Below are positions 1 to 47,344 of a stretch of 47,344 nt of DNA, in pieces. The notes beneath the pieces are model-generated. The model did not search any database. It was not told the origin of the DNA and was given only the letters and a program-made list of their open reading frames with translations. The translations under genes were made by a program, and so were the position numbers. Positions within the stretch are counted from its first letter, which is position 1. Each line of letters begins with the position of its first letter. This stretch comes from a virus. The stretch covers positions 1-47,344 of IMG/VR virus record IMGVR_UViG_3300035138_000041. The stretch is one strand, 5' to 3'.

Positions 1-323
1 CCTCTGCGCACGCGGGCCGGTTTTCAGAACCGTTTGTTTTCGCGCACTTAGCGCGGTTCGCGTTTCTGCCGCCCGCGTTGGTGCTTCACGTTTCTGCTTT
101 CCGTCACGTGTTACGCTTCGCGGTTACGATCGTGACGCTTCTGGCGCGCGGGCCAATCGTGATCTCCGCGAAAGTTTCGTGTTGCGCCGGTGGCACGGCG
201 ACTGCATGGTAGTGGTGCATGACCCACTTGACCCCAGCCACAATTCAGGCCACCCGAACAGTCAACTCCGATCCCGACGCTAGGGCGTGTGTCCGCGCAG
301 CCGCTGGCGCGCGAGGGAGCGGT
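1..323. other. Left-end non-coding control region
   Basis: No convincing gene lies here. An open frame from 219 continues into the first gene, but its first 35 residues lack a ribosome binding site and have no recognisable character. The stretch holds a short hairpin (CGGTT/AACCG near 20-32) and two related 20-bp repeats at 52-71 and 80-99. Their relatives lie in opposite orientation at the right end of the window, and a rightward promoter-like site there would read into this region if the ends adjoin. A promoter, operator or origin role is inferred. Confidence 0.5.
52..99. repeat. Two left-end 20-bp repeat copies
   Basis: Copies at 52-71 and 80-99 share the core TTC-n-C-n-TTTCTGC. Against the reverse complement of the right-end copy at 47173-47192 they match at about 15 and 14 of 20 positions by eye. 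The copies start 28 bp apart. Their orientation is opposite to the right-end pair. They could bind a phage regulator, an initiator or a packaging protein; the sequence does not say which. Confidence 0.45.
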
Positions 324-563
324 ATGCCCGTGCGCGTAGTGCCGGGTAGCGTCCGCCCGCACGTCGAGGGCGAAGGCTACTACTGGACCAACACACCTAA
401 CCCGGACAGCGGGCGGGTGCACCACCCCAGCGCGTACGCGCGCCGCGGGTACCCGTGCTACTACCACTGCTCCTCGCTCGAGATCGTCGTGGGCGCGGAC
501 TGGATACGGCGCCACTGCCCCGTGCCCTACGCGCTGGCGAGCGTTGGAGAGGCGGCCCAGTGA
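324..563 (+). CDS. Small hypothetical protein
   Basis: Unrecognised 79-residue protein. I chose the ATG at 324 because GAGGGAG at 313-319 is a good ribosome binding site; the open frame extends in phase to an ATG at 219 without one. The sequence is rich in Tyr, His and Pro (GYYWTNTPNP, YPCYYHCSS) and has three Cys, so a small metal-binding or structural role is possible. It is the first gene of a rightward run leading to the small terminase and overlaps the next start by four bases (GTGA). Confidence 0.6.
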   Translation: MPVRVVPGSVRPHVEGEGYYWTNTPNPDSGRVHHPSAYARRGYPCYYHCSSLEIVVGADWIRRHCPVPYALASVGEAAQ

Positions 564-718
564 CCAGCACGGTTCCAGCCCAGGCGCCCGACTCGAGAGA
601 TATCGAGTCGGGCGTGAGCGCCGACCTCACTGACCCCGCCGAGCGCCGCATGTTGCGGCGCCGGCCTGACTACATCACCCTAGCTCCGCTGCTTGCGGAG
701 ATCGAGAGGCTGCCGTGA
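560..718 (+). CDS. Small hypothetical protein
   Basis: Unrecognised 52-residue protein. It begins at a GTG that overlaps the previous stop and ends overlapping the next start, the coupling pattern used throughout this genome. The N-terminal third is polar and probably disordered (PAQAPDSRDIESG); the C-terminal half, DPAERRMLRRRPDYITLAPLLAE, would form one or two short helices. Support comes from the clean start-stop overlaps rather than any family match. Confidence 0.5.
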   Translation: MTSTVPAQAPDSRDIESGVSADLTDPAERRMLRRRPDYITLAPLLAEIERLP

Positions 719-906
719 CCGATCTGCAAAGGGCGAAGATAGTATGTTTCGCGATGGTGGGAGTTTACTACGGGCTCAATGCAGTCGCTTTCGCGCTGAT
801 ACAAGAGCGCGGGCTCGCGGCGGTTTCGCTCGCGATAGGCGTGCTCGTGATTATCGCCATCGCGCTCGCGGCACGGATCGTCGATTGGCTGCGAGGTGCG
901 TCGTGA
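715..906 (+). CDS. Small two-helix membrane protein
   Basis: A 63-residue protein with two predicted membrane segments, about residues 10-28 (CFAMVGVYYGLNAVAFAL) and 34-56 (LAAVSLAIGVLVIIAIALAA), and a short basic tail. The size and topology fit a small phage inner-membrane protein. A holin is conceivable, but the gene sits beside terminase rather than the lysis region. The GTG start overlaps the upstream stop by four bases. No family recognised. Confidence 0.55.
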   Translation: MTDLQRAKIVCFAMVGVYYGLNAVAFALIQERGLAAVSLAIGVLVIIAIALAARIVDWLRGAS

Positions 907-1034
907 CCCGCCGCCGTCGTTTACGCGCCCTGCGCGCCCGCCGCCCCGCCGACCCGTTGCTCGTCGAGCTCGGACTCGACCGCGTGCCGTCGTGGTACGT
1001 GGCTCTTGCGCTCGCCGCTGAGGGGCTGCTATGA
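903..1034 (+). CDS. Very small basic protein
   Basis: A 43-residue protein starting at a GTG that overlaps the previous stop and ending in an ATGA overlap with the next gene. The first 17 residues are strongly basic (TRRRRLRALRARR), followed by DPLLVELGLDRVPSWYVALALAAEG, which would form an amphipathic helix. Evidence is positional: without it the operon would have a 125-bp hole between coupled genes. Function unknown. Confidence 0.45.
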   Translation: MTRRRRLRALRARRPADPLLVELGLDRVPSWYVALALAAEGLL

Positions 1035-1246
1035 GCGCCCGCGACGTTGCAGCGCGAGCGTTCGAGCGCACGCACCGCGGGCGCCTGTGGAGTGATCTCC
1101 CGACGGACCTGCAGGACACGCTCGCGGAGATCGTTGAGGCCGCGATCGAGATTGAGCTCGACGATGAGCGTCCGTGTGCTGAGTGCGGACATTTCACCGA
1201 GCGCGTCGTGTGCGAGGAATGTTGGCTGCAAGCGGGGCGCTTGTGA
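1031..1246 (+). CDS. Zinc-ribbon-like small protein
   Basis: A 71-residue protein with an acidic helical N-terminal half (LQDTLAEIVEAAIEIELDDE) and a C-terminal pair of knuckles, CAEC at about residues 49-52 and CEEC at 61-64, typical of a one-zinc ribbon. Such mini zinc-binding proteins are common in phage accessory operons and may bind nucleic acid or a host protein. Start and stop both overlap neighbours by four bases. No family assigned. Confidence 0.6.
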   Translation: MSARDVAARAFERTHRGRLWSDLPTDLQDTLAEIVEAAIEIELDDERPCAECGHFTERVVCEECWLQAGRL

Positions 1247-1542
1247 CGCGCTGCGATTGCGGCGCTGCGCTCGAGCGCCCCGGCATTCGTCATCGTCTCG
1301 TTGGCGATCTGCTGGAGTACTGCCGCTGCTACGCTCGCTGCGGCTCGACGACGACTGTGCTCGTAGAGACGTGCGGTCACGGCCGGGCGCAGCTCGACGG
1401 CGACCGCTGGAAGTGCCCCGACTGCGGGCACGCGTGGACGCAGTACGGCCCGCCTTGCGAGTTCGAGACCGACGCGCGACTGAGCGCACGACAGGCCGTC
1501 GAGAGCGGCTACTGGAGGGAGGGCGACCGCGATGCCCCGTAA
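1243..1542 (+). CDS. Multi-cysteine zinc-binding protein
   Basis: A 99-residue protein with nine cysteines: CDC near residue 4, CRCYARC at about 27-33, a single Cys near 44, CPDC at about 58-61, and one more after that. The last pair (KCPDCGHAWTQYG) is a classic zinc-knuckle half. The GTG start overlaps the previous stop; an in-frame upstream ATG at 1183 lies inside the preceding gene and is unlikely. It sits just before the small terminase gene and overlaps it by 11 bp. A role in DNA binding is possible but not shown. Confidence 0.6.
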   Translation: MTRCDCGAALERPGIRHRLVGDLLEYCRCYARCGSTTTVLVETCGHGRAQLDGDRWKCPDCGHAWTQYGPPCEFETDARLSARQAVESGYWREGDRDAP

Positions 1543-2065
1543 CCCACCCGATCCGAAACTTGTTGCGCTCGTGATCGAGAAGCACGCCGCTGGCGCTACC
1601 GTGCGCGAGCTCGCTCCACTCGCCGGCGTGAGCGAGCCTACGATCCGCACGTGGCTCAAGCGCTACGGCGACGCGCCCCCGCGGACGACTGCGCCCACGC
1701 GTGCCGCGCCACCGGCGCCTGACGCGGAGCCCCGCGAGCCCGAACCACCCGACGACGCGCCAGCGATCGAGCACTTGCGTTGGCAGCTACGCGACATGCG
1801 GCGTCAGGCGGGCGAGGCGCAAGCACTCGGCAACACGACCGCAGCGCAGCGCCACACTACCGCCGCCGGCAAGCTGATGCCGATCCTTGCTCGGCTTGAG
1901 CGTGAGGAGCGCTCGGCTACGGATGCGATCGTGATCCAGCAGCATGAGCTAGCCGCGCTGCGCAAGCAGTGGCGGGATTTCTGTGAGAGTGTCCGCGAGC
2001 AGCCGCTCGTGTGCGCGGAGTGCGGTAAGCGTTTGCGCATGCGCGCGGCGGGAGTGGAGTCGTGA
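1532..2065 (+). CDS. terS: Terminase small subunit (probable)
   Basis: Probable small terminase, 177 residues, which would recognise phage DNA for packaging and hand it to the large subunit. Residues 9-45 form a homeodomain-like helix-turn-helix (VALVIEKHAAGATVRELAPLAGVSEPTIRTWLKRYG). A Pro-rich linker (about 50-75) follows, then a long helical region (about 78-150) suited to oligomerisation, as in other phage TerS proteins. The C-terminus carries CAEC (about 164-167), an unusual extra zinc-knuckle half. It is encoded opposite to the large terminase and convergent with it. A different DNA-binding regulator cannot be excluded. Confidence 0.65.
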   Translation: MPRNPPDPKLVALVIEKHAAGATVRELAPLAGVSEPTIRTWLKRYGDAPPRTTAPTRAAPPAPDAEPREPEPPDDAPAIEHLRWQLRDMRRQAGEAQALGNTTAAQRHTTAAGKLMPILARLEREERSATDAIVIQQHELAALRKQWRDFCESVREQPLVCAECGKRLRMRAAGVES

Positions 2066-2295
2066 TGAGCTGTGGCCCGTACCGAACGCGACCACCGCAG
2101 ATCCAGCTGCATCCGTGCACCGGATGCGTACATCTCATGCTTCGCGGCGCACAACACTTTTGCGCGTTGGCTACGTGTGTTAGAGACCCATCCATCGCGA
2201 CCCGCCCGTGCCGCGTAGCGCATCCCGTAGCGCGTCGTGCACATCGCGAGCCGCGGCGACTGCGCGCTTCCCGTCGTGGCGCCCCGGCACTGTGA
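2065..2295 (+). CDS. Possible small cysteine-rich protein overlapping terL
   Basis: A possible 76-residue protein starting at ATG 2065, which has a good GGAG at 2056-2059 and overlaps the terS stop. The first half has CTGC plus further Cys in a metal-binding-like spacing. From 2180 on it runs antisense through the 3' end of the large terminase gene and becomes Arg-rich, which looks like read-through of an antisense frame. The start is credible; the true extent and reality of the C-terminal half are doubtful. Confidence 0.35.
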   Translation: MSCGPYRTRPPQIQLHPCTGCVHLMLRGAQHFCALATCVRDPSIATRPCRVAHPVARRAHREPRRLRASRRGAPAL

Positions 2296-3622
2296 GCCCC
2301 GCAAGTTCGTTGATTGCCATTGTCAGCGCGTCGAGCCTGTTCGGTGAGCGCGACGAGCCGGGCTCCCAGGTCGTGAGCTCGAGCTCGAGCGCCGCGTGCA
2401 CGCCGATGTGATGCACGCGCCTGGCCTGATAGAGTGCCGCGGGCGCCGACGCACGCGACTCCTTATCACGCGTGCTCACGACCTCGCGAATGTAGATCGT
2501 CCCGGGCGAGCGTCGCGGGAACTTGCGCTCGGGCGCGAGCACTTCGACGCGCATGCCCTTGAGCTCAGCTTTCGCGCGGATGATGTCGCGCGGATGGTCG
2601 CCAGCGTGGTTGCGCTCGAGCACGACGCCGGCGCAGTCGCGGGCGCACTCCGCGATCACGATCGAGGCATACTCGTCAGGCGTCATGCGCTCGCTGAAGT
2701 CGCGCGTGACGTACAGTTCGCCGTCGCGGTCGCGCTCGACGCGCACGAGCCCTACGGCGTCCGCGTCACGATGTTTGCTGAGCGCGGGGTCAAGCCCGAG
2801 CAAGCTCAGCTCAGATGCTGAGGGCGCGGCCGCTCGCCGGTGTTCGTCGAGCCACTCTTGACGCCACAGTGCGCCCGCCGCTTCCGTGAACACGAGCCCT
2901 AGGATCTCCTCGTCGTACAGTCGAGAGCCGACGACGTACTTCGCTACTTCGTCTCGCATGTACGCGCCAGGTAGCGCGTAGTTGTCGAACATCGTTCCGC
3001 GGCGGATGATATGCCGCGCGGGGTCGCGCTCATGCTCAGCAAGCAGAAGCTGGATCACGTCGTTCTTTCCGCGCGACGTCGTGTCCCACAAGTAGCAAGC
3101 GTGCGAGCCAACACGCGTCGCGGTTGTCACGTTGTCAAACGCTTCGCGCCTTGTGTTCGGCGCCCAATCCACGAGCTCCGTCAGCCACGCGAGATCGAAG
3201 TTACCGGACCGTGAACGCCCTGGCGCCTCTGGCGTGAACACCTCAGCAACAACGCCGTTTGGCCAACGCACGCTACCAGCGTATCGCTCGGCGCGAAAGT
3301 CTAGAGGCGAAAGATTGATCAGGTTCGCGATCTGCACTTCGCTCACGCGCTGCTCGGTCGGCGCCATGAGCGCGAGCGAGCGGCATTCACCAGCTCGCAC
3401 TCGGCGATTGACTTCGAGAGTGAGGCCGGTCGTCTTCCCCCCGCCACGTCCAGTGATCATCCCAAGGGACCGGAAGCGCTTGCGCGGTACGACCTGCTCG
3501 GGGCGAAGCGCGTCGGCGAAGTTCCCGAGCGTTACTATCGCTTGCGCGGCGGGCATGCGATCGAACGCATCAGGGTCGAGGTGTGCGAGCGCGTACCAAG
3601 GCGCGATTTGTTCGACGCTCAC
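2180..3622 (-). CDS. terL: Terminase large subunit
   Basis: The packaging motor and headful nuclease, 480 residues. Walker A is GRGGGKTT (about 58-65). Walker B with its catalytic Glu is in FDLAWLTEL (about 142-150). The RNase H-like nuclease domain shows LLGLDPALSKHRDAD (about 275-290), VVLERNHAGD and a late Asp in NRLDALTMAI. Length is normal for the family. The GTG start overlaps the portal stop by four bases, so it is translated after the portal. Odd points: it is on the minus strand, downstream of the portal, and convergent with terS, whereas the usual order is terS-terL-portal on one strand. Confidence 0.93.
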   Translation of the reverse strand: MSVEQIAPWYALAHLDPDAFDRMPAAQAIVTLGNFADALRPEQVVPRKRFRSLGMITGRGGGKTTGLTLEVNRRVRAGECRSLALMAPTEQRVSEVQIANLINLSPLDFRAERYAGSVRWPNGVVAEVFTPEAPGRSRSGNFDLAWLTELVDWAPNTRREAFDNVTTATRVGSHACYLWDTTSRGKNDVIQLLLAEHERDPARHIIRRGTMFDNYALPGAYMRDEVAKYVVGSRLYDEEILGLVFTEAAGALWRQEWLDEHRRAAAPSASELSLLGLDPALSKHRDADAVGLVRVERDRDGELYVTRDFSERMTPDEYASIVIAECARDCAGVVLERNHAGDHPRDIIRAKAELKGMRVEVLAPERKFPRRSPGTIYIREVVSTRDKESRASAPAALYQARRVHHIGVHAALELELTTWEPGSSRSPNRLDALTMAINELAGLTVPGRHDGKRAVAAARDVHDALRDALRGTGGSRWMGL

Positions 3623-5772
3623 CAGTCGTAGCCTTGATTTTGTAGAGCTCTAAAACGTGCGTTGCACGCTTCGATAGCTGGCACGGACCCTGATCGCGCA
3701 GCCCAGCCTGTGTTCTCCCACGCTTGGACGAACTCCGCTTGCTCGCGCGTAGGTTCGTTACCCCAGTCTGTAGTACCACCGCGTTCGTTCGCCCATTCCG
3801 TCACCCCATCTATGCGGTTCTCTTGTGAGCGTGTTACACGCTTGACGTCGAATCCGTGGCGCTCGCCGACGAGCCGCATAGCTTTGGCTTCTGACGGGGC
3901 TTCGCCGCGTTCTTTGCTATCGTCGTACCAATCAGGTTTTTTACCGGACCTATCGTTGCCGGAGATCCACGACCATTCACTATTAGCTGTGTTCAGATCT
4001 GTATCTCCGGCTTTGGTAGCAAGCAAAGCCTCCGTCTCTGCCGCAGCTTGTGCTGGGGAGATCTTACCATCCAAGTCCCCGCCGCCGCTTCCGCCACCCT
4101 TACCGAACTTCCCATCGTCTGCGCGGGGTTGGTTTGGGTTGTAGTCGAACGCTCGCATGCGAGCGGGCGCGGACGCCGTCGCAACCGCTTCCGCCTTCGC
4201 TTCGTTGCGCGCGTCGAGCTCATTGATCGTGAGCTCGTCACGTTCGTCGCCGAACGGTGGGAGGTTCTGCGCGCTGCGGGCTTCGCGGACGCGGACGACC
4301 TTCGCGACGTCGGTAGGCGCAAGCGTGACATTCGCGGCGCTGTCGTCACCGGCCGCGAGCGTCGGCGCGTGCACGCGGTACTCACGCGCGAGCGCCTGCA
4401 CGCTCGCTTGCGTGACCTCGAACCCGAGACGCCGCCGGCGCTCGATTGCTTCGTCAAACGCCTGCACGCGCTCGGCGTACTGCGATGCGCGTTGATGCGC
4501 GTCTGGGTCCGGCATCAGGTATTTGAGAGTCGGCGTGAGCGCGCTATCGCCGAAATTGATCGCGGTCCACGGCTCATAAAGTCCCGTGCGCAGCGCCTGC
4601 TCGATCGCGTCGAAGTCACCTTGCACCTTCGTGGTCGCGACGCCAAACAGTGTCGCGATGTCCACGCCGGGCGCCCCGCCGACGCTGCCGAGCATCGCGT
4701 CGGTGCCGAGGTAGATTCGCGCCGCAGCTTTCTCACGGTTCGTGATCAGCTCCGAGAAAACTTGCCATGCCGTCGAGCCGTTCGCCAGGAAGTCCGCTTT
4801 GGCTTCATGCGGAATGATCCCGGCGCTTGCGTCGCCTGAGGCGAGATCGCGCATCATATTGAGGAAAGCTTCGGCGATGGGCTCGACGTTGCCGTCCTCG
4901 TCCTTGAGCGCGACGCCTTCCGGCAGCGTGCCGACGATCTTCGCGAGTCCGTGTGCGCGACTCGTGCTCGCCCAATCGCTGATGCCCTCGCTGTGAGCGA
5001 AGCCCACGAACGAAGCAGGCAACAGCGCGGCCTCTTGTCGCCACGGGTGCGCGTTGAATTTGCGGAACACGATCCACTCGCCGTCGCCGTGCATGATGTC
5101 CACGCGCGGCCCGTTGAGCGTTTCAGTCTCGAGCACTTCGCGCGTCTGGTCCCAGCGCACAGCCTCGAGCGGCCATTCCGTGAGGCGCATCGACACGAGC
5201 GTGGGTGACGCTTCGCGCTCCACGCGTCCGATCGCGATACCGTGGTTCACGAGCGTCCCGAGGATGCCAGCGATCACGGTGCGCGGGACGTGCACTGACG
5301 CTGCGGCTTTGCGCGCCACGTTGCGCCCGCGGTCGCTGTTGTAAGGCTGCAGCTCTGTTCCGACCGCGGACTGCGGCGCTAGCCGGTTGTGATACGCGGA
5401 GTAGAGAGCGTCATTCATGCGCAGCGCGGTCGCAAGCTCGACCGGTCGCCGGAACACGCCGCGCGCCTGGTCCGTCCGCGCACCGCGCAGCGCTTCAAGC
5501 GTCCACGTCGAGCCGAAATACTCACGCCGCCGCGGGGCGGTCACGATCGCGCCAGCCGTCCGGAACTCGTCGGCGGTCCGCACGCGCGGGGTGATGCGGA
5601 GCAGGCGCTGCTCCGTTCGAGCGCGGATCGGCTGCCCAGCAAGCGCACGTTTGATTGTGCCAGGTGCGACCCCAGTTATGCTAGCGGCGGTGCCTATTCC
5701 TCTGGCGTTTACGCCAGTTTCGATTAGTTGACGATTCTGATCCGAAAGCGTTCGCGCGTTGTGGTCACCCAT
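3619..5772 (-). CDS. Portal protein with N-terminal helix-turn-helix and C-terminal extension
   Basis: Portal, 717 residues, resembling the Mu gp29/DUF935 group; it forms the dodecameric DNA gate and docks the terminase. Residues about 1-60 are unusual: TAASITGVAPGTIKRALAG followed by a basic stretch reads as a lambda-repressor-type helix-turn-helix. The portal core follows (about 75-500; VELATALRMNDALYSAYHNR, AHPWRQEAALLPASF). Near residue 570 comes QPRADDGKFGKGG, a linker type common in phage head proteins, then about 130 polar residues of unknown function with lower-GC codons. The ATG lies 6 nt after TACAAT, so the mRNA may be leaderless. Portal identity is firm from context; the DNA-binding role is inferred. 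Confidence 0.85.
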   Translation of the reverse strand: MGDHNARTLSDQNRQLIETGVNARGIGTAASITGVAPGTIKRALAGQPIRARTEQRLLRITPRVRTADEFRTAGAIVTAPRRREYFGSTWTLEALRGARTDQARGVFRRPVELATALRMNDALYSAYHNRLAPQSAVGTELQPYNSDRGRNVARKAAASVHVPRTVIAGILGTLVNHGIAIGRVEREASPTLVSMRLTEWPLEAVRWDQTREVLETETLNGPRVDIMHGDGEWIVFRKFNAHPWRQEAALLPASFVGFAHSEGISDWASTSRAHGLAKIVGTLPEGVALKDEDGNVEPIAEAFLNMMRDLASGDASAGIIPHEAKADFLANGSTAWQVFSELITNREKAAARIYLGTDAMLGSVGGAPGVDIATLFGVATTKVQGDFDAIEQALRTGLYEPWTAINFGDSALTPTLKYLMPDPDAHQRASQYAERVQAFDEAIERRRRLGFEVTQASVQALAREYRVHAPTLAAGDDSAANVTLAPTDVAKVVRVREARSAQNLPPFGDERDELTINELDARNEAKAEAVATASAPARMRAFDYNPNQPRADDGKFGKGGGSGGGDLDGKISPAQAAAETEALLATKAGDTDLNTANSEWSWISGNDRSGKKPDWYDDSKERGEAPSEAKAMRLVGERHGFDVKRVTRSQENRIDGVTEWANERGGTTDWGNEPTREQAEFVQAWENTGWAARSGSVPAIEACNARFRALQNQGYDW

Positions 5773-5836
5773 GCTAGGATTGTAGCACAGCGACTTTGCC
5801 TTGACGACTGGCAAAGCTCGTGCCAAAATATTTGGC
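5773..5836. promoter_or_regulatory. Divergent promoters with palindromic operator candidate
   Basis: The gap between the portal (leftward) and head protease (rightward) genes. Leftward: TACAAT on the minus strand at 5784-5779, six bases before the portal ATG, with a weak TCGTCA -35. Rightward: TTGACG at 5801-5806, 17-nt spacer, CAAAAT at 5824-5829, seven bases before the GTG at 5837. Neither start has a ribosome binding site, as expected of leaderless mRNAs. A perfect inverted repeat CTTTGCC (5794-5800)/GGCAAAG (5810-5816) covers both -35 regions and would suit a dimeric regulator. Confidence 0.5.
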
Positions 5837-6952
5837 GTGAGTTTGGCGGTCACTCGGCGTGGTGCGGGGTTGGTCCAGTTGGCGCTCGGGAGCGATCCTG
5901 AGGCGCCGCTGCCGACTGAGTTTCGTCTTTTCGCTGCTGGGTTGAACGAGACGCGCAACGGTCCGGTGTTGTTCGACGACGCCGCGGCACGCGCGGTGCT
6001 GGCGGACTTCGAGCGAGGCGGCGTCGATTTGATGATCGACCTTGCGCACGACTCTCTCAGCGAGGGTGCGCGCGAGCATCGCGACGACGCTGACGACGCG
6101 CGCGGTTGGTTTCGGCTGGCGGTGCGTGACGGTGAGCTTTGGGCCGTGGACGTCACGTGGACTAGCGACGGCACGCGTCGCTTGCGCGACCGCACGCAGC
6201 GATACATCAGCCCCGCCGTGGATGTGGACGAGGACGACCGCATCGTGCGTGTCGTTAACGCTGCGCTTTGCGCGCGACCAGCAACACTCAATGCGCCGGC
6301 ACTCGTCGCGCGTGAGATCACACTGCAACAGGAGGCATCCCGAATGGATCCTGCTCTAGTCAAAAAGGCCCTCGATGCTCTCGAGGGGGGCGACGCAGCC
6401 GGTGCGCTCGAACTGCTCAAGTCGCTGATTGCGAGCGCCGCAACTGGTGAGGCCCCAAAGCCCCCCGCCGACGACGCGCCCGCAGAACCTCTCGCCGACG
6501 ACGCGGAGCCCCCGCCCGATCCCGAAAAGGATCAGATGAGCGCCCAGCTGCGTCAGCTGCGTGAGGAGCGTGCCGCCGATCGCCGTGAGCTCGACGCACT
6601 GCGCGCCGAGCGTCAGGAACGCGAGGATAAGGAGCGCCGGGCGCTTGTTGGTGAACTCGTCACGCTTGAGTGCGAGCTGCCAGCGACTGCGTGGGAGGAC
6701 CCCACCGATGACGCGCCGAAGCCGACGAAGCGGCTCCGCGATGAGCCCATCGCTGACTTGCGCGCTCGCGTTGCGCTGCAACGCGAGAGCAAGCCTGAGC
6801 GCCCCGAGCGACGCCCGCCCGCTAAGTCGAGCGAAACCGTTGAGTTGTCCGAAGCTGAGCAAAAGGCTTACGACAGTCTACCCGAAAACAAGCGCGCTCG
6901 CTTCCTTGAGTTGCGCACTACTGCCGTGAAGCGAGGGAACGCAAATGGCTGA
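5837..6952 (+). CDS. Mu gpI-like head maturation protease with scaffold domain
   Basis: Head protease-scaffold polyprotein, 371 residues from GTG 5837 (a TTG at 5801 in frame is the alternative start, but it coincides with a -35 box). The first 155 residues match the Mu gpI pattern: LFAAGLNETRNGPVLFDD, LMIDLAHDS, DDARGWFRLAV, LWAVDVTWTSDG, RYISPAVDVDEDDRIVRVVNAALCARPATLNAPAL. After residue 170 it becomes an acidic, Pro-rich and coiled-coil scaffold (QLRQLREERAADRRELDALRAERQEREDKE). It processes and shapes the prohead with the capsid protein downstream. It overlaps the next gene by 8 bp. Confidence 0.85.
   Translation: MSLAVTRRGAGLVQLALGSDPEAPLPTEFRLFAAGLNETRNGPVLFDDAAARAVLADFERGGVDLMIDLAHDSLSEGAREHRDDADDARGWFRLAVRDGELWAVDVTWTSDGTRRLRDRTQRYISPAVDVDEDDRIVRVVNAALCARPATLNAPALVAREITLQQEASRMDPALVKKALDALEGGDAAGALELLKSLIASAATGEAPKPPADDAPAEPLADDAEPPPDPEKDQMSAQLRQLREERAADRRELDALRAERQEREDKERRALVGELVTLECELPATAWEDPTDDAPKPTKRLRDEPIADLRARVALQRESKPERPERRPPAKSSETVELSEAEQKAYDSLPENKRARFLELRTTAVKRGNANG
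6344..6952 (+). CDS. Nested in-frame scaffold protein (Mu gpZ-like)
   Basis: A second product, 202 residues, predicted from an in-frame internal ATG preceded by a perfect AGGAGG at 6330-6335 with 8-nt spacing, the strongest ribosome binding site in the head operon. It begins MDPALVKKALDALEGGDAAG, exactly where the protease domain ends, and holds the acidic linker and coiled coil. In Mu the scaffold gpZ is likewise made from an internal start in gene I. Free scaffold would fill the prohead while the longer form supplies the protease. Confidence 0.7.
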   Translation: MDPALVKKALDALEGGDAAGALELLKSLIASAATGEAPKPPADDAPAEPLADDAEPPPDPEKDQMSAQLRQLREERAADRRELDALRAERQEREDKERRALVGELVTLECELPATAWEDPTDDAPKPTKRLRDEPIADLRARVALQRESKPERPERRPPAKSSETVELSEAEQKAYDSLPENKRARFLELRTTAVKRGNANG

Positions 6953-8159
6953 CGCAACCACTGAAGTTTTCACCGATCGATCAGGTCTCGTCCCGGCGCA
7001 ATCGTCGCTTGGATGCGCGGCGAACGTCCTACTGCTGGCGGGTACGATCGTCACTGCTGACGCGAGCGGCAACGCAGACGTTCCGACCGCCGGACAGCAT
7101 GCAGTCGGGATCCCCGATGCGACGTTCGACAACCGGACCACCGCGCCTGAGGGCGGCGGCGCCGGCGCAGTCATCGCAGAGATTTCGCATGGCGTCTTTA
7201 CGCTGGCGTACACCGGGACCGCACCGGTCGTCAACGCGAAGCTCAAGACGATCATGTACGTTGTGGACAATCAGACCGTGTCCACCGATAGCAACAGTGG
7301 GGCCCGCGGCGTGTGTGGTCTGTGCGTTGATGTGATCGACGCCACGTACTGCAAGGTGCTGATCAACCCAGGTCTGAACGCGATTCTCGCGCACACGACC
7401 TCGACGCAGATCGATCTCGACACGGCCGAGGCAACGCTCGCCGCGCTCGTGACCGAGGTCGGTGACTACACCGGCGGCGGCGGTGCTGAGGCGGACATCG
7501 CTACCGGAGTCGTGCAAGCCGAAACGGACATCACTGCGCTACAAACCGAGGTCGGTGACTACACCGGAGGCGGTGGGGCAGAAGCGGACATCGCGACTGG
7601 TGTCGTGCAGGCCGAGACGGACATCACTGCGCTTGAGACCGACGCGACCAGCGCGCAAGCTTTCGTGCAGATTCCACTGAACGCGATTCGGCTCGCTACT
7701 GGCGCAGCGCTTCCGGCGTACAGTGATGGTGTCGACGGGCTTACGTTGCAGGATTCCGAGTTTCACGGGATACGTTTCAACGACGGCGTACACACCGCGA
7801 TGTCCGTGAGCGTTCCGCTTCCGCCTGATCTTGACGAGACGGCCGACGTCGTTGTACACGCGCTCGGCGCTCGCATCGGAACAGCGGACACCGACGCGGC
7901 ACTCGCGATCGGGGCGTTCTTCCAGACGGTCGGCGCTGACTACGACGCCGACGCTGACGCTGGCGGTAACACCTCTGCGTTTGACGCGGCCGCAACCAAG
8001 GAAGTATCCGAGGTTACGTTGACGATCGCTGCGGCGAACGTTCCGGCGGTACCGTGTCAGCTTTCTCTGACGATCGCGTCCCACACTACGCTTGACGCTG
8101 ACGACCTGGTTGTAGGTTCGTTGTGGCTTGAGTACACCCGAAAGCTTCGGACTTCCTGA
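6945..8159 (+). CDS. Head decoration/stabilisation protein with internal repeat
   Basis: A 404-residue structural protein between scaffold and capsid genes. Residues 1-130 resemble small capsid-decoration proteins (DUF2190-like): GLVPAQSSLGCAANVLLLAGTIVTADASGNADVP, GQHAVGIPDAT, GVFTLAYTG. Residues about 170-231 are two near-identical 31-residue repeats containing VGDYTGGGGAEADIATGVV. Residues 240-400 form a second, beta-rich domain ending GSLWLEYTRK. It probably sits on the outer capsid surface, with the repeats as a spacer. Gene position supports a head role; the exact family is not certain. Confidence 0.6.
   Translation: MADATTEVFTDRSGLVPAQSSLGCAANVLLLAGTIVTADASGNADVPTAGQHAVGIPDATFDNRTTAPEGGGAGAVIAEISHGVFTLAYTGTAPVVNAKLKTIMYVVDNQTVSTDSNSGARGVCGLCVDVIDATYCKVLINPGLNAILAHTTSTQIDLDTAEATLAALVTEVGDYTGGGGAEADIATGVVQAETDITALQTEVGDYTGGGGAEADIATGVVQAETDITALETDATSAQAFVQIPLNAIRLATGAALPAYSDGVDGLTLQDSEFHGIRFNDGVHTAMSVSVPLPPDLDETADVVVHALGARIGTADTDAALAIGAFFQTVGADYDADADAGGNTSAFDAAATKEVSEVTLTIAAANVPAVPCQLSLTIASHTTLDADDLVVGSLWLEYTRKLRTS
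7452..7637 (+). repeat. Two 93-bp in-frame coding repeats
   Basis: Tandem units at 7452-7544 and 7545-7637 encode two 31-residue copies, differing mostly at synonymous sites. Protein identity is almost complete while codons have drifted, so the copies are not a recent slippage product and are probably under selection as a structural spacer in the decoration protein. Confidence 0.8.
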
Positions 8160-8174
8160 TCGGAGTAGGAAACA

Positions 8175-9230
8175 ATGGCAAGCAGATTCCACAATCAACC
8201 CTACGACGTTCAGCAAGCGCTGACTGAGTTTTCCACCGAGTTCGACAAGGCGCTCGCGCTTGGAGAGGTCGAGCAGTGGGCGGTCACTCTCGGCTATCAG
8301 ATCACGTCCGAGGCGCTTCGCGTGACGCTACCGATCCCACTGGGGACCGCCGGATACAAGTTGCGCAAGGGTGACGATCAGCTGCGGAAGCTGTTCGAGC
8401 GCTCGATGAGCTTCACCACCAAGGAGTGGTACGACGGCGTAGAGGAGGAGGAGCGCGTCATCACCGACTCGGCGACGTTCACCGGCTGGTACAACGCCCC
8501 CGCCGAGATGGCGCTTGAAGCGCAGCGGCACCCGAACGTGCTGATCGCCGACATGCTGACGGACACTACGCGGTATCTGGACTTCTACCGTGATGTCAAG
8601 CCAGGCGGGGTCACCGCTCTCAGCAAGACGCTGTTCGACGACGCGCATCCGTTCAACGTTCTGAAGACCGCTGTCGGCACGTTCGACAACGACTGGGACG
8701 ACGGCGATACGGTCCAGGGCGACACAGTTCCCACCGAGATCAACAAGGTTCTGATCGCACAGCTTCGGAAGCACTTCCGCTCGATCAAGGGCCCGAACGG
8801 GCGCCCCATGGGGTTGCGGCTGTCGGGGTTGATCATTCCGCCGAAATGGGAAGAGAACGCGCTCGACGTCACCACGCTCGGCACCGCCGTCACGGTCGTG
8901 CAGAACGCCGCCGGCACGGAGAACGTCGCCGCAGTGACGCAGGACAACCGCTACCGGGGCCTCCAAGTCCAGGTCGCCGACGAGCTCGTCGGAGATCTTC
9001 CGAGCGGCAACAGCGGCGACGAGGACACGATCTATGCGGTCGCGTCGCGTGGCGCGGGCCTTGCACCCCCGCCGTGGGTCGTGCAGGAAGGTCGCATGAA
9101 AGAGATCGTCTACGACGAGAGCGACGCCAAGTACAAAGACGAGGGCAAGGTCGGTGTCAAACGGATCCAAGAGTGGGCGGCCGAGCCATGCCTCCCGCAC
9201 GCGATCGTTCGGATCGATCTCAGTAGCTAA
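8175..9230 (+). CDS. Major capsid protein, Mu gpT-like
   Basis: Major head subunit, 351 residues. The pattern fits the Mu gpT family: an N-terminal helix (YDVQQALTEFSTEFDKAL), the motif LRKLFERSMSFTTKEWYDGVEEEERVITDSATFTGWYNAP, long central helices with RHPNVLIADMLTD, then LIIPPKWEENAL and a beta-rich C-terminal part ending KRIQEWAAEPCLPHAIVRIDL. It follows protease-scaffold and decoration genes, as expected for a head operon. It has its own ribosome binding site and is followed by one of the few real gaps in the operon, with hairpins that could limit downstream transcription. Confidence 0.85.
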   Translation: MASRFHNQPYDVQQALTEFSTEFDKALALGEVEQWAVTLGYQITSEALRVTLPIPLGTAGYKLRKGDDQLRKLFERSMSFTTKEWYDGVEEEERVITDSATFTGWYNAPAEMALEAQRHPNVLIADMLTDTTRYLDFYRDVKPGGVTALSKTLFDDAHPFNVLKTAVGTFDNDWDDGDTVQGDTVPTEINKVLIAQLRKHFRSIKGPNGRPMGLRLSGLIIPPKWEENALDVTTLGTAVTVVQNAAGTENVAAVTQDNRYRGLQVQVADELVGDLPSGNSGDEDTIYAVASRGAGLAPPPWVVQEGRMKEIVYDESDAKYKDEGKVGVKRIQEWAAEPCLPHAIVRIDLSS

Positions 9231-9254
9231 GCGCTTTCGGCTTCGCTTCGCCCC

Positions 9255-9301
9255 ACCCCGGTAGGTTTCGAACCCCGGGGTTGAGGGCGTGAAAGCCCCT
9301 C
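9255..9301 (+). terminator. Hairpin pair after the capsid gene (possible attenuator)
   Basis: Two stem-loops in the 72-bp gap. ACCCCGG (9255-9261) pairs with CCGGGGT (9275-9281). GAGGG (9283-9287) pairs with CCCTC (9297-9301, one bulge), next to the following start codon. No U-tract follows, so a strong intrinsic terminator is unlikely. Partial termination, RNA stabilisation after the capsid cistron, or masking of the gp36-like start are all possible. Confidence 0.35.
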
Positions 9302-9302
9302 A

Positions 9303-9938
9303 ATGGCCTACTGCACGCGCGCTGACATCTTCGCCCACGCTATCCCGCGGGGGGCGCTCCACAACCCGGCGTCGCTGGTGACGGTGGACACGAGCGAGGA
9401 TTGGCTCGAGTGCGACGGTCACGGTTTCGAGGATGACGACGAGCTCACGTTTCGGGCGGACGCGGGGGGATCGCTCCCCTCGCCGCTCGCCGAGGGCACG
9501 ACGTACTACGCAATTCGCGTTGACGATGCGACGTTTCAGGTCGCCGCGAGCGCCGGAGGCGCGGCGCTTGATCTGACGACTGAGGGCAGCAACGTACTTG
9601 TGCACAGCGAGCCGCCATTCTCGAGCGCGATTGCGTGGGCCGAGCGCGTGATCGATGACATGCTGCCGGCGCACGTCGTACCTCTCGAGAGCCCATACCC
9701 TGAGATCATCACGATCACAGCGGCTGAGCTCGCTGGCGGGAAGCTCCTCGCGCGCTACGGCTCAGCGTCGCGCACGCTGACGGAGATTGTGGACGCGGCT
9801 CACAAGCGGATCGAGCGTTGGGGGCGAGGCGTACCCATCCGCGGCACGAACAGCCCCGACCGCGCCACGCTGGCCGCGACGGCTGCTGCAACTACCTCAG
9901 GCCGCGCCTACGACTGGCGCACTTACGGGGGGCTCTGA
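9303..9938 (+). CDS. Head completion/neck protein, Mu gp36-like (DUF1320)
   Basis: A 211-residue connector protein. The N-terminus MAYCTRADIFAHAIPRGAL and the C-terminal helical part (FSSAIAWAERVIDDML, LTEIVDAAHKRIERWGRG) are typical of gp36-like proteins that join portal to tail. Residues about 22-105 are an inserted beta domain (WLECDGHGFEDDDELTFRA, TTYYAIRVDDATFQVAASAGG) of a type found in other phage proteins, making the protein longer than Mu gp36. The last codon overlaps the next ATG. Confidence 0.7.
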   Translation: MAYCTRADIFAHAIPRGALHNPASLVTVDTSEDWLECDGHGFEDDDELTFRADAGGSLPSPLAEGTTYYAIRVDDATFQVAASAGGAALDLTTEGSNVLVHSEPPFSSAIAWAERVIDDMLPAHVVPLESPYPEIITITAAELAGGKLLARYGSASRTLTEIVDAAHKRIERWGRGVPIRGTNSPDRATLAATAAATTSGRAYDWRTYGGL

Positions 9939-10354
9939 TGGCCAAGGTGCGGCGCCTCGGGATGAGCTTTCGCGATCTCAAGTCGCGCTTGCGTGAGCTG
10001 CCGCTGAGCGTCGCGCACGAGGCTGCGCCGAAGATCGCAGCCGACCTCGGGCGCAAAGCACGCGTCGCGTTCGACAGCGGCCAAACTGTCTACGGCGACC
10101 CCCGCCCTTCTGGGGTGGGCGGGCGGTCGCTATCTCTCGTGCGATCCGGCTTGGCTCGGCGTGTGTTCGGTTTCGTGGCGAACGGCACGATCGTGCGCAG
10201 CGCGCTCGGTCCGAGCTACACCAAGTACTTGATCGGCAAGTACCGCATCCTGCCTGTCGGCAACGCCGCGATTCCGGTGGCGTGGCAGCGCGCGATTCGG
10301 AGCATCTTCGGCGAGACGCTCGCGGCATCCGGCAGTGAAAGGCGGGCGGCATGA
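9938..10354 (+). CDS. Head-tail joining / virion morphogenesis protein
   Basis: A 138-residue basic protein starting FRDLKSRLRELP, with a conserved-looking middle (LVRSGLARRVFGFVANGTIVRSALGPSYTKYLIGKYRILP). Size, position between neck and tail-terminator genes, and the basic helical N-terminus match HK97 gp10-like or Mu virion-morphogenesis proteins that act at the head-tail interface. The ATG overlaps the preceding stop and the stop overlaps the next ATG, so all three connector genes are coupled. Family assignment is by pattern and context only. Confidence 0.55.
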   Translation: MAKVRRLGMSFRDLKSRLRELPLSVAHEAAPKIAADLGRKARVAFDSGQTVYGDPRPSGVGGRSLSLVRSGLARRVFGFVANGTIVRSALGPSYTKYLIGKYRILPVGNAAIPVAWQRAIRSIFGETLAASGSERRAA

Positions 10355-10905
10355 TCGACCAGCTCGCACGCGACGTCGCGGCGAATCTTCGCGCGCGCAA
10401 GTTCCCTGTCCAGGTGTTCTACGGGCCGGAGCGTGTGACACGCGAAGGGCTGCCGTCGCACGTGCTCGTGTTCGCTCGTGACACCGAGCGTGACGAGTCG
10501 TTCACTACGCCCCGCGGCACGCAGCGCAATCCACGGCGCTACCGCACGCGAACGCTGTACGGGGTTGTGGACGTGTTTGCGAAAGCAACGGTCAAGGGCG
10601 CGCGCACCGCAGAGCATGAGCGCCTGTGCGATCAGCTCGTGGACGGACTGGCGACTGCGCTCGTCGAGCTCAGCGCATCGGGACAACGTCCACCGGTTGA
10701 GATTGTCGGCGGACGCTTGTTGAATGCAGCCGGGTTGCGCGATGCTGAGATCCCTGCCGGCGCTGCGTACCGCATGCGCTTCGCATGGGAGCGTGGCGTT
10801 GAACTACGAGACTACGACGGAAGCGCCGACGATACCGCGACGCTTGCCGCTGTCGATACCGCTAGCCGCGTGACGCTGGACGGCTTCAACTACGAGGACA
10901 TCTGA
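10351..10905 (+). CDS. Tail terminator-like protein
   Basis: A 184-residue protein just upstream of the sheath gene, the usual place of the tail terminator/tail completion protein (Mu gp37 or HK97 gp9 type). It has an N-terminal helix (LARDVAANLRARKFPVQVFYGPERV), an Arg-rich loop (TPRGTQRNPRRYRTRTLYGVVDVFAKAT), a helix with HERLCDQLVDGLATALVEL and a final beta region (AAYRMRFAWERGVEL). It would cap the tail tube and stop sheath growth. Confidence rests on position and fold-like pattern. Confidence 0.55.
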   Translation: MIDQLARDVAANLRARKFPVQVFYGPERVTREGLPSHVLVFARDTERDESFTTPRGTQRNPRRYRTRTLYGVVDVFAKATVKGARTAEHERLCDQLVDGLATALVELSASGQRPPVEIVGGRLLNAAGLRDAEIPAGAAYRMRFAWERGVELRDYDGSADDTATLAAVDTASRVTLDGFNYEDI

Positions 10906-12872
10906 TGGCAACATTACCAGGCGCAACGACCACCGTCAGCGACACCGCGACCGCTATTGCATCCGGCACAGAGACTGTGTGCGTGTGGTCTCCGCAGCCT
11001 ACGCTCGCGGACGCGACTCCACGGCAGTACGGCTCGGCGGCGGCAATCTACGCCGCACACGGCTACGGCCCCGGCGTTGAGTACGCCGCGATTCACGCTG
11101 CGCGAACGCGCAAGCCGATTCTGTTCTGCGCTCTGCCGATTGCGACCGCAGGCGCCGTTGGGCGTGAGGACACGAGCAACAACACCGGGACGAGCGTGAC
11201 GTCGCTCGCGGCAGGCGGCGACGGAGTTCTCATCGAGCATGATGGCGAGATCACGGTCGTCACGGGCGGCACGATCGGAACCGATCAGATCGTTCTGGAC
11301 CTGTCGCTCGACGGCGGGCGAACGACGAAGCGTGTACGGCTCGGGACGGCGAGCAGCTACGTGATCCCATACGTGGGTGTAACCGTCTCGTTCGCGGCTG
11401 GAACGCTTGTGGCGGGCGATGTGATTCACACGTGGCACGGCTCTGGGCCGCGCAGCAACAGCGCTGGGTGGGCGCTTGCGCGCGCTGCGATGGCAGCGCA
11501 GCAAAAGCAGTGCCGCTCGATCGTGCTCTGCGGCGACCTACAGAACAGCACTGAGGCGCTTGCGTTCAACACGCAGCTGGACACATACGAGAGCTCGAAC
11601 GAGCGCTTCGTGTACGGCCGCGCGAGCGTGCTCGAGCGCTTGCCGCTCGCTGCGCTTAGCAGCACGTCACACTCGATGACCGGCGGCCCGAACGTGACGT
11701 TCGCCGAAGTCGGTGCCACAGGCGACACGATCGTGCGTAGCGCCGGCTCGTGGGTGACCGACGGGTTCGCTACCGGTGATATCGTCACGATCAGTGGCAG
11801 CGCGAGCAACGACCTCACAACCGCCGCGACGGTCACTGTCACGGACGCTACGACGATCACGCTCGACACCGACGACCTCGCCGACGAGGGGCCGGTGGGC
11901 AGCGTGACGATCACAGGCGAAGCTTCGCTCACGTTCAGCGACGCGAACGACGAGATCACGCGCGCCGGCGGCAGCCCGGGCTCGTGGCTCGACGACGGGT
12001 TCCGCATCGGTGACTCGATCACGATCACCGGCACGAGCAGCAACAACATCACGACTACCGTCGTCGCCGTGACTGACACGGTGCTTGAGGTCACCGCCGC
12101 CGCACTGTCGGATGAGGTCATCGGAATCACGAGTGCAACGATCGTAGCTGGGCAGACCAAGGCTGTGTGGATGGCGGCGATTGATGCAGCGTTTGCGACG
12201 GTTGACGCGAAAGAGCGAATCGACTTGAGCGCCGGCCGTGGCCGGGCGCTGTCGCAATTCGCCGGGTGGTACTGGCTTTACCCCGCCGGATGGTTTGCCT
12301 CGTGGCGTGAGTATCAGCACGACGTTCACGTTGCGACGTGGCGCAAGAGCGACGGCCCCGTGGGCGCGGACCTGTACGACGCAGACGGCAACCTCGTTGA
12401 GTGGGACGATCTCGTTGATGGCGGTGCCGGTAGCGCTGCGCGATTCACGACGCTTCGCACGTGGGCGAACGGACCGCAAGGCGGCTTCATCGCGCTGAGC
12501 CTGACGCGAGCTAGTGACGCCTCGTTGCTCTCGCGCACGCATAACGTCGCGGTCGTCAACGTCGCGCAGCAGGTCTGCCAAGCCGCTACGGAAAACGTGA
12601 TTGGGCGCTCGCTCATCCTCAACGACGATGGCACCGCAACGACTGACAGCCTCAACACGATCAAGGCTGAGGTCAACTCAGCGCTTGAGTTGGCGCTGTT
12701 GACGAACCGCCTCGGTGAGGGCCAGCGTTGCAGCGCCGCGAGCTGGGAGCCCGCGACCGATGACATCCTGAACGTGCCGGAACCAACGCTCAACGGCACG
12801 CTAACGCTCAACCTACGAGGCACGATCCACACGGTCGCAACGACCATCCGCGTCGTGTCGGGAGGCCAGTGA
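10905..12872 (+). CDS. Contractile tail sheath protein with duplicated insert domain
   Basis: Tail sheath, 655 residues, larger than most because of an insertion. The N-terminal part (TVCVWSPQPTLADATPRQYGSAAAIYAAHGYGPGVEYAAIHA) and the C-terminal part (NTIKAEVNSALELALLTNRLGEGQRCSAASWEPATDDILNVPEPTLNGTLTLNLRGTIHTVATTIRV) are sheath-like. Residues about 263-412 hold two related ~75-residue beta units, each with SW-x-DGF-x-x-GD-x-I-T-I and a run of Thr/Ser, probably facing outward. The order sheath, tube, frameshifted chaperone, tape measure is standard for myoviruses. Confidence 0.85.
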   Translation: MATLPGATTTVSDTATAIASGTETVCVWSPQPTLADATPRQYGSAAAIYAAHGYGPGVEYAAIHAARTRKPILFCALPIATAGAVGREDTSNNTGTSVTSLAAGGDGVLIEHDGEITVVTGGTIGTDQIVLDLSLDGGRTTKRVRLGTASSYVIPYVGVTVSFAAGTLVAGDVIHTWHGSGPRSNSAGWALARAAMAAQQKQCRSIVLCGDLQNSTEALAFNTQLDTYESSNERFVYGRASVLERLPLAALSSTSHSMTGGPNVTFAEVGATGDTIVRSAGSWVTDGFATGDIVTISGSASNDLTTAATVTVTDATTITLDTDDLADEGPVGSVTITGEASLTFSDANDEITRAGGSPGSWLDDGFRIGDSITITGTSSNNITTTVVAVTDTVLEVTAAALSDEVIGITSATIVAGQTKAVWMAAIDAAFATVDAKERIDLSAGRGRALSQFAGWYWLYPAGWFASWREYQHDVHVATWRKSDGPVGADLYDADGNLVEWDDLVDGGAGSAARFTTLRTWANGPQGGFIALSLTRASDASLLSRTHNVAVVNVAQQVCQAATENVIGRSLILNDDGTATTDSLNTIKAEVNSALELALLTNRLGEGQRCSAASWEPATDDILNVPEPTLNGTLTLNLRGTIHTVATTIRVVSGGQ

Positions 12873-12875
12873 TCC

Positions 12876-13376
12876 ATGCCCGCGAACAATGATTACCCGG
12901 TGCTAGATGGCATCGCCCCTTCGTGGGCGGACATCATCGTCAAGGCCACGCCGAACGGCGCCGCGCTGATTGAGATGAAGGATATCTCGGCGATCAACTC
13001 GGGCGTGACCGTCGAGGTCGGCGAGCAGAAAGCCGGCGGTCGCGTCATGAAGACGACGACCGGCGAAGTCAGCTACGAGGCGTCGATCACGTTCTATCGC
13101 GAAGGATACCAGAAGTTCTTGCGCGGGCTAGCGGCGGCGAGTGATGCTGGCTCTCGCGGCGACCAAAGCCTATACAGTCTGGCGCATTTCAACGTTCAGG
13201 TGCAGCACACTCCGCCGGGCAGCACCGAAATCTATGAGTATCGACTCAAGGGCTGTCGCGCTCTCGGGCGGTCGCTCAACGGAGCTGAGGGGACCGACGC
13301 GGATACCGTCGAGGTCACCCTACACGTCAAGGAAATCGTTGATGTGATCGACGGAAAGGAACAAGTAGCGCTATGA
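12876..13376 (+). CDS. Tail tube protein
   Basis: A 166-residue protein directly after the sheath gene. It begins DYPVLDGIAPSWADIIVKATPNGAALIEMKDISAINSGVTVEVGEQKAGGRVMKTTTGEVSYEAS and ends in a beta strand (ADTVEVTLHVKEIVDVI), the pattern of myovirus tube proteins whose hexameric rings line the DNA channel. It ends in a four-base overlap with the chaperone gene. Size and synteny make the call solid although sequence families of tube proteins are very divergent. Confidence 0.75.
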   Translation: MPANNDYPVLDGIAPSWADIIVKATPNGAALIEMKDISAINSGVTVEVGEQKAGGRVMKTTTGEVSYEASITFYREGYQKFLRGLAAASDAGSRGDQSLYSLAHFNVQVQHTPPGSTEIYEYRLKGCRALGRSLNGAEGTDADTVEVTLHVKEIVDVIDGKEQVAL

Positions 13377-13828
13377 CCGAATCGACCCCAGCAACTCTAG
13401 CGGATATCCGCGCTCGACGCGCCAAGCGCGCAGCCTCGATCGAGGCTCAACGCGAAGCACAGCTCGTGGTTGACTACGAGGCGATCGAGTCGATCGAGGA
13501 TGAGCTCGGTCCGAGTAACGTGAGCGTCGTTGAGCTCAATGCTTTCGCCCCGGGGCTCCCCGCAGCGTTCGCGGTCAAGGTCATGCCGCCGGCGGTTGGT
13601 AAGAGGTACCATGATCGGCTCAAGCCGCAGCAGGGACGAAGCGGGCAAATGAAGCCGGTGGACGCGATCAGTGCTGTCGAGGAGGTAGGAGCCGTGTGCC
13701 TCGTGTACCCGCCCGCCGGGGAGACGCGAGACGCGCTGCTCGATGCACGTCCGAACCTGCTCGCGCAAGCGGGCGGCGAAGCGATCAAACTTGCGGAGGG
13801 CCGCGCAGAGTCCGAGGGAAAAGAATAA
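13373..13828 (+). CDS. Tail assembly chaperone, short form (gpG-like)
   Basis: A 151-residue helical protein, the first of two tail chaperone products encoded between tube and tape measure. An acidic and Arg-rich N-terminus (LADIRARRAKRAASIEAQREAQ) precedes a compact domain (VKVMPPAVGKRYHDRLKPQQGRSG, AVEEVGAVCLVYPPAGETRDALLDARPN). Its last codons cover the slippery heptamer GGGAAAA (13816-13822), and most ribosomes would stop at TAA 13826-13828. The short form normally exceeds the frameshifted form and both coat the tape measure during assembly. Confidence 0.8.
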   Translation: MTESTPATLADIRARRAKRAASIEAQREAQLVVDYEAIESIEDELGPSNVSVVELNAFAPGLPAAFAVKVMPPAVGKRYHDRLKPQQGRSGQMKPVDAISAVEEVGAVCLVYPPAGETRDALLDARPNLLAQAGGEAIKLAEGRAESEGKE

Positions 13829-14019
13829 GCGAAGCGGTCACCGCCATGCGCGGCAACGCTGGGCTGCTCGCCTACGGGCTGTCTGAGTGGCTGCCTGAGG
13901 AGCGGCGCAGCGTTGAGGCGCGCGCCGCTTTCGTCTATGTGGCGGAAACACTGCACATGATTCGAGCATGGCTAGCGCCCCCGAAGAGGGGCAGAAGGGT
14001 TTCGCAGCGCCGTGGCTGA
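13373..14019 (+). CDS. Tail assembly chaperone, -1 frameshift product (gpGT-like)
   Basis: Predicted fusion of about 215 residues made by -1 slippage on GGGAAAA at 13816-13822. The zero frame reads it as G GGA AAA, the canonical X XXY YYZ arrangement also seen in lambda G/T (GGGAAAG). After the slip, reading resumes at 13822 and adds RISEAVTAMRGNAGLLAYG and a helical tail ending at TGA 14017-14019, just inside the tape measure start. The downstream frame has no good independent start and lies where a T-domain belongs. Confidence 0.75.
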
Positions 14020-16138
14020 TGCAGCACAATTCGCGATCGAAATCGCCGCCCGCCTGAGCGGGGGGGACGCGACGTCAGCACAGCTCGACGCGATGGCGGA
14101 CCAATTGAGCGCGAGCGGTCGCGACGCTGGGCACTTCGAGGATGCGCTCGTGCGCGTGGGGCGGCAGCTTGACGCGGCGCGTGAAGCGCAAACGGAGGTC
14201 AATGGTCGGCTCGGCGAGGCCAAAGAACACTACAGCCAGTTGCAGAAGACGCTTAACAACGTGTCGAAAGCTGCGGAGCGGGCGGCTTTGAAGAACGGGG
14301 GTGTGGTACCCGAGGACCAAGCGGCACGAGTGGCCAAAGCGCGTGCTTCGCTCAACGACTACAAGCAGGTCGTGGCGGGCGTTGAAAAGCAGGCGTTGGA
14401 CGCGGCGAACGCCGTGAAGCGTATGGGCGCCCAGCATTCGAACCTCGGCCGCCTGCAGAAGCGTGTGAACGATCGACTCGGCGACGCGGCTACGAAGCTC
14501 TCGACTTTCCGCGGCGCGCTCGGCGACGTCGGCGGCCCGCTTGGCGAGTTCGGGGAGCGACTGCTGTTCCCCGTGCAAGCGTTCGTGGACTTGAACGAGT
14601 GGTTCGGCGTGAGCGCGGCCACGGCTACCGTGGCGGTCGTCGGCTTCGCTGCGCTCGCAGCCGCTGTTGCGCTCGTCACTGCGGCTGCGGTCGCGGGTAC
14701 CGTAGCGATCACGGCCTACGCGATCAAGCTTGCCGACACAAAGCGCGCGGCGGGGCTCGCACGCGAAGCGCTCGAAGCGGTGCACCCGGAGCTACGCGCG
14801 CTCAACGGTGAGGTCGCTGAGCTGTCGCGAACGACGGGACTCGCGGGGCCCGCGCTGCGTGGGCTCGCGATGCAGCTCAAAGACGCCAAGGTCAAGGCGT
14901 CTGATATGCCGGCTGCGCTGCGCGCAGTCGCGTTGGCAGAGTCCGCGCTTGGGCAAGGGCAAGGGCTCGCCTACTTCAACAAAGCGCTCAAAGACGCGAA
15001 GGGTAACGTAGACGAGGTCGCGCTCGCCACGCAACAGAAGCTCGGCGGGATCGTAGCTCGCCAAATGCTTGGCGTCGAAGCGCAATCGGCGCGGCTGCAG
15101 CGTGGCGTCACGGCGATCTTCAGCGGGCTTGAGATCACGCCCGCCCTCCAAGGGATGCGCACGCTCGTCGATCTATTCGATGAGAACAGCGTTGTTGCGA
15201 AGATCCTCAAAGGTGTTTTCGAAGGCATATTCCAGCCGATCGTTGACAGCGCACAGCTCGCAGCATGGGTCGTCGAAGCGTTCATCCTCGGTTTTCTGAT
15301 CGGTGTGTTGCGTCTGTACAAGATGCTCAAGCCGACGATTGATGCGGTCAGCGAACTGCTAGGGATCGACACTAGCGGATGGGACCTTGAGACAGTGCTC
15401 AAGGCTGTTGCGAAAGCGGCGGAGTACGTTGCACCGTTCTTGCTCGGCGTCGTCGCTGGCGTCGCATTGATTGGGACTGCGCTCGTTGCGACGTCGCTGC
15501 TGGTTATGGCGCCGCTCGCGGGGCTTGTGGCGCTGATTGTGGGCGTTGGCTACGCCGTCGTTCAAGCTGGGATCGCTGTGTTCTCAGGCGCAGCGCGCAT
15601 CGGCACTGCGATCGGTGATGCTGTGTTCGAGGCTGTGGCAGCGATCAAAGCTTTCGTGTCGAGCGCAACACAGCTCGGCTCCGACCTGATCATGGGGCTC
15701 GTGAAGGGCATCACCGGCGCGGCTGGCGCAGTCACCGGCGCGGTCACTGGCGCAGTCGGCGGGGCTATCGCGGCGGCCAAACGTCAGCTTGGGATCGCCA
15801 GCCCATCGAAGGTGTTTGCGCAGCTCGGTGGGTACACTGGCGAGGGGTACGTCGAGGGGGTCGAGGGCGAGACGAGTGCCGCCAAGCGCGCCATGGCGGA
15901 CCTCACGGCTCCGCCGGACGTGCGTGCCGCACGGGGCGCGAGCACGCAGCCCGACGCGAGCGCACACACAGGCGCTGACGGCGCGCGCGCCGGCGCGCAG
16001 AACGTGATCGACTTGCGCGGCGCAACGCTCACGTTCGGTGGCGAGGGGGACGCACCGACTTCAATCGAGCGGTTCGGCGAGATGCTGACGCGCACGCTTG
16101 AAGGTGATGTGCTGCAGCTTGTGGGGGCCTTGGCATGA
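14012..16138 (+). CDS. Tail tape measure protein
   Basis: Tape measure, 708 residues from a GTG overlapping the chaperone frame. It has a long helical N-terminal half (REAQTEVNGRLGEAKEHYSQLQKTLNNVSKAAERA), a hydrophobic cluster near residues 200-235 and a second near 470-530, then the end-domain motif KRQLGIASPSKVFAQLGGYTGEGYVEGVEG typical of phage tape measures. It sets tail length; at the usual 0.15 nm per residue it implies a tail of roughly 105 nm. The last base overlaps the next ATG. Confidence 0.9.
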   Translation: MADAAQFAIEIAARLSGGDATSAQLDAMADQLSASGRDAGHFEDALVRVGRQLDAAREAQTEVNGRLGEAKEHYSQLQKTLNNVSKAAERAALKNGGVVPEDQAARVAKARASLNDYKQVVAGVEKQALDAANAVKRMGAQHSNLGRLQKRVNDRLGDAATKLSTFRGALGDVGGPLGEFGERLLFPVQAFVDLNEWFGVSAATATVAVVGFAALAAAVALVTAAAVAGTVAITAYAIKLADTKRAAGLAREALEAVHPELRALNGEVAELSRTTGLAGPALRGLAMQLKDAKVKASDMPAALRAVALAESALGQGQGLAYFNKALKDAKGNVDEVALATQQKLGGIVARQMLGVEAQSARLQRGVTAIFSGLEITPALQGMRTLVDLFDENSVVAKILKGVFEGIFQPIVDSAQLAAWVVEAFILGFLIGVLRLYKMLKPTIDAVSELLGIDTSGWDLETVLKAVAKAAEYVAPFLLGVVAGVALIGTALVATSLLVMAPLAGLVALIVGVGYAVVQAGIAVFSGAARIGTAIGDAVFEAVAAIKAFVSSATQLGSDLIMGLVKGITGAAGAVTGAVTGAVGGAIAAAKRQLGIASPSKVFAQLGGYTGEGYVEGVEGETSAAKRAMADLTAPPDVRAARGASTQPDASAHTGADGARAGAQNVIDLRGATLTFGGEGDAPTSIERFGEMLTRTLEGDVLQLVGALA

Positions 16139-16344
16139 TGCGCGGCATCGTAATCCCAAAGCAGTGCGCAGGCAAAATACAGTTGACTTGCGGGCGTTGC
16201 GGTAAAACACGGACGGTTGCGCGCGAACCGTACGATCCGGCGAACGCCGTACTTTGCATCACTAACGAGTGCGATCGTTGCCACGCGGCAAGCGGCGGAT
16301 TCGGAGAGGCTTGGTACTTCGATGCGAAGGGGTCGCCCGCATGA
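16135..16344 (+). CDS. Zinc-ribbon small protein
   Basis: A 69-residue protein with CGRC (about 19-22) and CDRC (about 46-49), plus an extra Cys at 41: a standard two-knuckle zinc ribbon. It lies between tape measure and baseplate genes with four-base overlaps on both sides, so it is expressed with the tail proteins. It could be a minor structural or assembly factor. Such a zinc ribbon in a tail operon is uncommon and its role is unknown. Confidence 0.6.
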   Translation: MMRGIVIPKQCAGKIQLTCGRCGKTRTVAREPYDPANAVLCITNECDRCHAASGGFGEAWYFDAKGSPA

Positions 16345-16883
16345 CGCTCTCCCCGCACGCGTTCCCCGAGCTGTACTCTCGGATCAATCTCGGCGGTCGC
16401 TGGTCGCCCGGCGTTGTCACGCTCACCGGTCACGATCGCGATCAGGATTGGGACGTTCAGAAGGCGAAGGGGTCCGAAGGCGCCAGCTCGAAATACACGG
16501 GCGCCCCTGTCGGGCAGTTCCAGGCGTCGTTCTACCTCGCGGACGCGGACGACCTCGACGCATGGCCCGCATTCCAGGCGCTGATTGAGAGCACGACGCG
16601 CGGGCCCGAGCCGGTCGCGCTACCCGTGTTTCACCCCGATCTCAACGCGAACGGCTACACCGAAGTCGTCAACGGCGGCGTCGGGGGATTGCTGTGGGAC
16701 GGCCGCAACGGCGCGACGGTGATCGTCAAGTTTCTCGAGTACCGCCCGCCGAAGCCTAAGCCTGCCGCGAGTGCGACGGGCGGAAGCGGCGATGGCGCGA
16801 GCGAGAATGAGGAGCGCTACGACCCCAACCGAGAAGCGCGCGCTGAGCTACAGGGCCTGTACGATGAGGTGTCATCGCCATGA
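16341..16883 (+). CDS. Baseplate-region structural protein
   Basis: A 180-residue protein following the tape measure. The core reads YSRINLGGRWSPGVVTLTGHDRDQDWDVQKAKGSEGASSKYTGAPVGQFQASFYLADADDLDAWPAFQALIE, then a beta region (VALPVFHPDLNANGYTEVVNGGVGGLLWDG) and a charged, Pro-rich tail (EYRPPKPKPAAS). The position suggests a baseplate hub adaptor or tail-tube initiator, comparable to the LysM-type hub proteins of other myoviruses. The family is not recognised with confidence. It is the last gene before the 245-bp non-coding element. Confidence 0.55.
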   Translation: MTLSPHAFPELYSRINLGGRWSPGVVTLTGHDRDQDWDVQKAKGSEGASSKYTGAPVGQFQASFYLADADDLDAWPAFQALIESTTRGPEPVALPVFHPDLNANGYTEVVNGGVGGLLWDGRNGATVIVKFLEYRPPKPKPAASATGGSGDGASENEERYDPNREARAELQGLYDEVSSP

Positions 16884-16885
16884 CC

Positions 16886-17109
16886 GGGGTAGATCACGCT
16901 ATCACTAGCCTAGTGTGTGTGCGTCCGGGGCCCGGCGGGGAGAGTTACGCTTTGGCTGAGGTGTGCCCGGCCCGACGGTGCCGGCGCGTCAAACGACGCC
17001 ATAAGCGTAGCATACTCTCGTCCCCCTGTCAAGGGCGGGCTGTTAGGCCCGCCCGAGCGGGGCGACCCACGGGACCCCGGCGCGCACTGTCACGCGGAGG
17101 CGACGCCCG
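16886..17109. repeat. Non-coding structured element, copy A
   Basis: About 224 bp without a credible gene, inside an otherwise gapless tail operon. It aligns along its length, in the same orientation, with 46822-47053. Conserved blocks include GGGGTAGATC, ATCACTAG, GTGTGTGCG, GGGGCCC, CCCGACGGTG, CATAAGC, CTGTCAAGGG and TCACGCGG. Two stems show compensatory change between copies: GGGCGGGC/GCCCGCCC (17033-17040/17047-17054) becomes GGGTGGGC/GCCCACCC, and CGTC/GACG (16987-16990/16995-16998) becomes GGTC/GACC. A non-triplet length difference argues against coding. A regulatory RNA, promoter-leader unit or protein-binding site is possible. Confidence 0.75.
17004..17032 (-). promoter_or_regulatory. 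Leftward promoter candidate in element A
   Basis: On the minus strand TTGACA (17032-17027) is a perfect -35, followed after 17 nt by TACGCT (17009-17004). The same TTGACA with a 17-nt spacer is kept in copy B. Transcription here would run leftward, antisense to the baseplate gene ending at 16883, and I see no credible minus-strand gene to receive it. The -10 match is only fair. Confidence 0.4.
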
Positions 17110-17127
17110 CCACGCCAAGGGGGCACC

Positions 17128-18291
17128 GTGACGCTCGTCTCTCTCGCCGGCACGTCCGCGACGGGGCTGCGCCTGACGCTTCCCGCGTGGGGGCTGTGGT
17201 GGGCCGACGTCACGACCGAGGACGATGCTGGCTTGAGCGTCGGTGACACGGCCTCGCTGGACGTCACGGGCACCGCATGTGCGTGCGCCGTAGTCGCTGC
17301 CGGTGTCGTGGAGGGCCGCGGCGCGTATCGGCTCGTGGGGGGCGTTGGGGGCTGGGGCCAGACTGTCGTGCGTCGAGGCTATCAGGACGACCTGGGCGTG
17401 CGCGTTTCGACGGTGCTCAGCGACGTTGCGTCCACAGTGGGCGAGACGCTCGCGGACGTCCCGACGACACGCCTAGGTACGCGATTCGCACGTCCGGCGG
17501 GGCCTGCGTCTGCGGTGCTCGCGCTCGTCGCTGACCGGGCGTGGTACGTGGGGCTCGACGGCGTGACGCGATTTGGGGCGCGGGCTGCGAGCACGTACAC
17601 CGGCGACGCGCCGCGAACGCGCCTTGATCCAGCGGGGTCGATCGTTGAGCTCGCCACTGAGTCGATCGATGAGCTCGTGCCCGGCGTGAGCGTGGACGGT
17701 AGCGAACCCGCGACGGATGTTGAGTTCTCGCTTGACGGCGACCGCTTCACGGTGCGCGTCTACAGCGGCACGCGCACGTCTCGCCGACCAGACGCGTTGC
17801 AGCAGCTGCTCAACGCGCTCGACCCGCGGCGAAAATTTCGCGGTGCGTTCGAGTATCGTGTCGTCACCCAGGAAGGCGATCGCTTGAATCTGCAGCCTGT
17901 GCGCGTGGCGAGTGGGATGCCCGATCTGTCGCGCGTCGAAGTTCGGCTATCGGCTGGCATCAAGGCGCAGCACACGCTAGGGTCCACCGTCATGGTGAGC
18001 TTTGCAGACGCAGACCCCTCGCGGCCGTTCGTGTTCACAGGTGACGCAGCGGGGGCGCCAGGGTGGTCACCGACGACGCTCGATCTGCAAGGCACGAGCG
18101 ACGCGATCGCGTTGGCGAGTGATGTGGACGCGCGGCTCACTGACTTGCACGATGCGATCTCAGGCGCCGCCGTGCTAGGCGGCGATGGCGGAGCTACGTT
18201 CAAAACGAACATCATCGCTGCTCTGACTGCGGCGACCGCACCCGACCCCTGGCCCACGTCAACCGCAAGCTCGAAAGTGAGGGCCGTCTGA
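17128..18291 (+). CDS. Baseplate hub/spike protein (gp45/gpV-like)
   Basis: A 387-residue baseplate protein. The N-terminal two thirds are beta-rich with repeated VTGTACACAVVAAGVVEGRGAYRLVGG and YVGLDGVTRFGARA segments. Residues about 230-320 contain RKFRGAFEYRVVTQEGDRLNLQPVRVASGMPDLSRVEVRLSAGIKAQHTLGSTVMVSFADADPSRPFVFTGD, the OB-fold/spike-base pattern of gpV- and Mu gp45-like proteins. The C-terminus has KTNIIAALTAATAP. It would form the membrane-piercing centre of the baseplate. The start is a GTG directly after the non-coding element, without a strong ribosome binding site. Confidence 0.7.
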   Translation: MTLVSLAGTSATGLRLTLPAWGLWWADVTTEDDAGLSVGDTASLDVTGTACACAVVAAGVVEGRGAYRLVGGVGGWGQTVVRRGYQDDLGVRVSTVLSDVASTVGETLADVPTTRLGTRFARPAGPASAVLALVADRAWYVGLDGVTRFGARAASTYTGDAPRTRLDPAGSIVELATESIDELVPGVSVDGSEPATDVEFSLDGDRFTVRVYSGTRTSRRPDALQQLLNALDPRRKFRGAFEYRVVTQEGDRLNLQPVRVASGMPDLSRVEVRLSAGIKAQHTLGSTVMVSFADADPSRPFVFTGDAAGAPGWSPTTLDLQGTSDAIALASDVDARLTDLHDAISGAAVLGGDGGATFKTNIIAALTAATAPDPWPTSTASSKVRAV

Positions 18292-18707
18292 TGGCCGAAG
18301 GATACGGCGTTAGCGTGTGGTGCCTCGACTCGCTTCAGACGGGGCGGTACGTGAGCGGTGTGCGTGCTGTCGCGCAGTCGATCTATCGGCGGCTCACGAC
18401 TCCGCGCGGCACTCTCCGCGGCGGCGCAGAGGAGAGCACGTTCGGGCTCGACCTACCCGGGCTTGTCGGGAGCGCAACGACGCCAGCAGATCTCGCGGCG
18501 CTACCCGTGCGCATTCAAGCGGAGTTGCTCAAGGACGATCGCATCGCACGTGTCGTCGCTACAGTGACTGACGAGACGCTCGGGCCTGGCGAGACGACGC
18601 TCACGGTTGGTCTCGCTGTCACGCTCAACGACTCGCAAGGATCGTTCACGCTCACGCTTGCGGTGGATGACATGACTGTCGAGATACTAGGAGCTCTCCC
18701 GTCATGA
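18291..18707 (+). CDS. Baseplate wedge protein, gp25/W-like
   Basis: A 138-residue protein with features of the T4 gp25/P2 gpW wedge family: VWCLDSLQTGRYVSGVRAVAQSIYRRLTTPRGTLRGG near the start (lysozyme-like fold without catalytic residues), an ELLKDDRIARVVATVT helix and a C-terminal VTLNDSQGSFTLTLAVDD. It nucleates sheath assembly and joins the hub to the J-like wedge encoded next. It overlaps both neighbours by one to four bases. Confidence 0.75.
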   Translation: MAEGYGVSVWCLDSLQTGRYVSGVRAVAQSIYRRLTTPRGTLRGGAEESTFGLDLPGLVGSATTPADLAALPVRIQAELLKDDRIARVVATVTDETLGPGETTLTVGLAVTLNDSQGSFTLTLAVDDMTVEILGALPS

Positions 18708-19816
18708 CGATCAGCATCGGAACTCTGTTCTCGTCCGCGACCGCGGCGAGCATCCTCGCCACAGGCCTCGAGATTGCGCAAGCGCTTGGGCTTCCGGTGA
18801 CGTCGTGGCGTGTGGACGACTCGGCACGCGCGTTGATCAAGTTCGCCGCCGAAGTGCTGGGTGATCGCGAGACGCTTGCCGAGGTCGTTATCAAAGGAGG
18901 TTTTCTTTCAAGCGCTGAGGATGATTGGCTGACGCTTCTCGCTGATGAGGTGTACGACGTCCAGCGCACTGAGGCGAGTTACGCTACGAGCACGATCACG
19001 CTTAACAATGGCGGGGGTGGATACTACGAGTTCAGCGCGGGTGACCTCGCGGTCAAGTCAAGTCTGACTGACAAGACGTATCAGAGTTCGAACGCGACGA
19101 TCGTCACGCTCGCGGCGGGCGAGAGCAAGACGATTAGCGTCACGGCGGACGAGGCCGGTAGCGATAGCGCAGCGGGCACGGATGAGATCGACACGCTTGT
19201 CACGACGGTCCCGGGCGTGACGATCACGGCGAGCACTGTCGCGACGGCGAGCGACAAGCAGTCAGACGCGTCGCTGCGGATTCAGTGCCGCGCTACGCTC
19301 GGGGCGCTTAGTCCCAACGGGCCGCCTGACGCCTACGAGTATGTCGCGCGTAATAGCGATCTGACGGGTGTCGATGACGTTACGCGCGCTAAGGCGCTCG
19401 AGAATACGAGCGACGGGACGGTAGTTGTCTACGTGGCAAGCTCGAGCGGAGCTGTCGCGGGGGCTAGCGTGACGGCTGTGCAGACGGCGCTCGAGTTGTG
19501 GGCAGAGCCGCTGTGCATCCAGGCGACCGCCACTAACTCGAGCGCACACACGATCGACGTTACCGCTACCGTGAGCGGCGGGGGCGTGCCGGCTACGCTT
19601 AGCGCGGACGTGAGCGCGGCGCTGGCGACGCTGTTCTCGGAGATCGAGATCGGTGGCACGGTGGCGTTGTCGGCGTTGTACGCGACGATTCACGGCTATC
19701 TCGTCGCGCAGGGTGTGACGTCGCCGACTGTCACGATCACGGCGCCAACGGGCGACACGGCGCTCGCCGCGGGCGAAGTCCCCACGAACGGAACGATCGA
19801 CGTGACGGAGGTGTGA
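18704..19816 (+). CDS. Baseplate J-like protein
   Basis: A 370-residue member of the baseplate J/Mu gp47 family. An N-terminal helical region (TSWRVDDSARALIKFAAEVLGDRETLAEVVIKGGFLSSAEDDWLTLLADEVYDVQR) leads into the beta-rich middle with AGESKTISVTADEAGSDSAAGTDEID. The signature RIQCRATLGALSPNGPPDAYEYVARNSDLTGVDDVTRAKA follows near residue 190. The C-terminal helix-strand domain ends TGDTALAAGEVPTNGTIDVTEV. It forms the wedge periphery with the W-like and I-like proteins encoded on either side. Confidence 0.8.
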   Translation: MTISIGTLFSSATAASILATGLEIAQALGLPVTSWRVDDSARALIKFAAEVLGDRETLAEVVIKGGFLSSAEDDWLTLLADEVYDVQRTEASYATSTITLNNGGGGYYEFSAGDLAVKSSLTDKTYQSSNATIVTLAAGESKTISVTADEAGSDSAAGTDEIDTLVTTVPGVTITASTVATASDKQSDASLRIQCRATLGALSPNGPPDAYEYVARNSDLTGVDDVTRAKALENTSDGTVVVYVASSSGAVAGASVTAVQTALELWAEPLCIQATATNSSAHTIDVTATVSGGGVPATLSADVSAALATLFSEIEIGGTVALSALYATIHGYLVAQGVTSPTVTITAPTGDTALAAGEVPTNGTIDVTEV

Positions 19817-21195
19817 TGGCCGCCAACTTCCGCACGCTGTTTCGATTTCTCGTTCCCGCGTGGCTCTCACGTGGCGAGGGCGGGTTGCTGTTGCACACGG
19901 TCACGACGCTGATTGACGTGCACCAGCAGCGCTTGCTCGATGGTGTGCGCTCACGCTTTCCGTCGCGAGCCGGTACGTCGGCGCTCGCGTCGCTAAGCTA
20001 CGACCGCGGTTTGACACGCGGGCGCGATGAGACGGACGCGCACTTCGCCGAGCGGCTCAAGGCGTGGCGCGGTCGCGCTGGGCACCTCACGCGTGGCAAC
20101 GCGTTTGCTTTTCTGCGCCAGCTGTCGGAGTACTGGGGGGCTCTCGCATGTTGGACCGTGGACACGAAAGGCAACAAACGCGCGCGTGCTGCCGACGGCA
20201 CAGAGACGGCGAGCGCAATCTCGTGGACGTGGGACACTGTAGCCGCTGCGCAGTGGGGACGTTTTTGGGTCGTGCTCGACGCGGGCGCTACGCTTGAAGC
20301 GCAAGATGATTTCGCCAACACGATCGGGATCGCTAGCTCGACCCCTTACGATTGGGTAGCTGTGCGACAGTTGCTCGCGTCGCCGTTTCAGTGGGCGCCG
20401 AGCGGCACGCTTCCGCAGTGGCTCATCGTGTCGCTCGACGGGAGCGCGCCAACCCCGGACGCGACGTGGGAGTACTGGGGTGTCGCTGGCGACGGTTCGA
20501 TTGTCGAGCCTGCGCGGTCGGACGACTACCGGTACGTGGCGCTGCGCGCTGAGCTCAAAGACTACGCCGGCGAAGCGGACCGGGCTGCGCCCGCAGTCGA
20601 GTGCTCGATCCTCGGGTTCGCGGAAGCTGACCTCGACGACTGGACGGACACGCAGATCACGTCGGTGACTGCGGCTGGGATCACGACGCTGACGCCGTCG
20701 GCAACACCAGCGGTCTATCACTACATCTCGAGCCCGTGGACGTCGTTTGAGACTGACCGATTCTTTACGTTCGCGGTCAAAGCGAAACGCGGCGCAGGTA
20801 GCTACAACCTGCAACTGACGATATCGGATCCAGTCAATCCGGATCCTGTCGTGAAGTTCGACCTGTCGAGCGGGACCGTTGAGTCCACGTCGAACGGCGG
20901 GCGAGGTTATTGCGACGGAGTCCCCGACGGTGACGGCTACTACACGTGCATATTCAGCTACACTGGCACGATCAGCGCGGTGCGGATTCAGGTGCTCGAT
21001 GCGACATTTCTCCCAGCCTACGCGGGCGACGGCAGCACGATTCTCGTGCAGGAAGTGCTGGAAAATCTGCTCGCAGGAAACCCCGAGTCGTTTCCGACGA
21101 CAATCACGATGCCAGACGGATCGACATACGCCGGCGACTCTGCTACATTCCCCGCGACGATCTCGCTCTTTGACGACGGAGATATTCCTGAATGA
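19816..21195 (+). CDS. Tail protein I-like (Mu gp48) with C-terminal beta domain
   Basis: A 459-residue protein in the P2 gpI/Mu gp48 position. Residues 1-110 hold the helical head (FLVPAWLSRGEGGLLLHTVTTLIDVHQQRLLDGVRSRFPSRAGTSALASLSYDRGLTRGRDETDAHFAERLKAWRG). Residues about 110-250 are Trp-rich (TWDTVAAAQWGRFWVVLDAG, SLDGSAPTPDATWEYWG). Residues about 255-400 resemble a carbohydrate-binding beta sandwich (SSPWTSFETDRFFTFAVKAKRGAGSYNLQLTISDP), followed by a final TITMPDGSTYAG segment. It probably anchors fibres to the baseplate and may bind host sugars. A GTG three bases upstream is an alternative start. Confidence 0.65.
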   Translation: MAANFRTLFRFLVPAWLSRGEGGLLLHTVTTLIDVHQQRLLDGVRSRFPSRAGTSALASLSYDRGLTRGRDETDAHFAERLKAWRGRAGHLTRGNAFAFLRQLSEYWGALACWTVDTKGNKRARAADGTETASAISWTWDTVAAAQWGRFWVVLDAGATLEAQDDFANTIGIASSTPYDWVAVRQLLASPFQWAPSGTLPQWLIVSLDGSAPTPDATWEYWGVAGDGSIVEPARSDDYRYVALRAELKDYAGEADRAAPAVECSILGFAEADLDDWTDTQITSVTAAGITTLTPSATPAVYHYISSPWTSFETDRFFTFAVKAKRGAGSYNLQLTISDPVNPDPVVKFDLSSGTVESTSNGGRGYCDGVPDGDGYYTCIFSYTGTISAVRIQVLDATFLPAYAGDGSTILVQEVLENLLAGNPESFPTTITMPDGSTYAGDSATFPATISLFDDGDIPE

Positions 21196-21962
21196 CGATC
21201 TCAGCTAACAGCGTCACGCCCTCGCTTGGGCAGCTCGCCGATCGGACTGCGTGTCTTGTGCCCGACGTGCAGGTGTTCACGGCCAACGACACGTGGACGA
21301 AGCCGGCGTTGGCGCTAGCGCATCGCGTGATCGTGGTGCCTGGGGGAGGCGGCAGCGGCGGCACTGCTGCTGGGGGTGGGGACGGAGGCAGCGGCGGGGG
21401 TGCGTGCGGCGAGATCAAAGTGCGCGACGTAGACGCTGATGAGATGCCGTCATCGTTGACGATTACGGTGGGTGTCGGCGGAACAGCTGGCGCGATTGGC
21501 GGCGCTGGGGGGCAAGGTGGCACGAGTTCTGCGATCGCTACCGGGTTTAGCATTTCTGGCGTGGGCGGTCTCGGCGGGGCTGCGGGTACGGGCGGTGGTC
21601 CTGGCGCGGGTGGTTCCGCGAGTTCGAGCACGACCGCATACAGCGCTGCCGGTGGAACAGGCGGTACGCTCGGCGGTGGCGGCGGAACGGGAGCTAATGG
21701 CGATGTTGCGTACACTGGCGCCGGCGGAGCGGGCGGAGCGGGCCAAGCTGTAGGTAGCGGCGGCTACGGCTATGGTGCGGGCGCCGGCGGATCAACGACA
21801 GACGACGGTACTTCTGGCGGTGGAGGGGGTGGAGCCGGAGGCTTCGGGTCAACTAAACTCGCGGAGGATGGTAATGTCGGTACTGGCGCGGCTGGCGCGG
21901 CTGGCGGTGTTGGTGCGTCAGGGATCGTAATCGTGATCACGTATCGAGGAGTAGCCGTGTGA
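21192..21962 (+). CDS. Glycine-rich tail tip/fibre protein
   Basis: A 256-residue protein with a short N-terminal attachment region (SLGQLADRTACLVPDVQVFTANDTWTKP) followed by about 200 residues dominated by Gly (GGGGSGGTAAGGGDGGSGGG, GGAGGAGQAVGSGGYGYGAG) and a final strand, GIVIVITYRGVAV. The TWTKP opening and Gly runs match the poly-glycine sandwich domain of phage tail-tip adhesins, which bind surface receptors through loops between glycine helices. It ends directly against the convergent metalloprotease gene. Confidence 0.7.
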   Translation: MTISANSVTPSLGQLADRTACLVPDVQVFTANDTWTKPALALAHRVIVVPGGGGSGGTAAGGGDGGSGGGACGEIKVRDVDADEMPSSLTITVGVGGTAGAIGGAGGQGGTSSAIATGFSISGVGGLGGAAGTGGGPGAGGSASSSTTAYSAAGGTGGTLGGGGGTGANGDVAYTGAGGAGGAGQAVGSGGYGYGAGAGGSTTDDGTSGGGGGGAGGFGSTKLAEDGNVGTGAAGAAGGVGASGIVIVITYRGVAV

Positions 21963-22388
21963 TCACAAAACCCACGCGCAACCGTCTATCGCTACAGTCC
22001 CGCACGCCGCCGATGGCGTTGTCGGTGACATCAACGCGCACGGATCGGGGTCGTGGTCGTACCCTAGTACATGTCCAATCTCGTGCGCTAGCACAGTGCC
22101 TACTCCTGCCGACTGGTCCCACGCTGACGGGTCAAGTACGATCGTCCGTGAGGGAGCGTGCGCCTCGCCGACAAGGCCGTCGAGGGGGGCTACCGTGACG
22201 GATATCGCGCCCTCTTCGCAGCTGAGATACGCCCCCCACACTCGGGCGGAGAGATCCAGGTCAGCGTCTGTCAGATCGCTTGAGCATACGGCAAGCGTCG
22301 GCAGAGCAGGCTCGCAGGAGTCGGTGGGTGCAGCCGGCGAGCCGGAGCAAGAAGCAGTTAGCAGCAGTAGCAGGGACAGCGTTCTCAT
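21963..22388 (-). CDS. Matrixin-like zinc metalloprotease lipoprotein
   Basis: A 141-residue secreted protein on the opposite strand to all tail genes. MRTLSLLLLLTASC is a signal peptide with a lipobox-like end. HEIGHVLGYDH (about 103-113) is the metzincin zinc site HExxHxxGxxH, and the Met-turn follows in CALMSP. Six Cys outside the signal suggest disulphides. It is near the minimal length for a matrixin catalytic domain. Related small lipoprotein matrixins occur in myxobacteria, so acquisition from a host is likely. It might cleave surface proteins of the host or of competing cells. It is monocistronic, with its own promoter. Confidence 0.7.
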   Translation of the reverse strand: MRTLSLLLLLTASCSGSPAAPTDSCEPALPTLAVCSSDLTDADLDLSARVWGAYLSCEEGAISVTVAPLDGLVGEAHAPSRTIVLDPSAWDQSAGVGTVLAHEIGHVLGYDHDPDPCALMSPTTPSAACGTVAIDGCAWVL

Positions 22389-22399
22389 GCTCTATTGTA
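22389..22399 (-). promoter_or_regulatory. Leaderless-type promoter of the matrixin-like gene
   Basis: On the minus strand TACAAT (22399-22394) lies five bases before the ATG, so the mRNA would begin at or beside the start codon and no ribosome binding site is present. I see no good -35. The same TACAAT-short gap-ATG arrangement precedes the portal gene. Confidence 0.4.
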
Positions 22400-22445
22400 C
22401 CGCGGCCTCTCGCAAAAGATTCCCCGATCCGAGGAGAAAAATCTG

Positions 22446-23030
22446 ATGGGAAATGCATACGACGCGTTGCTTGGGCGCGTGCTGAGCAGCGCGGTTGAGC
22501 TAGAGATCCGCGGCGGCCTCAACTTCACGGGCGGGCTTGTGGCGGTGGCCGACAGTGACAACAACCGCAACGACGTGAAGCCGAATTTTCTGCGCGTGCT
22601 CGCGCTCGGAAATCTCGAGCTGTCATCGGGGGCATCGACTGACCTGGCGTTCGAGACGTACAGCGAGCTGTCTGGCACGTTCGCGGCGGGTGCGTGGAAC
22701 GCGACCGCGTGGGAGGCAGAGACAGACAAAGCAGGCATGACGTGGGCAGGCACGGAGTCGTGCTACGTGTTGGCGGTTGCGACGCTCACGTTCACGGCGG
22801 GAGCGTCGAAGACGCTCGCGTTTCGCTGGGCGATCAACGGCACGCCAGTGAACGCTCCGCTGTTCGTCACCCCGTCCTCGACCAATCCGATCAGCTGCAC
22901 AGCGGTCGGTTTGCTGTACGTCGATCCGTCTGACGTTGTGTCGCTGATGGCCAGCAATCAGACGGACTCTTCTGACGCTACAACATTGTATTTGCAGATG
23001 GCTCTCGCAGCTATCGGAGAAGCGCTATGA
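22446..23030 (+). CDS. Putative structural protein of the fibre region
   Basis: A 194-residue protein. ATG 22446 is chosen because GAGGAG lies 10-15 bases upstream; the frame is open further but without a signal. It is beta-rich, with LEIRGGLNFTGGLVAVADSDNNRNDVKP, FETYSELSGTFAAGAWNATAWEAE and LTFTAGASKTLAFRWAINGTPVNAP. It starts a new rightward run after the reversed metalloprotease gene, and a virion decoration or fibre-accessory role fits. No family is recognised. Confidence 0.55.
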   Translation: MGNAYDALLGRVLSSAVELEIRGGLNFTGGLVAVADSDNNRNDVKPNFLRVLALGNLELSSGASTDLAFETYSELSGTFAAGAWNATAWEAETDKAGMTWAGTESCYVLAVATLTFTAGASKTLAFRWAINGTPVNAPLFVTPSSTNPISCTAVGLLYVDPSDVVSLMASNQTDSSDATTLYLQMALAAIGEAL

Positions 23031-23299
23031 GCACGTATCGAGTCAAAAATCTGGTCCCCATCGCGAGCGAGGTCGTGGACATCAGTGTGGACAGCCATAC
23101 GTTTACCGCTGTCGTTCATGCGCTGCGTAGCGACGAGGCTGGCACCGTGATCGCGAAGCTGCGTGACGACGCCGCCGCGCGGACGTTCACTGTCGCGGCG
23201 GGTGAAGTGCTTGTCGGACAGTTCACCAGCGTGACGAAGACCGGCACGACGGTCACGACCGCAGGCGCGTTGGTTGGTTTCGTGCTACCGTTGGAGTGA
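23027..23299 (+). CDS. Small beta-rich structural protein
   Basis: A 90-residue protein made almost wholly of short strands (YRVKNLVPIASEVVDISVDSHTFTAVVHALRSD, TFTVAAGEVLVGQFTSVTKTGTTVTTAGALVGFVLPLE). It overlaps the upstream stop by four bases, and its own stop lies just before the lectin-like gene. Small proteins of this kind in fibre regions are often baseplate or fibre accessory subunits. No family is recognised. Confidence 0.5.
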   Translation: MSTYRVKNLVPIASEVVDISVDSHTFTAVVHALRSDEAGTVIAKLRDDAAARTFTVAAGEVLVGQFTSVTKTGTTVTTAGALVGFVLPLE

Positions 23300-23301
23300 C
23301 G

Positions 23302-24039
23302 ATGAGTACGGCCTACGGTGTCGGCTACGGCGTTGGGTTGATGGGGGGCGGCTCCGCGCCAAGCTACGTGCTTCCAACCGAAGGCTTGATCGCGCGATGG
23401 CATCGGGGCGCCGGAATTGTTGAGGGCGACGACGGTGGCGAGACGACGGTTGCGTCGTGGACCGACGTGATTTCGTCGGTCGTATTGGAGCAGACAACTC
23501 CAGCCAATCAACCTCGATTGCCTGCGAGCACTCCGACGTTCGAGGGTGACGGATCATCTGTCGTGCATTTTCTAAAACGCGGTAACCCGTCTGGTCTAAG
23601 TAGCCATACGTCACACACGATCGCGCTGGCTTGCGCCCCCAACGCTGCCAGCGGAGTACGCCTGTTTCTCGAAAGCAACAACGCAAACAATATTATACAC
23701 ATAAAAGCAAGCAACAGTCTTCTGGGTTTCAAGGCGCCCGGCCCAGGTAATACTTATTCTGCTGTGGCTGCGGATGGATCGTTCCGTGTGTTGACGTTGA
23801 CGCTTGACGCTGTATCAGGTGAAGTAAAACTGTATGACAACGATACAGAAATCGTTTCTGGGTCGGGCTACGATGGGTCCGCAACTCTCGCGGCGGCGAT
23901 TACTGTTGGAACGGCAAGTTCTGGTGCTGTCGCGACAGGGTATAGCGGAAAAGTCTACGACATCCCGATCTACGAGGGCGTGCTCGACGCGGATGCGCGC
24001 ACACAGTTGGTAGGCTTTTTGACTAGCGAGTACACATGA
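23302..24039 (+). CDS. Concanavalin/LamG-like lectin domain protein
   Basis: A 245-residue protein. Start ATG 23302 has GGAG at 23293-23296; a GTG at 23296 overlaps that site and is less likely. After a Gly-rich N-terminus, residues about 22-240 read as a LamG/ConA-like jelly roll: LIARWHRGAGIVEGDDGGETTVASWTDV, a central VRLFLESNNANN, FRVLTLTLDAVSGEVKLYDNDTEI and the end GYSGKVYDIPIYEGVLDADARTQLVGFL. It probably binds polysaccharide during adsorption. Its middle (23650-23870) is clearly more AT-rich than neighbouring genes, suggesting recent acquisition. Confidence 0.6.
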   Translation: MSTAYGVGYGVGLMGGGSAPSYVLPTEGLIARWHRGAGIVEGDDGGETTVASWTDVISSVVLEQTTPANQPRLPASTPTFEGDGSSVVHFLKRGNPSGLSSHTSHTIALACAPNAASGVRLFLESNNANNIIHIKASNSLLGFKAPGPGNTYSAVAADGSFRVLTLTLDAVSGEVKLYDNDTEIVSGSGYDGSATLAAAITVGTASSGAVATGYSGKVYDIPIYEGVLDADARTQLVGFLTSEYT

Positions 24040-25577
24040 GACTAGCTTTGATGGTAGGTCTGTGTATAGCGAGCGTGGTCCGTACCTGCGGATTGCCAGA
24101 GCCGGCGCACTACACGCCGCTACAGATCGCGCAGGAGCTGACGTCCCCGACGCAGCTTTGGTTTGTCGAGGTGTGTGGCGACTCACGACTCGCGAACAAG
24201 GAGCGCGACGGGCTGCTGCAGGAGAACCTGACGAGCTGGCACTGGATCGGAAACTGGGTCAGCTCTCAGCCGTTAGACGGCGTGTCGCACGATAGCGCCG
24301 GAGTCGTCTACAACGACGACGCACCACAGACGTGTACGCACGTGGCGGGGCCTGTCACGTGGCAGTATCGCGGCGTCATCTCGAAGATGACCGGCGAAAA
24401 TGTCAGTTCGTCGAACGCACTTTTGAGGAGGCTCGACGGATTCCAGAATACATTTCTGCAACAGTCTACTCTACCTACGATTTGGAGCCGGCTCTACGGG
24501 AATCCGGTGATTGTCAGAGGTTGGGCATACGGTGTTGACGGCGGTGTGACCTCAAGTCCGGACTTGCAGCTGTGGTGTCGTTTGAATGGTGGTACCTCTG
24601 TTGATGAGGACAACCCGGCCGGCGACGCGATCTCGGCGCCGTCCGTCGGTGAGTACGCCGAAGCCACGTTGACGCTGCCAGAAGGATGGACGTCATCAAC
24701 CGGAAATGCCAACACGGCTTGGCTCCTCACGCCCAAGGGTGCCAGCACGACGGCCGACGAACTTGCGTCGGTGTCGTCGGTCATCTACCACCCAGCCGAC
24801 GATACGCCGGGCCTCGTGCTGATCAACTTCTCAGCCGGAGGCGCCGTTCTCACGACGCATTTCCTCGACCGCGACGTGTTCTACCCGGCGTATGTCGAGA
24901 CGTGGCTGCCGATGGTCGCGCCCGCAGGACAGCACATCCTGTGGATCGACATTGGGACGAACGGCGGAAACGGTGATGCGGAGTTCGCCGCGCACATCAT
25001 CGAGCTCATCGAGTACTGGCGCGCGCATCTCGGTCCGCAGACGCCCGTGGTCATCACTACGGCGTATGACAACTCGACCGACGCAGGAGGGAAACTGTAC
25101 GTCGAAAGAATCTTTGCCGCGGTGCGAGCGACGCCTGGCGTGCTACTGCTCGACACGCGGTCGGCGATGCCGGCGTTCGCAGAAATGGATGCAGCTGGGT
25201 GGATACCCGACGGGATACATCTCAACGACACGGGGGTTGCCGAGCTGATGGGGCGGATCAGCGCGATGACGACCGAGGCCGTGACGAACGGCGCGAATCA
25301 TCAGGGCTACATCGGCACCGACCTCACTACGGACCCGATGCAGGTCGGAGAACCATTTAATTTGAGCGGCGTCGCAACACCAGGATCACCGGTCGTCGTC
25401 ACCGTCAACGGTGAGGCGTGGGGCAGCACGACAGCGAGTTCAAGCGACGGCACGTGGTCGATCACGAATACGCCGACGGCTGCGATGCGCATCGCTGGCG
25501 TGGACGTTGACGTCGTGGCAACCTTCGGTCCGACGCGGACGACAATTAGGCCGACGACGATTGCCGCGGCTGCATAG
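24036..25577 (+). CDS. SGNH-type esterase with C-terminal Ig-like domain
   Basis: A 513-residue putative carbohydrate esterase. Block I is CGDSRLAN (about 48-54; Ser nucleophile), block III is DIGTNGGNGD (about 306-315) and block V is DGIHLND (Asp-His pair, about 390-396). An N-terminal hydrophobic stretch (LALMVGLCIASVV) looks like a signal peptide, odd for a virion protein. An inserted domain (about 120-250) is beta-rich and the last 75 residues look Ig-like (GSPVVVTVNGEAWGSTTASSSDGTWSITN). It may deacetylate surface polysaccharide during adsorption, or act in the envelope during release. Length is above a plain SGNH domain. Confidence 0.65.
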   Translation: MRLALMVGLCIASVVRTCGLPEPAHYTPLQIAQELTSPTQLWFVEVCGDSRLANKERDGLLQENLTSWHWIGNWVSSQPLDGVSHDSAGVVYNDDAPQTCTHVAGPVTWQYRGVISKMTGENVSSSNALLRRLDGFQNTFLQQSTLPTIWSRLYGNPVIVRGWAYGVDGGVTSSPDLQLWCRLNGGTSVDEDNPAGDAISAPSVGEYAEATLTLPEGWTSSTGNANTAWLLTPKGASTTADELASVSSVIYHPADDTPGLVLINFSAGGAVLTTHFLDRDVFYPAYVETWLPMVAPAGQHILWIDIGTNGGNGDAEFAAHIIELIEYWRAHLGPQTPVVITTAYDNSTDAGGKLYVERIFAAVRATPGVLLLDTRSAMPAFAEMDAAGWIPDGIHLNDTGVAELMGRISAMTTEAVTNGANHQGYIGTDLTTDPMQVGEPFNLSGVATPGSPVVVTVNGEAWGSTTASSSDGTWSITNTPTAAMRIAGVDVDVVATFGPTRTTIRPTTIAAAA

Positions 25578-25588
25578 GAGAGGGATTC

Positions 25589-25873
25589 ATGATCAACACC
25601 ATCAAGCTAGTTCTCTTTGCCGCGCTGTTGAGCGGCTGCGCAGCAGTGCGCCCGGTCATCGATGGCGCTGACTCGGTCTGCGCGCTCGGACTCGCCGACC
25701 ACCCTGCTGTTCAGGCCGCAGCCGACGCGAAGGGCTGGCCGCTCGAGCAGACGGCGAGCTGGCTCTGCGGATTCCCGGATGTGTTCGCTGCATGGGACGC
25801 AGCGCTGATGCAGCGCTCGGCGGACCCGGCTGACGCGGCCGTAGCTGTGGCGAGAGAGAGGGGGCTACTGTGA
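25589..25873 (+). CDS. Small lipoprotein in the lysis-gene position
   Basis: A 94-residue predicted lipoprotein: MINTIKLVLFAALLSGC is a signal with a standard LSGC lipobox, preceded by a good ribosome binding site (GGAGAGGG). The mature part is small and Ala-rich (HPAVQAAADAKGWPLEQTASWLCGFPDVFAAWDAALMQR). An outer-membrane spanin subunit is possible from location and size, but it lacks the Pro-rich character of typical Rz1. It opens the block holding the trypsin-like protease. Confidence 0.55.
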   Translation: MINTIKLVLFAALLSGCAAVRPVIDGADSVCALGLADHPAVQAAADAKGWPLEQTASWLCGFPDVFAAWDAALMQRSADPADAAVAVARERGLL

Positions 25874-26058
25874 TTTCAAAGCACTACTGCACGTCGATTC
25901 CGTGTCCGCTATGCAATCCGGTGTGGACCGGGCCAACAGTTCCCCAGCCGGATGCGCGTAGCGATACCATCGTGATGCCGCGGGGGTGGCGACGGGTGGA
26001 CAGTTCCGGAGACTTACGAATCCGCGAAAACGTTTGTGTGTCGCGGGGGCTGTTGTGA
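25870..26058 (+). CDS. Small cysteine-containing hypothetical protein
   Basis: A 62-residue protein placed by four-base overlaps with the lipoprotein before it and the protease after it. CTSIPCPLCNP near the N-terminus gives three Cys in a knuckle-like spacing, followed by a polar region (PDARSDTIVMPRGWRRVDSSGDLRIRENVCVSRG). No membrane segment is visible. Function is unknown; its fixed place in a coupled trio suggests co-expression with the protease. Confidence 0.45.
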   Translation: MISKHYCTSIPCPLCNPVWTGPTVPQPDARSDTIVMPRGWRRVDSSGDLRIRENVCVSRGLL

Positions 26059-26948
26059 GGCGCCGTTTTCTCCGCAGCTGGTACTGGCTACTCGCAAAGC
26101 TTGGTTTCGCGCCGCTGCTGCTGGCTCTCGTTCCGCTGCTGCTTGCGGCTCGGTGCCAGCTCCCCGACCCTCCGCCCCCCGCCGCAACCGGCGGCTCAAG
26201 CACGGGTGGCACAGCGGCCACAGGCGGCTCAAGCACAGGTGGCACGGTCGAGTGCCGCTACCTCCCAAGCGGGCGCAGCGACGTCCAGCGGCAGGTCGTC
26301 TCGCGTGTCGTCGGTGGAACACCGGCGCCCCCCGGCGCGGCCCCGTGGATGGCGGCGCTCATGATCGGCGGGCACCAGTTTTGCGCCGCAACCGTGATTG
26401 GCGAACGCGCGGCGTTGACCGCGGCGCACTGTCAGGTGGACCCGTCCACGGACACGTTGCTCGTTGGAACGCAGGACCTGACCATCGGCGGGCGGCGCAT
26501 CGGGATCACGCAGGCGCGCAACCACTGGCGGTGGACATCGACAACGAGCGGGCACGACGTCTCTGTGCTGATTCTCGCTGAGCCTGCCGACGTGCCTGCC
26601 GTGCAGCTGGCGCGCGTGACACCAAACGCCGGGAGCGTGATCGTCTACGGCTGGGGTCGAACGTCCGAGGGAGGCCCGAGCTCGAGCACGTTGCTCCAAG
26701 CTCGGCTTCCTGTAGTGCCCTGGTTTTCGTGTTGGAACTCGTACCCGCTGGCACTCGACGACACGATGTTCTGCGCAGGAGCCGAGGGGCTGGACTCGTG
26801 CCATGGCGATAGCGGCGGCCCTGTCATGCTCGGCGCCGAGCAAGCCGGCATCGTGAGCTGGGGACATGGGTGCGCACGCGATGGCTACCCGGGGGTCAAC
26901 ACCGCGGTGGCGTCGGTGCTCGATTGGATCGCGGTATGCGCGCAATAA
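26055..26948 (+). CDS. Trypsin-like serine protease (S1) with membrane/secretion segment
   Basis: A 297-residue S1 protease from GTG 26055. Residues about 15-38 are hydrophobic (LLAKLGFAPLLLALVPLLLAARC), a signal peptide or anchor. Next comes a low-complexity linker (PPPPAATGGSSTGG), then the protease, beginning RVVGGTPAPPGAAPWMAALM. The triad is complete: TAAHC, GHDVSVLIL and DSCHGDSGGP. Asp six residues before the catalytic Ser predicts trypsin-like cleavage after Arg or Lys. Cys pairs are placed for disulphides, implying periplasmic or external action. Such TGG linkers are typical of Myxococcota secreted proteins. Confidence 0.85.
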   Translation: MRRRFLRSWYWLLAKLGFAPLLLALVPLLLAARCQLPDPPPPAATGGSSTGGTAATGGSSTGGTVECRYLPSGRSDVQRQVVSRVVGGTPAPPGAAPWMAALMIGGHQFCAATVIGERAALTAAHCQVDPSTDTLLVGTQDLTIGGRRIGITQARNHWRWTSTTSGHDVSVLILAEPADVPAVQLARVTPNAGSVIVYGWGRTSEGGPSSSTLLQARLPVVPWFSCWNSYPLALDDTMFCAGAEGLDSCHGDSGGPVMLGAEQAGIVSWGHGCARDGYPGVNTAVASVLDWIAVCAQ

Positions 26949-26986
26949 GCTTTGCGCACAGACCAGCAACATGATAGCTTTGCGGT

Positions 26987-27142
26987 ATGCATATTGAGAC
27001 GCGCTGGGATGTGGCTATAATCGTTGCTTGGGTTGTCGTGGCGGCCGTATTTTTGGTTTGTTCGCATCTCGCTGCAGCTGAGTATCGAGCGACGGCTTGC
27101 GAGCACGGGGTAATACTGGTAGGGGGCGATCCCTGTGACTGA
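26987..27142 (+). CDS. Small single-span membrane protein
   Basis: A 51-residue protein with one hydrophobic helix (about 9-31, VAIIVAWVVVAAVFLVCSHLAA) and a short tail CEHGVILVGGDPCD carrying two Cys. The layout resembles small phage membrane proteins near lysis genes. It lacks a clear ribosome binding site, and a consensus promoter lies within its first codons, so it is either expressed from upstream mRNA or starts later, for example at GTG 27038. Moderate confidence only. Confidence 0.4.
   Translation: MHIETRWDVAIIVAWVVVAAVFLVCSHLAAAEYRATACEHGVILVGGDPCD
26994..27021 (+). promoter_or_regulatory. Near-consensus rightward promoter
   Basis: TTGAGA (26994-26999), 16-nt spacer and a perfect TATAAT (27016-27021), striking in a GC-rich genome. 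Predicted transcription starts near 27028 and would serve the coiled-coil genes at 27172 and 27387 and perhaps the genes beyond. It lies inside the reading frame of the 51-residue membrane protein. Confidence 0.5.
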
Positions 27143-27171
27143 GTTCATCCCCCAAGAGATCGAAAGCAGTG

Positions 27172-27390
27172 ATGACTCGGGACGCTGAGATTCGCGAGCA
27201 GCTTGCGCGGCTTCGCGAGGGCGTGGCGCGTGTGGCGGACGCACTCACGGCGATGCACGGCGAGCTTTGCGATCTTACCCGCTTGATCGAGGCGGGGCGC
27301 GAAGCTGACAACGCACGTGCCGCAGACGTTGAGCGCCGCTTGCACCGTGTCGAGGGCCTGTGCGGTGTGCTCGAGGCGGGAGCAGAATGA
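27172..27390 (+). CDS. Small coiled-coil protein
   Basis: A 72-residue helical protein (EIREQLARLREGVARVADALTAMHGELCDLTRLIEAGREADNARAADVERRLHRVEG) with heptad-like Leu/Val spacing, likely a dimeric coiled coil. A GTG three bases upstream is an alternative start. It overlaps the next gene by four bases, and the two share a similar coiled-coil style, so they may interact. No membrane segment. Role in lysis or replication control unknown. Confidence 0.55.
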   Translation: MTRDAEIREQLARLREGVARVADALTAMHGELCDLTRLIEAGREADNARAADVERRLHRVEGLCGVLEAGAE

Positions 27391-27677
27391 CGCCGTCCGA
27401 CCGCTTGCTGATCGGTGAGTTGCGCGGGGAGGTGCGTGCGTTGACCGATCGTGTCGGACGCATCGAGGACAAGCTCGACGAGTTGCTTGATCGCGACAGG
27501 TCGAGCGTCGTTGAGTTTCGGATCGAGGATCTCGACCGACAGATCCGGGAGGCGCAGAAGGCGCGCCAGTCGCTGCGCCCACGCGAGGACAAGGTCCGTC
27601 AGTCGTTGGTGTTGTGGCTGCTCGGCGCAGTGGCTGCGCTCGCGACGGCGATTGGGGGTTGGTTTGCGGCACGGTGA
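27387..27677 (+). CDS. Coiled-coil protein with C-terminal membrane helix (XhlA-like)
   Basis: A 96-residue tail-anchored protein: an amphipathic coiled coil over residues 5-70 (LIGELRGEVRALTDRVGRIEDKLDELLDRDRSS) and a hydrophobic C-terminal helix about 75-93 (LVLWLLGAVAALATAIGGWFAA). This is the topology of haemolysin XhlA-like proteins encoded beside phage holins and of some inner-membrane spanin partners. A lysis role is therefore plausible but not shown. It is the last gene before the tRNA-like locus. Confidence 0.55.
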   Translation: MTPSDRLLIGELRGEVRALTDRVGRIEDKLDELLDRDRSSVVEFRIEDLDRQIREAQKARQSLRPREDKVRQSLVLWLLGAVAALATAIGGWFAAR

Positions 27678-27686
27678 GAAAATGGC

Positions 27687-27714
27687 TTGCACGCTCCGCG
27701 AGCGTGGCTAGACT
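27687..27714 (+). promoter_or_regulatory. Promoter candidate for the tRNA-like gene
   Basis: TTGCAC (27687-27692), 16-nt spacer, TAGACT (27709-27714). Predicted start near 27721, just before a GCCCGC/GCGGGC hairpin (27724-27729/27735-27740) that ends one base before the tRNA-like gene. Match to consensus is moderate (four of six in each box). Confidence 0.4.
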
Positions 27715-27741
27715 AGTGCTTGAGCCCGCGTGTAGCGGGCA

Positions 27742-27814
27742 GCCCTGCATAGTTCAACGACTAGAACCCTCCGATAGTGCGGAGGCAATCTGGGTTCGAG
27801 TCCCGGTGCAGGGC
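27742..27814 (+). tRNA. tRNA-His-like gene with irregular anticodon loop
   Basis: Acceptor GCCCTGCA pairs with TGCAGGGC over 8 bp; read as G-1 plus seven pairs, this is the hallmark of tRNA-His (G-1:C73). T8 A9, D-stem GTTC/GAAC and a canonical T arm (CTGGG TTCGAGT CCCGG) are intact. The anticodon arm is not: CCTCC/GGAGG (27768-27772/27781-27785) encloses eight bases, GATAGTGC, or six if one more G-C pair forms. GTG (27777-27779) would be the His anticodon. The D-loop also lacks the GG pair. No CCA is encoded. It could be a frameshift-suppressing tRNA, a decoy or a decayed gene. Confidence 0.6.
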
Positions 27815-27822
27815 CTGAGCAT

Positions 27823-27854
27823 GCCGCCGTCGTGGCGGGTCTCGCGACGGTGGC
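27823..27854 (+). terminator. Stem-loop after the tRNA-like gene
   Basis: GCCGCCGTCG (27823-27832) pairs with CGACGGTGGC (27845-27854) over 10 bp with one G-U pair and a 12-nt loop. There is no U-tract, so it may act as a 3' processing signal or a weak terminator before the next operon. Confidence 0.4.
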
Positions 27855-27878
27855 ACGCTCGACACCCCAGAGGACCGC

Positions 27879-28067
27879 ATGAGACGCGACACATACAACG
27901 TCCGCCTACGCGCTGAGCAAGCGCGCGGGAATTTCGAGCCGCCTGAGGCGACGAACCGCAACGAGCGCCGTGCCGCTCGCCGGTTGCTCGGCTCTCGACT
28001 CGCTCGCTTTCGCACGTTCACGCGCGACTTGCTCGCGGTACACTGGTCGCGGTGGGGTGAGGCGTGA
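27879..28067 (+). CDS. Small basic hypothetical protein
   Basis: A 62-residue, Arg-rich protein (NVRLRAEQARGNFEPPEATNRNERRAARRLLGSRLARFRTFTRDLLAVHWSRWG). GAGG lies seven to ten bases before the ATG. It heads the long rightward metabolism/replication operon and overlaps the next gene by four bases. The charge suggests nucleic-acid or nucleoprotein contact. No family recognised. Confidence 0.5.
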   Translation: MRRDTYNVRLRAEQARGNFEPPEATNRNERRAARRLLGSRLARFRTFTRDLLAVHWSRWGEA

Positions 28068-28267
28068 CTGCGCAGCAGTTTGACGCTCTGCTGCATGACG
28101 CTCTTGCGCCCAAGTTCGCGTGGCGCGTTGTTGAGATCACCCCGAACGTGATGGGGGTGTACGTTCGCAGCGCGCACGAGGCACGTTTGATGCGTCAGGC
28201 GTTGTATAGCTTGAGCAAAGTGGAGTCGTTGCCGGAGTGGGCTGTGTTCACGGAGAGTGTCTCGTGA
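28064..28267 (+). CDS. Small hypothetical protein
   Basis: A 67-residue protein of mixed helix and strand (FDALLHDALAPKFAWRVVEITPNVMGVYVRSAHEARLMRQALYSLSKVESLPEWAVFTE). The GTG start overlaps the preceding stop, and the stop overlaps the next start. No motif is recognised; support comes from coupling and balanced amino-acid content. Confidence 0.5.
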   Translation: MTAQQFDALLHDALAPKFAWRVVEITPNVMGVYVRSAHEARLMRQALYSLSKVESLPEWAVFTESVS

Positions 28268-28539
28268 CGCGCGGCACGCTCGCCCGCGCTGAGCAACGGC
28301 AACTCGAGGGCTACGTGATCATCGCGACGCGCGACGCGGATTATCGCAGCGACCGCGACCAGTGCTTCGTGCATCACGCAACGCGGACGGTGGAGGCGTT
28401 CAATGCGCGGTGCCGCAACTGCTATGCCGCGCCGCTGACTACGGACCTGCCGGCGCTCGGCGACTTTGAGGCCGACGCTGTGTGCATCTACTGCGGTCAC
28501 GCTTTCGGCCGCGTGATTCTGGAAGGGAGTCGAGCTTGA
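28264..28539 (+). CDS. Zinc-ribbon protein
   Basis: A 91-residue protein with a C-terminal zinc ribbon: CRNC (about 52-55) and CIYC (about 76-79), with GHAFGRVI after the second knuckle. The N-terminal half (LEGYVIIATRDADYRSDRDQCFVHHATRTVEAF) is mixed. The GTG start overlaps the upstream stop, and the stop overlaps the TTG of the MazZ-like gene. Possibly a nucleic-acid-binding accessory; function unknown. Confidence 0.55.
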   Translation: MTRGTLARAEQRQLEGYVIIATRDADYRSDRDQCFVHHATRTVEAFNARCRNCYAAPLTTDLPALGDFEADAVCIYCGHAFGRVILEGSRA

Positions 28540-28880
28540 GCGCAGAGAAACACGACGCTGATAAAGCGCGTTACGACCGCATACCGCCGCACGCGCTCGA
28601 TGCGGTGGCGCAAGTGTTGCGTTTCGGCGCGGATAAGTACGGCGATGATGATGGCTGGCGTCACGTTCCGAACTTGCGTGTCCGCTACTTTGCGGCGACG
28701 ATGCGTCATGCCTGGGCGTGGATGCGAGGCGAGGCGCTCGACCCCGAGTCTGGTCTACCGCATCTTGCCCATGCGGTTTGCTCGCTGATGTTCATACTTG
28801 ACGTGGAGCAGTGCGAGACCGTGAGCGGATACGCGCACGATGGCGTCAGGCAAACGGCACTTGTGCGAGGCGATTCGTGA
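28536..28880 (+). CDS. MazZ-like dATP/dGTP diphosphohydrolase
   Basis: A 114-residue protein matching the dATP/dGTP diphosphohydrolase (DUF5664, MazZ-like) pattern: KHDADKARYDRIPPHALDAVAQVLRFGADKYGDDDGWRHVPNLRVRYFAATMRHAWAWMRGE, then SGLPHLAHAVCSLMFILDVEQ. Enzymes of this group remove pyrophosphate from dATP or dGTP, and in 2-aminoadenine phages they supply dGMP for base Z. The start is TTG with GGAAGGGA upstream. It is followed by an HD hydrolase gene, as in Z-genome phages, but no PurZ is encoded in the window. Confidence 0.7.
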   Translation: MSAEKHDADKARYDRIPPHALDAVAQVLRFGADKYGDDDGWRHVPNLRVRYFAATMRHAWAWMRGEALDPESGLPHLAHAVCSLMFILDVEQCETVSGYAHDGVRQTALVRGDS

Positions 28881-29428
28881 CACGGTACATCCTCACGCAC
28901 TCCGGTCGCGTCGTTGACATCGTCAACCCTGATCCGAGCACGCTCGTGATCGAAGACGTGGCGCATGCGCTCGCTCGAATCAACCGTTACACCGGGCACA
29001 GCGACGACCCGATCAGCGTCGCACAGCATGCTGTGTTGGTGAGCACTCTCGTCCCGCCAGAGGCGGCCGCGTGGGGATTGCTCCACGACGCATCCGAGGC
29101 GTACCTCGGCGACTGGTCCACGCCGGTCAAAGCGGAGCTTATCGCGCGAGCGCCGAGCGTTCGCACGTGGCTTGTTGAATGGGACCGCGCCATCGCGTCT
29201 GCGTTCGGCGTAACACGTCGTCGCATCAAAGCGTCGGACGTTGCGGCGTGCATCGCCGAACGCCGTGACAACGGACCGCGCGGGCTTGACGATCGCGCGT
29301 GGTTCGAGGGTGCCGGCAAGCCTCCACCGAACGTGCCGCTCGAAGCTGCGCCGGGACGCGTCGTGCCGTGGTCGACGGAGCTTTCGCAGTGGCGTTTCCT
29401 GCAGCGGTGGGATGAGGTTAGACCGTGA
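28877..29428 (+). CDS. HD-domain phosphohydrolase (YfbR/DatZ-like)
   Basis: A 183-residue HD hydrolase. Metal ligands are visible: His in ISVAQHAVLVS, the HD pair in WGLLHDASEAYLGD and a later Asp in the helix RIKASDVAACIAE. The EAYLGDWSTPVK motif is typical of phage HD enzymes related to YfbR nucleotidases and DatZ dATPases. It would cleave dNTPs or dNMPs. The GTG start overlaps the MazZ-like stop. Substrate cannot be told from sequence alone. Confidence 0.65.
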   Translation: MTRYILTHSGRVVDIVNPDPSTLVIEDVAHALARINRYTGHSDDPISVAQHAVLVSTLVPPEAAAWGLLHDASEAYLGDWSTPVKAELIARAPSVRTWLVEWDRAIASAFGVTRRRIKASDVAACIAERRDNGPRGLDDRAWFEGAGKPPPNVPLEAAPGRVVPWSTELSQWRFLQRWDEVRP

Positions 29429-30672
29429 GCGATCGCAAGTGGACTGACGAGCAGCTCATCGAGGCGCTTCGCCAGACGGGCGGTAACGCAAGTGCGGCCG
29501 TGCGTGCGCTCGGCTGCGGAGGTAGCGTGCACCAACGTATGGCGCGCCTGCGTTCGCGAGCAATCCCGCCCGCGCTTCCGGCGTTGCCCGATGGCTTTGA
29601 CGTCGCCAGTGTGAGCACGCAGCTTGACGCTGACGGTGAGACTTGTGCTCAGTCGGTGCGAGCGCGGCCGCACGTGGAGCCCGCCGCCGATACTGTGCCC
29701 GATGGGCACATCGTCTCTGGCGTGAGCACGCTCATCGGACCGAACGGAGTCGCGGCGCAGTGGGTCAAGACGCGGGGCGACAAGGACCGCTCGCTGCAAG
29801 CGTGGATTGATGCGGCCCCCGCCGTGCTCGAGCGTGTCGTCCCTGGCATCCGCGACACGGAACCGGCGCCGCCCCCCGAGGGAGCGCTCGACGACGACCG
29901 CTGTGTCGGTTACGTGATCGGTGACGCGCACATCGGCATGCTGTGCTGGGCGCCGGAGACCGGTGCGAACTGGGATGTCAAGATCGCGGAGGGGGTCATG
30001 CGCGAAGCGATTGACTATCTGTTCGCGACGACTCCACGCACGCGCGAATGCTTGATCGTCAATGTCGGTGACCTGCAACACGCCGACTCACCGACGAACG
30101 CGACGCCAGAGGGAGGCAATCGGCTCGACGTGGACGGCCGAGACCAACGCGTGCGCCGCGCCGTGATTCGCGTGCTGCGCTACTACATCGAGCGCGCTCT
30201 CGCGAAGCACGAGCGTGTCACGTTCGTGAATCAGCCCGGCAACCACGACCCTTACGCGACGTCGTGGCTTGGGCTGCTGCTTGCGACGGCGTTCGAGCGA
30301 GAGCCGCGCGTGGAGATCGACACAAGCCCCGCGCCCTGGCGCGCGCATCAGTTCGGGCGCAACATGATCGCGATCACGCACAAGCCGCAGCAGGGCGAGG
30401 ATATCGGGCATCAGATGGCCGCGCTATGGCCGGAGATGTGGGGCGCGACCGAGCATCGCGTGTGCCTTGCCGGGCACGTGCACCATCAGTCGCGCAAGGA
30501 GCGCCCTGGGTTCGAGGTCGAGACGTTCGGGATTCTCGCACCGCGCGACGCGTGGCACGCGGGGCGCGGCTACCTCGCTAAGCGCCGAATGACTGCGATC
30601 GTCTGGCATCGTGAACACGGGGAGGATTCGCGGGCGACGTTCCACGTTTCGCGATCGCGGGTAGCGACGTGA
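29425..30672 (+). CDS. Metallophosphoesterase with N-terminal helix-turn-helix
   Basis: A 415-residue protein. Residues 1-50 look like a helix-turn-helix (DEQLIEALRQTGGNASAAVRALGCGGSVHQRMARLRSR). After a linker, residues about 165-400 are a calcineurin-like phosphoesterase: GDAHIG (about 172), VGDLQHAD, NQPGNHD and AGHVHH, together the full di-metal set. Similar HTH-phosphoesterase proteins occur in many phages; substrates are unknown and may be nucleic-acid ends. Possible role in DNA processing or host takeover. Confidence 0.75.
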   Translation: MSDRKWTDEQLIEALRQTGGNASAAVRALGCGGSVHQRMARLRSRAIPPALPALPDGFDVASVSTQLDADGETCAQSVRARPHVEPAADTVPDGHIVSGVSTLIGPNGVAAQWVKTRGDKDRSLQAWIDAAPAVLERVVPGIRDTEPAPPPEGALDDDRCVGYVIGDAHIGMLCWAPETGANWDVKIAEGVMREAIDYLFATTPRTRECLIVNVGDLQHADSPTNATPEGGNRLDVDGRDQRVRRAVIRVLRYYIERALAKHERVTFVNQPGNHDPYATSWLGLLLATAFEREPRVEIDTSPAPWRAHQFGRNMIAITHKPQQGEDIGHQMAALWPEMWGATEHRVCLAGHVHHQSRKERPGFEVETFGILAPRDAWHAGRGYLAKRRMTAIVWHREHGEDSRATFHVSRSRVAT

Positions 30673-30698
30673 GCACCGTAAGGTAAGGAGCAAACACC

Positions 30699-31076
30699 AT
30701 GGGATACTACACTGAGATCATCTTCGGCGCGCGGTTGCGCGAGGACACGCCTGGGCGCGTGATTGAACTGTTGACCAAAGCGGCCGATGGTGGCTGGGAT
30801 GTTGAAGCCGACGACGTGAAGCTTGGGCGCGTGATGCATGGGAGCGACAGCTACTATTTCTCTGGTTCGCATGCGCCAGTGTTTGAGTTGGATGATTTTA
30901 GGGAGCACTACACACTTCACTTTCGCGCGAACTTAAAGAACTACAGCAGCGAAATCGAAGCGTTCATTGACTGGATTCGACCCTACGTGGCGCAAGGTGC
31001 TGGCGAGCGCGAGGTCTTCGCGATCGTTATGGGTGAGGACACAGAAGCGCTAGAGCTGCACTGTCTCGAGGGTTGA
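30699..31076 (+). CDS. Conserved phage protein of unknown function
   Basis: A 125-residue protein with a strong AAGGAG eight bases before the ATG. The pattern MGYYTEIIFGARLREDTPGRVIELL, DSYYFSGSHAPVFELDDFREHYTLHFRANLKNYSSEIEAFIDWIRPYV is one I recognise from uncharacterised proteins in many phages. Globular and probably cytoplasmic. It follows a 26-bp gap rather than an overlap, so it may be separately expressed. Confidence 0.6.
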   Translation: MGYYTEIIFGARLREDTPGRVIELLTKAADGGWDVEADDVKLGRVMHGSDSYYFSGSHAPVFELDDFREHYTLHFRANLKNYSSEIEAFIDWIRPYVAQGAGEREVFAIVMGEDTEALELHCLEG

Positions 31077-32239
31077 TGGCGCGACCCTATCACTCCGCCT
31101 CAAGCGTAGCGCTCGGCGTCCGCTGCGAGCGTGCGTGGGCGTACTGCTACCTCGATGGCTTGCGCGACCCGGACGTCGCTTGGTCCGACGTGACGCCAGC
31201 TACGCCCCCTCGTCAACGGTCGTGTGCGCTTGGCAACGCAGTGCACGCTACGGCCGAGGCGTGGTACCGCGATGAGCGCCCCGATTGGACGTCGCTGCCG
31301 GGGCAAATTCTGCTCAGCGGTGCGGGCTACCTGCCGCACCCAGACCGCTGCGAACGCGTTGAGGTAGAGCGCGCAATCGGCGACGAGCCGACAGGCCTCG
31401 TCGCGCCGCGATCGCCGACCACGATCACGATCCACGGTGTTCGCTGGGGTGGATTCATTGACCTTGTGGCGTGGCCGACGCGTGGCGAGCGGGAGCGGCT
31501 GTGGCCTGCGGGCGTGCTTGTAGGGCCCGTGCTCATCGACCACAAAACGACTGCGTCGATCGCCCGCTACGCCAAGACCCCCGACGAGCTGACGCACGAC
31601 GTCGCCGCGGCCGTGTACGGCGTGGACGTCATGACTAGATACGGTCTCGATGCGCTCGCTTGCCGCTGGGTATACTACGAGAGCAAGCGCGTGCGCCGCG
31701 CGGTGCCGGTGGACTTTGCGCTCACGGGTCAAGGGGCGCTTGACACGATCGCTCCGGCGGCCGAACTCGCGCGGCATCTTGACACGATCGAGCGCAGTGC
31801 TGATGCTACGTGCAACTCGCTCGCGTGCGATGAGTACGGCGGCTGCCCGTACCACCCAGCGCAAGGCGGTCCGTGTGATGTCCGACGCGGTCTAGCGGCC
31901 GCGTTCGCTAACCCCAGGAGACAATCAATGGCATTGACAGACGAAGATAAAGCGAAGTTTGCGGCACTGCAGAAGGCCGCGCCCGCGACGCCCACCGCAG
32001 ACGCGCCGGCGGAAGCGCCAGCGGCGCCAGCGGAAACGACCGCGCCCGCGAAAAGCACGCGCAAGCGCAAGGGCTCGGCGCCCACGCCCGTAGCCGCCGG
32101 CGCACCTGGCGACTTCGCAGCACGCAAGGCAGCAGCCGAGCAGAAGATCGCCGAAGGCCAAGCGGAGCTTGCGCAAGTGGTAGCGGAGATCGCTGCGCAG
32201 CGCGATGCGTTGACGGCACTGTTGGGGGTCGAGGGATGA
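31076..32239 (+). CDS. Cas4/RecB-like PD-(D/E)XK nuclease
   Basis: A 387-residue protein; the nuclease spans about 1-280. It begins YHSASSVALGVRCERAWAYCYLDG. The active site is GFIDLVAW and VLIDHKTT (Asp...Asp-x-Lys). A C-terminal cluster, CNSLACDEYGGCPYHPAQGGPC, may join the early Cys to hold an iron-sulphur cluster as in Cas4 and AddB. It probably resects DNA ends during phage recombination. Residues 285-387 are a separate Ala/Pro/Lys-rich and coiled-coil segment with its own ribosome binding site. ATG 31076 is preferred over the upstream TTG. Confidence 0.75.
   Translation: MARPYHSASSVALGVRCERAWAYCYLDGLRDPDVAWSDVTPATPPRQRSCALGNAVHATAEAWYRDERPDWTSLPGQILLSGAGYLPHPDRCERVEVERAIGDEPTGLVAPRSPTTITIHGVRWGGFIDLVAWPTRGERERLWPAGVLVGPVLIDHKTTASIARYAKTPDELTHDVAAAVYGVDVMTRYGLDALACRWVYYESKRVRRAVPVDFALTGQGALDTIAPAAELARHLDTIERSADATCNSLACDEYGGCPYHPAQGGPCDVRRGLAAAFANPRRQSMALTDEDKAKFAALQKAAPATPTADAPAEAPAAPAETTAPAKSTRKRKGSAPTPVAAGAPGDFAARKAAAEQKIAEGQAELAQVVAEIAAQRDALTALLGVEG
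31928..32239 (+). CDS. Nested in-frame C-terminal product of the nuclease gene
   Basis: An in-frame internal ATG with AGGAG at 31916-31920 (7-nt spacing) would give a separate 103-residue protein starting MALTDEDKAKFAALQKAA, with an Ala/Pro linker, a basic patch (KSTRKRKG) and a C-terminal coiled coil (AEQKIAEGQAELAQVVAEIAAQRDAL). The start lies right after the nuclease's last Cys, at a domain border. Such nested products are known in phages. Expression is inferred from the ribosome binding site alone. Confidence 0.5.
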   Translation: MALTDEDKAKFAALQKAAPATPTADAPAEAPAAPAETTAPAKSTRKRKGSAPTPVAAGAPGDFAARKAAAEQKIAEGQAELAQVVAEIAAQRDALTALLGVEG

Positions 32240-32514
32240 GTGCGACCGTAGTAGTGCGAGGTCGTGACCTGAAGTGGCTCAGTACCGTGTGTGACTTCAC
32301 GGTGGAACCGGCGGCGCTGTACCGCGTCACGGTCGAGAAGCACCGCGGGCAACCACCGGCTGGGTACCGCTGGGATGGTGATACGCTCGTCGGTTACGAT
32401 GAAATTTTTTACGTATCGGTAGTGGGTGGCCGTGTTGAGGGGCGTTCATACGGGTCTCGAGTAGGCGTCCCCCGCGTCGTGTTTGAGACGTTCGTGCGCG
32501 AGGGCATGTTGTGA
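32236..32514 (+). CDS. Hypothetical protein
   Basis: A 92-residue, mostly beta protein (ATVVVRGRDLKWLSTVCDFTVEPAALYRVTVEKHRGQPPAGYRWDGDTLVGYDEIFYVSVVGGRVEGRSYG). ATG overlaps the nuclease stop and the stop overlaps the next GTG. No family is recognised. The RWDGDTLVGYDEIFYV core looks like a small SH3- or OB-like barrel, but that is only an impression. Confidence 0.5.
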   Translation: MSATVVVRGRDLKWLSTVCDFTVEPAALYRVTVEKHRGQPPAGYRWDGDTLVGYDEIFYVSVVGGRVEGRSYGSRVGVPRVVFETFVREGML

Positions 32515-32663
32515 GCGTAACGCGAACCACCTACGCGATCAGCCTGTGCGTGAGTCTCTCGCTGCTCGCGCTGTTCGGCGCTGGTGTGATCCCGACGTGG
32601 CCGCTTGTTGCGTGGATCGCGCTTGGCGCGTTTGGTGCGTTCATCGGAGCGATCGGTCTGTGA
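32511..32663 (+). CDS. Small two-helix membrane protein
   Basis: A 50-residue protein with two hydrophobic helices (about 8-26, AISLCVSLSLLALFGAGVI, and 31-49, LVAWIALGAFGAFIGAIG) and a short Pro-containing turn. It is linked by four-base overlaps to both neighbours. Several such tiny membrane proteins punctuate this operon. They may be superinfection-exclusion or holin-like, but nothing here shows it. Confidence 0.55.
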   Translation: MSVTRTTYAISLCVSLSLLALFGAGVIPTWPLVAWIALGAFGAFIGAIGL

Positions 32664-34348
32664 GTTTCGCCGTCGCCCGCACGACCGAGTTCGAGCGCAT
32701 CGCTGCGCTATCCCGGCGCCCTCTGCGCCAAGCGGACGCGGAAGCGTGGGCGACGGTACTCACCCCAAAGTTTCTTGAGCAGACCGCGCCCCCGGGCGCG
32801 GCGCTTCGGCCGTGGCAGGCGTTCGCGCTCGCAGAAGCGATGACCCTAGGCGGCGGTTTCTTTGCGCTGCCCGTCGGGTTCGGTAAGACGCTCTTGACGT
32901 GGTTGCTGCCGACCGCACTTGATGCCGAGCGCGCCGTGCTGATCGCGCCGGCGAATCTCGAAGACAAGACGATCGAGGACTTCGCGTCCTATCGCGGCAC
33001 GTGGCGCGCGTCACGCAACGGCGTGCGTTTCATGTCGCGATCGTTTCTTTGGCAGGCAAAAAACGCGACTGCGCTTGAGGATTACGCGCCAGACCTGATC
33101 ATAATCGATGAGTCCGACGAGCTGCAGAACGCGCGCGCGAGCACCGTGAAGCGCATCGATCGCTACGTGCGAGCGAACCCCGGCGTGCGCGTCGTCGCGA
33201 TGAGCGGCACGCCCGGCCGCCTCTCGATCATGAACTACTGGCACCTCATGTGCTGGTGCCTTGGCGACGCGTGCCCGATGCCGCTTGTCGAGAGCGAGGC
33301 GCGCGTGTGGGCGATGGCGATTGACGAGGGCTGGCGCGGAAGGCGCCCGCATCTCGGACCGCTCGGGCGCACGCTGCGCGAAGCGCGCGAGTGGTACCGC
33401 CGGCGGTTGCTCGAGACGCCAGGCGTCGTGCTCGTGGATGGTGACTCATGCGACCAGCCGCTAACTGTACGCTGGCGCCTTGCGCGCGAGTGCCCCGAGA
33501 CTAACGCTCGCTTCGAGCGGTTCGCCGTGGACCAGGAGACGCCCGGCGGGATCGTGGTGTCGGACGGTCTGTCTCGCTGGCGGCTCGACGCACAGCTAGG
33601 GCAGGGCTTCTACACGCGTTGGAACCCCCCGCCGCCGGAGCGCTGGCGTACAGCGTACCGTGCGTGCGCAGCGTTCGTGCGCGAGCGCATCGACGCCAGC
33701 GCCAACAGCGCGCGACCGCTCGACACGGAACTACAGGTGCTGCGGCGCTACGCGAGCAACCCGATCGTGCGCGAGTGGCGCGACGTTAAGCCGACGTTCA
33801 AGGGGCAGACTGAGGCTGTGTGGTTTTCGCGTGCTGCGCTCGACTCATGCCTCGACTGGATCCGTGAGCACGCACCGCGGCCCGTGCTCGTGTGGTGTGG
33901 CTCTACCGACTTCGCGCATGCGCTCGCTCGCGATGCTCATCTACCGTACTACGGCCCCGAAGGCAAGACGGCAGGCGGGGCGCTGTTGCTCAAAGCGGAT
34001 CCGCGGCGGTCGCTGATCGTGTCGTGGAACGCTAACAAGAAAGGTTTCGACAACCTCAAAGCGTGGCCGCGGCAACTGATCGTGATGCCACCGCAGTCGG
34101 CGAAGTGGCTCGAGCAAGTCCTCGGGCGCCCGCACCGCAGCGGACAGCGTGAGCCGGTCGTTGTGGACGTACTGATCACGAGCGGCGGGACAGCTGACGC
34201 GTTCGAGCGCGCGCTTGAGGAAGCGGCGTTCGACAAGAGCACTCTGACGCTCACGCAAAAGCTACTCCGCGCGGAGATCGTGCGCGCGACGCCGATGATC
34301 ATGAGCGCGAACGAGTGGCGTTGGGCACGGAAGGGTGGGAGCTGGTGA
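32660..34348 (+). CDS. SF2 (SNF2/DEAD-like) helicase
   Basis: A 562-residue ATP-dependent DNA translocase or helicase. Motif I is LPVGFGKTLL (about 73-82), motif II is IIIDESDE (about 150-157), motif III is MSGTPG (about 181-186), and in the second RecA lobe motif V/VI ends VLGRPHRSGQ (about 492-501). The early QAFALAEAM element is the Q-motif. The helicase resembles phage replication/recombination helicases such as those coupled to PolA and Cas4-like nucleases, which are encoded nearby. The GTG start overlaps the small membrane-protein gene. Confidence 0.8.
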   Translation: MSFAVARTTEFERIAALSRRPLRQADAEAWATVLTPKFLEQTAPPGAALRPWQAFALAEAMTLGGGFFALPVGFGKTLLTWLLPTALDAERAVLIAPANLEDKTIEDFASYRGTWRASRNGVRFMSRSFLWQAKNATALEDYAPDLIIIDESDELQNARASTVKRIDRYVRANPGVRVVAMSGTPGRLSIMNYWHLMCWCLGDACPMPLVESEARVWAMAIDEGWRGRRPHLGPLGRTLREAREWYRRRLLETPGVVLVDGDSCDQPLTVRWRLARECPETNARFERFAVDQETPGGIVVSDGLSRWRLDAQLGQGFYTRWNPPPPERWRTAYRACAAFVRERIDASANSARPLDTELQVLRRYASNPIVREWRDVKPTFKGQTEAVWFSRAALDSCLDWIREHAPRPVLVWCGSTDFAHALARDAHLPYYGPEGKTAGGALLLKADPRRSLIVSWNANKKGFDNLKAWPRQLIVMPPQSAKWLEQVLGRPHRSGQREPVVVDVLITSGGTADAFERALEEAAFDKSTLTLTQKLLRAEIVRATPMIMSANEWRWARKGGSW

Positions 34349-34353
34349 CCACC

Positions 34354-34372
34354 GCGCCTCCACGAGAGGCGC
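34354..34372 (+). other. Stem-loop upstream of the SSB-like gene
   Basis: GCGCCTC (34354-34360) and GAGGCGC (34366-34372) form a perfect 7-bp stem with a 5-nt loop, 15 bases before the ATG of the SSB-like gene and just ahead of its AGAAGGA site. It could be a weak terminator after the helicase gene, or an operator through which the SSB-like protein limits its own translation. Confidence 0.4.
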
Positions 34373-34387
34373 AGAAAGAAGGACAGT

Positions 34388-35017
34388 ATGATGCAATTCA
34401 AACGAACCACGCCGCAAGGCGCAACGCCCGCGCCCGCCGCAGCACCTTCGGCAGGCACCGCCCCTCGACGTAGCGCTTACGCTGGCGTAAGCGGTGCCGA
34501 CCAACGCGATCCGATGGCAGAGATCGGAACCTACCGTATGCGCGTCATCGCATGCGCCGAGGGCCACAACCCTGGCAAGCGGCGCGACAGCTACAAAGTT
34601 ACGCTGCATGTTGAGGATGCCGCCGAGGGCAGCACCACCACAGTCGGTACCGTGTGCACGATGGTTAGCCTGCACACGAACGCGGGGCTCAGTGAGCTCA
34701 AGCGCTTCGCGTTTCACGCGGCAGGTTTCGGGCCGACGCTCGATCAGCGCCAGAGCGATCCGACCGCTGCGAAGCGGCTCGCCGTCGAGGGTGAGGCGAA
34801 GTACAACGAGCTTGAGGAGGCTTCGTTCGGCTACCAGGGTGCAATCCTGGAGGCGAGTGCCGGGCACGCGAACGGTGCGCCGTCGATCGTCGGGCGCCTC
34901 GTGGATGTGAGCGTGTCGCGCGGCAAGGACGTCGTGAACCAGCAGACTGGGCAACCCACAGGCGACTACTATCGCAGCTACGTGTGGGGTGTCGTTCCGG
35001 AGGACGAGCAGTCATGA
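34388..35017 (+). CDS. SSB-like single-strand DNA-binding protein (putative)
   Basis: A 209-residue protein. After a Pro/Ala-rich start, residues about 45-125 form a beta-rich core (EIGTYRMRVIACAEGHNPGKRRDSYKVTLHVEDAAEGSTTTVGTVCTMVSLHTNAGLSELKRFAFHAAG). Residues about 155-200 resemble the end of phage DUF669/SSB-like proteins (GRLVDVSVSRGKDVVNQQTGQPTGDYYRSYVWGVV), with an acidic C-terminus (PEDEQS) typical of SSBs. It lies between helicase and polymerase genes. A double-ATG start follows AGAAGGA. The call is by pattern and context. Confidence 0.5.
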   Translation: MMQFKRTTPQGATPAPAAAPSAGTAPRRSAYAGVSGADQRDPMAEIGTYRMRVIACAEGHNPGKRRDSYKVTLHVEDAAEGSTTTVGTVCTMVSLHTNAGLSELKRFAFHAAGFGPTLDQRQSDPTAAKRLAVEGEAKYNELEEASFGYQGAILEASAGHANGAPSIVGRLVDVSVSRGKDVVNQQTGQPTGDYYRSYVWGVVPEDEQS

Positions 35018-35143
35018 GCGCTCCAGAAGCCCCTAACGTGTGATCGACTAGCGCCACAGCTCTCGCGCCGCTCACGGCGGCGGCGGTTCGCGACCGCGGC
35101 GAGGGCCGAGGAACCATGCGCCAGGTGCGGCGAAAGGATTACG

Positions 35144-35395
35144 ATGTCAAAAACTAAACTGTTGAGAGACCTTGCAAAGCAGATCCGTGATTCCCTTCTC
35201 ACACACGGGGTTGATACTGGCCAACCGCTAACAGCGGCACACCTACTCGACGCGCTCGAGACGATCGCAAGCATAACAGAGCTAGACGACTGTCCTGCCT
35301 GTGACGAGTGTGGACGCAGTACGGTGTGGGACGGGCTGTGGGGCGCGGAGTGGGCGTGCCCGGATTGTCAGAAGTCGATCCCGGACATGGGGTGA
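35144..35395 (+). CDS. Zinc-ribbon protein with helical N-terminus
   Basis: An 83-residue protein: a helical first half (KTKLLRDLAKQIRDSLLTHGVDTGQPLTAAHLLDALETIASIT) and a zinc ribbon with CPACDEC (about 50-56) and CPDC (about 73-76). It follows a 126-bp gap in which I see only a 9-codon open frame and a short CGCCG/CGGCG hairpin. Role unknown; it may bind DNA or a host enzyme. Confidence 0.6.
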   Translation: MSKTKLLRDLAKQIRDSLLTHGVDTGQPLTAAHLLDALETIASITELDDCPACDECGRSTVWDGLWGAEWACPDCQKSIPDMG

Positions 35396-35398
35396 CGC

Positions 35399-35599
35399 AT
35401 GAGCGACACGATCACAGTCACAGGCGTGGCGCTACCGCTCGACGTGGGCGCGGCGCTGCTAGCTGGTAAGCCCGTGCCTATCGAGCATGCGGTCGCGCTT
35501 GCGCGTGCGCTCAATGCGGCCGTGGCGCGGCACGTGCGCGCGGTCGCGGAGCGCGAGACGGAAGCGCCAGCGCCGGACGACCCGGGGGGCTCAGCGTGA
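35399..35599 (+). CDS. Small hypothetical protein
   Basis: A 66-residue, Ala-rich helical protein (LDVGAALLAGKPVPIEHAVALARALNAAVARHVRAVAERETEAPAPDD) ending in a disordered acidic/Pro tail. ATG start; the stop overlaps the next GTG. No motif is recognised. Its place among zinc-ribbon and Lar-like genes suggests an accessory function. Confidence 0.5.
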   Translation: MSDTITVTGVALPLDVGAALLAGKPVPIEHAVALARALNAAVARHVRAVAERETEAPAPDDPGGSA

Positions 35600-35865
35600 C
35601 GCCCGCAGAGCTCGCTAGCGCTTGCGTCCGCACGCTTAACGACGATCTCGATCGCATCGCGCTCGTGATCCCGATGCGCCGTGCGCCGCGCGGTCGGCGA
35701 ATTCGGCTCGACCAAAAGTCGCGAGCGAGGTGCCCGCTTGGCGAGGTCGCGTACCATAACCCAGACCCGCCGCGCACGGTAGCGTGGTTCGACGCGCGTG
35801 AGGTGCTAGCCTGGCTTGCGGCACATGGGCTTGTGAAGAATGAGAAGCTTGAGGACGGCTCGTGA
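35596..35865 (+). CDS. Small hypothetical protein
   Basis: An 89-residue basic protein (LVIPMRRAPRGRRIRLDQKSRARCPLGEVAYHNP) with a C-terminal helix-rich part (ARTVAWFDAREVLAWLAAHGLVKNEKLE-like) that may be a small winged-helix unit. The GTG start and the stop overlap both neighbours by four bases. No family recognised. Confidence 0.5.
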   Translation: MTPAELASACVRTLNDDLDRIALVIPMRRAPRGRRIRLDQKSRARCPLGEVAYHNPDPPRTVAWFDAREVLAWLAAHGLVKNEKLEDGS

Positions 35866-36053
35866 CGCCTGTCCTACCGTGCCCGTGCGGATGCCGTCAC
35901 GTTGGCGAGCGGTTTAGCGTGCAGGACGGCTCGTGCCTTGTGTGCGCGCGGTGCGGCCGTGAGGGTAAACGCGGCGCTACCGAAGCACAGGCCGTTCAGT
36001 TTTGGAATGCGATGGTGTCGCGTTTGCACCAAGCGCCTGAGGGCGGCTCGTGA
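35862..36053 (+). CDS. Lar-like zinc-ribbon (restriction alleviation family candidate)
   Basis: A 63-residue protein fitting the Lar pattern: an N-terminal knuckle, PCPCGCRHV, a second knuckle, CARCGREGKRGATEAQAVQFWN, with the characteristic Ala-x-x-x-WN helix after it. The Rac-prophage Lar protein relieves type I restriction by stimulating host methylation; many phage relatives are uncharacterised. The protein may protect incoming phage DNA, in line with the phage methyltransferase at 41796. The GTG start overlaps the preceding stop. Confidence 0.6.
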   Translation: MTPVLPCPCGCRHVGERFSVQDGSCLVCARCGREGKRGATEAQAVQFWNAMVSRLHQAPEGGS

Positions 36054-38002
36054 CGTGCACGCCCGTGCTCCTCGACGTCGAGTCCCGCTCGCGCGCGAAA
36101 CTCGCAACGACGCCCAGCGGCCCGGGTATCGGCGGACGCAACTACTGGCTTCACCCCAGCACCGAGCTACTGTGCCTCGCGTGGCATGACACGCGCGACG
36201 GCACCGAAGGCATGTGGCACCCAGGCGAGCCGTGGCCACACGACGGGCGCACGCTCGCGGCTCACAACGCGATGGGCTTCGATCGCTTCGCGTGCGCGCG
36301 CTACGAGATTCGCTCGGCGGGGCCGTGGGTTGACACGTCCGAGCTTGCGCGACGCGCGGGGCTTCCAGGCGCCCTCGACGCGCTCGGGCAGCGATGGCTC
36401 GGGCTCGAGAAAGACGCGGCCGCGTCACGGTTCACGGTCGGGCTCTCGACTGTGCGCCGACCGGGCAAGCGCTACGGCGACGCGTGCATTGACGCCGACG
36501 AGTGGCGCGCGATGAGCGATGACGAGCGCCGCGAGCGTGGCGTGCAGGCGGAGTACGACGAGGCCGCCCGCGAGCGCGTCGAGGCGTACTGCCGATCGGA
36601 CGTCGCGATTATGGTGCACGGCTGGCCACGGCTAGCCGAGTGGCTCGACGTGGACGCGGACGTCTCACGCGTCGATCGCATAGTCAACGACCGAGGCGTG
36701 TGCTTCGACCAAGAGCTTGCGCGAGCGCTGCTTGACGCCGACGCGCGACTAGCAGCGCGAGAGGTGGACGCGGTCGCGCGCGAGGTCGGCGTGTCAACTG
36801 CCGCGGTGCGCGAAGCGGCGCGATCGCCAGCGCATTTCTGCGCGCTCACGGGCGCCCCCAATGCGCAGAAGGCGACTGTTGACGACATGACGCACCCGCT
36901 CGCACGTGCACGGCGGGCGCTCGCGTCAATCGCTCGCGGCAAGCTGCGCGCGGGGCTGGCGCTCGTGTCGGACGACGGGCGCTTGCGCGATTCGCAACGG
37001 TACTACGGCGCCCACACGGGCCGGTGGTCTGGCAAGGGCATGCAGTTGCAGAACCTTCCGCGCCCCGATGACGAGTACGAAGACTGGTCGCACGAGCTGT
37101 TGGCGCACGTGGCGGACGCAGTCACGAGTCACGCACTCGCGCCTGGCGGTCACGATTTGATTAACGTGTTGCTCCGCGCCACGCTCACGGCAAGCCCCGG
37201 CAACACGCTGGTCGTGTGCGACTTCTCGAGCGTTGAAGCGCGGGCGACGGCGTGGGCCGCTGGCGATCGCGCTGCCGTGGACGTGTTCCGCTCTGGCGCC
37301 GACCCATACCTTGTCGCCGCGTCGCGGATCTACGGCCGCGAGATCACGGGCAAGGGACATGAGCGAACCGTCGGCAAGATGGCGGAGCTTGCGTGCGGGT
37401 ACGGCGGCGGACCGGGCGCTTACGAGAAGTTCGCCCGCACGATGAGCGTGGACATCAGCGACCTAGACACGCGGGCGATCGTGACTGCGTGGCGCGAGCT
37501 ACACGCGCCGATCGTGCAGCTGTGGCGCGACCTTGAGCGTGCGTTCAAGCGCGCGATTAGCGATGGGCGTAGCTCGTGGGTTTCGTGCTTCGAGGTCGTG
37601 CCGGGTGCGAGCGACGTCGCGATCTTCCTGCCGAGCGGGCGTCCAATCGTGTACCGCGAAGCGCGGCTTGTGACCGACGGGACGTGGGCCGACGGCTCGC
37701 CGCGGACGTCAATCCGCTTTGTCGGTACGCGAGGGCCAGAGTATACCTATGGCGGCAAGCTCACCGAAAACGTGATCCAGGCGATGTGTCGCGACTTGAT
37801 GGCCGACGCGCTCGTGCGTGCAGAGGCCGCCGGCCTGTGCCCAGTGATGCACGTGCACGACGAAATTGTGTGCGACGTGCCCGCGAGCGCTGGACAAGAC
37901 GCCTTCGGCGAGTTACGTTTGATCATGACAACCCCGCCCGCGTGGGCCGCCGGGTTTCCCGTCGGCGCGGACGGGTTCGTTGCGCGTCGATACCGGAAGT
38001 GA
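36050..38002 (+). CDS. DNA polymerase, family A
   Basis: A 650-residue PolA-type replicative polymerase. The 3'-5' exonuclease region opens with LLDVESRS (about 7-14), AAHNAMGFDRF and a YCRSD motif near 184. Polymerase motif A is CDFSSVEAR (about 390-398), motif B/O-helix is ERTVGKMAELACGYGG (about 442-457) and motif C is HVHDEIVCD (about 602-610), so all metal ligands are present. Template contact is at RYYGAHTGRWSGKGMQLQNLPRP. There is no 5' nuclease domain. Its neighbours are SSB-like, helicase and primase-helicase genes. The start is GTG in an overlap with the Lar-like gene. Confidence 0.92.
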   Translation: MTCTPVLLDVESRSRAKLATTPSGPGIGGRNYWLHPSTELLCLAWHDTRDGTEGMWHPGEPWPHDGRTLAAHNAMGFDRFACARYEIRSAGPWVDTSELARRAGLPGALDALGQRWLGLEKDAAASRFTVGLSTVRRPGKRYGDACIDADEWRAMSDDERRERGVQAEYDEAARERVEAYCRSDVAIMVHGWPRLAEWLDVDADVSRVDRIVNDRGVCFDQELARALLDADARLAAREVDAVAREVGVSTAAVREAARSPAHFCALTGAPNAQKATVDDMTHPLARARRALASIARGKLRAGLALVSDDGRLRDSQRYYGAHTGRWSGKGMQLQNLPRPDDEYEDWSHELLAHVADAVTSHALAPGGHDLINVLLRATLTASPGNTLVVCDFSSVEARATAWAAGDRAAVDVFRSGADPYLVAASRIYGREITGKGHERTVGKMAELACGYGGGPGAYEKFARTMSVDISDLDTRAIVTAWRELHAPIVQLWRDLERAFKRAISDGRSSWVSCFEVVPGASDVAIFLPSGRPIVYREARLVTDGTWADGSPRTSIRFVGTRGPEYTYGGKLTENVIQAMCRDLMADALVRAEAAGLCPVMHVHDEIVCDVPASAGQDAFGELRLIMTTPPAWAAGFPVGADGFVARRYRK

Positions 38003-38289
38003 ACGTGATGATCATCGAATGGCGCGATATCGAATTCAAGATCGGTGAACACACGCAGCGTGCCGTAGCGGCCGATATCACCTTCTACCACGTGCGGACC
38101 GAGGGCGATTGCGTGCTCGCGAAGGTACCGCATTCAACAACGGAGATTGAGCTGCGATGCACAGGTGACGCTTGGGTGCGCTTCACCGCGGCGCTGCGCG
38201 CTAGCGAACGCCGCGCGTTGCGGCGCGGTCGGTGGAATCGACGAGCAAAGCGCGCGCGGCGCGCGCGACGACCCAAGGAGAGAACATGA
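37999..38289 (+). CDS. Small protein with highly basic tail
   Basis: A 96-residue protein: a beta-rich first 60 residues (IIEWRDIEFKIGEHTQRAVAADITFYHVRTEGDCVLAKVPHSTTEIELRCTGDAWVRFTAALR) and a C-terminal tail of Arg/Lys (RALRRGRWNRRAKRARRARRPK), suggesting nucleic-acid binding. The GTG overlaps the polymerase stop; ATG 38008 is an alternative. It may be a polymerase or replication accessory, by position only. Confidence 0.5.
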   Translation: MNVMIIEWRDIEFKIGEHTQRAVAADITFYHVRTEGDCVLAKVPHSTTEIELRCTGDAWVRFTAALRASERRALRRGRWNRRAKRARRARRPKERT

Positions 38290-39215
38290 GCGAGAAACGA
38301 GTTGGCGCGAATCAAGCGCACGTGCACATCGACGAGTGGGCGCGCGTTGGCGACGGTCCTCAACGATACGTGGGGCGCACGAACGAGGACATCGTAGCGA
38401 CCGTGCTCGCCTCGTTCGTGGAGGGGGTCGAGCGTTTGCGTGGCGAAAGCGCCTCGCTCGCCGCAGAGCGCGACGACTTGAAACGCAAGTGGACACAGGC
38501 TTGTGAGGACCACGGCGCCGCACTGCACGAACTCGACAAGGCCCGCGCTGAGCTTGCGACGCTGCGCGGCGAGCGCGACGACTTGCTCGAGCGCCTCACC
38601 AACGCCGAGGAGCGCAACGCGTCGCTCGCCACCGTAGTCGAACAGCTGCGCAGCGAAAGTGAAAAGCAAAGCGCCGCAAGCGCGGAGTTGCATAGGCAGC
38701 TTAACGCCGGTGCCGAACTGCTGCTGTTGCCAGGCGACCGCATCAGCAAGCACTTTGTTCCTGCAGTGCGAGAGCTGCGTGATCGCAACGCCTTGCTTGC
38801 CGCGGAGGTAGCGCGGCTGCGCGAAGAGCGTGACGAGTTCGAGCACAGCAGCGACGCCGGTTGGGCTGTTGTCCAGACAGCGCGCACGCAGGCGCGCGAG
38901 GCGCACGAGGAACGCGATGAAGCCCGCCGCGAGCGCGACGAAGCCCAGGCGCTCGCCGGCGAACTGCGCGCTGAGCTTGCGACGCTGCGCGGCGAGGGCG
39001 AGCCTGATGGCGAGCTCGACGCGTGCAACGCCCCCGGCCCTGCTGACGCCGTCGTGGACGCGCTCGAAGCCGTCGCGGACGCACGGGACTTGACACGCCA
39101 GGCGGTCGCGTCCACGGTCACGGACGCTGCCGAGTACAGCGTGCTCCAGTCGGTCGCGCTGCTGGGTAACGCACAACGCTTGCTCGAAGCGGCACGAAAG
39201 GCGGATGCGTCGTGA
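38286..39215 (+). CDS. Long coiled-coil protein
   Basis: A 309-residue protein, almost entirely heptad-type helix between residues 40 and 250 (VERLRGESASLAAERDDLKRKW, ELDKARAELATLRGERDDLLERL, EERDEARRERDEAQALAGELRAELATLRGEGE), then a shorter helical end. The ELATLRGE block occurs twice, indicating internal duplication. AAGGAG lies 6 bases before the ATG, one of the best sites in the operon. It may be structural, SMC-like without ATPase, or a scaffold for replication proteins. No enzymatic motif. Confidence 0.6.
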   Translation: MSEKRVGANQAHVHIDEWARVGDGPQRYVGRTNEDIVATVLASFVEGVERLRGESASLAAERDDLKRKWTQACEDHGAALHELDKARAELATLRGERDDLLERLTNAEERNASLATVVEQLRSESEKQSAASAELHRQLNAGAELLLLPGDRISKHFVPAVRELRDRNALLAAEVARLREERDEFEHSSDAGWAVVQTARTQAREAHEERDEARRERDEAQALAGELRAELATLRGEGEPDGELDACNAPGPADAVVDALEAVADARDLTRQAVASTVTDAAEYSVLQSVALLGNAQRLLEAARKADAS

Positions 39216-39316
39216 AGTGCCCTAACTGTGGCTTCGACAACGTGGAGTGGCGCTGGTTTTGCCTCATTTGCTTCACACGTCTCTGGGTGCACTGGTCGCG
39301 AAAGGCGGCGCTATGA
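39212..39316 (+). CDS. Mini zinc-knuckle protein
   Basis: A 34-residue protein, MKCPNCGFDNVEWRWFCLIC and 14 more residues (initiator GTG). CPNC (3-6) and CLIC (17-20) form a rubredoxin-type zinc knuckle, and a basic Trp-rich end (TRLWVHWSRKAA) follows. It is held by four-base overlaps on both sides, which strongly favours a real gene despite its size. Function unknown. Confidence 0.55.
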   Translation: MKCPNCGFDNVEWRWFCLICFTRLWVHWSRKAAL

Positions 39317-39873
39317 GCACCGAGCGACCGCAGCACCAGTTCCTCTGGATCGATCTTGAGACGACCGGGCTCGTGCCTGGCGCTGGGCGTATCCTCGAGT
39401 GGGCCGCCGTGCTCGCAGAAGACGATCGCGGCGGGAGCTTTGCGCCAGTACACCAGTACTCATCGGCGGTGCATTACGAGCCGGCCGAATACCTGCCGGG
39501 GATGAGCGATCGTGTTCGCGATATGCACACCGCGAACGGCCTGCTCGCGGACGTCGCGGCGAGTAACACGACGCTCACTGAGTCTGAAGCTTTCCTGTGC
39601 GAACTACTCGACGACCTCGGCGCACCGCAGGGGGGAGTCTCGGTCGCTGGCGCAAGCGTGCATTTCGATCTTGCGTGGATTGGTTGCTGGATGCCCAAGC
39701 TACGCAAACGTCTTTCGCATCGCGTGTTCGACGTGACGACGCTCACGCGATGCGTGCGAATCTACGGGCCAGACATCGAGCGTGCGCCGCGCGAGTCTCA
39801 TCGCGCGTTGCCGGATATTTTAGCAACGCTCGAAGACGCCCGGCGCTGTATCGCGGCTATGGGGTGGGCGTGA
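39313..39873 (+). CDS. Oligoribonuclease-like DEDDh exonuclease
   Basis: A 186-residue 3'-5' exonuclease. The DEDDh residues are visible: LWIDLETTGL (Asp, Glu), GASVHFDLAWI (Asp) and HRALPDI (His, Asp). FDVTTLTRCVRIYGPD and ILEWAAVLAED match the oligoribonuclease layout, including the length. It would degrade short RNA or DNA, recycling nucleotides or removing primers, and may serve cyclic-dinucleotide signalling breakdown (degrading linear dinucleotides). It is coupled to the RuvC-like gene. Confidence 0.75.
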   Translation: MSTERPQHQFLWIDLETTGLVPGAGRILEWAAVLAEDDRGGSFAPVHQYSSAVHYEPAEYLPGMSDRVRDMHTANGLLADVAASNTTLTESEAFLCELLDDLGAPQGGVSVAGASVHFDLAWIGCWMPKLRKRLSHRVFDVTTLTRCVRIYGPDIERAPRESHRALPDILATLEDARRCIAAMGWA

Positions 39874-40445
39874 AGCGACTCACCGCCATCGACCCCGGCT
39901 ACGCCAAGGCCGGCAGCGGCTGCGCGTGCGCCGCTTTCGACGGCGCGCATCAGCTGCACACGACCGCATATCTACGACCGCACCACCGTCCGCCGCCGCG
40001 GCTGTTCGCGGAGATCGTGGTCGTCGAGCAGCCACAGGTGGACGGCCGCACGTGGAGCGCTACACCCGCGACCGTGCGACTTGCGTGGGAGGGCGCGCTT
40101 GTCGCCGGGCGGCTCACCGGCGCCAGCGGGGGGCGGGTTGTGTCGCTCACGCCCGACGATTGGAAGGGCACGATCGCCAAGCCCGTTCACCACGGGCGCG
40201 CGTGGGCGGTGCTCAGCGACCGCGAGCAGTGGGTACTGCGCGACGTTGCGAGCGCCGAAGCGATCGAGGAGAGCAAGTGCCGAGGCGCGCGCGATCGCTG
40301 GTCAAAAGCCGGAGCCGTGTACTGCCGCGGCTACGATCATAATCGGCTCGATGCGGTAGCCCTAGGGCTGTTCGCGCTCGGGCGCTTACCGCGGTATGGC
40401 GCGGGCGACCGCGAAACGTGGCGCAACGTGACGGAGGAGGCATGA
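39870..40445 (+). CDS. RuvC-like Holliday junction resolvase
   Basis: A 191-residue RNase H-fold nuclease. Acidic residues occur in LTAIDPGYAKAG, VVVEQPQ and HNRLDAVALGL, the RuvC order. A WKGTIAKPVHH loop (PDDWKGTI) matches the family of phage crossover-junction endonucleases. It would resolve branched DNA before packaging. GTG start inside the overlap with the exonuclease gene. Confidence 0.7.
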   Translation: MKRLTAIDPGYAKAGSGCACAAFDGAHQLHTTAYLRPHHRPPPRLFAEIVVVEQPQVDGRTWSATPATVRLAWEGALVAGRLTGASGGRVVSLTPDDWKGTIAKPVHHGRAWAVLSDREQWVLRDVASAEAIEESKCRGARDRWSKAGAVYCRGYDHNRLDAVALGLFALGRLPRYGAGDRETWRNVTEEA

Positions 40446-40567
40446 CCGCTGATAATGAAGCATGGCAGTGGATCGCGATTATCGCGATTGTGGTGTTTGG
40501 GTGCGTGATGTGCGAAGCGATCGATCGCTTCGCGCCGGCGCCAATCGAGTGCACGGAGAGGCCATGA
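40442..40567 (+). CDS. Very small single-span membrane protein
   Basis: A 41-residue protein with one hydrophobic helix (about 8-24, WQWIAIIAIVVFGCVMC) and a short polar tail (EAIDRFAPAPIECTERP). ATG overlaps the RuvC-like stop, and the stop overlaps the next ATG. The third tiny membrane protein woven into the replication operon; function unknown. Confidence 0.5.
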   Translation: MTADNEAWQWIAIIAIVVFGCVMCEAIDRFAPAPIECTERP

Positions 40568-41175
40568 GCACGCGCAGTTTTGCGGTCACGGTACCGGCTT
40601 CGGCGACCGAAGTCGCTACCCTACAGCGTGAAGCCGAGTCGCTCGTGCCTAGCGTTGAGCGACTGACAATCGAGAGCACGGACGACTACTCGACCGCCGA
40701 CGGTCTGCTGACTGAGCTTGTGCGTCGCAAGGACGCCGCAATCGCGATGCGCAAACGCGCCACAGGCCCGCTTAAAGAGGCCGCACGAGAGATCGAGTCG
40801 TGGTTTCGACCGCTCACGCAAGCACTTGAGCGGTGCGAGTCCCATCTCAAAGCTGAGCTTGGCCGCTGGCGCCTCGACGAAGACGCTCGGGCGCTCGCGG
40901 CACGCGACGCAGCAACGGCGGCTGCGCAAACCGGGGACGTCGATGCGATGCACGCGGCGCTGGACGTAGCGACGGAGGCGCCCGCCGCTGGACGCTCGAC
41001 CGTGCGCTACCGCTGGGTCGTCAAGCGCATCGTGCGCGACATGCTGCTCCCCGAGTGGCTCGTGCCGGACGAGAAGCGGATCGCCAAACTCGCTCGTGAG
41101 CATCGCGGCGACGAGCCGCCGGTCGTGCCGGGCGTCGTGTTCGAGCGCGAAGCGATCGTGGGGGCTCGACGATGA
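40564..41175 (+). CDS. Helical phage protein of unknown function
   Basis: A 203-residue, mostly helical protein. STADGLLTELVRRKDAAIAMRKRATGPLKEAAREIESWFRPLTQALERCESHLKAELGRWRLDEDARALAARDAATAAA would form a long helical hairpin, and the end is basic (YRWVVKRIVRDMLLPEWLVPDEKRIAKLAREH). The style resembles phage proteins encoded with recombination genes (sometimes annotated as ssDNA- or recombinase-accessory), but I cannot assign a family. Confidence 0.55.
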   Translation: MSTRSFAVTVPASATEVATLQREAESLVPSVERLTIESTDDYSTADGLLTELVRRKDAAIAMRKRATGPLKEAAREIESWFRPLTQALERCESHLKAELGRWRLDEDARALAARDAATAAAQTGDVDAMHAALDVATEAPAAGRSTVRYRWVVKRIVRDMLLPEWLVPDEKRIAKLAREHRGDEPPVVPGVVFEREAIVGARR

Positions 41176-41339
41176 CGGGAGGCCCTAACGACCCGCGTGT
41201 GCGGTTGGCTGCGGTGATTGGCTGCGGCGTTACTCTCGTGGGTGTCATGATGCATCACGGCTTTGCAGCGGCTGTCGCCGGGGCTTTCCTAGGACTAACG
41301 CTTTGGGGGCTGTGGCGAGAAGGCGTGGCGCACCGATGA
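41172..41339 (+). CDS. Small two-helix membrane protein
   Basis: A 55-residue protein with two hydrophobic segments (about 11-26, LAAVIGCGVTLVGVMM, and 30-47, FAAAVAGAFLGLTLWGLW) joined by HHG, ending basic. Four-base overlaps on both sides. Holin-like or exclusion-type in outline; there is no direct evidence of function. Confidence 0.5.
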   Translation: MTGGPNDPRVRLAAVIGCGVTLVGVMMHHGFAAAVAGAFLGLTLWGLWREGVAHR

Positions 41340-41578
41340 TCGTCTACACTGAATCCGGCGCGCGCTACGAGATCGACGAGGAGCACGACCCGCCGCGAGC
41401 GCGCAAGCTCGGGGGCACCGAGACCGAGATGACCGCCGACGGCGACTGGCGGACGATGGTAGGGCTCGCGTTCGAGCCGCGAGTGGGGTTGCCGCTCGTG
41501 CTCGTGTGGGACGCGCCCGGCATTCTTGCTGGCATACGTGGGACAAAGACGACGCCAGTCGTGCGGGTGGAACCGTGA
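41336..41578 (+). CDS. Small hypothetical protein
   Basis: An 80-residue beta-rich protein (MIVYTESGARYEIDEEHDPPRARKLGGTETEMTADGDWRTMVGLAFEPRVGLPLVLVWDAPG). YTESGARYEID with a later VLVW resembles small phage proteins of unknown role with an SH3-like barrel. Coupled by overlaps to both neighbours. ATG 41336 overlaps the previous stop. Confidence 0.5.
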   Translation: MIVYTESGARYEIDEEHDPPRARKLGGTETEMTADGDWRTMVGLAFEPRVGLPLVLVWDAPGILAGIRGTKTTPVVRVEP

Positions 41579-41799
41579 GCGCGCGTAACTATCGCACGCC
41601 GAACTGCTTCACGGGCGACGGGCGCACGGATCGAACGCCACACGACATATTCGACATGTCAAAGTTTACGCAAAGCGCATCGCACGAGCGCGGGCATGAA
41701 CTCAAACACAGTCATAATCCAGTGCTGCTGCGCTTGAGAGCGGCCGCGAAGCGGAGATTGGCGCGCTTACGCTCCGCCGCCGCTGGTGCGGAGCCATGA
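41575..41799 (+). CDS. Small basic hypothetical protein
   Basis: A 74-residue protein starting at an overlapped GTG. The first half is polar (NYRTPNCFTGDGRTDRTPHDIFDMSKFTQSASHERGHELKH) and the second is an Arg/Ala helix (LLRLRAAAKRRLARLRSAAAG), suggesting nucleic-acid contact. It directly precedes the methyltransferase gene. No family recognised. Confidence 0.45.
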   Translation: MSARNYRTPNCFTGDGRTDRTPHDIFDMSKFTQSASHERGHELKHSHNPVLLRLRAAAKRRLARLRSAAAGAEP

Positions 41800-42647
41800 C
41801 AGTCCACACGATACACGCCGACCTCACGGACGCTGATACGCTCGCACTCGTGTGCAGCACGTCGATCGCGAGCGTGATCGTAGATCCACCGTATGCGCCA
41901 CGTGTGCACGCTAACGCCGTCTCGAACAACAACGCAGCGCAAGGCCCTGGCACACACTCGCGCGACCTCGGGTTCGGCCCGCTGACGTCGGCACTTCGCG
42001 AAGCGATAGTGTGCGTCGCGCTCGCAGCAACGCGGTGGTCGGTTGTGTTCAGCGATATCGAGTCCGGGCACGAGTGGCGCGACGCGCTTGAGGGGCTAGA
42101 CTACGTGCGTAGCGTTCCGTGGGTGCGGTGGTCGCAACCGCAAAAGACAGGCGACCGCCCTCCTTCCGGTGCTGAGCTTGTGACGATACACCACGCGCGT
42201 GGACGCAAGCGGTGGAACGGCCCCGGCAGCCTGACGGCGTTCGAGACCGAAGCGCTGGCGCACGGCACGGTGCTCGATGCCAAATCGCTGCGTGGTGCCG
42301 AGAAGTACTCGTGCGAGAAGCCACTCGACCTGATGCTGGCGCTTGTGTCGTGGTTCAGCGACGTCGGTGAGCTTGTGTGCGACCCATGCTGCGGCGTTGG
42401 CACAACCGGTGTTGCGTGCGGCTTGCTCGGTCGTGACTGCCTACAGCTAGACGCAAGCGCAAGCGCCGTAGACGCAGCCAAAGCGCGCTTGTCGGCGCCG
42501 CTGTCAGATCGCGACCGTGAGCGGGCACAGCGCTGGGTCGCGTACCAACGCGCTTGGCTCGAGCACCCTTGGCCTCCGTCAGCTGGCGGACAAGATCGCT
42601 ACCAGCGAGCGCTTGTGGACACGAACCGCGTCGAGGCGCTGTTGTGA
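41796..42647 (+). CDS. DNA N6-adenine methyltransferase (putative)
   Basis: A 283-residue site-specific DNA methyltransferase. Motif IV is DPPYAPRV (about 30-37), the adenine-N6 form. The SAM-binding motif I comes later, in CDPCCGVGTTGVACGLLGRDCLQLDAS (about 191-217), preceded by motif X-like SCEKPLDLMLALVSWF, so the order is circularly permuted (beta type). No partner endonuclease is nearby, so it is probably an orphan enzyme that shields phage DNA from restriction, complementing the Lar-like protein. Recognition site unknown. Confidence 0.75.
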   Translation: MTVHTIHADLTDADTLALVCSTSIASVIVDPPYAPRVHANAVSNNNAAQGPGTHSRDLGFGPLTSALREAIVCVALAATRWSVVFSDIESGHEWRDALEGLDYVRSVPWVRWSQPQKTGDRPPSGAELVTIHHARGRKRWNGPGSLTAFETEALAHGTVLDAKSLRGAEKYSCEKPLDLMLALVSWFSDVGELVCDPCCGVGTTGVACGLLGRDCLQLDASASAVDAAKARLSAPLSDRDRERAQRWVAYQRAWLEHPWPPSAGGQDRYQRALVDTNRVEALL

Positions 42648-42898
42648 GCCGCCGCCACTGGCCGCGCGTCGGCTCGCTCGTGCTTGTCGAGTGGGACGAT
42701 GCCTGGCAGACTGTCGGCGCTCACGACGAACACGACGAGATACTACCCACCGAGACTGTCGGCTGGCTCATTCGACGCACGCGACGGTCCGTGTACGTGG
42801 CCGGTGAACGCTTCCCCGACCGCTCGCCTGTTGAGCGCTGGCGCGGCGTGACGCGCATACCGATCGGGATGGTGACGAGGATCGTAAAGATTGCCTGA
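42644..42898 (+). CDS. Small hypothetical protein (Trp-rich beta)
   Basis: An 84-residue protein: WPRVGSLVLVEWDDAWQTVGAHDEHDEILPTETVGWLIRRTRRSVYVAGERFPDRSPVERWRGVTRIPIGMVTRIVKI. The pattern VEWDDAW...TVGWL...VYVA is shared by small phage proteins of unknown function. GTG overlaps the methyltransferase stop; the stop overlaps the primase-helicase TTG by 8 bp. Confidence 0.55.
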   Translation: MSRRHWPRVGSLVLVEWDDAWQTVGAHDEHDEILPTETVGWLIRRTRRSVYVAGERFPDRSPVERWRGVTRIPIGMVTRIVKIA

Positions 42899-45053
42899 TG
42901 CGCCCGCCGTAACCGTCCTGCGCGACCGCTATGTGCCTTCACCTGAGGCGCTTGGCGAGGGCGAGGGCTATCCCGCCGACGCCGTGCACGCGGTACCGCT
43001 TGGCAAAGCGCTCGAGCGCCACTGGAGCAGTGACGCGCACCTCACGGCCTACGCGCCCGTCGCGGTACCGCGCACGGACGAGCCCGGCGAGCTGCACGTG
43101 CGCCTCGCCAGTGGCGCGATCGGGCACGTGCCCATCGAGATGGTCGCCCTCATCGGCGACGTGGACGACCCCGAGGCGCACGCGAACGGAGCGCCCGCAA
43201 GCGACGCCTGGCGCGCCGCGGTTGAGCCGCGCCTCGAAGCATCGGGGCTTGCGTGGTATCGTACACGTGGCGGGGCGCGCGTCGTCGCCGAGCTAGACGA
43301 GCCCTTCGCGATTCGCGAGCCGGCGGACGCGCAAGAGTGGCGAACACGATACGCGGCGTGGCGCAAGCACATAGCGACGCACCACGGCGTCACACTCGAC
43401 GAGCACTGTAGCGACTGGACGCGCCTATACCGGCTCCCGAACGTGGAGCGCGCCGAGCATGGCACCCAGCGCGCCCCCGTGCACGGACGACCGCCGCGCG
43501 TCACGTTGCCAGCAGCGAGCGCTGAGGCGATCGCGGCGCCCCGCGAGGCGCCAGCCCCCCGCCCAATCGCGGACGCGAACGCCGGCACCCGCGCGGCCAT
43601 TGGTGCGATGCTCGCGACACTCGGGCCTGCGAGCGATCACGACGGAGCGAAGCACTCGCTGTGTCTCGCGCTCGGGGGCGTCTGCCGCAAAGCTTGGTGG
43701 TCGCGCGATGACTGCGCTGCGCTTGTGCGTGCGTGGCTCGGGCCGATCGCTGGTCCGACAGTGGACGTCGATGCCGGCGTGCGAGCGGCGCTTCGGGCGT
43801 GGGACCGCGACGCAGCAGAGGTCAGCGGCGAGTCCTATCTCGCCGGTATTGTAGGCAGCGACGCCGCCCGCGCGATCGTCGAGGGCGCCATGCTACCGGG
43901 GCGTGCGCGCCGCCACGCGCTTGACGAGCACCCGGCGGACACGAACGCAGCCGCGGACGGCGACGACCCGTGGCTCGCTCACGACTGGCATGCCCCCGAG
44001 CGCGTCGTGCCGTACACGTGCCGAGGGCTGTGCCTCGCCCCATCGCGCGGCAAGATCTCGATCATCGCCGGCCAACCCGGCGCCGGCAAAGGGCCGATCG
44101 CGAATCATATCGCCGTCTGCTACGCGCTAGGGCTGCCGGCGTTCGGCCAGCACGCGTGCGACCGGCTCAACGTGTTGTTGCTCGACTACGAGGGCACGCT
44201 CCTCACGACACGCCGGTGTGCTCGGCTGACACGCGCCGTGGGGCGTGAGCCCCGAGAGCTCGCCGGACGGCTGCATGTGCTCGACGCCACACGCCTCGGG
44301 GCACTGACGCAAACGCACGTGCTCGAGCGGTTCGGCGCCTACGTGGCCGCCCATGACGTCGGCGTCGTCGTGCTCGACAGCTACACGAGCGCGGCGCTCA
44401 CGGCCGGGATCGAAATGAATTCGCCCGAGTTTGGCGCCATCGCGCAGTCGCTCGGCACGCTCGATCGAACCGTGATCGCTGTTGCGCACGCGAACAAAGC
44501 CGCGGCCGACTCACGCGAGCCGCGCCTCGCTGACATCGCGTACTCCGGCACGTTCGCGTCACTCGCGCAGACGGCGATTGTCGTGCACTATCCGGACGCT
44601 GCGGACCGCTACACGATCCGACTCGGCTGTGCGCGGGCGCCTGAGCGGCGCTTTGAGCGACAAGACGTGCACTTCACGGACGGCGCCGACGGGACGCTCG
44701 AGTGCACGTGGCGAGGGGAGGTGCGCGAGGCGCCCGAGGGCGGCGCGGTCGCGCCCGCCGCTGGCCCTCGCCTCGACGGTACGCGCGCCGCAGCCCGACG
44801 AGCAGGTGAGCGGATCCTCGCGGCGCTGCGCACGGCGGAGACGCCCAGCGCGGGCGCCGCTGCGCTAGCGGACACGGGCGGCGAGGGCCCCGCCGCAGGC
44901 AAGCGAGCGCTGGCGCTCCTCGTCGAGGGCGGCTTGCTCAAGCACTGTCTCAGCGCCCGCACTTACGAGCTCACCGACGCAGGGCGCGATGCGGATCCGA
45001 CGGCGGTCGCGTCAGCGCTCGGGCGGCAGGCAGGCGGGTTCGAGCGGGGCTAG
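42891..45053 (+). CDS. Primase-helicase (PrimPol-like plus RepA-like ATPase)
   Basis: A 720-residue replication initiator/helicase. Residues about 75-210 show archaeo-eukaryotic primase features (GDVDDPE, YRTRGGARVVAELDE, DWTRLYRLPN). Residues 235-340 are a helical linker region. Residues about 370-570 are a RecA/RepA-type hexameric ATPase: IIAGQPGAGKGP (Walker A, with Gly where Ser/Thr is normal), VLLLDYEG, VVVLDSYTS (Walker B), AVAHANK and ADIAYSG. The end is winged-helix-like. It would prime and unwind DNA for the PolA polymerase. Start TTG 42891 in an overlap; GTG 42933 is an alternative. Confidence 0.75.
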   Translation: MPDAPAVTVLRDRYVPSPEALGEGEGYPADAVHAVPLGKALERHWSSDAHLTAYAPVAVPRTDEPGELHVRLASGAIGHVPIEMVALIGDVDDPEAHANGAPASDAWRAAVEPRLEASGLAWYRTRGGARVVAELDEPFAIREPADAQEWRTRYAAWRKHIATHHGVTLDEHCSDWTRLYRLPNVERAEHGTQRAPVHGRPPRVTLPAASAEAIAAPREAPAPRPIADANAGTRAAIGAMLATLGPASDHDGAKHSLCLALGGVCRKAWWSRDDCAALVRAWLGPIAGPTVDVDAGVRAALRAWDRDAAEVSGESYLAGIVGSDAARAIVEGAMLPGRARRHALDEHPADTNAAADGDDPWLAHDWHAPERVVPYTCRGLCLAPSRGKISIIAGQPGAGKGPIANHIAVCYALGLPAFGQHACDRLNVLLLDYEGTLLTTRRCARLTRAVGREPRELAGRLHVLDATRLGALTQTHVLERFGAYVAAHDVGVVVLDSYTSAALTAGIEMNSPEFGAIAQSLGTLDRTVIAVAHANKAAADSREPRLADIAYSGTFASLAQTAIVVHYPDAADRYTIRLGCARAPERRFERQDVHFTDGADGTLECTWRGEVREAPEGGAVAPAAGPRLDGTRAAARRAGERILAALRTAETPSAGAAALADTGGEGPAAGKRALALLVEGGLLKHCLSARTYELTDAGRDADPTAVASALGRQAGGFERG

Positions 45054-45124
45054 GCGCGCGACCACCGGGCGAGCGCGATCAACAACTTGTGACACCTGAG
45101 TGACCCACAGTGCCGCGACTGGCG

Positions 45125-45460
45125 TCACAGCCCATACTCCGCGGGCAGCTTCCAGAGCCGCGCGAACACGGCACGCCAAGCGTCCGCGTCGTCAGGGCCG
45201 CAGAAGTGCGTCATACAGCCACCGTCGGTCTGCCAGTTGATACACCCGTCAAAGCGCACGTGACCCTCGAACTCAGGGCGCTCGCCCCAACCGCTAGGGG
45301 CACGCGGCTCTAAGCCCTCGCTCATCACACGGAAGCGCACGAGCGGCAGCCCATCGCGGTCGCGCTCGTGGTACACGATGAGGCCGCTGCCCATCACGGA
45401 CGGATCGTGAGCGATGCGCTCGCGTGTCACGACGCCCCCCGCAGGCGTCCAGCAGCTCAT
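45125..45460 (-). CDS. Hypothetical protein, last gene of the leftward operon
   Basis: A 111-residue protein: GLIVYHERDRDGLPLVRFRVMSEGLEPRAPSGWGERPEFEGHVRFDGCINWQTDGGCMTHFCGPDDADAWRAVFARLWKLPAEYGL. The HVRFDGCINW and MTHFCG...W segments look like a conserved small fold, and I have the impression of similar uncharacterised phage or bacterial proteins. ATG overlaps the preceding stop by four bases. It converges with the primase-helicase across a 71-bp gap carrying TGTGAC and GTCACA in inverted orientation. Confidence 0.55.
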   Translation of the reverse strand: MSCWTPAGGVVTRERIAHDPSVMGSGLIVYHERDRDGLPLVRFRVMSEGLEPRAPSGWGERPEFEGHVRFDGCINWQTDGGCMTHFCGPDDADAWRAVFARLWKLPAEYGL

Positions 45461-46131
45461 GACGCCCCCCGCTGACGCGCGCCATAGCGAACGCCGGCCG
45501 CAATCAACGCGCGCTGAGTCTCGTTGAAGCCTCCGTCGATAACCCAGCGTACCGTATGGCCGAGGCCCTCCTCATGTAAGAACCTGGCGATGATTCCAGC
45601 CGCCGCAACGTCCGCCCAGTCCCATGGCGCGCTCATAGGAGCCAAAGACCGCACCGGCGCCGCACCAGCAGGGGGCGAAGGAATCCCGGGTCGGAGGCCC
45701 CGCCCGATCCGGGCGTGCGCCCGTGCTGCCGCCTGGCGCGCGAACGCAGCGGCCCGCGTGAGCGCACCGCGAGTGCCCGTCGAGCGCGTCGGGAGACCCG
45801 CGGCGATACGTTCGGCGTGTTCAGCGGCGTCGAGCGCCTCGTGTTCAACCCCCGCGGCCGCGTCCGGCCACGCGACGAGCGCGTCCCGCCCGGCACTGTT
45901 CGCGGCCCACGTTACGGCCCACGGCTCGGACTCCTCAGCCCCCGCTGATGCCTGCGCGCGCAGCCGCTCCGCGTCCGCGTCTGCGGCCTCATAGGCTCGC
46001 TGTAACGGCTCCAGCGCATCGTGAGGCTGGCCAGCGAGGTTTCGATCGAGGGCGTCTGCGAGACGCTCAGCGGCAGCCCGAGCGCGCCGGGCGGCCTTGT
46101 TGCTTTCGGCCCACGGGTTGGTTTGCTTCAC
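45457..46131 (-). CDS. Ala-rich helical hypothetical protein
   Basis: A 224-residue protein. The GTG at 46131 overlaps the pentapeptide gene's stop. Residues 1-130 are helical and Ala/Glu-rich (NKAARRARAAAERLADALDRN, AYEAADADAERLRAQASAGAEE). Residues 160-224 are a compact end (APWDWADVAAAGIIARFLHEEGLGHTVRWVIDGGFNETQRALIAAGVRYGARQRG). No family recognised. Probably a cytoplasmic partner of the other two products of this operon. Confidence 0.55.
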   Translation of the reverse strand: MKQTNPWAESNKAARRARAAAERLADALDRNLAGQPHDALEPLQRAYEAADADAERLRAQASAGAEESEPWAVTWAANSAGRDALVAWPDAAAGVEHEALDAAEHAERIAAGLPTRSTGTRGALTRAAAFARQAAARAHARIGRGLRPGIPSPPAGAAPVRSLAPMSAPWDWADVAAAGIIARFLHEEGLGHTVRWVIDGGFNETQRALIAAGVRYGARQRGAS

Positions 46132-46808
46132 GACGCATCCCCCGCCACGATCCACAAGCGCTTAGTGCGTGCACCTTTCGCACGCGAGACAACGTGCGTC
46201 TCCTCGACACGCGCGCGGCAACGCACCAGCGGCGCGAATCTTAGCTCAAGCTCAGCGCGCGAGGCGAAATATATCCCCGGGTGACAGGAAGTGTCCGTGC
46301 AAACGCTCATCTCAGGCGCTTCGTAGGGTTCCTCGCGGGGCACGTAAACGGTTGCGCCGACAAGCAAGCTACGGGCTGTACGCCAGCCCCACACCCAGCC
46401 TTCAGCGTCGATTTCAAGTCCCGCCATCGCGATTGCAGTGTATGCGTTGCGCGGCAACGCTGTGGGGTCCAGACACGTTCCGCTCAGGTTGGCGCCGTAC
46501 AGGTCGGCACCGCGCAGGTCGGCACCGCGCAGGTCGGCGCGACGCAGGTTGGCGCCGCTCAGGTCGGCGTCGCACAGGTCGGCGCCGCTCAGGTTGGCGC
46601 CGCTCAGGTCGGCGTCGCGCAGGTCGGCACCGCGCAGGTCGGCGTCGCGCAGGTCGGCACCGCGCAGGTCGGCGTCGCGCAGGTCGGCACCGCGCAGGAC
46701 GGTGCCGCACAGGATGGCGCCGTTCAAGTCAGCGCCGCTCAGGACGGTGCCGCACAGGACGGTGCCGCGCAGGTTGGCGTAAGGGTGAATTCGAGGATCT
46801 GGGGTCAT
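46128..46808 (-). CDS. Pentapeptide-repeat protein with C-terminal domain
   Basis: A 226-residue protein led by GGAGA before the ATG. Residues 11-110 are twenty tandem pentapeptides of the A(D/N)LxG type (ADLRG, ADLRD, ADLSG, ANLSG), which fold as a right-handed square beta-helix resembling DNA. Residues 115-226 form a distinct domain (IAMAGLEIDAEGWVWGWRT, CTDTSCHPGIYFASRAELELRF, AKGARTKRLWIVAG), tentatively like the DUF5758-type domain found after pentapeptides in other phage proteins. Gyrase mimicry, as in Qnr/MfpA, is one possibility; a structural role is another. Heads a three-gene leftward operon. Confidence 0.75.
   Translation of the reverse strand: MTPDPRIHPYANLRGTVLCGTVLSGADLNGAILCGTVLRGADLRDADLRGADLRDADLRGADLRDADLSGANLSGADLCDADLSGANLRRADLRGADLRGADLYGANLSGTCLDPTALPRNAYTAIAMAGLEIDAEGWVWGWRTARSLLVGATVYVPREEPYEAPEMSVCTDTSCHPGIYFASRAELELRFAPLVRCRARVEETHVVSRAKGARTKRLWIVAGDAS
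46479..46778 (-). repeat. Tandem 15-bp coding repeats (pentapeptides)
   Basis: Twenty 15-bp units coding pentapeptides; on the plus strand they read as alternating CAGGTCGGC(A/G)(C/T)CGCG blocks. Several adjacent units are almost identical, for example at 46618-46690, so the array probably changes length by slippage. Long open frames on the plus strand here are by-products of the repeats. Confidence 0.85.
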
Positions 46809-46821
46809 GCTGGGTCTCCTG

Positions 46822-47053
46822 GGGGTAGATCGAGCGATCACTAGCATAGCGTGTGTGCGGCGGCGGGGCCCGACGGGTGCGGGTAGTAAGCTTTGGGTGA
46901 GCCGGCGCGCTGCCCGACGGTGCGGCGCGGTCAAGCGACCCCATAAGCTTAACATATCCCAGCGTCCCTGTCAAGGGTGGGCTACTAGGCCCACCCAGGC
47001 GGGCGTCCCCCGTGGCGCCCGGCGCGCGCACTCTCACGCGGATGCGACGCCCG
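46822..47053. repeat. Non-coding structured element, copy B
   Basis: About 232 bp aligned in the same orientation with 16886-17109. It lies upstream of the leftward pentapeptide operon and includes most of that operon's probable 5' leader. Stem GGGTGGGC (46975-46982)/GCCCACCC (46989-46996) and stem GGTC (46929-46932)/GACC (46937-46940) are the compensated counterparts of copy A. Most of the remaining sequence keeps short conserved blocks but has drifted with small insertions. Confidence 0.75.
46946..46974 (-). promoter_or_regulatory. Leftward promoter of the pentapeptide operon
   Basis: On the minus strand TTGACA (46974-46969), 17-nt spacer, TAAGCT (46951-46946). Predicted start near 46939 gives a 5' leader of about 130 nt before ATG 46808, most of which is conserved in copy A. 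The GC hairpin 46975-46996 abuts the -35 upstream. The -10 is weak, so an activator or different consensus may apply. Confidence 0.5.
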
Positions 47054-47172
47054 GCGTGGCGGGGGGATGGTCATGATCGGCGATACTCGTGCTCTGCGCG
47101 CGCCGGCCACAGCCGGTGGAGCGAGTGATAGCGCGCGCCGGGCGCGCGCTCGAGCAATCGCGCGGCGCGCCC

Positions 47173-47231
47173 GGGCAGAAATGCGAAGTGCCGCGCCTGG
47201 CGCCCCAGCTTGGGCAGAAATGAGAAGTGCC
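47173..47231 (+). repeat. Two right-end 20-bp direct repeats
   Basis: GGGCAGAAATG-C-GAAGTGCC at 47173-47192 and GGGCAGAAATG-A-GAAGTGCC at 47212-47231 differ at one base and start 39 bp apart. Related, more diverged copies lie inverted at 52-71 and 80-99. The 39-bp spacing (close to four helical turns) would put both copies on nearly the same DNA face. Likely binding sites for a phage protein. Confidence 0.65.
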
Positions 47232-47242
47232 TGCTGTGTTCA

Positions 47243-47271
47243 GTGTCACGCGCGACACGTGCTGTTACAAT
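47243..47271 (+). promoter_or_regulatory. Rightward promoter with near-palindromic operator
   Basis: TACAAT (47266-47271) is a good -10; 17 nt upstream GTGTCA (47243-47248) is a weak -35. GTGTCACGCGCGACAC (47243-47258) is palindromic but for one central pair and covers the -35, a typical operator position. It reads rightward off the window end, into the terS operon if the ends adjoin. Confidence 0.45.
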
Positions 47272-47344
47272 CACTAAACACGCACGATTTACGCTTGGCC
47301 AGCGCGCTTAGGGGGTATTGGGGTGTTCAGTGCTTGCGCCGACG

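Follow-up and report, generated by a model that had tools for sequence, protein, structure and literature searches.

A duplicated non-coding element with a predicted promoter and a conserved fold in a tailed-phage genome

The window, i.e., the whole stretch of DNA analysed here, is a virus record of 47,344 bases that contains two copies of one element and no third. Copy 1 lies between two plus-strand tail genes, tail gene A (16269-16883) and tail gene B (17128-18291), and copy 2 (46822-47053) lies between a pentapeptide-repeat gene and the contig end. The region from 16880 to 17130 aligns to 46822-47053 on the same strand with 78% identity (E=1.0e-42), which bears out the original prediction of a repeat of about 225 nt in the same orientation. 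The aligned core is 224-232 nt long and corresponds to 16886-17109 in copy 1, whose insertion span is about 16885-17128. Both copies are crossed by open reading frames, one of 83 codons in copy 1 (16880-17131) and one of 89 codons in copy 2 (46807-47076). The frame in copy 1, on the plus strand, joins the flanking genes, with an ATGA overlap on the left and GTGA on the right. Although these frames are open, a coding gene was rejected: the substitutions between the copies are equally distributed over the three codon positions (14/14/14), so that the element is considered non-coding and the bridging frame to be free of codon selection, and a Pfam search of the frame in copy 1 gave no match. The element had been called non-coding with reference to length differences that are not multiples of three; the non-coding status holds, but that account has to be corrected in that open frames do cross both copies and the indels (2, 3, 1, and 2 nt) partly restore the common frame, which is regained over about two thirds of the element.

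Three related virus contigs, G001 (23 kb), G010 (49 kb), and G011 (14 kb), with about 30-64% amino acid identity, were located through the exonuclease (L003) and tail gene A (L037-L039). Tail gene A is 55-57% identical to its homologues in all three, and tail gene B 46-52% identical to those of G001 and G010. In G001 and G010 the two genes overlap directly by ATGA with nothing between them, while the G011 contig breaks off within gene A; the start of gene B in the window corresponds in position to that in G001. The element was found in none of the three contigs, including the remainder of the 49-kb G010, and the A/B junction therefore differs among relatives in presence or absence of the element. 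Because the tail genes overlap directly in two relatives, copy 1 is probably an insertion between them, with a start or stop retained at each side. For relatives as distant as these (about 50% amino acid identity) the direction, i.e., insertion in the window and not loss in the relatives, is something that we infer. Copy 1 is flanked by CATGACC and CGTGACG and copy 2 by GGTCATG on either side, a 7-bp direct repeat which is suggestive of a target-site duplication but not significant, as a shared 7-mer occurs in 8% of random placements. No transposase was found among the proteins scanned, which were a subset of the open reading frames. Two BLAST matches in the relatives, one in G001 (82% over 37 nt) and one in G011 (89% over 27 nt), are located in coding sequence and were dismissed as chance. 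Elsewhere in the window a trypsin-family protease domain (PF00089, E=1.6e-46) is encoded at 25986-26948, after the tail region of this contractile-tailed phage, ARAGORN lists a tRNA-like gene with undetermined anticodon at 27743-27815, and a long coiled-coil protein with internal 35-nt repeats is encoded at 38232-39215 in the replication half of the genome.

The pentapeptide-repeat gene next to copy 2 (46128-46808, minus strand; PF00805, E=2.5e-37) carries an AGGAG ribosome-binding site before its ATG at 46808. Near the right contig end, at 47174-47193 and 47213-47232, are repeats of the form GGGCAGAAATG(C/A)GAAGTGCC, and their complementary core TTTCTGC is found near the left contig end, at 63 and 91. 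These end sequences are operator- or iteron-like and could be brought together were the genome circular or permuted.

On the minus strand both copies carry a sigma70-type promoter sequence, TTGACA-N14-TGn-TAnGCT, which within the window is unique to the copies. In copy 1 (17004-17032) the -35 TTGACA at 17032-17027 is separated by a 17-nt spacer ending in TGC, an extended -10, from the -10 TACGCT at 17009-17004; in copy 2 (46946-46974) the -35 TTGACA at 46974-46969 and the -10 TAAGCT at 46951-46946 are separated by a 17-nt spacer ending in TGT. The spacers differ at 8 of 17 positions without any indel. Only two sites of the looser form TTGACA-N16..18-TAnnnT exist in the window, one per copy and both with TGn, and such a site occurred in 3 of 20000 shuffles of copy 1 and in 4 of 20000 of copy 2. 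Neither site is listed by a default promoter scan because that scan demands four of six matches to TATAAT, and the -10 has three. From sequence, both copies are predicted to act as minus-strand promoters. The copy 2 promoter is positioned about 130 nt before the pentapeptide-repeat gene which it faces, with a leader that ends in CAGGAG and then ATG, and copy 2 is the predicted promoter and leader of this gene; no minus-strand gene is evident facing the copy 1 promoter. When a 19-base version of the motif was scanned through IMG/VR, four unrelated viral contigs matched, and on inspection the matching sites look like promoters, each preceding a coding frame or a tRNA cluster. Two other viral contigs, L032 (at 11904-11937) and L034 (at 4459-4492), share a 103-nt block that is 99-100% identical and in which a hairpin (CCGCGAAGCGG) abuts a TTGACA promoter before different coding frames, making it another candidate portable promoter.

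The promoter is embedded in a fold that is conserved between the copies. Upstream of the -35 on the minus strand, and abutting it, is P5, an 8-bp GC hairpin at 17033-17054 (region shuffle z about -5) and at 46975-46996 in copy 2, where one pair has changed from C:G to T:A. P2 is a long plus-strand hairpin whose 5' arm (the X arm, 16934-16956; region shuffle z -3.9 on the plus and -4.7 on the minus strand) is complementary to the promoter template strand from the -35 to about +1, and whose 3' arm (16998-17030; z -4.9 and -3.2) is the template strand of the promoter itself. In copy 2 it spans 46872-46972, with arms 46872-46897 and 46940-46972 and compensated changes at 46889:46949, 46882:46958, and 46897:46940. 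The first of these is at position 3 of the -10, where the C-G pair 16948:17007 has become A-T, the partner changing along with the promoter base. The outer closing helix P1, also on the plus strand, pairs 16908-16933 (region shuffle z -2.6 on plus, 0.1 on minus) with 17072-17101 (z -3.1 and -1.1); its arms in copy 2 are 46844-46871 and 47014-47045, and pair 16910:17099 has changed from C-G to A-T at 46846:47043. Inside P2 are two plus-strand hairpins with weaker support, P3 (16967-16984; region shuffle z only -1.2) and P4 (16987-16998). Outside copy 2, the 25 nt at 47121-47145 are 84% complementary to 47015-47039 in the 3' arm of the outer helix and could be a competing partner; AGTGATAGCG in this region is present also in the minus strand of copy 1.

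The two-sequence consensus fold (RNAalifold) has a z of -6.0 on the plus and -4.5 on the minus strand, and none of 200 column shuffles of either strand reached it. When copy 1 was evolved in simulation without structural constraint to the same 25% divergence, the mean z was -0.60 (+/- 1.1) with a minimum of -3.93 in 30 runs, and other GC-rich stretches of the window gave a mean of -0.14 with a minimum of -2.66 (40 runs). Seven doubly changed pairs are kept in the consensus, where shuffling predicts 3.5, and 0-2 remain when the partner is slid by 1-3 columns. Minimum-energy folds of the single copies, cut to 16906-17104 and 46842-47048, both give P1, P2 with P3 inside it, and P5, and the fold plan persists with G-U pairs forbidden, while P4 is paired differently in the single copies and is a feature of the consensus. 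The two compensated pairs reported initially were recovered as parts of this larger fold: 17036:17051 in the GC stem does change from C:G to T:A at 46978:46993, and reading of the sequence confirmed the C:G to G:C change from 16987:16998 to 46929:46940, where 16998 also has an alternative partner, 16956, and 16956:16998 likewise changes from C-G to G-C. The claim of a selected structured RNA or DNA element and not a coding relic is supported, as the fold far exceeds that expected from neutral divergence and no codon signal is present. It was incomplete, since the minus-strand promoter and the probable insertion of copy 1 had been missed.

Similar arms may also arise without selection for pairing. 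Phage lineages gain and lose moron-type modules, and the copies could be two relics of inserted promoter-plus-gene modules of this kind in which template switching at quasi-palindromes has kept the arms alike. Template switching can alter both arms together, and nothing among the G010 hits matches the pentapeptide module. However, neutral descendants lose the fold, the observed changes, C-G to G-C and G-C to U-G among them, are found in five helices, one of which is the long-range P1, and promoter positions as well as spacing are intact in both copies, which makes this origin very improbable.

The covariation rests on two sequences, because no further homologue was found in any collection searched. 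Rfam gave no family match, with scores below the gathering threshold, and no homologue was found in 50,697 phage records or in 72,556 plasmid records, where the matches were of 28-34 nt only. Pattern scans of IMG/VR with three different conserved blocks returned zero matches, a covariance model of the core, run on 309 kb from related loci, recovered the two copies and otherwise noise, and a single GTDB pattern match, on a Halieaceae contig, was discarded as chance and not the element. Further homologues with covariation, by which the initial claim was to be judged, are missing from the Rfam, phage, plasmid, IMG/VR, and GTDB searches.

The plus strand folds better than the minus strand in every test, and a plain promoter does not explain that. 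The single-copy RNA z is -5.48 for copy 1 and -3.71 for copy 2, and the corresponding DNA values are -4.08 and -3.29 on the plus against -2.98 and -1.96 on the minus strand; the outer helix P1 is supported by region shuffles on the plus strand only. With the copy 1 structure as reference, doubly changed pairs exceed the null on the plus strand (9/11, P=0.03) and not on the minus strand (6/12, P=0.42). The preference is suggestive, not decisive, as the plus-strand excess is not significant with the copy 2 structure as reference (P=0.22) and the asymmetry of G-U against A-C is small (7 to 2). It is possible, if rather doubtful, that a structured plus-strand RNA, either separate or acting in cis in the tail mRNA, is the selected product and that the minus-strand promoter makes an antisense RNA regulating it, like the RNA pairs known to be under antisense control. 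The strand preference would agree with this, but plus-strand transcription over copy 2, where it would be antisense to the leader of the pentapeptide gene, is not evident, and no Rfam family corresponds to such an RNA.

Of all that was found, the relation between fold and promoter is accounted for least. P5 adjoins the -35, the promoter forms the 3' arm of P2, and the 5' arm of P2 falls in the part transcribed as leader. Taken by itself, this leader shows no conserved structure (z -0.66 on plus, -0.98 on minus), whereas the core straddling the promoter reaches -7.4 on the plus and -5.6 on the minus strand. As the conserved fold straddles the promoter, the promoter's own transcript cannot form it, a circumstance that also speaks for the plus-strand RNA just described. 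To form, the fold requires read-through RNA of either strand, or else DNA that is single-stranded or extruded. The DNA case has been considered in the form of a plus strand that, exposed at replication, folds the promoter into duplex P2 and is used by the host RNA polymerase for priming or early transcription, in the manner of plasmid single-strand promoters and origins. P2 does span exactly the -35 to about +1 with the promoter template as its 3' arm, the -10 change is matched by its partner, the DNA z values favor the plus strand, and the F plasmid likewise has two single-strand promoter copies (PMC9849209). On the other hand folding restores only part of the -35, around the spacer the two arms are unequal, and the virus has a primase/helicase-like gene of its own and no known single-stranded stage; reasoning from the Frpo gene order, the geometry is also opposite to what is needed, as transcription would start at the base of the hairpin and proceed into its loop. 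We regard such a role as unlikely. About as unlikely is the wider proposal of a tailed-phage element whose standard promoter lies within an intrastrand fold under selection. One DNA strand, when single-stranded, would then expose the promoter in folded form, as a phage single-strand promoter or priming site, and this could be copied to other positions in the genome.

With moderate confidence we read the element as a regulatory cassette, non-coding and portable, with a length of about 225-245 bp. The element has the look of such a cassette because one copy precedes a gene and the other splits tail genes that overlap in two relatives. This reading builds on the duplication, the promoter sequence, the conserved fold, and the absence at the site in two relatives, as these appear in the sequence, and it supposes that the cassette may move and that the fold may have a job. 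Two copies only, no link to a transposase, and no third homologue anywhere searched count against it. The working core would be a leftward, host-type sigma70 promoter with a perfect -35, an extended -10, and a fixed 17-nt spacing, bordered by the GC hairpin next to the -35 and by inverted arms pairing across the promoter. Copy 2, with its leader of about 130 nt, would drive the pentapeptide-repeat gene and probably also the genes that follow on the minus strand. Copy 1, inserted between the overlapping tail genes, would fire leftward and antisense to them, and plus-strand tail mRNA transcribed across it would contain the entire element as a very stable hairpin, while the in-frame bridge would keep translation across the tail-gene junction open. 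It is conceivable that the fold tunes or insulates either the promoter or the read-through transcript.

Three known systems resemble the portable cassette. The HK022 put elements are structured phage RNAs that act in the transcript just after the promoter (PMC9378689). The present element shares with them the structure, the occurrence in a phage, and the proximity to early promoters, but differs in that no conserved structure is seen in its leader (z -0.7 to -1.0), and on that ground the minus promoter was rejected as the source of a structured or put-like leader RNA. In number the two agree, as HK022 has two put elements per genome. Frpo of the F plasmid is a fold-dependent single-strand promoter present in two copies (PMC9849209). 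As with Frpo, there are two diverged copies in one orientation and a stem-loop that includes -35 and -10. In the present element folding would reform the -10 in P2 and the -35 only in part, with four of six positions pairing and G-T wobbles. The difference is that the double-stranded element already has a perfect contiguous promoter, and that this points towards the loop and not out of the hairpin to the 5' flank of the template.

The small mobile sequences of bacteria are 100-200 bp long, encode no proteins, and form stem-loops of the whole element; Correia elements among them carry sigma70-like promoters, the open frames of such sequences can be fused in frame with neighbours, and YPAL/RU-2 have internal repeats and are not AT-rich (PMC2229807, PMC10969869). 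The likeness to Correia/NEMIS, ERIC, YPAL/RU-2, and RPE is in a size of 100-250 bp without protein product, pairing of 5' and 3' parts into a whole-element stem-loop, an inner sigma70-like promoter as in Correia, open frames that stay in phase with adjacent genes, intergenic insertion, and, as in YPAL, internal inverted repeats in sequence that is not AT-rich. Like a MITE the element is short and encodes no protein, but it lacks terminal inverted repeats, as the P1 arms begin only some way in from the conserved ends, by about 22 nt on the 5' and at least 8 nt on the 3' side. It is not filed as a MITE because of this and because target duplication and parent transposase are unproven; it differs further in residing in a phage, in two copies, with the promoter inside paired arms. 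Small mobile promoter-bearing structured sequences have been described from bacterial chromosomes, and our literature search returned no clear phage case. If the element moves, phages can spread regulation without spreading genes, and pairing that is conserved across a promoter and not in its transcript would offer a concrete system in which to test for promoters that depend on folding, or for control through read-through RNA, in phages.
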